This document shows positions 1 to 32,195 of a stretch of DNA of 32,195 bases, piece by piece. The first letter of the stretch is position 1. Each line of letters starts with the position of its first letter. The stretch comes from a virus. The notes beneath the pieces were generated by a model. It saw only the letters and a program-made list of their open reading frames with translations. It had not been told where the DNA came from and made no database searches. Both the position numbers and the translations under genes were made by a program. The DNA lies in the IMG/VR virus record IMGVR_UViG_3300044846_000973, positions 1 through 32,195 of that record. One strand, written 5' to 3'.

Positions 1-33
1 CGACCAGCAAGGAACTCCAGTAATGATTGGCGA
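1..33. repeat. Left copy of terminal overlap repeat
   Basis: These 33 bases recur at 32163-32195 with 31 of 33 identical; the differences are at positions 8 and 10. Both copies encode the same stretch of capsid protein, reading Q here and E at the right end. The simplest reading is an assembly overlap that closes a circular genome of about 32,162 bp, with a strain variant in the overlap. A true short terminal repeat is less likely because the overlap lies inside a gene. Confidence 0.85.
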
Positions 34-739
34 AGGTGTTGAGAAGACTCAAATCGATGTACAATACAAGGAGCAGAGAGCTAAGGTTGAGAAGATTGGT
101 GTACACATGAAGGTTTCTATGGAAATGTTGGAAGATGCCGCTTACTTGGCTTCTTACATCCAATCCAATGGAGTTAAGCGTGTAGAGACTGTAATCGAAA
201 ACCAATTGTTTACTGGTAACGGAACATCTCCTCAGCTTGCTGGTTTGCTTTCTAAGTCTACCACTTTCACTGGTTCTACAATGGCTGGTAAAGTTGAGGC
301 TGCTACTAACTGGGATGTTATCCACGGAATCATCGCTCAAGTAAGAGCTGCAAACGGAACCGCTACTGGCGTATTCGTTGAGACTGGACAATATCACGTT
401 ATGCTTTCTGAGAAGGATGCAGACAAGCAGTATATCTTGCCAGCTGGCGTTACTTTCAACGCAAATGGTGGTATCAACGCTTGGGGAGTTCAAATCATCC
501 CAACAAACGCTTTGACTGGAACTGCTGCTGATTTCGTAGGTGGTGACCTTTCAGCAATCAACGTACGTTTGAGAAGCGGTTTGCAAGTAGCAATCGGAGA
601 GTCTGGCGATGACTTTATCGACAACTTGAAGACTGTAAGAATCGAGCAGCGTTTGGTGCAGTTTATCTCTGCTAACGATACTCCTTGCTTGGTTAAAGGT
701 GTGTTTGCAACTGCAAAGGCGCTTCTTGAGACTACCTAA
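2..739 (+). CDS. Major capsid protein, C-terminal part (split by window ends)
   Basis: This frame is open from base 2 and has no natural start. It continues the gene that begins at 31630. Joined across the overlap, the product is 423 residues, a normal size for an HK97-fold major capsid protein. The part here carries the body of the fold, including a helical run (VSMEMLEDAAYLASYIQ) followed by the segment ending QLFTGNGTSPQLAGLL, which is typical of HK97-type capsid proteins of Bacteroidota phages. It forms the icosahedral shell after cleavage by the protease encoded at 30620. The internal ATG at 23 is not the real start. Codons here are more GC-rich and regular than in neighbours, as expected of a highly expressed gene. 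A strong terminator follows. Confidence 0.9.
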   Translation, partial: DQQGTPVMIGEGVEKTQIDVQYKEQRAKVEKIGVHMKVSMEMLEDAAYLASYIQSNGVKRVETVIENQLFTGNGTSPQLAGLLSKSTTFTGSTMAGKVEAATNWDVIHGIIAQVRAANGTATGVFVETGQYHVMLSEKDADKQYILPAGVTFNANGGINAWGVQIIPTNALTGTAADFVGGDLSAINVRLRSGLQVAIGESGDDFIDNLKTVRIEQRLVQFISANDTPCLVKGVFATAKALLETT

Positions 740-772
740 TTATTTAGTGTGTGTTTAGTTTAATGGTGAAAG

Positions 773-798
773 GGCGGGAATTTTTCCCGCCTTTTTTT
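773..798 (+). terminator. Rho-independent terminator after capsid gene
   Basis: An 8-bp perfect stem (GGCGGGAA at 773-780 with TTCCCGCC at 784-791) has a 3-nt loop and is followed by seven T residues at 792-798. It lies 33 nt after the capsid stop codon. It should end most transcripts that read through the protease and capsid genes and so lower expression of the accessory genes downstream. No convincing TAnnTTTG box was found between it and the gene at 846. Confidence 0.9.
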
Positions 799-845
799 GT
801 TTAACGCTTTCAAAATCACTTACTTTAAAAAATAAATTATAAGAT

Positions 846-1022
846 ATGGCAACATTTACGATGTGTAAGCCTCAAAGATGCAAGCTGAAACTAACTTGCG
901 AGCGCTTTACTGCAAAGCCTAGCGAGATGCAAATCTACTTTGATAAGGAGCCAAGTAATCCCGAAGGAACGGCTTGTGAAGTGTACTTTAAGAAAAATTG
1001 TAAGCCTTGCGGCGAAATCTAA
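846..1022 (+). CDS. Small Cys-rich protein, paralogue of the gene at 16591
   Basis: The product has 58 residues. The cysteines are at positions 7, 12, 18, 44, 52 and 55, which suggests a small zinc- or Fe-S-binding fold. The core ERFTAKPSEMQ..YF..P...EG..C...YF matches the protein encoded on the opposite strand at 16591-16791 (YRFTAKPSEYMQ..YF..P..EGKCD.YW). Function is unknown. The gene sits between the capsid terminator and a methyltransferase gene. The ATG at 846 follows an A/T-rich leader with no Shine-Dalgarno sequence. The first frame of the next gene overlaps it only if an unlikely TTG start is used there. Confidence 0.75.
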   Translation: MATFTMCKPQRCKLKLTCERFTAKPSEMQIYFDKEPSNPEGTACEVYFKKNCKPCGEI

Positions 1023-1032
1023 AAACCAAAAT

Positions 1033-1566
1033 ATGAATATTAGCGAAGACGATTTCCTAAAAGCGGAAATTGAAAGTTTAAATTTAACGATTGATAATGT
1101 CGACTTTGTGGCTTTAGCTCAGGAAGTTGCAGACTATTGCAAAAGCTTTGAAGTAAAAACTGTGTTAGACTTTGGATGTGGAACTGGCGTTTACTCGGAG
1201 GTTTTGAGACAAAATGGTTTTGACATTACGGCCCAAGACATATTTAAGTCCCATCGAGATTATTGCAAAGAAAATTACCCAAAGTTAAAGGTATTGCAAA
1301 AGCCAAAACAAGCTGACCTTATGTTATGGATTGAGGTGGCCGAACACATGACCGATGACGAAATAGGCAAAGCTTTAAAGGCGGTTAATCCAAAGTATAT
1401 ACTTTTCTCTTCAACTCCTGAAACGACAGATTTTGACGCTGATTGGGGACACATAAACATAAAGCAACAAAACGAATGGGTTGCGATGTTTAACGAATTT
1501 GATTATAAATTAATTGACGAGCCAAAAACACCTACACAATGGGCGCTCACGTTCCAAAAAATCTAA
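1033..1566 (+). CDS. Class I SAM-dependent methyltransferase
   Basis: The product has 177 residues. Residues 44-52 (VLDFGCGTG) are the glycine-rich SAM-binding motif I; an acidic residue (D69) ends the next strand as in motif II; and LMLWIEVAEHM at about 96-106 resembles the motif seen in small-molecule and sugar O-methyltransferases. The short size and absence of a DPPY or PCQ motif argue against a DNA methyltransferase. The two genes downstream look like glycosyltransferases and overlap or nearly touch, so a joint role in making or capping a sugar on the virion or host surface is plausible (inference). The ATG at 1033 was chosen over an upstream in-frame TTG at 940 because that would run through the preceding gene. 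Confidence 0.8.
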   Translation: MNISEDDFLKAEIESLNLTIDNVDFVALAQEVADYCKSFEVKTVLDFGCGTGVYSEVLRQNGFDITAQDIFKSHRDYCKENYPKLKVLQKPKQADLMLWIEVAEHMTDDEIGKALKAVNPKYILFSSTPETTDFDADWGHINIKQQNEWVAMFNEFDYKLIDEPKTPTQWALTFQKI

Positions 1567-2180
1567 TTTACTTTATCTACTATCCAGGGAGGATTGGACA
1601 TTACCACAAGCTTAATTTAGCGTATTTAAACAAGTACTGGCATTTGTTCGATGGTCAAAAGGTTGTAAAGATTGCTTTGGATTTGGGATACAATGCAAAG
1701 CCAATATTGGAGCTTTTGCCAAAGGATTGTAAAGTGGAATTTGTCGAAAATAATAGGACATTTGGCGAAGCCGTACACTTTATGGATTCAATCAATCGAG
1801 TGAGTGGAGGGATGACCTTTTATGGCCATTGTAAGGGCGTCTCACGGCCTTTAATGGGTGGACTAGACAAATGGATTGCCCATTTATACGAAGGCAATCT
1901 AAAGACTATTCCTGACCTTACAGAGAAGCTATTCTCCAGCGTTTGCGGTAAGCTTTTGCCTTGCCCTCCATACGTTCCGCAAGAGTTTCACTATTCAGGC
2001 TCTTTTTATTGGTTTAACACCGACAAAGTAAAAGCCAGGATTAAAGAGATGCCAATGGATAGGCATTTAAGCGAAAGATTTCCAGCGGTAATCGCAAAAC
2101 AAAGCGAGTGTCTATTTCAGTATCCAAGCTTTGACAAGAATTTTAATTACTACGACGAGCGGACATGGAAAAGCCTTTAA
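1539..2180 (+). CDS. Glycosyltransferase-like protein
   Basis: The product has 213 residues. Residues about 94-101 (FYGHCKGV) and FHYSGSFYWFN at about 150-160 resemble conserved stretches of GT-A-type sugar transferases found in polysaccharide loci (a H.KG motif followed by an aromatic-rich strand). No classic DxD is obvious, so the assignment is tentative. It overlaps the methyltransferase by 28 nt at its start and the next gene by 16 nt at its end, indicating translational coupling in one operon. Likely substrates would be nucleotide sugars, with a virion protein, host glycan or modified base as acceptor; the sequence does not tell which. Confidence 0.6.
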   Translation: MGAHVPKNLIYFIYYPGRIGHYHKLNLAYLNKYWHLFDGQKVVKIALDLGYNAKPILELLPKDCKVEFVENNRTFGEAVHFMDSINRVSGGMTFYGHCKGVSRPLMGGLDKWIAHLYEGNLKTIPDLTEKLFSSVCGKLLPCPPYVPQEFHYSGSFYWFNTDKVKARIKEMPMDRHLSERFPAVIAKQSECLFQYPSFDKNFNYYDERTWKSL

Positions 2181-2719
2181 AGATATTTTATTCAAACCCG
2201 TTTGACTTAGATAAAAATATAGGTAAAGCCTACAACGAATACTTGGCCAGCATAAATGCAAACGACGATGATTGGATTGTTTTACAAGACGGTGATATTT
2301 TGTATCTGACTCCTGACTGGGGCAAAAGAATACACGATGCTTTGGCTTTAGATGGAGACAAATTTGGCTTGATTGGATGTTATACTAATCGACTAAGGTC
2401 AAAGCACCAATTGCATGGAAAAGCCTTTAGCAACGATTTAAACATTAGAAATCATTATAATCTAGCTATGAGTTACCAAGGCGAAGGCATCCAAGAGATT
2501 AGCGAATACATTGCTGGGTTTTTTATGGCATTTCAGTACAAGAGCTGGAAAAAAATTAAGTTTGTCGAGAATAGCTTGGCTTTTGATTCTCTGTTTTCGA
2601 TGAGAGTTAAAGAGCTTGGCTTAAAGATTGGTTTAATCCGTTCGCTTTACGTTTTCCATAGTTATCGACCTTGGACTGATTTCGAGCCTTGGAATGAGAA
2701 AAAACATTTAATGAAATAA
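2165..2719 (+). CDS. GT2-like glycosyltransferase
   Basis: The product has 184 residues. The stretch around residues 37-51 (WIVLQDGDILYLTPD) contains a DxD motif (D42-G-D44) at the end of a hydrophobic strand, as expected for metal and nucleotide-sugar binding in GT-A family 2 enzymes. A later ..YIAGFFMAF.. strand and a histidine near the end (YVFHSYRPW) also fit that family. It is shorter than cellular GT2 enzymes and starts directly with the catalytic domain. It is coupled to the preceding glycosyltransferase-like gene. Its place between the capsid and head-tail connector genes suggests action on the virion, which is an inference only. Confidence 0.7.
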   Translation: MEKPLKIFYSNPFDLDKNIGKAYNEYLASINANDDDWIVLQDGDILYLTPDWGKRIHDALALDGDKFGLIGCYTNRLRSKHQLHGKAFSNDLNIRNHYNLAMSYQGEGIQEISEYIAGFFMAFQYKSWKKIKFVENSLAFDSLFSMRVKELGLKIGLIRSLYVFHSYRPWTDFEPWNEKKHLMK

Positions 2720-2730
2720 ATAGTATCTTT

Positions 2731-2871
2731 ATGATAAAATTATTAATTGACCTGGCACCCTTTCAGAAAGGCGAAATATTGACCGTAGGCAAGACCTACG
2801 ACACATATTTGGTCGACAAAGGCTTAGCGGTTTGGATAAAAGTTGACAAACAAGAAATAAAAACGAAATGA
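2731..2871 (+). CDS. Small protein before head-tail connector
   Basis: The product has 46 residues: a short beta-rich domain (KLLIDLAPFQKGEILTVGK...YLVDKGLAVW) of a kind often encoded between capsid and connector genes in siphoviruses. Its stop overlaps the start of the connector gene (ATGA at 2868-2871). Family function is unknown to me; a role in head maturation is inferred from position only. Confidence 0.65.
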   Translation: MIKLLIDLAPFQKGEILTVGKTYDTYLVDKGLAVWIKVDKQEIKTK

Positions 2872-3335
2872 GCGTAGTAAGACCCCTCGACATTAGATAC
2901 AGTACCCAAGTAGCAACGGAGCCAATTACTTTGGCAGAGGCTAAGGCTTGGATGCAAATTGATTTCTCAGATTGGGATACCTTAATTACTAACGAACTAA
3001 TCCCAGCGGCTAGAATTGAAAGTGAGAAGGCAAGTGGAATGCTTTATGTGGAAAGAAATGTGGTTATCACGAATAATAAAAGAGGCGAGAGAATATATCC
3101 AATTGGCCCTTGGGTGGCGGATGTAACAACGGACGAAACAGAGGTTGAGAATTACACCTATACGGCTGGATTTAATGCTTTAAATCCTTTACCTCAAGAT
3201 TTGCACGTTGCGATGCTTAAAAGAATTGCAACGGATTTCGCATATCGTCAGAATTTATTAAATGACCAAGAATATTATGCCCAAAAGGCCAGCATTTCAA
3301 CCGAGTTAAAATATAGAGCGGACTTATTCGTATGA
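2868..3335 (+). CDS. Head-tail connector (HK97 gp6 / SPP1 gp15-like adaptor)
   Basis: The product has 155 residues. It has the usual layout of phage connector adaptors: an N-terminal EPITLAEAKAWMQID..DWDTLI motif that starts the helical core, a bundle helix (ELIPAARIESEKASG), a beta hairpin and a C-terminal helix rich in Leu and Arg (DLHVAMLKRIATDFAYRQ). The protein forms a ring under the portal and joins it to the head-closure protein. It overlaps both neighbours by 4 nt, in the standard order connector, closure, gp10, tail terminator. Confidence 0.85.
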   Translation: MSVVRPLDIRYSTQVATEPITLAEAKAWMQIDFSDWDTLITNELIPAARIESEKASGMLYVERNVVITNNKRGERIYPIGPWVADVTTDETEVENYTYTAGFNALNPLPQDLHVAMLKRIATDFAYRQNLLNDQEYYAQKASISTELKYRADLFV

Positions 3336-3658
3336 TAAATTTTGGAAAATACGACCAAAAGGTTGAGTTTGTTTCCTTTCAAACTATAAGCGACGGAGCT
3401 GGAGGCACAACCGTTACTCCAGCTACATCTTTGTCTACGTTTGCATCGGTTAAACAAACTAGAGCTGGAAATGCTTTGGAGGCTGGAGAGATGGTATTGC
3501 CAAACACTTACCAAATTGCAATCCAGTATCGTGTCTCGTTTGTTCCTAGCGAAAACTACCAGGTTTATTATCGAAGCAAATATTACAAAATTACTGGCGT
3601 TCAATTGAATGACGAGCGCCAACACAAAGAGTACATTATAAACATGGTCGGAGTGTAA
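3332..3658 (+). CDS. Head closure protein (SPP1 gp16-like)
   Basis: The product has 108 residues and is all-beta in appearance. It carries the phrases typical of this family: an early YDQKVEF..., a central WA/FASV..TRAGNALEAG segment, and a late Y.I..V...ERQ..Y. ending. These proteins close the portal channel after DNA packaging and bind the tail terminator. It is tightly packed with its neighbours (ATGA overlap with the connector; the stop overlaps the next ATG by one base). Confidence 0.85.
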   Translation: MINFGKYDQKVEFVSFQTISDGAGGTTVTPATSLSTFASVKQTRAGNALEAGEMVLPNTYQIAIQYRVSFVPSENYQVYYRSKYYKITGVQLNDERQHKEYIINMVGV

Positions 3659-4122
3659 TGGCGGTTACTGTAAAAGGCTTGGACAAAGCTCTAATTGATT
3701 TAAATAAAAAAAGCGATGCAGTTGTTGAAGCCGTTAAAGACGCTTTGGCAAGTGCCGCAACGGATATTGAAATAGAGGCTATAAGAAACGCTCCAAGTAG
3801 TTGGAATGGTTTACCATTAAACATCAAGCAAAGGATTGATAAAGTAGTTGAAAACAATGGATTAGCTTGGAGAGTTGGCGTGCAGTCAGGCGACCCAGTA
3901 TTTGAGATTGAGGCTTGGTTGGAATTTGGAACTGGATTAAGTGCAAGGGAAATTTTAAGTCGTGCAGAATACACACAAGAAGTCCGAGATATTGCAAGAA
4001 GGTTTTACAGAAATGGACAAGGCCGAATTGTTGGCCGTCCTTATTTAATGCCATCCTTTTTCAAGAATACCGCTAACTTGGTGCAAGAAATCGAAAACGA
4101 AATTAAAAAGGATATTAAATGA
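3658..4122 (+). CDS. HK97 gp10-like head-tail joining protein
   Basis: The product has 154 residues. It begins VKGLDKALIDLNKK..., has a long N-terminal helix, an APSSWNGLPLNIKQRI region and the conserved ..LEFGTG segment, then a C-terminal PYLMPSFFKN motif. That order is that of the HK97 gp10 / tail-completion family. It acts at the head-tail interface during assembly. It overlaps the tail terminator gene by 4 nt. Confidence 0.85.
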   Translation: MAVTVKGLDKALIDLNKKSDAVVEAVKDALASAATDIEIEAIRNAPSSWNGLPLNIKQRIDKVVENNGLAWRVGVQSGDPVFEIEAWLEFGTGLSAREILSRAEYTQEVRDIARRFYRNGQGRIVGRPYLMPSFFKNTANLVQEIENEIKKDIK

Positions 4123-4568
4123 GAGAAATCGCTACGGACATAAGAAAGGCAATTATTGCCGCAATCTCACCTTTAACGCTTAGCGGTGTGACTTTGCCAG
4201 TTTACGACACGGAGTTGCCTCCTGGTATTAATCCAGCGAACTACCAAGGCTCGGCCGCTTACGTCCTTATTACAGACCAAAACGAAGCCGAGACAACAAA
4301 CAATGATTGCTCAATAAGACAAAACGCAACCTTTCAAATAAATATTGTAACCAAGTTTGCACAAGGCAACGGAGGTAAAAAGCTTTCGGAAAATATTTCC
4401 AATGCTATTCAATTAAAAATGACTCTGGATTATTTAACATTGCCAGCCGATTTGCAAGCTATAAACATTAGAAAGAACTTTAGCAGAACTCAAATTGAGC
4501 AAGGCAGTAGCCAAATCGCTTACCAAAAAATCTTGTCTTATACCTTGGATATTTTCCAAGTATCTTGA
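4119..4568 (+). CDS. Tail terminator / tail completion protein (gp17-like)
   Basis: The product has 149 residues. An N-terminal helix (IATDIRKAIIAAISPLTLSGV..PVYDTELP) is followed by a beta strand (AAYVLITDQNEAETTNNDCSIRQNATFQINIVTKF) and a helix, the usual pattern of the DUF3168/gpU-like tail terminator fold. It caps the growing tail tube and docks it to the head. It is the last gene of this transcriptional block; a promoter begins only a few bases upstream of its stop. Confidence 0.75.
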   Translation: MREIATDIRKAIIAAISPLTLSGVTLPVYDTELPPGINPANYQGSAAYVLITDQNEAETTNNDCSIRQNATFQINIVTKFAQGNGGKKLSENISNAIQLKMTLDYLTLPADLQAINIRKNFSRTQIEQGSSQIAYQKILSYTLDIFQVS

Positions 4569-4608
4569 TAAATAAAAATTTATGTATATTTGTTAAAACG
4601 AATAAGCA
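4565..4608 (+). promoter_or_regulatory. Late promoter and leader before tail tube gene
   Basis: TTG at 4565-4567, a 17-bp spacer and TATATTTG at 4585-4592 match the Bacteroidota -33/-7 promoter pattern. The 16 nt between the -7 box and the ATG at 4609 (TTAAAACGAATAAGCA) are repeated almost exactly upstream of the portal (27442) and protease (30596) genes. The expected 5' leader is about 10 nt, with no Shine-Dalgarno site. Confidence 0.8.
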
Positions 4609-5025
4609 ATGGCAACATATCAATTAGGCAATTTCTTTACTTTCGAGTGGAACTCTCTTCCAGTCGTTTGTAAAACCTCCGCTTCTGTTTCAATTTCCAA
4701 CGAATCTGTAATTGTAAGAAACGATTGCACAGGCGATTATGGAGTTAGACTAGAAGGCGGCGACAAATCAGGCTCTTTCTCTTTTAGTGGAGACCTCGAT
4801 TTTGCATCTACTGGAGCATCCAACCTCTCAGCTTTTGACTTGATGGAAGATATCGGCAAAGTATTTGAATTGGTTTTTGGAGGTACTGAGTCAGGTGACA
4901 AAATTATTACAGTTGACGCTCAGTTAAACTCTCTTGAAATTACCGCAGAAAGAAACTCTCAAGTATCTTTCTCAGGAACTTTCGACTTTGCTGGCGCTCC
5001 AGTAATTAGCGTTATACCAACCTAA
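4609..5025 (+). CDS. Major tail tube protein
   Basis: The product has 138 residues and is beta-rich. It follows the pattern of TP901-1-type tail tube proteins: an N-terminal strand (YQLGNFFTFEW), a glycine-rich RLEGGDKSGSFSFSGDLDF region and a C-terminal repeat of the same strand type (VSFSGTFDFAG). It polymerises as rings around the tape measure protein. Having its own promoter fits the high copy number needed. Tail chaperone genes follow directly. Confidence 0.85.
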   Translation: MATYQLGNFFTFEWNSLPVVCKTSASVSISNESVIVRNDCTGDYGVRLEGGDKSGSFSFSGDLDFASTGASNLSAFDLMEDIGKVFELVFGGTESGDKIITVDAQLNSLEITAERNSQVSFSGTFDFAGAPVISVIPT

Positions 5026-5034
5026 TAAACATAT

Positions 5035-5364
5035 ATGGCTAAATACCATTCTACTCCCTTTAAAGAAGGGGAGATTTTCTTTTACCCAAATCTTGGGGCA
5101 TTGGCTAATTTTGAAGACTTTACTGGAAAAAGTTTAGGTGAAGTTTTTCAAAATGGAAAGATGCCAAAGCTAGATTTAATTTACGCTTTGCTTATTGAAT
5201 GTCACAAAGTTGCTTGCATTCGTAAATCGGCAAATCCAATTAGCTTAGATGAGTTAAAAACTTGGGTTGAGGGTAAAGAGGTAATTAATTTATTTAACGA
5301 CGTTTTGGCCGACTTGCTTTTGGAGTTGGGGATTGGTGAAAATACCGAACAAAAAAAAACGTAA
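5035..5364 (+). CDS. Tail assembly chaperone, short form (gpG-like)
   Basis: The product has 109 residues in the zero frame. It is mostly helical after a short beta start (YHSTPFKEGEIFFYPNLGALANFEDFTG), as in gpG-type chaperones that coat the tape measure protein. It lies between the tail tube and tape measure genes, the position where double-ORF chaperones occur. Its last codons read GAA CAA AAA AAA ACG TAA, placing an A9 run right before the stop. Slippage there would fuse it to the frame at 5358-5723. Confidence 0.85.
   Translation: MAKYHSTPFKEGEIFFYPNLGALANFEDFTGKSLGEVFQNGKMPKLDLIYALLIECHKVACIRKSANPISLDELKTWVEGKEVINLFNDVLADLLLELGIGENTEQKKT
5351..5360 (+). promoter_or_regulatory. Probable -1 ribosomal frameshift site (A9C)
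   Basis: Nine A residues (5351-5359) precede C. The heptamer A AAA AAA at 5352-5358 is in phase with the zero-frame Lys codons (5353 and 5356), so two lysyl-tRNAs can slip back one base. The -1 frame is then open from AAC at 5358 to the stop at 5723. A weak 5-bp stem (5377-5381 with 5392-5396) lies 18 nt downstream, further than usual for a stimulator. No strong start codon or leader was found for the second frame. Confidence 0.75.
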
Positions 5365-5723
5365 GTGAAGACGAAAGCGAGAATTATAATGCTCGCGAAA
5401 ATTTATTGCTGCTCGTAGGTCGGACAAAAATCCCTTATGAGCAGCTTTTTCATTTAAGCCGTAAAGAGTTAAAGGTTTTAATAAAAGGCCACGAGATAGA
5501 CCAAAAAGACATGGTAGAGGCAATGCGTAAACAGGCTATAATTTTATTGCAACCTCATTTAAAGAAGGGAGTAAATTTAGACCCAACAAAAATTTGGCCT
5601 TTGTCCTGGGATAATAATCCAAAGCCTTTGGAGTCAACGCCTCAAGACTTTGCTAAAGCAAAGAAATTGTTGGAAATTGCATCTAAACTAGAAAGAAATG
5701 GCAAATCCAAGAATAGAGGTTGA
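5358..5723 (+). CDS. Tail assembly chaperone, frameshift extension (gpT-like part)
   Basis: This frame adds 121 residues to the first 108 of the upstream gene, giving a predicted fusion of 229 residues. It contains KIPYEQLFHLSRKELKVLIKGHEIDQKDMVEAM and a proline-rich end, similar in kind to gpGT extensions that recruit tail tube subunits. The only candidate starts are a TTG at 5406 and later codons without a recognisable initiation region, so expression by -1 frameshift is more likely. It overlaps the tape measure start by 26 nt. Confidence 0.75.
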   Translation, partial: NVSEDESENYNARENLLLLVGRTKIPYEQLFHLSRKELKVLIKGHEIDQKDMVEAMRKQAIILLQPHLKKGVNLDPTKIWPLSWDNNPKPLESTPQDFAKAKKLLEIASKLERNGKSKNRG

Positions 5724-7482
5724 GATAGGCGCTAAGATTAGCGAATTCGATAAAAAATTTAATGAGGTAAATTCCAAACTTGACCAGTCAGGCAAAGAGT
5801 TTAGCAAATTTGAAAAAATCTCCTCAACTGCATTAACATCTTTAGGAGCTGCTTTTTCTGTTGGAGCAGTTTTAAGTTTTGGAAAGGCGATAATTGATAC
5901 GACCGCACAATTCCAAAAAATGGAAGCGGTTTTAACTAATACTTTAGGTAGTAGCTCAGCGGCCCAGGTTGCAATGAATCAAATTGTAGAATTTGCTTCA
6001 AAAACTCCTTTCCAGGTTGACGAATTAACCAACGCTTTTGTAAAATTAGCCAACCGAGGATTTACGCCAACAGTTAAAGAAATGACGGCCTTAGGTGATT
6101 TGGCCTCTTCAACTGGCAAATCTTTTGACCAATTAGCAGAAGCAACTTTGGACGCAATGACTGGAGAGTTTGAGCGTTTAAAAGAATTTGGCGTTAGGGC
6201 CAAAGCCGAAGGAGATAACGTCGCGTTTACTTTTAAAGGTGTAACTACTGAAGTAGAAAAAACAGACGTAGCTATACAAGAGTATTTAATTAGCCTTGGA
6301 GAGGCTGAAGGAGTTACAGGCTCAATGGCTGCAATTTCTGAGACCGTAGGCGGTAAAATATCCAATTTAGGAGACAACTTTACTCAATTACAATTAGCAA
6401 TTGGTAACTCTTCGAGTGGGTTGGTTTCAGGTGTTTTAGATTTGGCCAATAGTTTAACCAGCAAATTAGTAACCTCATTAACCGCAGTAAATACAGTTGC
6501 TCAGTATACTGGAGAAAATGGCTTTGTAACTTTTGGCAAGCAATTACTTTCTCTTTTAAATCCAGTTTATGCCAATAAATTAGAAGGACAGGCAATATTA
6601 ATTAAGGGAATTCAGAAAGCATCTGTTGAAGCTGCTGCTGGTGTTGAGACATTTAATGAAGTAAGCGACGAAACAAAGGCAGAGGAAAGAGCGAAGGCGT
6701 TTGAAGAATATTCCAAAGGATGGGACAAACTTAATAAAGTAATTTTGGCTGGTAATCCTGAAATGAATACCGCAAATTTTCTACTAGAAAGGCAAACTAA
6801 ACTCGCAAAAGAATTAGACGCAAGTTTTCTTGCTATGGCTGAATCAATTGCAAAGCCAATGCCCATTGGATTAGATTTAGATAAACTAGCGGAAAGTATA
6901 GTAATACAACCCGAGATTGCAGACATTGACGAATCCAAAAAAACTAATTTCTTATTAGCCTTAAAAGATTTTAACGCTGAAGCTTCAGCTATAATAACAA
7001 ATGGAGCGGTTAATGGATTAGGAGATATTGGCTTTGCCATTGGTGAGGCTTTAGCTACTGGAGGCGATGTTGTAAAGGCCGCTGGTAAGGCTCTTTTAGG
7101 AGGAGTTGCTACAATTGCCGAGGGATTGGGACAAGCGGCTATTAAAGTAGGTGTCGGAATGATTGCAATTAAATTAGCATTTAAAAACCCAGCCACGGCC
7201 ATTGCCGCTGGTGTTGCTTTGATTGCCTTAGCTGGTTTTATTAGAGCTAAGATTGGCGGAGGTGGAGGTGGAGGTATTACCTCAGGAATTGGAGGCGGTG
7301 GTGGTGGCGGTGGTTCGTCCGTTGGAACCTCAGGTGTTGGGGGCGGTGGCTCTTCTTTTACTGGTGGCGCTCAGGGAGGTTTATTTGAGCAAAACAGAGA
7401 TGTAAGTGGCGAGTTTGTGGTAAAAGGCAACGATTTGGTTTATGTTTTAGGACAAGCAAACAATAAGATAAATAAAGGCTAA
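5698..7482 (+). CDS. Tape measure protein
   Basis: The product has 594 residues. It opens with a coiled-coil region (EVEIGAKISEFDKKFNEVNSKLDQ), followed by the TMP-N-like domain with FQKMEAVLTNTLGSSSAAQ and FASKTPFQVDELTNAFVKLANRGFTP, which is diagnostic of phage tape measures. A hydrophobic region lies at about 450-515 (membrane-active segments). A glycine-run region then spans about 518-560, with long GGGG tracts. With about 0.15 nm of tail per residue the tail would be near 90 nm (rule of thumb). It is encoded directly after the chaperones, which bind it. Confidence 0.9.
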   Translation: MANPRIEVEIGAKISEFDKKFNEVNSKLDQSGKEFSKFEKISSTALTSLGAAFSVGAVLSFGKAIIDTTAQFQKMEAVLTNTLGSSSAAQVAMNQIVEFASKTPFQVDELTNAFVKLANRGFTPTVKEMTALGDLASSTGKSFDQLAEATLDAMTGEFERLKEFGVRAKAEGDNVAFTFKGVTTEVEKTDVAIQEYLISLGEAEGVTGSMAAISETVGGKISNLGDNFTQLQLAIGNSSSGLVSGVLDLANSLTSKLVTSLTAVNTVAQYTGENGFVTFGKQLLSLLNPVYANKLEGQAILIKGIQKASVEAAAGVETFNEVSDETKAEERAKAFEEYSKGWDKLNKVILAGNPEMNTANFLLERQTKLAKELDASFLAMAESIAKPMPIGLDLDKLAESIVIQPEIADIDESKKTNFLLALKDFNAEASAIITNGAVNGLGDIGFAIGEALATGGDVVKAAGKALLGGVATIAEGLGQAAIKVGVGMIAIKLAFKNPATAIAAGVALIALAGFIRAKIGGGGGGGITSGIGGGGGGGGSSVGTSGVGGGGSSFTGGAQGGLFEQNRDVSGEFVVKGNDLVYVLGQANNKINKG

Positions 7483-10400
7483 TGGCTAACGATTACAGAT
7501 TATTACTTGCAGTTCGAGAAGGTCTTGGAACGATTACCGTTAACGGCGTTGCTCCTTTAGAATTCTATACAGAAGGCGATTCGCTTACAATTGCAGTTGC
7601 GCCCGAGTCGGGTTATCATACGGCAATGTGGTATAGCTCTCCAGGCAATACTTTCTTGTCTTCTAGTTTGTCATTTAGCTACACGATGCCGAGTGAGGAT
7701 GTTAAAGCCTATGTTGTTTTAACAGGCCAAAACGCTCCTATAAATGATTACGGCATAAAATACGAGGGGGGGTATGCTACCAACTACGGAGGAAATGTTT
7801 GGAACTTGCAAATACTTAAAGCTGGCTATTCAGGAGCGGTTACTCCTTTACTAATTAACGATATTACCTACAATTGGGGAAATACAGGAAACGACCCATT
7901 AGAGACAATTATAGGCTCTTCGGTTGATTTTACAATTGCTGGGGAAACTGGAGATTTTAACGAGTTTCTTGTTGGTGGTAATAGGACTTGGAAAGTTGTT
8001 TTAAATCAAGTTAGCGCAAACAACGATATTACAGATTGGCAAGCCGCTTCGCCAAGCGCTGGATTTAGAGGAATGACTTTTGGAAATAATTTATTTGTTG
8101 CAGCATTTTCTTTAATATACTATTCTTCAGATGGAATTACATGGAATACTGTTCCAACTGGTTTAGGCATTTCATACGTTACTTTTGGAAATGGAATATT
8201 TGTTGGGGTTGGTTATGCAAATGTTTCAGGAGTTTTAACTGGTTTTGCGGCAAGTTCAAGTAATGGAATAAATTGGACTGCTAGAACTCCAGCAGCTAAT
8301 AACTGGTGGCAAGATGTAGAGTATGGCAATGGATTATTTGTTTCTGTTGCAAAAACTGGAGTAGGAAATAGAATAATGACCTCACCAGATGGAATTACAT
8401 GGACATCAAGAAGTAATGCATCAGATATACCTTTTACTGGAGTAGCTTATGGTAATGGAATTTGGGTTGCAGTTTCTGAACTTTTAATTGGGGGACTTGG
8501 TACTACTTATACCTCTTATGATGGATTAAATTGGGATGAACAAGCAACAACATTTGTTGCAAACGAAATTATTTTTGCAGATGGGAAATTTACAACTGGT
8601 AATTATTATTCAGTTAATGGATTAACTTGGATAAGCGTTACAATACCATTTACACCTCAATCATTAGCGTACGGAAACGGATATTTTGTTGCGGTTACAG
8701 ATTTTGGAACCAATAGAATAGCTTACTCTACAAACGCAATAAATTGGACTGCAATACCAGCTGCTTCAGTAGCAACCTTTGAAAGCATTGCATTTGGAAA
8801 TAATACCTTTGTAATTGGAGCAACAAGTGGCACAAGTAAAATTAATTACTTGCAATTTGAAGGCATACAATCTTTCTTTAGCGGCTACATAGCTCCCGAC
8901 TTTATTACATCGCCATATAAGAGTGGGCCTAAGCTTTTCTCATTTACCGCGGTTGATGGATTAAAAGGTTTTGATTCTATACGCTCAAATTTTACCTCTT
9001 GGCCTGACCCTAGAACACAAGCTTTGTCGGCAGTTGTTGGCGCTTTAAATCAATCTTTTGTTGAGCAAAGACCAGTCTTTATTGGTTGCGAAATCCACGA
9101 GGCTAGGATGGATTCAGACGAAAGCGTTTTCCGTCAATTTAACGTGCCACAAAACGCAATCTTTACCGATGGACTAGACGCTAAATTCAGCAACGGCGTA
9201 AGGATTGAGAATGAGCAACTTTACCTAAAGAACACAATCGAAAGAATGGTTAACCCTTTTCTTTGCCGCGTGTTTTTGTGGAAAAATCAATTTTACGTTG
9301 TCAGATTAACCGAGTTAGGCAAGTTATCTTATAAGATGTATGAATTTTTGCCCGACCTAAGTTTAACGGCAACAAGTACAATTGTTAACGGCGACGACTT
9401 AAACGCAGATATTAACTCTCCTGAAGAGACGGCTAGACGAGTATTTACAGAGTTTAACTCTTATTTAAATCTTGGAGTATTAGACCCTAATAGTCAAGGC
9501 GGAATATTTGATGCTAAGTTTGCGATTGAGGAGTGGAATTTAAACGGAGTAGGCTCGACTTATGACGGCATTTATCAATTAAAGCTTTGGGATTATCACG
9601 AGGCAATCCCGACTAACCAGCCAGCAAGTGTGCCAAGTGGAAATACTGCCTTAGTGCAATACGTTTCAGGTGGTGGCGAATATGTGCAAATATGGACAAC
9701 AACCACAACCGATGGAATAGACGACCCTAACTTGTCTTGGATTTCAGCAAGCACAAACACTACTGGAGGAGCAATTACAATTGCAGAGGAGACCGCTAAT
9801 ACTATTTCTTTGACCTTTCAATACATGGTAGAAAGAGTAAGCACGAGTTACGCGGTTACTCCTGGCGCTCATGCCATTGGACTAATGATTAAGATTGGCA
9901 ACCAATACTTGTCAAGAAGCGGAGCAACAACCTTTGCTTGGACTGGCACAAGTACGGTCATGGAGTTCGCAGTTACGGCTGGCTCTGTTTGGAATAGCAT
10001 TGCAATAAACAATGTTTTAGTCCCAGTTGACGGTGAGGTTGAAATTCGATTGCATCAATTAATCTGTAACGGCGGAACGGCTAACAGATACGTTGTAAGG
10101 TATGAAAATCTTTCGCTAAAGATTGAGAAAACAGATGGCTTATCTTTGTCAAAGTTAGGAGTTAAAGCGGTTACTGGCTCACCTTATGCCAACGTGCATC
10201 CCGACTACAATACATACATTGGCGACGCAATAACGAGCAACTCAGTTTCAGCAATTCGATTGCTAGATTTTGACAATGCAGTTTCTACGGATTGGACTAG
10301 AGATGGAGTTGAAGAGTTACCTTTGCTAGATATTATCGTGCAAGAATTAGCTAACTTGAAAGGCCGAACGAATTACAGAGTTTTAGCAACGATTGAGCGA

Positions 10401-10532
10401 AGACCAATCGACCCTTTTAGAAGTTTCTTGTTTAACGGACGATATTGGGCGCTAATGAGTTACGAACTTGATTGCAGAAAAGGAACGGCGAGAATTGAGC
10501 TTTACGATTTAGGAATAGAACCAACGACATAA
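7482..10532 (+). CDS. Distal tail / baseplate protein with inserted repeat (propeller-like) domain
   Basis: The product has 1016 residues. Residues about 1-180 and 465-1016 look like a distal tail or baseplate protein (for example EFLVGGNRTWKVVL, then FSGYIAPDFITSPYK...FTAVDGLKGFDSI, then a long central and C-terminal beta region). Between them, about residues 185-465 hold six or so repeats of the form FGNGxFVAV...SSDGITW, like the blades of BNR/sialidase-type or related beta-propellers. The DNA for this insert (about 8040-8870) is visibly more AT-rich than its flanks. It probably contributes to receptor or glycan binding. The start overlaps the tape measure stop (TAATG), and the next gene begins right after its stop. 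Confidence 0.75.
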   Translation: MANDYRLLLAVREGLGTITVNGVAPLEFYTEGDSLTIAVAPESGYHTAMWYSSPGNTFLSSSLSFSYTMPSEDVKAYVVLTGQNAPINDYGIKYEGGYATNYGGNVWNLQILKAGYSGAVTPLLINDITYNWGNTGNDPLETIIGSSVDFTIAGETGDFNEFLVGGNRTWKVVLNQVSANNDITDWQAASPSAGFRGMTFGNNLFVAAFSLIYYSSDGITWNTVPTGLGISYVTFGNGIFVGVGYANVSGVLTGFAASSSNGINWTARTPAANNWWQDVEYGNGLFVSVAKTGVGNRIMTSPDGITWTSRSNASDIPFTGVAYGNGIWVAVSELLIGGLGTTYTSYDGLNWDEQATTFVANEIIFADGKFTTGNYYSVNGLTWISVTIPFTPQSLAYGNGYFVAVTDFGTNRIAYSTNAINWTAIPAASVATFESIAFGNNTFVIGATSGTSKINYLQFEGIQSFFSGYIAPDFITSPYKSGPKLFSFTAVDGLKGFDSIRSNFTSWPDPRTQALSAVVGALNQSFVEQRPVFIGCEIHEARMDSDESVFRQFNVPQNAIFTDGLDAKFSNGVRIENEQLYLKNTIERMVNPFLCRVFLWKNQFYVVRLTELGKLSYKMYEFLPDLSLTATSTIVNGDDLNADINSPEETARRVFTEFNSYLNLGVLDPNSQGGIFDAKFAIEEWNLNGVGSTYDGIYQLKLWDYHEAIPTNQPASVPSGNTALVQYVSGGGEYVQIWTTTTTDGIDDPNLSWISASTNTTGGAITIAEETANTISLTFQYMVERVSTSYAVTPGAHAIGLMIKIGNQYLSRSGATTFAWTGTSTVMEFAVTAGSVWNSIAINNVLVPVDGEVEIRLHQLICNGGTANRYVVRYENLSLKIEKTDGLSLSKLGVKAVTGSPYANVHPDYNTYIGDAITSNSVSAIRLLDFDNAVSTDWTRDGVEELPLLDIIVQELANLKGRTNYRVLATIERRPIDPFRSFLFNGRYWALMSYELDCRKGTARIELYDLGIEPTT

Positions 10533-13100
10533 ATGGAAGACGTAAATATTAGCAAATTTAGAGCGCAAGTTGTTAGAGCTGGCTCAACTCCAGCCTCTCC
10601 TGGCTTTGTTGTTTCCGAGGGACAAAATCCAGTCGACCCAAGTGGAAGCGGTCAGAATCATTTGCCCGTAACAATTGCAACGGCCTCAACTGGTTTGTCG
10701 ATTACGGAAAGCCAAGTTTTAGGTGGAGCTGGTACAGTTGGGCAATACATTCGAGGAGATGGCTCTTTGGCTGACTTTCCAGCAACTACGGGCGGCGGTT
10801 CGTCTGTAAGCTACTATTTGAATGGTTCGGTTAGTCAAGGTACAATCGGAGGAGTTGCTTATAAGGAACTTAACAAAACGCCAATATTTGGCGCTGGAAC
10901 TGACATAAGCATAAACGCAGATGGATATATTGCCTCATTTATTACAGATGCTGGCGACCCTAATAAACTACTTATCCCAGCTGGAAACTGGAACTTAGAA
11001 ACCTATTTTAGCGCATCAAGTAGTGGAGGCTCGCCGTCTTTTTATGTCGAGCTTTACAAGTACAATGGCACAACCTTTACTTTAATTGCAACAAGTAGCT
11101 CAGCGCCTGAATTAATCGCTTTTGGAACTAACTTAAACCCATATTTTAGCACGTTAGCAGTTCCCGAGACAGTCTTGGCTTTAACAGATAGGTTGGCACT
11201 AAGATACTACGTTACGCATTCAGGTCGTACAATCACTTTACATACTGAAAACAACCATTTATGCCAAGTTATAACCACGTTTACAACTGGCTTGACTGCA
11301 TTAAACGGACTTACTAGCCAAGTGCAATATTTAACGGTTGGGACTAGCGGAACAGACTTTGCAATTTCTAGCGCAACGGATACCCATACGTTTAATTTAC
11401 CAACGGCAAGCGCAACAAATAGAGGCGCTTTAAGCTCGGCGGATTGGACGACGTTTAACAATAAAACTTCCAACCTTGGAACGGTTACCTCTGTCGGCTT
11501 ATCCTCGGCGACTAGCGGCGTTACTATTGGCTCAACTCCGATAACAACAAGCGGAACTATTACCTTGGCAATTGCAACGGCCAGCGGCTCGCAAAATGGC
11601 TTGTTATCAAGTACGGATTGGACAACCTTTAACTCTAAGCAAAACGCTTTGACTAACCCAGTCACGGGAACAGGGACAAGCGGCCAAGTTGCTTACTTTA
11701 CAGGAACGTCGGCAATTAGCAGCGAGTCCAATTTAGTTTGGGATGCAACAAATAATAGGTTAGGTATTAATACAACACCAGCCTATTCTCTTGATGTTAA
11801 CGGAACAGGACAGTTTGGCAACACGTCAAACAATACAAATGCTATTCAATTTTTAGATGCTAACTCTTCAAAAACACATATAGGAAGTGCATTTGGAGCT
11901 ACCTTTATTCAAAATAACAATTTTTATAATGGAAGCGCTTATGTTTTTGATGATAATACAATAGGTTCAGCAAATGTAACTTTATCTGCTGGGACAATTA
12001 ATTTTCAAACAGGATTGGCAAATGTTAATCCTAGTACAAAATTAACAATGTTTTCAGATGGAAAATTATTAATTCAATCGGGAGGCACATTTACAAACAA
12101 CGGAGCAAGGTTGCAAGTTACTGGAACGGCTACAATTAACGGGGCCTCTAATACTACTACATTTAATGTCCAAGGTTCTGGTGCTAACGGTATATTGTTA
12201 GACGAAAATTCAGCTGACGCAACGTCAAGTACAAGAATATTCTTTAAAATGAATACTCAGACCTATGCTATGTTAGCAGATACAAATGGCTTAAATTTTA
12301 TGACAGGTGCTAGCGCTGGTTCTACATCTGGAACGCCAAGGGTAACCCTAACCTCAGGCGGCAACGTTGGAATTGGGGGTACTTCTCAAAACGTAGCTGC
12401 ATTAACTCCAAAATTTCAAGTGCTTAGTAATGTTTCAGGAGAAAGAAATAATGCTTTAGTTTATTTTGCAAACGATGGAAATTCATCTATTTTAAGTTTT
12501 GCAAAATCACGAAGTGCAACAATAGGCACTATAACATATCCTTTAAATTCAGATTTTTTAGGTAGAATTTTCTTTACTGGTGCAAATGAAGCTACAAGTA
12601 GATTTGATGTCAATGGAGATATATCTATGGTTTGCGGTTCAACATGGAGTGCCTCAAATCGTGAAACAAAGCTAGAAATTACTGGAACTCCTAATGGTGC
12701 AACTGGAAGACAAACAAATTTAATATTAGCAGGTAATGGAGACTTAACTATAACTGGAAGCAATGCAACTAAAGCGTCAGGGACTGCATGGATTAATCCT
12801 TCTGATTTAAGACTAAAAACTAATATCAGACCATACAATAAAGGGCTTGCAGAAGTTTTAAAAATTCAGCCTAAACTATGGAATTTTAATCAAGATTCAG
12901 GATTTGACCAAACTAAAGACCACTTGTCTGTAATTGCTCAAGAGATACAGGATTTTATGCCTGAAATGATATCTACTTATAAAGGTAAGTTAAACGGAAA
13001 AGAAACTGAATTATTAAGTATTGATTCAAGTGATATGACTTGGCTATTAGTAAAAGCAATACAAGAATTAAAACAAGAAATTGACACTTTAAAAAATTAA
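10533..13100 (+). CDS. Tail fibre with C-terminal S74 intramolecular chaperone
   Basis: The product has 855 residues. A short N-terminal attachment part is followed by Ser/Thr/Gly-rich fibre repeats (SxxDWTTFNxK, VTSVGLSSATSGV, TSGTITLAIATASG) and a long beta-fibre region. The C terminus carries the peptidase S74 / intramolecular chaperone domain: NPSDLRLKTNI puts the catalytic dyad at S757 and K762 (five apart, as in endosialidase-type chaperones), followed by LSVIAQEIQDFMPEM and MTWLLVKAIQELKQEI. The chaperone trimerises the fibre and cuts itself off near S757, releasing about 99 residues. DNA from about 11,870 onward is more AT-rich than the start of the gene, suggesting module exchange. 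Likely the host-range protein. Confidence 0.88.
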   Translation: MEDVNISKFRAQVVRAGSTPASPGFVVSEGQNPVDPSGSGQNHLPVTIATASTGLSITESQVLGGAGTVGQYIRGDGSLADFPATTGGGSSVSYYLNGSVSQGTIGGVAYKELNKTPIFGAGTDISINADGYIASFITDAGDPNKLLIPAGNWNLETYFSASSSGGSPSFYVELYKYNGTTFTLIATSSSAPELIAFGTNLNPYFSTLAVPETVLALTDRLALRYYVTHSGRTITLHTENNHLCQVITTFTTGLTALNGLTSQVQYLTVGTSGTDFAISSATDTHTFNLPTASATNRGALSSADWTTFNNKTSNLGTVTSVGLSSATSGVTIGSTPITTSGTITLAIATASGSQNGLLSSTDWTTFNSKQNALTNPVTGTGTSGQVAYFTGTSAISSESNLVWDATNNRLGINTTPAYSLDVNGTGQFGNTSNNTNAIQFLDANSSKTHIGSAFGATFIQNNNFYNGSAYVFDDNTIGSANVTLSAGTINFQTGLANVNPSTKLTMFSDGKLLIQSGGTFTNNGARLQVTGTATINGASNTTTFNVQGSGANGILLDENSADATSSTRIFFKMNTQTYAMLADTNGLNFMTGASAGSTSGTPRVTLTSGGNVGIGGTSQNVAALTPKFQVLSNVSGERNNALVYFANDGNSSILSFAKSRSATIGTITYPLNSDFLGRIFFTGANEATSRFDVNGDISMVCGSTWSASNRETKLEITGTPNGATGRQTNLILAGNGDLTITGSNATKASGTAWINPSDLRLKTNIRPYNKGLAEVLKIQPKLWNFNQDSGFDQTKDHLSVIAQEIQDFMPEMISTYKGKLNGKETELLSIDSSDMTWLLVKAIQELKQEIDTLKN

Positions 13101-13104
13101 TACA

Positions 13105-13389
13105 ATGAAAAAAATTGAACCAGTAACTATTTGGAAAAACGGCGAAAGCCAAAAGGCTAACCTTTTAAACGCCTACATTATTAACGACAATTTGCAATCG
13201 TCTTGCTCTTTTTACTATTCTCTAAATGCTGGAGGTGAAGGAACGGAGTCAATGCCTTTGGTAATTGGCCAAACACTTGCCGAGGGTAACATAACAATGG
13301 ATGGAGAAAATTATTTGGCTTGGGACGGCGACAACGATTATGCCTTTACGTATATTGCCGAAAAATTAAACTTAACACTTATAGCATGA
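13105..13389 (+). CDS. Hypothetical tail-associated protein
   Basis: The product has 94 residues, starting KKIEPVTIWKNGESQKANLL and rich in beta-type sequence with a WDGDNDYAFTYIAEKL ending. I do not recognise a named domain. It begins 4 nt after the fibre stop and overlaps the next gene by 4 nt (ATGA at 13386-13389), so it belongs to the tail operon. A role with the fibre is possible from position only. Confidence 0.7.
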   Translation: MKKIEPVTIWKNGESQKANLLNAYIINDNLQSSCSFYYSLNAGGEGTESMPLVIGQTLAEGNITMDGENYLAWDGDNDYAFTYIAEKLNLTLIA

Positions 13390-13673
13390 TTGTAAACCTT
13401 GCAATTGCCTTAACAGACATCGAAGGCAACAAAATCACAAGCGAAAACGGCGAGTTTATGTTTCTTTCTAAAATGGTCGGAAACGCTTTATTTTCTGCCG
13501 AAGAAAAAGACGACCCGATAAGACTTTACGAGCTGGCAAAGAAAATTTACTATTCTGAGGGCGACATTGAGCTAAGCAAATCGGACGCAGATTTAGTAAA
13601 GGAAAAGGTCAAGGCCAAAGGCTTTACTGTGCTTGTTTTAGGGCCGCTTTACGAGGCTTTAAAGGAAAAGTAA
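13386..13673 (+). CDS. Hypothetical tail-operon protein
   Basis: The product has 95 residues: MIVNLAIALTDIEGNKI followed by a charged helical region (EEKDDPIRLYELAKKIYYSEGDIELSKSDADLVKEKVKAKG). The arrangement recalls small phage proteins of unknown role encoded after fibres. The ATG at 13386 was chosen because it makes an ATGA overlap with the upstream stop; an in-frame upstream start at 13320 would lie inside the previous gene. It is the last gene before a strong terminator. Confidence 0.7.
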   Translation: MIVNLAIALTDIEGNKITSENGEFMFLSKMVGNALFSAEEKDDPIRLYELAKKIYYSEGDIELSKSDADLVKEKVKAKGFTVLVLGPLYEALKEK

Positions 13674-13699
13674 TGGTAATGCATCACCGACAATTTAGA

Positions 13700-13721
13700 G
13701 GGCTAGAAATAGCCCTTTTTT
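13700..13721 (+). terminator. Rho-independent terminator at end of tail operon
   Basis: GGGCTA (13700-13705), a GAAA loop and TAGCCC (13710-13715) form a stable 6-bp stem-loop followed by six T residues. It lies 26 nt after the stop of the gene at 13386 and separates tail and lysis transcription. Confidence 0.88.
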
Positions 13722-13739
13722 ATTTGCTTTAAAATGACT

Positions 13740-13747
13740 TATTTTTG
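13740..13747 (+). promoter_or_regulatory. Probable promoter -7 box for lysis genes
   Basis: TATTTTTG matches the Bacteroidota -7 consensus TAnnTTTG and lies 22 nt before the ATG at 13770, just after the tail terminator. The -33 region is poor (TTA at the 17-bp position; TTTG only 13 bp away), so the call rests on the -7 box and the context. Confidence 0.55.
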
Positions 13748-13769
13748 ATAAACGATTTAATTAAATGTA

Positions 13770-13979
13770 ATGCACCACATCCCTCCATTTGAACAAGTTT
13801 TAGGCCTCGGAATCATAGGAACGCTTGCCTCGATTATTGACATGAACGAATCCCTACGATTTCTAATTTTGGTCTTTATGTTTCTTGGCATAGTTATCAA
13901 GACTTGGGAACAAGTAAAGAAAAGCGAGTTTTTCTTGGAGGACATGAAAGGGATTTGGCGCAAAATATTTAAAAAGTAA
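13770..13979 (+). CDS. Small membrane protein, holin candidate
   Basis: The product has 69 residues. Two hydrophobic stretches (about 9-24 LGLGIIGTLASIID and 30-47 FLILVFMFLGIVIKTW) suggest two membrane spans, followed by a charged C-terminal tail (KKSEFFLEDMKGIWRKIFKK). Size and topology fit a class II-type holin, and an endolysin gene follows within the same cluster. Holins have little conserved sequence, so this is a context-based call. The stop overlaps the next ATG (TAATG). Confidence 0.55.
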   Translation: MHHIPPFEQVLGLGIIGTLASIIDMNESLRFLILVFMFLGIVIKTWEQVKKSEFFLEDMKGIWRKIFKK

Positions 13980-14101
13980 TGGCAAAGGCAGTACAAGCAA
14001 ACAAGCCAAATTCATTCGGCAAGCGTCGGAACGGAAAAGCTAAAAAAGCATATTCTAAAAATGAGCAAAAGCCAAAAAGATATCGTGGACAAGGACGCTG
14101 A
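13979..14101 (+). CDS. Very basic 40-residue protein
   Basis: The product has 40 residues, about a third of them Lys or Arg (NSFGKRRNGKAKKAYSK, then KPKRYRGQGR). There is no recognisable domain; it could bind nucleic acid or act at the membrane. It starts on the stop of the holin candidate (TAATG) and overlaps the next gene in another frame by 41 nt. The clean overlap junction supports it as a real gene. Confidence 0.6.
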   Translation: MAKAVQANKPNSFGKRRNGKAKKAYSKNEQKPKRYRGQGR

Positions 14102-14243
14102 AAAATCAAAATACATCCGCCTAGGAATTTGGGCGGTTTTTTTAATTGTAGTCGGCGGAGTTGCTGCCTACTTTCTACCAGAGCATTCGGTTGGGTCTTT
14201 CTTTGACCTACTTAAAACAATTGTAACCTCTTTAATCCTATAA
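14061..14243 (+). CDS. Small membrane protein, second holin-like candidate
   Basis: The product has 60 residues. A charged start (SKSQKDIVDKDAEKSKY) precedes a strong membrane span at about 21-39 (LGIWAVFLIVVGGVAAYFL), and a second weaker hydrophobic stretch lies at the end (FFDLLKTIVTSLIL). It could be a holin, antiholin or pinholin partner of the protein at 13770. Its stop overlaps the phosphoesterase start (TAATGG). Confidence 0.6.
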   Translation: MSKSQKDIVDKDAEKSKYIRLGIWAVFLIVVGGVAAYFLPEHSVGSFFDLLKTIVTSLIL

Positions 14244-15124
14244 TGGAAATAAAAAGAATTTCGAGGAATTTGCACCAAATCAACCTCGACCAAAAAGAGT
14301 CCAAAATTGCTTTATTGTCGGACATCCATTGGGACAATCCTAAATGCGACCGAGAGAAATTAAAGCGGCATTTGGATTACTGCAAAGAGAAAGAAATGCC
14401 AATATTTATAAACGGCGATTTCTTTTGCCTCATGATGGGGAAATATGACCCTAGACGAAGCAAAAAGGATATTTTACCCGAACATAATAAGGCAAATTAT
14501 ATAGACGCGGTAATTGAGGACGCCGTAGATTGGTGGACACCTTACGCCCATTTAATTACGGTTATTGGTTACGGCAATCACGAGACAGGAATTATAAAGC
14601 ATTTAGAAACAGACCCATTGCAACGCTTTGTTGATTTGCTAAATTACACGAATAAGACTAGCGTATATACTGGCGGTTATGGTGGTTGGCTAGTCATTAA
14701 AAAGCAAGTTGAAACCAACACTTTCATGACAAAAAATTTAAAGTATTTTCATGGAAGCGGAGGCGGTGGTGTTGTTACAAAGGGAGCGATTAACTTGACA
14801 AGAGCGTTAGAAATGTATGAGAATATGGATGTATTTGTAATGGGCCACATACACGAAAATTCAAGTCGTAACGATGCTAGGGACACAATCCAATACAACC
14901 CAGGTAAGCATTACCACGAGCTATTGCAAAAACAAATTCATCTTGCAATAACTGGAGCCTACAAAGAGGAATATGAGGACGGATTTGGTGGATGGCATAT
15001 TGAACGCGGCGCCCCAATAAAGCCGACAGGAGGCCGCATTTTAACCTTAGAGGGTCGACGAATTAGGTCGAAGGATAATGACTCTTGGGAATTGTTAGTT
15101 GATTCTTGTAAATTTCCGTTATGA
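14243..15124 (+). CDS. Calcineurin-like metallophosphoesterase
   Basis: The product has 293 residues. The signature metal ligands occur in order: SDIHW (D27, H29), NGDFF (G58-D59), GYGNHETG (N112-H113-E114) and VMGHIHENSS (H202 and H204). This is the two-metal phosphoesterase core used by exonucleases, nucleotidases and phosphodiesterases. Which substrate it uses cannot be told. The gene lies between holin candidates and the endolysin with a 4-nt overlap to the latter, an unusual setting; similar proteins of Bacteroidota phages are annotated only as phosphoesterases, to my knowledge. Confidence 0.85.
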   Translation: MEIKRISRNLHQINLDQKESKIALLSDIHWDNPKCDREKLKRHLDYCKEKEMPIFINGDFFCLMMGKYDPRRSKKDILPEHNKANYIDAVIEDAVDWWTPYAHLITVIGYGNHETGIIKHLETDPLQRFVDLLNYTNKTSVYTGGYGGWLVIKKQVETNTFMTKNLKYFHGSGGGGVVTKGAINLTRALEMYENMDVFVMGHIHENSSRNDARDTIQYNPGKHYHELLQKQIHLAITGAYKEEYEDGFGGWHIERGAPIKPTGGRILTLEGRRIRSKDNDSWELLVDSCKFPL

Positions 15125-15498
15125 AACTTTCGACAAACTTTAGCCTTAACGAATTTGCCAGCGCTGACGGTACGGCGCCAACTAATGACGTGCTGAAAAA
15201 CTTGACCGAGTTAGCTAAAAACTTGGAGGTATTGCGCAAGCATTTGGGCCAGCCTATTCGCATAACGTCAGGGTTTAGAAGTAAGGAACACAATGCTAAA
15301 ATTGGTGGTTCTTTAAACAGTTACCACGTTCTTGGCATGGCTGCCGACATTCAGGTTGCAAAAATGAAACCCGAAGACGTTGCAAAGGCAATAGAGCTAT
15401 TGATTAAGGATGGCAAAATTAAAGAAGGCGGTTTGGGAATTTACCGAACTTGGATTCATTATGATATTAGAGGAACTAAAGCACGCTGGAAAATATGA
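15121..15498 (+). CDS. Endolysin, peptidase M15 family (L,D/D,D-carboxypeptidase-like)
   Basis: The product has 125 residues, the size of a single-domain M15A peptidase. It starts LSTNFSLNEFA, has the ITSGFRSKEHN segment at about 48-58, the zinc motif SYHVLGMAADIQ (H69 and D76) and the final WIHYDIRG (H113) that gives the third ligand. It cuts peptide cross-links in the host cell wall. No signal peptide is visible, so export through a holin is expected. It overlaps the phosphoesterase by 4 nt and the next gene by 4 nt. Confidence 0.92.
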   Translation: MKLSTNFSLNEFASADGTAPTNDVLKNLTELAKNLEVLRKHLGQPIRITSGFRSKEHNAKIGGSLNSYHVLGMAADIQVAKMKPEDVAKAIELLIKDGKIKEGGLGIYRTWIHYDIRGTKARWKI

Positions 15499-15716
15499 AA
15501 GCAATTTTAGAATATTATTTACCCGAAGAAAACGACGATTTTCAAGCGGCAATAAACGGCCATAACTATAAAAGCGCCATTTGGGATTTTGACCAGTTGC
15601 TAAGGTCTGAAATGAAGTACAAGGAATTATCCGACGATACTTACCAGGCTTATAAATGGTGTCGCGAGGAGCTTAGAAAAATTTTAGAACAAGATAACCT
15701 TTTCATCGAGCAATAA
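15495..15716 (+). CDS. Hypothetical acidic protein
   Basis: The product has 73 residues, mostly helical in appearance (FQAAINGHNYKSAIWDFDQLLR, then YQAYKWCREELRKILEQD). I recall similar sequences near phage endolysins but know no function. It overlaps the endolysin stop by 4 nt and its own stop overlaps the next ATG. Confidence 0.7.
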   Translation: MKAILEYYLPEENDDFQAAINGHNYKSAIWDFDQLLRSEMKYKELSDDTYQAYKWCREELRKILEQDNLFIEQ

Positions 15717-15859
15717 TGCCACTACCAAAGCCAAAACCAGCCGAAACTCAAAGCGATTTTGTCGCTCGATGTGTTGCCGACCCAGTTATGGAAAAGGAAT
15801 TTCCACGCATCGACCAGCGTTTAATAATTTGTTACGTTCAATTCAGAGGCAAAAAATGA
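15716..15859 (+). CDS. Small protein with PLPKPKPxE..F..RC motif
   Basis: The product has 47 residues: MPLPKPKPAETQSDFVARCV then DPVMEKEFPRIDQRLIICYVQFRGKK. The phrase resembles the short N-terminal domain that, from memory, precedes capsid proteases in many phages (P.P...E....F..RC......EFP...QR...C). Here it stands alone in the lysis region. Function unknown. Both ends overlap neighbours (TAATG at the start, ATGA at the end), which supports the reading frame. Confidence 0.65.
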   Translation: MPLPKPKPAETQSDFVARCVADPVMEKEFPRIDQRLIICYVQFRGKK

Positions 15860-16404
15860 GAGAGTTACTAGACGACGAGCGGATAAGAATTGCAATTATT
15901 TCGTTTTTAATTGGGTTATTGTTGGCTTTTGTTGTTTATCCAAAACCTGAGCAAGAGACGATTTATAAGTTTGAAAGCGTGACAAAAACAGACACTTTAA
16001 TTGTCGAGGTTAAGGACACCGTTTACGTCCCTAAAACAAAGATAAAAACCGAGTTTTTAAGGGATACAATCCTAGTCGATTATAAGCCTAAAATTAGCCA
16101 GTTTAACGCGTCCTTTCCTTTTGAGTATGGAAGTACCAACGTAAGCGGTGAAGTACTTGGAGAGGTGCTAAAAATGACCGCAACAAGCGATTTTAAAATA
16201 CCAGTCGTAACCAACACGATTACGAATACAGAAACCAAGACAATTGTGCAAAAACCTAAAGGAATTTACTTGGGCGCTGGCGTCAATTCGTTGCTTCAGC
16301 CAAGCGCGTCGCTTAGCTACATGGATAACAAATACATTTTTCAATATCAGTTCCAGCCTTTGCAAAAGGTACACCAAATCGGAGTCTCTAAAAAAATATT
16401 CTAA
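15856..16404 (+). CDS. Membrane-anchored protein, spanin-like by position
   Basis: The product has 182 residues. Residues about 8-27 (RIAIISFLIGLLLAFVVYP) form a single N-terminal membrane span, followed by a periplasmic region with many Thr/Lys-rich strands (ETIYKF..VTKTDTLIVEVKDTVYVPKTKIKT) and a beta-type C terminus (GIYLGAGVNSLLQPSASLSY). It is the last gene after the endolysin, where inner-membrane spanin subunits lie. It lacks a clear coiled coil or lipobox, so the role is uncertain. Start chosen at 15856 (ATGA overlap) rather than an upstream in-frame codon at 15769. Confidence 0.6.
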   Translation: MRELLDDERIRIAIISFLIGLLLAFVVYPKPEQETIYKFESVTKTDTLIVEVKDTVYVPKTKIKTEFLRDTILVDYKPKISQFNASFPFEYGSTNVSGEVLGEVLKMTATSDFKIPVVTNTITNTETKTIVQKPKGIYLGAGVNSLLQPSASLSYMDNKYIFQYQFQPLQKVHQIGVSKKIF

Positions 16405-16590
16405 AGGTTTATAAAAGTTCCCAATTTGTGAACTTATAAGTTTCTATTCGGTAAAAATCCGAATTGCTTGTTACCTTTATACATAAATTCGTCCCAAAAA
16501 TCGACAATATAAGTGGCCAACCGTCTACATTTTGGCGACATTTGGCACGTTATAAATGCATGAATTTTTACTAATTGTGGCAGATTCGCC
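16405..16590. other. Intergenic region between converging genes, two hairpins
   Basis: This non-coding stretch lies where the lysis operon meets the opposite-strand cluster. It contains AAGTTC (16415-16420) pairing with GAACTT (16430-16435) and ATTCGG (16446-16451) pairing with CCGAAT (16459-16464). Neither stem has a good T-run on either strand, so they are weak candidates for a two-way terminator. Nothing else recognisable was seen. Confidence 0.5.
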
Positions 16591-16791
16591 CTATTTAGGT
16601 TTCACGATGTCTTGAAGTTGACCCCAAATAGATTCGCTTAAATCACCCCAATACATATCACATTTTCCTTCCTTAATTGGCGGCTTCATAAAATAGGATT
16701 GCATATACTCGCTTGGCTTAGCGGTAAATCTGTAGCAGCTTTCTTTGTAGGGACAATTTGTCCCTGGGCACATGGTTATGTCAGGACTCAT
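16591..16791 (-). CDS. Small Cys-rich protein, paralogue of the gene at 846
   Basis: The product has 66 residues. Cysteines at positions 8, 13, 19 and 44 (MCPGTNCPYKESCYRF and EGKCDMYW) suggest a metal site. It shares with the + strand protein at 846 the core [YE]RFTAKPSE(Y)MQ..YF..P..EG..C..Y[WF], so the two are paralogues or recently exchanged copies. It is the last gene of the three-gene opposite-strand cluster. The 123-nt gap between it and the gene upstream holds no TAnnTTTG match; TATTTTTA is the nearest. Confidence 0.7.
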   Translation of the reverse strand: MSPDITMCPGTNCPYKESCYRFTAKPSEYMQSYFMKPPIKEGKCDMYWGDLSESIWGQLQDIVKPK

Positions 16792-16914
16792 TATTATATA
16801 TATTTAGGCGTTTTATTGCACTTTTGTACGATTTATACGGCATTGCATATAAAAATAGCCGTTAATGCGTAGTATATCTTACATTATTTAGCTTTTTGTA
16901 AACTCTAGTTAACC

Positions 16915-17175
16915 TTATCCATTTATCTTTAGCAAGACTAGGTAACCAATCAAATCGTTTATAACGTCCTCATCGTCGCGCTCTAAGCTACCATTTTTAA
17001 TTCGCTTTAGCTTATCGTCAATTCTAACCAGTAGTCCCTCCTTAGCGGACAACTGACTAAATACGCCAAGAGGCTCAAGAGCTGAGTTTCCGTACTTACG
17101 ATTTTTGGCAATTAGCAAGTCCCGTATTTCGTCAAGTACAACAACAACTTGGACGGCAAAGAAATTATGCTCCAT
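16915..17175 (-). CDS. DUF1599/Nmad1-like protein (MazG-like superfamily)
   Basis: The product has 86 residues. The pattern LLIAKNRKYGNSALEPLGVFS...EGLLVRIDDKLKRIKNG...EDVINDLIGYLVLLK is that of small all-alpha proteins related to MazG-type nucleotide pyrophosphohydrolases and described as nucleotide-modification-associated or DUF1599. Such enzymes may hydrolyse or bind nucleotides; the phage may use it to shape the nucleotide pool. The start overlaps the upstream stop (TAATG on the - strand), so it is co-translated with the gene at 17175-17495. Confidence 0.75.
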   Translation of the reverse strand: MEHNFFAVQVVVVLDEIRDLLIAKNRKYGNSALEPLGVFSQLSAKEGLLVRIDDKLKRIKNGSLERDDEDVINDLIGYLVLLKING

Positions 17176-17495
17176 TACTTAGTATTTTCATCAATAATGC
17201 CATGAGCAATAAAATACCAATTATCGTTGGAGTCATTCTTAAAAGTCTTTTTCTCGTCATAATATTGCTTAAATGATTTGTACTCGTCGCCAAAGGTATA
17301 TTGGCTGCTTTTGTATTTAGACCGTCCTTTTTTTACTAGCAAGCCATCTGGAAACAAAACGTAAAATTCGTTTTCCTCTACGGCCTGGTTAAACTCCAAG
17401 TATTGCATCCACCAATCTACTGGCTTTCTGTTTTCGTCCAGCACCTTGGTTGCCTCCAGGTAGCCAAACGGATTTAAAATTTTGTCCTCTTCCAT
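17175..17495 (-). CDS. Hypothetical protein of the opposite-strand cluster
   Basis: The product has 106 residues, beginning MEEDKILNPFGYLEATKVLD, with a later aromatic-rich part (YTFGDEYKSFKQYYDEK, then NWYFIAHGIID). No domain recognised. The frame stays open further upstream to 17648, but that would add a hydrophobic, low-complexity stretch that translates the non-coding control region, so the ATG at 17495 is preferred. It is the first gene of its three-gene operon. Confidence 0.65.
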   Translation of the reverse strand: MEEDKILNPFGYLEATKVLDENRKPVDWWMQYLEFNQAVEENEFYVLFPDGLLVKKGRSKYKSSQYTFGDEYKSFKQYYDEKKTFKNDSNDNWYFIAHGIIDENTK

Positions 17496-17639
17496 ACGCA
17501 AGATAAAAGCATAAAAACCGACACTAAAAAAAAATATTTGATTTTGATGAAAATATTTTTGGTAATATGTTGGAATCTCAGAAATAACTATTATTATTGT
17601 ATCACAAATCAGAACAACAACAACCAAAACACCAAAACT
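17496..17639. promoter_or_regulatory. Divergent control region between opposite-strand cluster and early genes
   Basis: On the + strand, TTG (17570-17572), 19 bp and TATTATTG (17592-17599) resemble the Bacteroidota promoter with one mismatch in the -7 box; a perfect TATTTTTG is at 17554-17561 but lacks a -33 element. Two copies of the palindrome AAATATTT (17532-17539 and 17551-17558) are 19 bp apart and could be operators. An A/C-rich leader (ACCAAAAC) precedes the ATG at 17640. A - strand promoter for the cluster is expected here but none is clear. Confidence 0.45.
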
Positions 17640-17891
17640 ATGACCCATTTGCTAGAATTCGAAAAAATTAACCCAACATCAAGTTACGAAACCGTTTCTT
17701 ACAAATCCGTTTATAAAATCAACGACAAAATTTTTATAATCTATGTTGATAAATGCATTTCTAAGCCTAATAAGTACACGTTCGATATTTTGCACAATGG
17801 CAGAACTTACAATGCTTTTGCAACTTATACAAGTGCAAAAAAAGCGATGATTGATTGTGCAATTAGAGTAAAAAATATAATTAATGCCTAA
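17640..17891 (+). CDS. Hypothetical early protein
   Basis: The product has 83 residues. It appears alpha/beta (YKSVYKINDKIFIIYVDKCIS, then TFDILHNGRTYNAFATYTSAKKAMIDCAIR). No family recognised. It is the first gene of the rightward early operon. The ATG at 17640 follows CAACCAAAACACC, a leader shared by several early genes, and is preferred over an upstream in-frame codon. Confidence 0.65.
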   Translation: MTHLLEFEKINPTSSYETVSYKSVYKINDKIFIIYVDKCISKPNKYTFDILHNGRTYNAFATYTSAKKAMIDCAIRVKNIINA

Positions 17892-17913
17892 AAACTAATT
17901 AACCAAAACACCT

Positions 17914-18180
17914 ATGAATTACGACACAGAAACACACTACGACCAGCAAGTAAATTTTATTTACGAAGGCTTTGAGTACGTTTGGCAAGGCGACTACACT
18001 GTTAACAATTCCGCCGAGGATGAGAGCGAGTACGCGCCAGGATATGGCGAAACAGAAATTGTAATAGACCACACCTCCAGCCTATTTTATTTTAACCCGT
18101 CAACCGATGAGGTAATTGAGGCAATCCCAACGCCTAGCATTTTAATGGAATTAGAGATAGAAATTGAACGCAACCTTTAA
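17914..18180 (+). CDS. Hypothetical acidic early protein
   Basis: The product has 88 residues and is strongly acidic, with many aromatic residues (VNFIYEGFEYVWQGDYTVNN, then ESEYAPGYGETEIVI). No domain recognised. Acidic early proteins sometimes mimic DNA, but nothing here proves that. It sits 22 nt after the previous gene with the leader AACCAAAACACCTATG. Confidence 0.7.
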   Translation: MNYDTETHYDQQVNFIYEGFEYVWQGDYTVNNSAEDESEYAPGYGETEIVIDHTSSLFYFNPSTDEVIEAIPTPSILMELEIEIERNL

Positions 18181-18191
18181 ACAACACACCT

Positions 18192-18743
18192 ATGGAAAAA
18201 TCACCAAGTATCACAAACCTAACGCAAGGCTTAGCCAAGTTCCATGCGATGGTTGGGAAAATTAGCAAAGACGCTAAGAATCCGTTTTTTAAGTCCAATT
18301 ACGCCAGCTTGCCTCACATCATTACAGAGGTCAGCGAACCGCTCGAAAAGGCTGGTTTAATCCTTAGCCAGTTTCCAAACGGCGACGGCCTTACGACAAT
18401 GTTAATACACGCCGAGACTGGCGAGTACATTTCAGCAACTTACACGCTCCAGGTAGTGAGACAAAACGACCCACAAGCGCAAGGCTCGGCAATTAGTTAT
18501 GCTCGCCGGTACGCCATTACAAGCATTTTAAACCTAGCGATTAGCGACGATGACGGAGAGGCTGCAACACGACCAGTACGCCAGGTGCCAGCGGTTGTAA
18601 AGACAAAACCGACAGACGAGCAATTTGCTTACATGGTTAGATATCTAAACGGAACGGATGCACAAAAAAAGCAAGCCAAAGAGGCTTTGAGTAAATATAT
18701 TTTAACACAAGACCAACAAGACACCTTAGACGGATTAATTTAA
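18192..18743 (+). CDS. ERF-family single-strand annealing protein
   Basis: The product has 183 residues. It carries the ERF core in order: LAKFHAMVGKISKDAKNPFF, then KSNYASLPHIITEVSEPLEKAGLILSQ, ISATYTL and SAISYARRYAITSILNLAISDDDGE (about 98-122), the last being the family signature. The C-terminal 60 residues form a separate helical tail. These recombinases anneal complementary single strands and often work with an exonuclease or the Gp157-like protein encoded next. The leader ACAACACACCTATG resembles others in the operon. Confidence 0.92.
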   Translation: MEKSPSITNLTQGLAKFHAMVGKISKDAKNPFFKSNYASLPHIITEVSEPLEKAGLILSQFPNGDGLTTMLIHAETGEYISATYTLQVVRQNDPQAQGSAISYARRYAITSILNLAISDDDGEAATRPVRQVPAVVKTKPTDEQFAYMVRYLNGTDAQKKQAKEALSKYILTQDQQDTLDGLI

Positions 18744-18759
18744 ACTAAACTATACAACT

Positions 18760-19242
18760 ATGAATCTTTACGAAATAACAAGAGACGCTCAAGAGTTAGC
18801 ATTTTTATTGGAAACCGAAGAGCTTACACCTGAGCTGGAGCAAATGCTGGTAATTAACCAAGAGCAACTCCAGGCAAAGGCTGGCAACTATGCCAAGGTA
18901 ATCGCAAATATCCAAAGCGATTCAGACGCAATCGACCAAGAGATTAAGCGACTAAAGGCAATGAAGGACAGTAAGGAGCGAGCCATTACAAGGCTGAAGG
19001 ACGCGCTTAGAGAGGCAATGCTTGTAAGTGCTATCGACAAAATAGAAAGTCCTTTATTCAAGCTCTCTTTACGCCGTAGTGAGTCGGTCGAGGTCGACAT
19101 TGTGGAGGCTTTACCTAGCCAATTTGTCAACATTAAAAACGTCGTAACCGCCGACAAAGTAGCAATCAAAGAAGCCATAAAACGCGGCGAAAATATTACT
19201 GGAGCAAGACTAATCGAAAACTTTAATCTACAAATTAAATGA
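18760..19242 (+). CDS. Siphovirus Gp157-like protein
   Basis: The product has 160 residues. A long coiled-coil region covers about 25-90 (ELEQMLVINQEQLQAKAGNYAKV, then IDQEIKRLKAMKDSKERAITRLKDALREAM), followed by a compact C-terminal part (KIESPLFKLSLRRSESVEVD...LPSQFVNIK...IKEAIKRGENITGARLIEN) typical of PF05565 (Gp157). The family has been linked to phage resistance and DNA metabolism, and is usually encoded next to ERF or RecT proteins, as here. It overlaps the next gene by 4 nt. Confidence 0.9.
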   Translation: MNLYEITRDAQELAFLLETEELTPELEQMLVINQEQLQAKAGNYAKVIANIQSDSDAIDQEIKRLKAMKDSKERAITRLKDALREAMLVSAIDKIESPLFKLSLRRSESVEVDIVEALPSQFVNIKNVVTADKVAIKEAIKRGENITGARLIENFNLQIK

Positions 19243-19445
19243 AACATACGGCAGTAGATTTTACTATTGAAAGATTAGAAAAATTAATTCCAAGTGGGAA
19301 TCAAATTTTAATTGGGATTATCCTTGAAAAAGCCAAAGAGATGGAAGAGGGACAAATTGCCTTAGCCTATTCAACTGGAACGCTTGATGGCGTCAATAAA
19401 GATTTTACAAATGGATATACATATTATCAAAAAACCTACAAATAA
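19239..19445 (+). CDS. Hypothetical early protein
   Basis: The product has 68 residues: DFTIERLEKLIPSGNQILIG then ILEKAKEMEEGQIALAYSTG. Mostly helical, no named domain. Small proteins with a KAKEMEE.QI core recur in phages of this group from memory. The ATGA overlap with the Gp157-like gene supports the start. Confidence 0.7.
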   Translation: MKHTAVDFTIERLEKLIPSGNQILIGIILEKAKEMEEGQIALAYSTGTLDGVNKDFTNGYTYYQKTYK

Positions 19446-19446
19446 A

Positions 19447-19584
19447 ATGAGCAATTACCTATACTTAGGCAAATTCATACAACGCCCAGGAGACTTGGCG
19501 CCAAAAGGTGTCGCCTCCACATTTAACGAAGAGAAATTACCTTTTAACGAAACATTCGAAAGACTATGGAATTTGATGAAATAA
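19447..19584 (+). CDS. Short hypothetical protein
   Basis: The product has 45 residues: SNYLYLGKFIQRPGDLAPKG followed by LPFNETFERLWNLMK. No domain recognised. ATG at 19447 is preferred to an in-frame ATG at 19384, which would lie within the preceding gene. Its end overlaps the next gene by 19 nt. Confidence 0.55.
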   Translation: MSNYLYLGKFIQRPGDLAPKGVASTFNEEKLPFNETFERLWNLMK

Positions 19585-19898
19585 CCCAGCAAATCAAGTC
19601 CCTTTACCTGGAGGGATTGACGCGCAAAAAGATAGCCAAAACTCTTGGCTTAGATGTTCAAAAGGTTGGCTATTTGCTTTACACGAAAATGAAGCTGCAC
19701 GAGATTTACCCTCGTAAATTGATGGACGAAAATATATTTCAGATTTTAACCGACCACCAAATTAGTAGGATTCTAACTTTGGCAACTTACGGCTATTGCT
19801 GCCGAGAAATAGCTGAAGACCAAAACCTAGAATTTCGCAAGGTTAAAAAGTTGCTGGATGTCGCCGAGGCTAGAAACATGATTGAGAAAAAAGTATAA
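19566..19898 (+). CDS. Double helix-turn-helix protein
   Basis: The product has 110 residues. Two helix-turn-helix units are visible: IKSLYLEGLTRKKIAKTLGL at about 10-29 and HQISRILTLATYGYCCREIAEDQNLEFRKVKKLLDVA at about 63-99. Such resolvase- or sigma-like homeodomain units bind DNA. It may regulate early or late transcription. A promoter-like sequence follows at 19903, so it ends its transcription unit. Confidence 0.7.
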   Translation: MEFDEITQQIKSLYLEGLTRKKIAKTLGLDVQKVGYLLYTKMKLHEIYPRKLMDENIFQILTDHQISRILTLATYGYCCREIAEDQNLEFRKVKKLLDVAEARNMIEKKV

Positions 19899-19902
19899 AT
19901 TC

Positions 19903-19933
19903 TTTGTTATTTGTTAGATTAAGTTTAATATTG
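19903..19933 (+). promoter_or_regulatory. Probable promoter within early region
   Basis: TTTG (19903-19906), a 19-bp spacer and TAATATTG (19926-19933) match the Bacteroidota pattern with one mismatch in the -7 box. The leader that follows contains AAACCAAAACACAC before the ATG at 19958. Confidence 0.55.
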
Positions 19934-19957
19934 CTAAACATTTAAACCAAAACACAC

Positions 19958-20047
19958 ATGAAAACACTTGGAAAAATTATTTACACGATTGTGGCATTGT
20001 CGCCAATCTTTGCGCTGGGTTATATGCTCGGCTTAAAATTATTGTAA
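19958..20047 (+). CDS. 29-residue membrane peptide
   Basis: The product is mostly one membrane span (IIYTIVALSPIFALGYMLGL) with short charged ends. The leader AAACCAAAACACACATG is of the type used by other early genes, and the next gene follows after a similar leader. Function unknown; the small size keeps confidence moderate. Confidence 0.5.
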   Translation: MKTLGKIIYTIVALSPIFALGYMLGLKLL

Positions 20048-20069
20048 ACACCTAAAACCAAACACACCT

Positions 20070-20369
20070 ATGGAAACGATTAAAATTAAAACCACGCATT
20101 TTGTAGATACGGAATTTAATATTCCAAAGTACTTTAAAATTGGGCATCATTACCAAATGATTTTAGATGACAAAATTTACTTGTTTGTCAAATCCAATAT
20201 GGAAACCAGTTTGCTGGTATATCCCGAAATTTCAATTGGGCAAATTAGCTATTCCGCTAGCCGCTGGTACGACGAAACAATTAAACAGGCACTAATTCCA
20301 ATTACCGAGCAAGAGTTTAAAGACGAATTTACAAAAGCAAGTGTTGAACTATTAAACTATTTGAATTGA
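20070..20369 (+). CDS. Hypothetical early protein
   Basis: The product has 99 residues, beta-rich at the start (IKIKTTHFVDTEFNIPKYFK) with a WYDETIKQALIPITEQEFKDEF helix near the end. No family recognised. The leader AAACACACCTATG belongs to the repeated early type. Its stop overlaps the next start (TGATG). Confidence 0.7.
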   Translation: METIKIKTTHFVDTEFNIPKYFKIGHHYQMILDDKIYLFVKSNMETSLLVYPEISIGQISYSASRWYDETIKQALIPITEQEFKDEFTKASVELLNYLN

Positions 20370-20578
20370 TGGAATCGACCGACTCACAAAACGCATTAAT
20401 CAAGGGATGGCTATTAAACGGCCATTCCATTACCCAGCTCGAAGCTTTAACCAACTTTGGATGTTTTAGGCTTGCCGCTAGGATTTCAAACCTAAGAGAC
20501 AAAGGTTTAAACGTGGTAACTGACATGGTTACTTTGGAAAACGGAAAAAGAGTTGCACGTTATATTTTAAAGAAATGA
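20369..20578 (+). CDS. Winged helix-turn-helix protein (HTH_39-like)
   Basis: The product has 69 residues. GWLLNGHSITQLEALTNFGCFRLAARISNLRDKGLNVVTDMV fits the small winged-helix family in which a helix-turn-helix is followed by a basic wing (ENGKRVARYILKK). Probably a DNA-binding protein used in replication or regulation. ATG at 20369 sits on the upstream stop; the in-frame TTG at 20366 is less likely. Confidence 0.75.
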   Translation: MESTDSQNALIKGWLLNGHSITQLEALTNFGCFRLAARISNLRDKGLNVVTDMVTLENGKRVARYILKK

Positions 20579-20763
20579 CACCAAAAGAAAAAGCTATTCA
20601 AATTTATACTAAAATGTATAATGAGGTTTATACCTCTTATGGAACTGATTTTGTCGCAAAGCAATGCGCTATAATAGCGGTTAATGAGATTATAGACTGT
20701 CTTAAATCATTTGCTGACTCAGACGACTGGAAAAAAGTAAAAGAAGAAATCGAAAAGCTATGA
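20575..20763 (+). CDS. Hypothetical early protein
   Basis: The product has 62 residues: TPKEKAIQIYTKMYNEVYTS then KQCAIIAVNEIIDCLKSFAD and a VKEEIEKL end. Fully helical in appearance. I recall this small protein type from many Bacteroidota phages but know no function. It overlaps both neighbours by 4 nt (ATGA). Confidence 0.75.
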   Translation: MTPKEKAIQIYTKMYNEVYTSYGTDFVAKQCAIIAVNEIIDCLKSFADSDDWKKVKEEIEKL

Positions 20764-21125
20764 CACGAGAGGAAATAATAATAGAACTCAACCACAGAGC
20801 AACCCAAAAGTATTTGGTATACTTGGCCCTCCAGGAAATCATGCTGGATTATTACGAAGACATTACTATGTTAAAAGCGTTTGACGGCGACTTAAAAACC
20901 AAGCACAAAAACATGATTAACGCGCTTAAAAGAAAGTCAACCGAGGCGTTTAGATTCCTGGAGAATTACGATGGCGGAGAGGCTACAATTAAGCAATTTC
21001 ACGAGTTTGTGACCTTATTTGAAAAGCTACATCATTCGATTGACAAGGGTGGCTCTTTGTTTCACGATTGCCTTAATGCAATAGAACTAATTTTAGACAA
21101 CAATGAGGGGACGAAATCTAACTGA
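20760..21125 (+). CDS. Hypothetical helical protein
   Basis: The product has 121 residues, helical throughout (LVYLALQEIMLDYYEDITML, then FRFLENYDGGEATIKQFHEF and FHDCLNAIELILDNN). No named domain recognised. It overlaps the next small gene by 23 nt and the previous one by 4 nt, so it is part of the same early operon. Confidence 0.7.
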   Translation: MTREEIIIELNHRATQKYLVYLALQEIMLDYYEDITMLKAFDGDLKTKHKNMINALKRKSTEAFRFLENYDGGEATIKQFHEFVTLFEKLHHSIDKGGSLFHDCLNAIELILDNNEGTKSN

Positions 21126-21252
21126 GTATCAAAAGGAGCTAATATTTGAAGCCTGGCAAGACAGAAAGCAAATAAAGGTAATAGCTCAAGAAATGGGACT
21201 TTCTTACGGTTGTATTTATTTTCAACTAAAAAAGCGCTCGCTGGTTGGTTAA
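21103..21252 (+). CDS. Short helix-turn-helix protein
   Basis: The product has 49 residues. LTEYQKELIFEAWQDRKQIK followed by IAQEMGLSYGCIYFQLKKRS is a textbook helix-turn-helix unit, similar to sigma region 4 or Trp-repressor-like modules. It starts inside the end of the previous gene and ends just at the promoter at 21245. It could regulate the structured region and replication genes downstream (inference from position). Confidence 0.65.
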   Translation: MRGRNLTEYQKELIFEAWQDRKQIKVIAQEMGLSYGCIYFQLKKRSLVG

Positions 21253-21272
21253 ATCGAAAAGGTTTATATTTG
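21245..21272 (+). promoter_or_regulatory. Promoter before structured RNA and replisome organizer
   Basis: TTG (21245-21247), a 17-bp spacer and a perfect TATATTTG (21265-21272) form one of the clearest Bacteroidota promoters here. Transcription should start near 21279-21281, which places the whole inverted-repeat region 21297-21369 in the 5' leader of the mRNA. Confidence 0.8.
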
Positions 21273-21280
21273 TGTATTAA

Positions 21281-21382
21281 ATGAGAGATTTAAGAGGTCG
21301 GAGCCTTGAATCTTTCATAGGTGAAATTCACCCAAGGCCCATCGACTCCGACACGATAGGGCCTTTTTTATTTTACTTATGA
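21281..21382 (+). CDS. Possible 33-residue leader peptide
   Basis: An open frame starts with ATG at about the predicted transcript start, runs through the structured leader (MRDLRGRSLESFIGEI, then PRPIDSDTIGPFLFYL) and ends with a TGA that overlaps the ATG of the replisome organizer (21379). It may be a leader peptide controlling the RNA fold, a real small protein, or simply an open frame in a structured RNA. The tight overlap with the next start is suggestive, but the strong base pairing argues for RNA-level function. Confidence 0.3.
   Translation: MRDLRGRSLESFIGEIHPRPIDSDTIGPFLFYL
21297..21369 (+). ncRNA. Candidate structured RNA / attenuator with terminator
   Basis: GTCGGAG (21297-21303) can pair with CTCCGAC (21346-21352) and the adjacent CCTTG (21304-21308) with CAAGG (21333-21337). 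Inside lies a GGTG/CACC hairpin (21320-21323 with 21329-21332). A terminator-like stem, AGGCCCATCG (21335-21344) with CGAT-A-GGGCCT (21354-21364), is followed by six T residues. Its 9-nt loop holds the CTCCGAC that the upstream arm can pair with, so the two folds compete or form a pseudoknot. A promoter lies just upstream and the replisome organizer just downstream. I do not recognise a known class. Confidence 0.6.
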
Positions 21383-21978
21383 GCGGATGGATTAAGGTAC
21401 ACAGGCAATTATCAAACCATTGGATTTGGGATAAACCCGAATATTTAAAATGGTGGTTGGACATTTTAATGCAAGCCAACATCGAACCAAAGAAGGTTTT
21501 AATTAAAAACCAGCTTATAGAAATCAACCGAGGAGAGGTTGTTTATTCTTATGAAACCTGGGCAAATAGATGGAAAATTAACAAATCTAAAGTTTTAAGG
21601 TTTTTAAAAATGCTGGAGAAAGATTCAATGATTGTGTTAAAAAGCGAAACGGTTACGACACGGATAACTATCTGTAAATATGACACTTACCAAGGTGAGC
21701 GAAACGATAGTGAAACGCAAGTGAAACGCACACGAAACGCAAGTGAAACGCAAGTGAAACCAACTAAAGAAGTAAAAGAATTAGAGAAGGAAATAAGTAA
21801 AGAAATGTTTATCTCTTTGGATGAGATTACGCAAGAGATGGCAAAGGAAAAGCCAATGCAAAGACCTTACTTTTTAAGGATGCAAGAAATACACGGAATA
21901 AGTGAAAGCCAGGTAAAAGACTATTTCACTAAATGGAAAATATTAAAGGAAGGAGAATCAAGGCACAAAAGAAATTGA
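21379..21978 (+). CDS. Replisome organizer (phage replication initiator)
   Basis: The product has 199 residues. The N-terminal domain, SGWIKVHRQLSNHWIWDKPE followed by YLKWWLDILMQANIEPKKV and ..RGEVVYSYETWANRWKINKSKVLRFLKMLEKDSMI, is the winged-helix domain of phage replisome organizers. The centre (about 108-127) is a polar Thr/Lys/Glu linker encoded by 11-bp DNA repeats. The C-terminal part (YFLRMQEIHGISESQVKDYFTKWKILKEG) resembles DnaD-type ends that bind the helicase or its loader. Origin repeats inside the initiator gene are also found in lambda O. Expression is likely controlled by the leader RNA upstream. Confidence 0.82.
   Translation: MSGWIKVHRQLSNHWIWDKPEYLKWWLDILMQANIEPKKVLIKNQLIEINRGEVVYSYETWANRWKINKSKVLRFLKMLEKDSMIVLKSETVTTRITICKYDTYQGERNDSETQVKRTRNASETQVKPTKEVKELEKEISKEMFISLDEITQEMAKEKPMQRPYFLRMQEIHGISESQVKDYFTKWKILKEGESRHKRN
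21695..21764 (+). repeat. Tandem 11-bp iterons, candidate replication origin
   Basis: Five consecutive 11-bp units start at 21710, 21721, 21732, 21743 and 21754: GTGAAACGCAA, GTGAAACGCAC, ACGAAACGCAA, GTGAAACGCAA and GTGAAACCAAC. A diverged unit (GTGAGCGAAACGATA) precedes them at 21695. Because 11 is not a multiple of three, neighbouring units are read in different frames, so the similarity is kept at the DNA level. Sites about one helical turn apart inside the initiator gene are expected of an origin. Confidence 0.7.
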
Positions 21979-22025
21979 GCCTCCTAAATACGCTAAATCA
22001 ACAATAGAGGATAACTGGTGGTAAG

Positions 22026-22325
22026 ATGAAAGAGATACAAGAATTAAACAACCTAAATAGAAATGTTTGGGGATTGATTGTACAAGCTCAGCAAACTAAG
22101 AATTGGGCATTAATGGAAGTAAACCTAAAAAGGTTGTACGCTCTACAAAAAAAGTACGTCAATATTATAAATTTACAAGATTATGAGATTAAAGGTACTA
22201 AATTAGCATTGCAAGAAGAGGCAAGGCAAAACAGGATATTTGAAAGGCAATGGTTTACAGACCTAGCCAAGAAACAAGGCAAATACAACGAACTTAAAAC
22301 GGAAATAGATAAATACTTTTTTTAA
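22026..22325 (+). CDS. Hypothetical helical protein next to helicase
   Basis: The product has 99 residues, almost entirely helical with coiled-coil character (NLNRNVWGLIVQAQQTKNWA, then LKRLYALQKKYVNIINLQDY and QNRIFERQWFTDLAKKQG). Its stop overlaps the helicase start by one base. From position it might be a helicase loader or partner, but no domain was recognised. Confidence 0.65.
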   Translation: MKEIQELNNLNRNVWGLIVQAQQTKNWALMEVNLKRLYALQKKYVNIINLQDYEIKGTKLALQEEARQNRIFERQWFTDLAKKQGKYNELKTEIDKYFF

Positions 22326-23374
22326 TGAAAAAACATAACAAAGAGTTCGACCTAGATTTTTGCGAGGCATCTATTAAGACATTTGCTGGCCAACGCGAGT
22401 CAATGCTAAACAATTTCCGTAAAGGCAAAGAGGCTGGAAGTAAAACCTATGTAAGGGATATCGACCAAGTAACCAGTGGAGGACTGCAAAATAAGATGTG
22501 GTCTTGGAAGGCTGGAGAGTTTAACTTGTGGACGGGTTACAACAACGAAGGTAAATCGCAATTTCTTATTTTTCTTTGCGTCTTAAAGGCAATAAATGAG
22601 GGTTGGAAGTTTGCGTTTTTCTCTCCTGAAAATTATCCTCCTGACGAGTTTTTTGATGACATAATACACACGATAACTGGCAAGAGTACCGACCGAGCTT
22701 ACAAGAATTTTGACCTTAGCGAAGAGGAATATTTAAACGCTTTTGATTTGGTAAAGGATAATTTCTTTTTTGTTTACCCTGAAAAAAACGGAGTTCCTGA
22801 CTTTAGGATAGAACAGATTGAAAGTGTCTTTGAGTTTCTAGTTTGGGAGAGAGGAGTTAACGCGGTAATTGTTGACCCGTACATAAAAATTCGTCATGAG
22901 ATGTCCCCAGGAGAGCAAGAGCATTTGTACGCCTCGCGCTTTATGATGGATAGAATTAATTTTACCCGAAAGAATAATGTGAGCTACCATTTGGTAATGC
23001 ACCAAACCACGCCACGAAAAGAGAAAGACGGCAATTATCCGCCTCCAAGTCTCTATCAAATAAAGGGGGGGGGTACCTTTGCAGATTCGACCGACAATAC
23101 AATAAGCGTTTGGAGACCTAATAGAGCAACCGACCCTAACGATACAACGGTAATAATTAAGACGGATAAGATTAAGAAACAAAAGCTGGTTGGAATACCT
23201 TTCGAGATTACAATTGATTTTAACAGAAAGCGCAACCGTTACATTGGTAAAGATGGATTCGATTACTTTGCAAACGCAAATGTTAAAAGCCATCAATTCC
23301 CAGGAGTAGAAAAGTTTCCCAATTTGGGAACAAATAATTTTGACTTTGAAACAGAAACTAAATCACCATTTTAA
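22325..23374 (+). CDS. DnaB/RecA-type replicative helicase ATPase
   Basis: The product has 349 residues and lacks a primase or large N-terminal domain. The motor core is clear: LWTGYNNEGKSQF (Walker A, G71-S78), FAFFSPENYPPDEF (the SxE segment of DnaB-like motors), VNAVIVDPYIKI (Walker B), LVMHQTT (sensor-like His and Gln) and IKGGGTFADSTDNTISVWRPN near the C terminus. It resembles the C-terminal domain of T7 gp4 or Twinkle. It should unwind DNA at the fork set up by the initiator at 21379. A run of nine G residues lies in the KGGGTF codons (23065-23073). Confidence 0.85.
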   Translation: MKKHNKEFDLDFCEASIKTFAGQRESMLNNFRKGKEAGSKTYVRDIDQVTSGGLQNKMWSWKAGEFNLWTGYNNEGKSQFLIFLCVLKAINEGWKFAFFSPENYPPDEFFDDIIHTITGKSTDRAYKNFDLSEEEYLNAFDLVKDNFFFVYPEKNGVPDFRIEQIESVFEFLVWERGVNAVIVDPYIKIRHEMSPGEQEHLYASRFMMDRINFTRKNNVSYHLVMHQTTPRKEKDGNYPPPSLYQIKGGGTFADSTDNTISVWRPNRATDPNDTTVIIKTDKIKKQKLVGIPFEITIDFNRKRNRYIGKDGFDYFANANVKSHQFPGVEKFPNLGTNNFDFETETKSPF

Positions 23375-23375
23375 T

Positions 23376-24167
23376 ATGAGACACGGCTCACTATTTAGCG
23401 GAATTGGAGGTTTCGATTTAGCATCGGAATGGATGGGATGGGAAAACGTATTCCATTGCGAATGGAATGAATTTGGACAAAAAGTTTTAAAATATTACTG
23501 GCCTAAAGCAATAACTTACAATGATATCACCAAGACAGATTTCTCTATTCACAGAGGAACAATTGACATCCTTACAGGTGGATTCCCTTGCCAGCCATAC
23601 TCATCCGCAGGAAAGAGACTTGGAAAAGAAGACGAGCGCCATTTATGGCCCGAAATGCTTAGAGCAATTCGAGAGATTCAACCGAGCTACGTCGTGGGCG
23701 AAAACGTTCGCGGCCTTACTAATTGGAATGGAGGGTTGGTATTCGACGAGGTGCAGGCTGACTTGGAAGCTGAAGGCTACGAAGTTACACCGTTTTTACT
23801 TCCAGCTTGTGCCGTTAATGCACCGCACAAAAGAGACAGAATTTGGTTTGTGGCCTACTCCATGTGCAAGGGATACACAAGGCCCACAAGCACAAGAATT
23901 GAAGAGGATAAGGGGAGAGAATTATACAATGAAAATAGAAAGCATACCTGGAAGAATAAGAAAAATAACTGGTGTAATTGGCCAAATCAACCCTATGTTT
24001 TATTGCGAGATAATGGGTTTCCCGGAAGATTGGACAATCAAACCTTTTCTTCAATCAGAAGAGAATCAATCAAAGCAGGAGGAAACGCAATAGTGCCTCA
24101 AGTAGTACATCAAATATTTAAAGCAATTGAGCAGTACAACGAACTAGATAAACAGCTGACAATATGA
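23376..24167 (+). CDS. dcm: DNA cytosine-5 methyltransferase
   Basis: The product has 263 residues. The catalytic motifs are in the usual order: HGSLFSGIGGFDLA (motif I, SAM binding), GGFPCQPYSSAGKR (motif IV, catalytic C72), VVGENVRGL (motif VI, E109), HKRDRIWFVA (motif VIII) and ESIKAGGNAIVPQV (motif X). The target-recognition region between VIII and X is short. It methylates cytosine in phage DNA, most likely to escape host restriction. ATG at 23376 follows the helicase stop. A second frame inside the gene (23521-24093) also looks protein-like. Confidence 0.93.
   Translation: MRHGSLFSGIGGFDLASEWMGWENVFHCEWNEFGQKVLKYYWPKAITYNDITKTDFSIHRGTIDILTGGFPCQPYSSAGKRLGKEDERHLWPEMLRAIREIQPSYVVGENVRGLTNWNGGLVFDEVQADLEAEGYEVTPFLLPACAVNAPHKRDRIWFVAYSMCKGYTRPTSTRIEEDKGRELYNENRKHTWKNKKNNWCNWPNQPYVLLRDNGFPGRLDNQTFSSIRRESIKAGGNAIVPQVVHQIFKAIEQYNELDKQLTI
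23521..24093 (+). CDS. Possible overprinted gene inside cytosine methyltransferase
   Basis: A +1 frame is open for 190 residues, from an ATG at 23521. Its product starts ISPRQISLFTEEQLTSLQVD and contains CLEQFERFNRATSWAKTFAALLIGMEGWYSTRCRLTWKLKAT (split here for length: ..FERFNRATSWAKTF.., ..MEGWYSTRCRLTWKLK..), then LWPTPCARD and a tail with INPMFYCEIMGFPEDWT. These phrases recall, from memory, proteins seen beside phage cytosine methyltransferases. If real, two proteins are coded by the same DNA over about 570 bp. It may instead be a chance open frame; comparison would decide. Confidence 0.4.
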   Translation: MISPRQISLFTEEQLTSLQVDSLASHTHPQERDLEKKTSAIYGPKCLEQFERFNRATSWAKTFAALLIGMEGWYSTRCRLTWKLKATKLHRFYFQLVPLMHRTKETEFGLWPTPCARDTQGPQAQELKRIRGENYTMKIESIPGRIRKITGVIGQINPMFYCEIMGFPEDWTIKPFLQSEENQSKQEETQ

Positions 24168-24343
24168 AAAGCACCTATTTTTTATCAAACAGAAAGGAAA
24201 AGAAATCGCTTAAGTTGATTAGACAAATACAGATGTTTTGTCAGCGCAAAAACATAGATTTAAACTCAGATATTAAAATTGAAATAAGTGAAGCTATGAA
24301 TTCAGAAACAAAGTTTAACACGATTAAAATAACTATTAACTAA
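24164..24343 (+). CDS. Small basic hypothetical protein
   Basis: The product has 59 residues: KSTYFLSNRKEKKSLKLIRQ, then IQMFCQRKNIDLNSDIKIEI and a short beta end. No domain recognised. The ATGA overlap with the methyltransferase stop supports translation. Confidence 0.6.
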   Translation: MKSTYFLSNRKEKKSLKLIRQIQMFCQRKNIDLNSDIKIEISEAMNSETKFNTIKITIN

Positions 24344-24350
24344 AAAAACC

Positions 24351-24623
24351 ATGAGCAAGATTTACGGCGGAAACGCAAAGATTATTCAGACCAAGTTTGG
24401 CGAAATGACAAAGATTAGCCAAAGCCGTAGCGATTTAGAAAAGCTATTGGCATACCTAAACGCAAACGATTCAGAATGGGTAAACCTGGTATTAAAGGAA
24501 AAGCAAGAGAAAGTAGAAGGCAAGCCAACACATTATTTGGAGGTTGACGACTGGAAGCCAGTACAAGTGGCAAACAAGCCATTAGAGAAACGAATTGACG
24601 AAACCGATACTTTACCTTTCTAA
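24351..24623 (+). CDS. Small protein with SSB-like acidic tail
   Basis: The product has 90 residues. The body (KIYGGNAKIIQTKFGEMTKI, then LEKLLAYLNANDSEWVNLVL) is beta/alpha, and the protein ends in RIDETDTLPF, resembling the acidic D..PF tail by which single-strand binding proteins recruit partners. It is shorter than a standard SSB OB fold (about 110 residues), so it may be a reduced SSB or an SSB-partner mimic. It is encoded among replication genes, directly before a membrane peptide. Confidence 0.6.
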   Translation: MSKIYGGNAKIIQTKFGEMTKISQSRSDLEKLLAYLNANDSEWVNLVLKEKQEKVEGKPTHYLEVDDWKPVQVANKPLEKRIDETDTLPF

Positions 24624-24772
24624 TGAAAAAAAATGATTTGTACGCAATCTTTGTGGCGCTTGTAGGGATTACCCTACTGGCGTTGCTAAAGGTTTCTAGT
24701 TTGCTGCTTTTTGTAGTGGCTTTGGCTTTGTGGACTTTGGCTTGGTCTTGGATTTACAAAAAATGTAAATGA
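24623..24772 (+). CDS. Small two-span membrane protein
   Basis: The product has 49 residues with two hydrophobic segments (YAIFVALVGITLLALL and SSLLLFVVALALWTLAWSW) and short charged ends (MKKND, YKKCK). Function unknown; candidates include early inhibitors at the membrane or an accessory lysis factor. Start and stop overlap both neighbours (TAATG, ATGA). Confidence 0.6.
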   Translation: MKKNDLYAIFVALVGITLLALLKVSSLLLFVVALALWTLAWSWIYKKCK

Positions 24773-25110
24773 TACAATTTAAATTAAACGAGAAACCACT
24801 AAGCGTTAATGAAGCCTGGCAAGGCAAACGCTTTAAGACCGAAGAGTATAAGAATTACGAGCGGACGATAATGTTTATGTTGCCAAAAGCCGAAATTGAC
24901 CCAAACCAAATGTTGAGGATTGAGTTTTTCTTTGGCTTTAGCAACAAGGCTAGTGATTTAGACAACCCAGTTAAGTTGCTTATTGATATCGCGCAAAAGA
25001 AATACGGCTTTAACGATAAAAACGTGTTTGAGTTAAATGTTCGTAAATGCTTGGTTAAAAAGGGCGAGGAGTTTATACAGATGGGGATTTATAATTTATT
25101 GCCGTTTTAA
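24769..25110 (+). CDS. rusA: RusA-family Holliday junction resolvase
   Basis: The product has 113 residues, the normal size for RusA. It begins with the ..FKLNEKPLSVNEAW.. segment and carries the catalytic acidic cluster SDLDNPVKLLID (D63, D65, K69) with a further Asp in YGFNDKNV (D83), corresponding to D70, D72, K76 and D91 of E. coli RusA. It cuts branched DNA so that replication and recombination intermediates can be packaged. It overlaps the membrane protein gene by 4 nt. Confidence 0.88.
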   Translation: MIQFKLNEKPLSVNEAWQGKRFKTEEYKNYERTIMFMLPKAEIDPNQMLRIEFFFGFSNKASDLDNPVKLLIDIAQKKYGFNDKNVFELNVRKCLVKKGEEFIQMGIYNLLPF

Positions 25111-25130
25111 ACAAAAATGTTGTTTATTAC

Positions 25131-25158
25131 TTGTATTATAATCCTAATCTTATATTTG
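25131..25158 (+). promoter_or_regulatory. Promoter before XRE regulator
   Basis: TTG (25131-25133), a 17-bp spacer and TATATTTG (25151-25158) give a full match to the Bacteroidota pattern, and 16 nt then separate the -7 box from the ATG at 25175, the same distance as at the late promoters. The bases in between differ from the late unit, so this is probably an ordinary host-sigma promoter. Confidence 0.8.
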
Positions 25159-25174
25159 CCTAAAGATTAAACAA

Positions 25175-25393
25175 ATGAGCATTTACGAAGGGTTACTCAT
25201 ACGAAAGGCACGAAAAGCCGCTGGTTATACGCAAGAGCAGTTGTCCGAGAAAATCGGACTGTCCTTGGCTCCAATTAACCAGGTCGAAAATGGTTGGGAA
25301 AGCATAAGCCTAAACAGATTGAGGCAAATTTGCGAGGAGATTGGCTTAGAGGTCATAATTAGACGAAAAGATGCCGAGAATCCAGCCAACTAA
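25175..25393 (+). CDS. XRE/Cro-type transcription regulator
   Basis: The product has 72 residues, a single helix-turn-helix domain: LLIRKARKAAGYTQEQLSEK then IGLSLAPINQVENGWESISL and NRLRQICEEIGLEVII. This is the classic XRE layout. It has no ligand or cleavage domain, so it is Cro-like rather than CI-like. It has its own promoter and lies next to the early-late boundary, fitting a switch role. It overlaps the next gene by 23 nt. Confidence 0.85.
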   Translation: MSIYEGLLIRKARKAAGYTQEQLSEKIGLSLAPINQVENGWESISLNRLRQICEEIGLEVIIRRKDAENPAN

Positions 25394-25619
25394 AACCGAT
25401 TATTCGTTGGAGATTCGTTACCGACTACGAGACGGACAATGGTCGCCTTGGTCAAATAAAGGTAAAGGCAAGTTTGAGACAATCGAGCTTGTACAAAGGC
25501 AAATTAGAACGCTGGCGGCATCTTATCAACTTAGAGAGAAAGAGGTACGATTTGAATGGAACGGAGTACTTTGCGACTTTGCTGGTAATAAGACTGGCGA
25601 AGTCATTACACTTAAATAG
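25371..25619 (+). CDS. Hypothetical protein
   Basis: The product has 82 residues: a beta-rich domain with YSLEIRYRLRDGQWSPWSNK and FETIELVQRQIRTLAASYQL, ending RFEWNGVLCDFAGN. No family recognised. It is co-transcribed with the XRE gene, which it overlaps, and is followed by a terminator. Confidence 0.65.
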   Translation: MPRIQPTKTDYSLEIRYRLRDGQWSPWSNKGKGKFETIELVQRQIRTLAASYQLREKEVRFEWNGVLCDFAGNKTGEVITLK

Positions 25620-25648
25620 TTAGTTTTGGGTTTGTGTTAACTGGAAAG

Positions 25649-25675
25649 CCTTGCTCAATCGGGCAAGGTTTTTTT
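25649..25675 (+). terminator. Rho-independent terminator before packaging genes
   Basis: CCTTGCTC (25649-25656), an AATC loop and GGGCAAGG (25661-25668) form an 8-bp stem (one T-G pair) followed by seven T residues. It separates the regulator transcript from the terminase operon. Confidence 0.9.
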
Positions 25676-25678
25676 ACT

Positions 25679-25686
25679 TAAATTTG
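25679..25686 (+). promoter_or_regulatory. Probable promoter -7 box for terminase operon
   Basis: TAAATTTG matches the TAnnTTTG consensus and sits only 5 nt before the ATG at 25692, just after the terminator. If it is used, transcription would start at or next to the ATG and the message would be almost leaderless. No good -33 element is visible, as the upstream sequence is the terminator stem. Confidence 0.45.
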
Positions 25687-25691
25687 TGATT

Positions 25692-26138
25692 ATGAAACCG
25701 AGCTTACATTGGAAACACGAAGACAAGAAAAAAGCTTTTGAGCATATCATTAGCGAAATATGCCTTGGAAAAAGTTTGCGTTCAACAATTGAGGCAGATT
25801 CTAAAAACTTACCAGCGGTTAAAACTTTTTTAGATTGGATATCTGAAAATGAGGAAATGCGTAACCAATACGCGAAGGCAATGACTGTTAGAGCGGAGTT
25901 AAAGTTTGAAAGCATTGAGCAAGACTATTCAGAGCCTCCACAAAGAGATGCGGAAACTGGAAAGATAGACCCAGGATGGGTAAGCTTGCAAAGATTAAAG
26001 ATAGACGCAAAGAAATGGGAGTTGTCTAAGCTAATGCCTAAGAAGTACGGCGACAAGCAAGAAACAACCCATATTTTGGAAACGCCAATATTTACAGGAA
26101 TCGACCTAAATGTTCCAAAAGACAACGGCGCAAGCTAA
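25692..26138 (+). CDS. Terminase small subunit
   Basis: The product has 148 residues. An N-terminal helix-turn-helix-like DNA-binding part (KKKAFEHIISEICLGKSLRS, then KTFLDWISENEEMRNQYAKA) precedes a central helical region and a C-terminal segment (LQRLKIDAKKWELSKLMPKKYGDK) that is characteristic of small terminases. It recognises the packaging site and recruits the large subunit, whose gene overlaps by 29 nt. ATG at 25692 is taken as the start; a GTG at 25686 is also in frame. Confidence 0.85.
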   Translation: MKPSLHWKHEDKKKAFEHIISEICLGKSLRSTIEADSKNLPAVKTFLDWISENEEMRNQYAKAMTVRAELKFESIEQDYSEPPQRDAETGKIDPGWVSLQRLKIDAKKWELSKLMPKKYGDKQETTHILETPIFTGIDLNVPKDNGAS

Positions 26139-27279
26139 AATCTCAAAGCTGAGAAAAAGAGTAAGGATTGTACAAGGTGGCACCTCATCGTCCAAAACCT
26201 TTTCGATTTTGCCTTTGCTTATTACTCATGCAATGCAGACTCCCTATACCGAAATTTCGGTTGTGGCTGAATCAATCCCACATTTAAAACGTGGCGCGGT
26301 TAAAGACTTTTTAAATATAATGGTCATGACTGGCAATTATCGAGACGCTCAATTCAATAAGTCAGACCTAAAATATAAGTTTTTAAACGGCTCATTTATT
26401 GAGTTTTTCTCGGCAGACCAACCCGATAAACTTAGAGGAGCAAGAAGGCACGTTTTATTCGTAAACGAGTGCAACAATATCGACTTTGAGTCCTACAATC
26501 AATTATCAATTCGTACAAGGGATTTTATTTATTTAGATTATAATCCAACCCAAGAATTTTGGGTGCATACGGAGCTTATAAAAGACGAAGACTCGGACTT
26601 TGTAATATTGACCTACAAAGACAACGAAGCCTTAGACGCTGCAATTGTAAAGGAAATAGAGAAGGCAAAAGAAAAGGCTAAGACATCTAAGTACTGGGAG
26701 AATTGGTGGAGGGTTTACGGCCTTGGTCAGGTTGGAAGTTTAGACGGTGTTATTTTCTCTAATTGGTCATCAATAGACCAGGTGCCAGCAAACGCCAAGA
26801 TAATTGGCTACGGCATGGACTTTGGATTTACTAACGACCCAACGACATTGGTTGGAGTTTATCAATACGACGATTGTTTAATTGTTGATGAGAAGATTTA
26901 CCGACAAGGGATGCTAAACTCGGACATAATTCGAGAAATGAGCCGATTAGGAATAAATAAAACCGACAAAATATATGCAGACTCGGCCGAACCAAAAAGT
27001 ATTGAGGAAATTTACCGCTCAGGATTTAACATTAAACCAGTCCTAAAAGGAGCAGACTCGATTAAGTTTGGCATACAGATTTTGCAAGAGCATAAGCTAT
27101 TAGTTACCAAAGAAAGTACAAACCTAATAAAGGAATTGCGGTCTTATACTTGGGATAAAGACAAGACTGGTAAAAGCCTAAACAGTCCTATTGACGATTA
27201 TAACCACGCTATTGACGCGTTGAGATATTTGGCAATGATGGAGTTAAAAAAGAAACAAGATTTTAAATTCTCAATATGA
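26110..27279 (+). CDS. terL: Terminase large subunit
   Basis: The product has 389 residues. The ATPase domain has Walker A QGGTSSSKT (G23-T30) and Walker B RHVLFVNECNN with the catalytic acidic residue. The C-terminal RNase H-like nuclease has GMDFGFTNDPT, IYADSAEP and DDYNHAIDALRYLAMM, the usual set of metal-binding acids (Terminase_3 type). It pumps and cuts concatemeric DNA. Large terminases of this type often package by headful, which fits the circularly permuted look of the assembly (inference). Confidence 0.93.
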   Translation: MFQKTTAQAKISKLRKRVRIVQGGTSSSKTFSILPLLITHAMQTPYTEISVVAESIPHLKRGAVKDFLNIMVMTGNYRDAQFNKSDLKYKFLNGSFIEFFSADQPDKLRGARRHVLFVNECNNIDFESYNQLSIRTRDFIYLDYNPTQEFWVHTELIKDEDSDFVILTYKDNEALDAAIVKEIEKAKEKAKTSKYWENWWRVYGLGQVGSLDGVIFSNWSSIDQVPANAKIIGYGMDFGFTNDPTTLVGVYQYDDCLIVDEKIYRQGMLNSDIIREMSRLGINKTDKIYADSAEPKSIEEIYRSGFNIKPVLKGADSIKFGIQILQEHKLLVTKESTNLIKELRSYTWDKDKTGKSLNSPIDDYNHAIDALRYLAMMELKKKQDFKFSI

Positions 27280-27440
27280 CAAAAGAAACAATTGCCTCGC
27301 TTATTTTAATGTTTATCACTTACCTATTAATCGTGTTTGTGACTTTGGATTTTAATCCGCTTACCTGGCATTGGTTAGCTCGAGTGGTTATGGTTGTAAT
27401 TTGGTTTTATGGACTTGCATTTTTAGAAAAAAATAAATAG
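27276..27440 (+). CDS. Small two-span membrane protein
   Basis: The product has 54 residues with two hydrophobic stretches (TIASLILMFITYLLIVFVTL and WLARVVMVVIWFYGLAFL) and a charged end (EKNK). No family recognised. It lies between the terminase and portal genes with an ATGA overlap at its start. Its last bases abut the portal promoter. Confidence 0.6.
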   Translation: MTKETIASLILMFITYLLIVFVTLDFNPLTWHWLARVVMVVIWFYGLAFLEKNK

Positions 27441-27441
27441 G

Positions 27442-27465
27442 TATATTTGTTAAAACGAATATGCT
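27442..27465 (+). promoter_or_regulatory. Late promoter and leader before portal gene
   Basis: TATATTTG (27442-27449) is followed by the leader TTAAAACGAATATGCT and the ATG at 27466, nearly identical to the units before the tail tube and protease genes. No TTG lies at the 17-bp position (TTT instead), so a weak -33 box or a phage-encoded factor is possible. Confidence 0.75.
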
Positions 27466-28848
27466 ATGCTATTAAAGGCTCTTCAGAATTACATCACGCC
27501 ACAAGTAACGCCGACAAAGACTTACCCCGATGTAAACCTACTCAATCAGATACTTTACGGCCAGTTTACGGCCTCCACGCTTGTTGTTTGGTACGATTCC
27601 AACCAGCAAACTTTTATCGACAAGGGATACAAAGGAAACGCCCTGGTTTACTCAATCATTCGAAAGATAGCAGAGAAAGGCAAGCAATGCCCTACCTACG
27701 TTTACAAAGAGAGCGAAGCATCCAAGAAATACAGAGGCGGAAAGTACAACTCCAAAGAGCTTAACAGATTGCAAAGCATAGCATTTCGTAAAAAAGAGCT
27801 TGAGGATGTAAGTTATACCGACCCAGTAAACCAGCTAATCAAAAACCCTAATCCAATGCAAACTTGGAGCGAGTTTCTTGATTCGATGCTAACGTGGTAC
27901 AATACTAGCGGAGAGATATTCGTTTACGGCTTTGCCCCTCAGGATGGCCTTAATAAAGGCAAAATAAAGGAGATGTACGTTTTGCCGTCTAACTATGTCG
28001 AGATTGTAGCTGGCAGTTTATTCGAGCCAGTACGCGGCTACAAATTGATAATTGGAGACCAAAATATTGAGATACCAGCTGACCAGGTATTACATATCAA
28101 AACCACGAATTTAACTTGGGATTTGAACGGAGCGCAATTGCGTGGAATGCCTCCTCTCTTGGCTGGTTTAACAACCTTACAAGCTAACAACGAGGCAACC
28201 TATGCCAAGCAAAAGACTTTCCAAAACGGAGGAGCCAAGGGCATTATTTCGCCAAATATTACCAACCCTGAGTTTTGGCCGTCTCCTGACCAAAGAGCTA
28301 AGATGGACGAGCGGATAGACGAGAGGATAAACGGCAATAAAAACATTAACAAAATCGTTGCCTCCTCGATTCCTTTGCGTTACGATGCAATCGGATTGTC
28401 GCCAGTTGCGATGGATATTATTAATTCTCAAAACATGGACTTGCAAACACTTTGCGGTCTTTGGGGAGTTAACCCTGTTTTGTTTAGTTCTAACGCTACC
28501 TATGCCAATTTGGAAGGAGCGCAAAAGGCTTTGGTTACCGATGTAATTATGCCGCAACTCCAAATGATTGAGGAGAAATTTACAATATGGCTTGGCAAGT
28601 CTTACGGCATGGATTACGTTATTGATTTCGATATCTCGAGCTTTAGCGAGTTACAACCTGACGTAAAAGTAATCCTAGAAACATACGGCAAATCGCCATA
28701 CTTTACAGGAAACGAAGTTAGAAGCCTACTAAACTGGCACGCTAGCGAAGACCCAGCAATGGATGTGCATTGGATACCTAGCAACGTAATTCCAAGCGAT
28801 GAGGCTTTAGGTAATGCAACAACGGATTTTAGCGATTTCCCAGCGTAA
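27466..28848 (+). CDS. Portal protein (HK97 gp3-like)
   Basis: The product has 460 residues. It shows the phage portal layout: YKGNALVYSIIRKIAEKGKQ near the start, DPVNQLIKNPNPMQTWSEFL then GEIFVYGF, the IPADQVLHIK strand, and the central helix region (LLAGLTTLQANNEATYAKQK) followed by FQNGGAKGIIS. The later NPVLFSSNATYANLEGAQKA is also typical. It forms the dodecameric ring through which DNA enters. The minor head gene follows after 3 nt. Confidence 0.93.
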   Translation: MLLKALQNYITPQVTPTKTYPDVNLLNQILYGQFTASTLVVWYDSNQQTFIDKGYKGNALVYSIIRKIAEKGKQCPTYVYKESEASKKYRGGKYNSKELNRLQSIAFRKKELEDVSYTDPVNQLIKNPNPMQTWSEFLDSMLTWYNTSGEIFVYGFAPQDGLNKGKIKEMYVLPSNYVEIVAGSLFEPVRGYKLIIGDQNIEIPADQVLHIKTTNLTWDLNGAQLRGMPPLLAGLTTLQANNEATYAKQKTFQNGGAKGIISPNITNPEFWPSPDQRAKMDERIDERINGNKNINKIVASSIPLRYDAIGLSPVAMDIINSQNMDLQTLCGLWGVNPVLFSSNATYANLEGAQKALVTDVIMPQLQMIEEKFTIWLGKSYGMDYVIDFDISSFSELQPDVKVILETYGKSPYFTGNEVRSLLNWHASEDPAMDVHWIPSNVIPSDEALGNATTDFSDFPA

Positions 28849-28851
28849 AAA

Positions 28852-30369
28852 ATGAAGCTTATAAATTATTCCAAGGTAAGAAGGTCGGCACAATCTGACC
28901 TAAAGAAATACGAGCGCCTTGGGATTAAGCTATTTACCGCGGCTTTAAAGCTACAAGCTAAGCCAAATCCGTCGCCTTTGCCAATGCAAGAGGCCTACAT
29001 TAAGTTTTACCAAACAGTCTTTGTTGAGTCTGCTAAGCAAGAGTTTAACCGAATAAGACAAGACAACCGCGAAAAGGCTTACGTTCCTGACGATTTCTTT
29101 TTAAATACCTGGAGAGAATGGATTAAGGAATGGGTTTTGCAAAACCTTGGAAATCTAATTACTGGCGTAAATGATAACACCTTAGAGCAAATCCAAAAGA
29201 TACTTGGCGAAGGTATTGAGCAAGGTTTAAACCCATTTCAGATAGAGCGTCTTTTACTTGAGCAAATACCAAACATTGCTAGAGCCAGGGCAATTGCTAG
29301 GACTGAATCGACACGAGCTTACAACGAAGGCAAGAAGCGTTCCGCAGAGGATTGGGCGAAACAGACTGGAACAACACTTTGGAAGTTGTGGATTCATGGC
29401 GGTTCAAGAGAGCCAAGGTTCCAACACATCCAGGCACAAGACAAACCAATAAGAGCCGACCAACCTTTTGTATTTACGACTAAAGGCGTGGAGGTTTTCA
29501 TGGACAAGCCAGGAGACCAAAAAGGTGGAGCAGCTCAAACAATTAATTGCAGTTGCGTTGTTGTGTACATTTCCGAGTCTTACGCGCTTCGAAACTTTCC
29601 TAATGCTTTTGTCGGCTTGCCTCCTTTAATTAGGCCAGCGGCTCCTTTTACGGCTCCAGTTATAACCCCAGCATTACCTCAGCAATTAGGAGCGTTTAAA
29701 TATGCAGATACATTAAAAGAAGCTAAACAAGTAGCAAAAAATATAATTAATCAACAAACTAAGTTAAAAGTAATAAAAACGGAATTTAGTTCCGAACTTT
29801 CCCTAACCAAGCTAAACAGATATAATGAGCAATTAAACAAGCTGACTAATGAATACCAGCTTTCAGATTATTTAACCAATAATCAAATTAAACTTAGGTA
29901 TCGTTCAAGTAGCAGCAGTTATGGATACATTAAGAGAACCCAAACAAGTCTTGTTGAGATTAATTTTGGGCATCAAACTGATTTAGACGAAAGATTAATT
30001 CCAAGAGTAGGTAAGGATATTTATGGATTTACTAGGTATGCTGGTAAATCAAAAGTTGATAGAGATAAAGTAGATTTGGCTACGCTAACTCATGAATTTG
30101 GCCACGTTATAGCGGTAAAAAATAAATTAATGATGGCTAGATATCCAGAGTTACAAAATTTCTGGCTAGAAATGGACATAATTAGAAGCTTTTATCAAAA
30201 AGAGATAAACGACCCAAATAAAATAGCAAATGTATTTCTTGGAAAATATGCCAGTACAAACGATAACGAATTTTTGGCAGAAGCATTTACAGAGTATAAG
30301 TTAAGTTCCAACCCAAGTAAATACGCTTTAGAGGTTGGGAAATTAATTGATAGGTATTTTAAAAAATAG
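28852..30369 (+). CDS. MuF-type minor head protein fused to HExxH metallopeptidase
   Basis: The product has 505 residues. The first 240 or so form a Phage_Mu_F domain: ARAIARTESTRAYNEGKKRS, then PRFQHIQAQDKPI and the closing INCSCVVVY (C233, C235). After a Pro/Ala-rich linker (about 253-275) comes a separate domain with LATLTHEFGHVIAV (H414-E415-H418) and EFLAEAFTEYK (third ligand probably E477), a zinc metallopeptidase. The DNA for this second domain (about 29,690-30,369) is clearly more AT-rich than the first. MuF proteins with toxin or enzyme C-termini are known. It may be delivered with the DNA or act in head maturation. Confidence 0.85.
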   Translation: MKLINYSKVRRSAQSDLKKYERLGIKLFTAALKLQAKPNPSPLPMQEAYIKFYQTVFVESAKQEFNRIRQDNREKAYVPDDFFLNTWREWIKEWVLQNLGNLITGVNDNTLEQIQKILGEGIEQGLNPFQIERLLLEQIPNIARARAIARTESTRAYNEGKKRSAEDWAKQTGTTLWKLWIHGGSREPRFQHIQAQDKPIRADQPFVFTTKGVEVFMDKPGDQKGGAAQTINCSCVVVYISESYALRNFPNAFVGLPPLIRPAAPFTAPVITPALPQQLGAFKYADTLKEAKQVAKNIINQQTKLKVIKTEFSSELSLTKLNRYNEQLNKLTNEYQLSDYLTNNQIKLRYRSSSSSYGYIKRTQTSLVEINFGHQTDLDERLIPRVGKDIYGFTRYAGKSKVDRDKVDLATLTHEFGHVIAVKNKLMMARYPELQNFWLEMDIIRSFYQKEINDPNKIANVFLGKYASTNDNEFLAEAFTEYKLSSNPSKYALEVGKLIDRYFKK

Positions 30370-30372
30370 ACA

Positions 30373-30558
30373 ATGGAGGCAGTTAATCTAATTTGTTTTA
30401 AATGCAAACATTTTGAAATGTTTAAAGGCGGTTGCAAGGCTTTTCCTGATGGAATACCCGATGCAATTACAAGCGGATTAAATAAGCATTCTAAGCCTTT
30501 AAAAGGTCAAACTAATACGATTGTATTCGAGCCAATTGAAGAGCCACAAAGAGGCTAA
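30373..30558 (+). CDS. Small Cys protein after minor head gene
   Basis: The product has 61 residues. The start VNLICFKCKHFEMFKGGCKAF has three spaced cysteines (CxxC plus GGC), and the end has the pattern FPDGIPDAITSG..KHSKPLKGQ..TIVFEP. It recurs, from memory, next to minor head genes of related phages. A small metal-binding head factor is plausible; no function is established. It starts 3 nt after the previous stop. Confidence 0.7.
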   Translation: MEAVNLICFKCKHFEMFKGGCKAFPDGIPDAITSGLNKHSKPLKGQTNTIVFEPIEEPQRG

Positions 30559-30570
30559 GCTTTTTCGCCT

Positions 30571-30619
30571 TTTGTTTCCTAATTTTTTTTATTTGTATAT
30601 TTGTTTAAACGAATAAGCA
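30571..30619 (+). promoter_or_regulatory. Late promoter and leader before protease-capsid operon
   Basis: TTTG (30571-30574), a 21-bp T-rich spacer and TATATTTG (30596-30603) precede the leader TTTAAACGAATAAGCA and the ATG at 30620. The 27 bp from the -7 box to the ATG differ from the tail tube unit at one position only. It should drive the protease and capsid genes up to the terminator at 773. Confidence 0.8.
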
Positions 30620-31642
30620 ATGCTAGACAAAGCCGAGCAATCATATTCAGATTATCCTGAGGCGGTCAGAAATAACGCTAGAAGGGTTTTAAAATATGTT
30701 GATGAGTTCGGTTGGGGGACTTGCGGAACGCCAGTAGGTAAGCAAAGAGCCAACCAGCTTGCAAACGGCGAGCCTGTGTCATTTGATACGATTAAAAGGA
30801 TGTTTTCGTATTTAAGCCGTCACGAGGTTGATTTACAAACCTCTAGCTCTTATGAGGATGGTTGCGGTCGTTTGATGTACGACGCTTGGGGAGGCAAAGA
30901 GGGATTGGTTTGGAGTAGAAATAAAATTAAGGAATTAGAAAAGACTAGCGATATGGGTTTTGTAAAAAAAGGATTAAACCAAGGCTTTACAGATAGTGAC
31001 ATGAAACAAGGGATTGTTTCGGGTTACTTTGCCGTTTTCGGTAACAAAGACCTCGATGGAGATGTAATCGAGCCAGGAGCGTTTACCAAGACTGTAATGG
31101 AGCGCGGCCCTCAAGGGAAGCAGTTAATCAAGTATTTACTAGACCACGATAAGAATAAAGTTGTCGCAAAAATAACCAATCTTTACGAAGACAATAAAGG
31201 CTTGCGTTACGAGGCTAAAATTGGTAGCCATGCAGCTGGGCAAGACTTTCAAAAGATGATTGAGAGTGAGCTAATCAACCAGCATTCTTTTGGCTTTAGA
31301 ACTATAAAAGAGCAGTTCGACCAAGAGGCAAAAGCGAACCTAATTAAGGAGGTAATGATGTACGAAGGTAGTGCAGTCCAATTCTTGGGTGCTAATCCTG
31401 AAACGACGTTTATCGACCTTAAAAGCGAAGCGGACGCATTCGAGTATCTTAGCAGACTTGAAAAGTTTGTAAAGACCTCAGACGCAACCGACGAAACAAT
31501 TGAAAAACTAGAAAATCAACTCAAATCACTTTTGGAGTTTCTAAAGCCAGCCGAGCCTACTTTGGAAATAAAAGAAGCCGAAGCAGTCGAAATAATAACA
31601 ATTAACGAACTTAAAAAACAATTTGAATCATGGAAAATCTAA
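30620..31642 (+). CDS. Prohead protease with N-terminal accessory domain
   Basis: The product has 340 residues. The N-terminal 110 residues (SYSDYPEAVRNNARRVLKYV, then CGTPVGKQRANQLANGE and DAWGGKEGLVWSRNKI) form a small helical domain often fused to capsid proteases in these phages. The rest is a peptidase S78 (HK97 protease) domain: GYFAVFGNKDLDGDVIEPGAF, LLDHDKNK (H176) and LINQHSFGF (S223) supply the catalytic residues. A charged C-terminal extension (about 290-340) may be a linker or scaffold-like part. It processes the capsid protein; its gene overlaps the capsid gene by 13 nt. Confidence 0.9.
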   Translation: MLDKAEQSYSDYPEAVRNNARRVLKYVDEFGWGTCGTPVGKQRANQLANGEPVSFDTIKRMFSYLSRHEVDLQTSSSYEDGCGRLMYDAWGGKEGLVWSRNKIKELEKTSDMGFVKKGLNQGFTDSDMKQGIVSGYFAVFGNKDLDGDVIEPGAFTKTVMERGPQGKQLIKYLLDHDKNKVVAKITNLYEDNKGLRYEAKIGSHAAGQDFQKMIESELINQHSFGFRTIKEQFDQEAKANLIKEVMMYEGSAVQFLGANPETTFIDLKSEADAFEYLSRLEKFVKTSDATDETIEKLENQLKSLLEFLKPAEPTLEIKEAEAVEIITINELKKQFESWKI

Positions 31643-32195
31643 CAATCGACGCCGTAAAGGCAGTCATTGCAGAGGCTGGCGAGGCTCTAAAGGCAAAAGC
31701 TAGTAATGCAGAAGTGAAAGCAAACGAAGCTTTCGAAAAGGCTGAAAGCCTATTGAAGTCATTCGCTGGTGTAGTAACCAAAGAAGAGGCAGCAGAAATG
31801 CAAAAGCAACTTGATAAGTTGGACATTGCAATGCAAAAGAATGCAGTTGAGAAAGAAGTAAATGCAGAAGATTTCAAAACCGCATTTATGAAGGCTTACG
31901 CTCCAGTAAAAGCAGAAATCGAGAGATTGAAGTCTGAGCCTAACGCTCGTCTTAAGGCTCCTTTGGTATTCGAAATTAGCGAGAAGGCAGTTGGAACAAT
32001 TACTCTAGCTTCTACAATCGCTAACGAAGCATCTTCAGGACAAGTAACTATTTCTGAGTTTACTGGTGTTGTTTCTCCTATCCGTCAGCGTTTGTTGACT
32101 TACCTTGCAAACGCAAGCGTTGGAGCAATCGGAACTCAGTATGCAGTATGGGTTGAAGAGTACGACCAGGAGGGAACTCCAGTAATGATTGGCGA
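31630..32195 (+). CDS. Major capsid protein, N-terminal part (split by window ends)
   Basis: These 188 codons begin the 423-residue capsid protein completed at 2-739. Residues about 6-100 form a helical, highly charged region (EAGEALKAKASNAEVKANEA, then AEMQKQLDKLDIAMQKNAVE), the scaffold-like delta domain usually removed by the protease. After it come LKAPLVFEISEKAVGTITLA and ..GVVSPIRQRLLTYL, the start of the mature HK97 fold. The frame reaches the window edge without a stop and joins base 34 in phase. Confidence 0.9.
   Translation, partial: MENLTIDAVKAVIAEAGEALKAKASNAEVKANEAFEKAESLLKSFAGVVTKEEAAEMQKQLDKLDIAMQKNAVEKEVNAEDFKTAFMKAYAPVKAEIERLKSEPNARLKAPLVFEISEKAVGTITLASTIANEASSGQVTISEFTGVVSPIRQRLLTYLANASVGAIGTQYAVWVEEYDQEGTPVMIG
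32163..32195. repeat. Right copy of terminal overlap repeat
   Basis: Identical to 1-33 except at 32170 and 32172 (G in each case, against C at 8 and A at 10), which changes one capsid codon from CAA (Q) to GAG (E). It supports closure of the genome into a circle and suggests a mixed population or closely related strains in the sample. Confidence 0.85.

Follow-up and report, generated by a model that had tools for sequence, protein, structure and literature searches.

CYS1 and CYS2, two small cysteine-rich proteins encoded far apart in one viral genome, are long-diverged members of a single phage protein family, PHROG 20586. A variable cassette of methyltransferase and glycosyltransferase genes is bounded by two constant genes, CYS1 on one side and the glycosyltransferase gene F0 on the other. 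We tentatively propose that the family provides a four-cysteine, metal-binding adaptor kept in two roles, with CYS1 serving the modification of the capsid or of glycans and CYS2 serving early DNA and nucleotide metabolism; this reading is a real possibility, held at somewhat less than even confidence.

The window, that is, the whole stretch of DNA that was analysed, comprises the 32,195 nucleotides of IMG/VR record IMGVR_UViG_3300044846_000973. Its two ends (positions 1-33 and 32163-32195) overlap inside the capsid gene, agreeing at 31 of 33 bases, which makes this a nearly complete genome of about 32 kb; no end repeat was recognised at the contig ends. The terminase of the window shares 55% identity with that of Flavobacterium psychrophilum phages, and on this ground a host among the Bacteroidota is likely.

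Two diverged copies of one protein in the window

Both open reading frames of the preliminary description are present as it had given them, on opposite strands:

846..1022, + strand: CYS1, 58 aa, with six conserved cysteines (7, 12, 18, 44, 52, 55); matches phrog_20586
16591..16791, - strand: CYS2, 66 aa, with four conserved cysteines (8, 13, 19, 44); matches phrog_20586

In a single BLASTP comparison, the two proteins are identical at 24 of 46 positions (52%; 36 bits, E 3e-10), and their Smith-Waterman score of 97 compares with a maximum of 53 over 5000 shufflings of CYS2. The phrog_20586 profile recognises CYS1 with E 9e-9 and CYS2 with E 1.6e-16. Together these results exclude a similarity at background level and bear out the kinship that had been proposed for the pair. 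Up to E 1, Pfam has no match for either protein. Searched in all six frames, the window contains exactly two family members, namely CYS1 and CYS2. Another small multi-cysteine protein of the window (30373-30558, near the portal and MuF genes), with a weak match to phrog_33375 (E 2e-4), is unrelated to them.

The run RFTAKPSE(Y)MQ, by which the preliminary description had joined the two proteins, is indeed common to both window copies, and is encoded by different codons in each (compared by eye), so that no recent gene conversion between them is seen. Divergent CYS1 orthologues carry RYLTKPGGLP in its place, and the run is therefore not a hallmark of the family, the marker of which is instead a set of cysteines and an arginine. 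Both genes are under purifying selection, with median dN/dS values of 0.116 (39 distinct CYS1 sequences) and 0.173 (26 distinct CYS2 sequences).

Signature and distribution of the family

The family is defined by four cysteines and one arginine rather than by RFTAKPSE. C8, C13, C19, R21 and C44 are invariant in 54 of 54 diverse members, with a mean column identity of 33%, in a set whose rows were chosen with a pattern that already required the first three cysteines and the arginine, and from which two members of more than 110 aa, a cut member and a transposase had been excluded beforehand. The phrog_20586 profile matches 53 of the 54 collected members. The core spacing is Cx4C and Cx5C, and a CxxC pair is absent from the core. 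CYS1 is matched only over profile positions 2-42 and adds a C-terminal CxxC motif (KKNCKPCGEI) that sets it apart from the profile. Its residues C7, C12, C18, R20, C44, C52 and C55 are the same in all 12 diverse orthologues, C52 and C55 being the cysteines that it has beyond the four-cysteine core; CYS1 is a distinct six-cysteine subfamily of one phage group.

Relatives of CYS2 were found on at least 500 viral contigs. Those of CYS1 number 56 with a single query and 97 with a CYS1 profile, of which the best 80 of 97 were taken further. Eighteen records of named phages hold relatives, including phages of Cellulophaga, Nonlabens, Maribacter and Celeribacter, and Synechococcus phage S-CBS4. The family is nearly absent from cells. 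It occurs in 2 of 395 cellular Bacteroidota genomes, and one of the two carriers, a Gillisia contig (L148), holds phage-like genes (judged by eye). A plasmid search gave one weak match, and the genome collection yielded 54 candidate stretches, of which 2 were confirmed, one of these a transposase. The C-terminal CxxCPLKEGCYR run of an IS transposase (L149:3852-5300) resembles the CPLKExCYR-like core of the family, but this protein has 483 aa and a different first spacing, and the likeness is one of analogy only. One family member matches NF045547 (E 1e-5), and in three loci (L185:4492-4867, also L186 and L187) two different members lie in tandem with overlapping reading frames. A literature search, with most subscription papers outside its scope, returned no paper naming phrog_20586, DUF6078 or PF19555, and broader ones returned nothing on the PHROG 20586 family among the matches listed.

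The N-terminal part of the Bacteroidota domain DUF6078 (PF19555) may be a distant relative of the family, as judged from profile comparisons. The Pfam model matches 10 of 54 phage members (best E 6e-5), with no member shown above its cut-off of 27 bits (the member of L145 reaches 15.4 bits), and profile-profile comparison gave E 1e-4 for CYS2 and E 1e-3 for CYS1, with hhalign probabilities of 58% and 18%. Five Bacteroidota proteins display the same C-x4-C-x5-C-x-R-x2-A and C-x-[YFW] core as the phage family; DUF6078 differs in having about 80 further residues with conserved YYR and PxxQ motifs, which are absent from CYS1 and CYS2. DUF6078 occurs in 4 of 395 Bacteroidota genomes, where it is chromosomal and its immediate neighbours are unrelated (by eye). 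One DUF6078 protein (L290:1474-1818) is devoid of the third core cysteine, and an intact copy lies elsewhere in the same genome (G333).

A probable metal site

The pattern of conservation indicates that the four-cysteine site most likely holds a metal, either zinc or an iron-sulfur cluster. In the member from L215, the first two cysteines are separated by 15 residues instead of 4, which is what would be expected if a metal is held by the cysteines and the loops are immaterial. The proteins have about 60 residues, of which only the cysteines and the arginine are constant; this makes an enzyme improbable and a binding module held together by the metal likely.

AlphaFold2 models of CYS2 and CYS1 have mean pLDDT values of 64.5 and 51.3, respectively, at which neither the metal geometry nor the fold can be read, and the models were discarded as evidence. 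A Foldseek search with the low-confidence CYS2 model found nothing. Sequence searches of the PDB gave no solved relative, the matches being at chance level: the APLF zinc finger (E 0.85), AMPK alpha-2 (E 0.17) and MasC (E 0.18) were all set aside, MasC because it is out of register with the first three cysteines.

Position of CYS1 downstream of the capsid gene

CYS1 is preceded in the window by the following features:

31630..32195, + strand: major capsid protein, N-terminal part (same gene as 2..739)
2..739, + strand: major capsid protein, C-terminal part, matching annotated major capsid proteins; the gene spans the contig ends
768..796, + strand: intrinsic-terminator hairpin in the gap between the capsid gene and CYS1 (folding z -3.7)

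A search that started from the capsid gene and did not require CYS1 found CYS1 106-122 nt downstream in 75 of 75 testable loci; the sample was the best 80 of 124 loci, and the remaining 5 of the 80 end within 154 nt of the capsid gene. The reverse search, over 80 loci found through CYS1, 2 of them cut before the capsid position, placed the capsid gene directly upstream in 78 of 78 testable loci. Several of these loci come from contigs that also supplied loci to other searches. The capsid proteins of the 80 capsid-first loci are all at least 92% identical to that of the window, so the fixed position of CYS1 is established for a single phage group. More distant capsid relatives occur in named phages (435 records, all below 60% identity), among them Muminvirus snusmum9-1, which has a 41-aa open reading frame in the place of CYS1, as judged by annotation and length. 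The suggestion that the two genes might be mobile accessory genes is contradicted for CYS1 by this fixed position.

Of 115 gaps separating the capsid gene from CYS1 (59 distinct), 113 hold a hairpin followed by a T-run, and the two sides of its stem covary (GGCGGGAA/TTCCCGCC, GGCGAGAA/TTCTCGCC, GGGAAGCA/TGCTTCCC). CYS1 thus starts beyond a terminator. The gaps also hold a conserved TTACTTTA-like box, repeats of which within the window are not above chance, and none of the 59 distinct gaps contains the Bacteroidota -33/-7 promoter consensus in the form used here, fewer than the mean for shuffled sequences. On these two grounds, we do not claim a promoter of its own for CYS1. The placement of CYS1 in the late head block, as first described, is inexact, in that CYS1 follows a strong terminator after the capsid gene and heads a methyltransferase/glycosyltransferase cassette.

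The same observations bear on the possibility that CYS1 is a minor virion protein, for head decoration or head completion, with a structural metal site and an incidental adjacency to the cassette. Its unbroken linkage to a single capsid lineage speaks for such a role, as does the strong constraint on the protein. However, a conserved terminator separates CYS1 from the capsid gene, its distance to the cassette is a matter of a few nucleotides (3-13 nt), its homologues elsewhere lie outside head gene blocks, and snusmum9-1 has a different small open reading frame at this place. We therefore regard a virion protein as unlikely.

A modification cassette with interchangeable modules

Three genes follow CYS1 in the window:

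1033..1566, + strand: F4, class I SAM methyltransferase, the first gene after CYS1; PF13489 (Methyltransf_23), E 5e-12
1539..2180, + strand: F5, cassette gene without a Pfam or PHROG match
2165..2719, + strand: F0, glycosyltransferase; phrog_14179, E 7e-36; closes every complete cassette seen

Across 117 loci, the arrangement after CYS1 is F4-F5-F0 in about 50, F9-F3-F8-F0 in about 37, F3-F8-F0 in about 18 and F13-F0 in 5; nothing was called in 7 loci, and many are cut by contig ends. F3 and F8 match Glycos_transf_2, F13 matches Methyltransf_24, and F9 matches the latter below cut-off. The four methyltransferase/glycosyltransferase modules are interchangeable after CYS1. Their position alone would suggest that the cassette modifies the virion, and DNA, the host surface and the tail are equally open as targets. 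In PMC11256854, putative glycosyltransferases were read as a sign of capsid glycosylation in a mycobacteriophage.

The family could also consist of nucleic-acid-binding regulators, with CYS1 controlling the cassette's expression as a counterpart of Com of phage Mu. PMC6483171 describes Com as a 62-aa CCCC zinc finger that activates translation of the adjacent modification gene mom, and CYS1 resembles it in having about 60 aa, a set of four cysteines and a gene that immediately precedes one for a modification enzyme. A Mom-family gene (L201:2419-3075; PF25680, E 1e-14) lies two genes downstream of one distant CYS gene, but this Mom neighbour was not found in the sister loci of L201. The cysteines of Com form CxxC knuckles, unlike the Cx4C and Cx5C core of the CYS proteins. 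Furthermore, none of 54 members matched a Com family in a Pfam scan with E up to 1, and no stable RNA structure was found in 40 sequences at the junction of CYS1 and the next gene (z -1.7 to 1.9), where a hairpin masking the start of that gene would lie. Regulation of this kind is, on balance, rather improbable.

Genomic context of CYS2

CYS2 lies in a cluster on the opposite strand, next to the following genes:

16915..17175, - strand: 86-aa gene beside CYS2; phrog_1485, without a Pfam match; provisionally labelled MazG-like
17175..17501, - strand: unassigned gene of the opposite-strand cluster

Of 97 CYS2-type loci, 65 share the window-type context and 32 lie elsewhere. In the 65 window-type loci, the gene corresponding to 17175..17501 is 5' of CYS2 in 63, the phrog_1485 gene immediately precedes CYS2 in 46, and the gene at window positions 15769-16404 follows CYS2 on the opposite strand in 62, the other 3 loci being cut. 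In the near relatives L073 and L076, CYS2 is found within a recombination operon on the same strand. Further along the window, the open reading frame at 17637 has a match to Coronavirus C30 peptidase (E 0.017).

Around 38 distant CYS2-type representatives, the neighbours are DNA polymerase A, helicases, primase, ThyX, an annealing protein and nucleases. The scan covered 146 proteins (149 selected, 3 removed by hand), and among the 25 commonest families, which were listed, none exceeds 3 matches and none is a glycosyltransferase or capsid family. A fixed partner gene recurring across the wider family was not found in the neighbour surveys, these 38 representatives included. An early DNA-metabolism setting thus recurs for CYS2-type genes without a fixed partner. 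A mobile accessory gene is an apt term for CYS2 in the loose sense that its broad family occurs in many phages and places, with 32 of 97 loci off the window-type context, and in no stricter one. In five representatives (L191:2772-3641 and relatives), a radical-SAM gene of the photoproduct-lyase-like type lies 2-3 genes 3' of the CYS gene.

The varied early-region neighbours, together with small size, wide spread among phages and recurrent duplication (the tandem overlapping pair of L185-L187), would also fit host-takeover or anti-defence mini-proteins, with CYS1 and CYS2 directed at different host targets and kept as a pair. Typical anti-defence genes usually come and go between close relatives, and CYS1, found in its place at 75 of 75 capsid loci, is too constant for this, which makes such a function quite unlikely.

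Co-inheritance and origin of the pair

Fifty long records, all chosen for holding at least one copy, were searched whole. CYS1 is present in 15, and 14 of these 15 also have a full CYS2-type match; the fifteenth (G041) has a member of another subtype beside a nuclease-like open reading frame (a nuclease by eye). The other 35 of 50 hold CYS2-type genes only, and many of them are fragments or other phages. In the phylogenetic tree, CYS1 forms a single clade (support 100/100) with a long stem and is not nested in the CYS2 of its lineage. A joint clade of CYS1 and the lineage's CYS2, as a recent duplication within the lineage would give, is not rejected (p-AU 0.21); the 66-67 alignment columns are too few to decide the origin of the pair.

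Three records (G039, G041 and G006, the records of L094, L113 and L014) have extra copies approximately 34.5, 34.7 and 29.7 kb apart, on contigs of 34-37 kb in which the capsid/CYS1 or CYS2 blocks repeat with differing sequence, as do their neighbours. The spacing near genome length and the repeated neighbours make wrap-around or mixed-strain assembly likelier than real amplification. The idea that two versions are kept for related but distinct partners agrees with the separate CYS1 clade, the two extra conserved cysteines, the different fixed position and the co-inheritance in 14 of 15 records.

A proposed role for the family

In the adaptor reading that we prefer, the four-cysteine metal site would fold a mini-domain too small to hold an active centre, and this mini-domain would act by docking on other proteins. 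CYS2-type proteins would serve the early side of infection, in DNA and nucleotide metabolism. CYS1 would link the capsid, or the always-kept F0, to the particular modification module of each phage; such a coupling is suggested by its strict association with a single capsid lineage and with the swapping modules. Its position makes CYS1 a candidate partner in the modification of the capsid or the surface. The fuller version, in which CYS1 is a constant, metal-stabilised adaptor co-inherited with the capsid, into which swappable modules plug, and which shares its origin with an early DNA-metabolism accessory protein, is unlikely as a whole. If it were true, a phage lineage would change its surface chemistry while the docking part, CYS1, stays.

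A family now annotated only as of unknown function is thus widespread, carries one invariant Cys4/Arg signature and is split into two kinds in a single genome. The capsid-linked CYS1 offers a handle on the swapping of glycosyltransferase/methyltransferase modules beside the capsid gene, and with it the directly testable question of whether, and how, phages vary the sugars on their heads.
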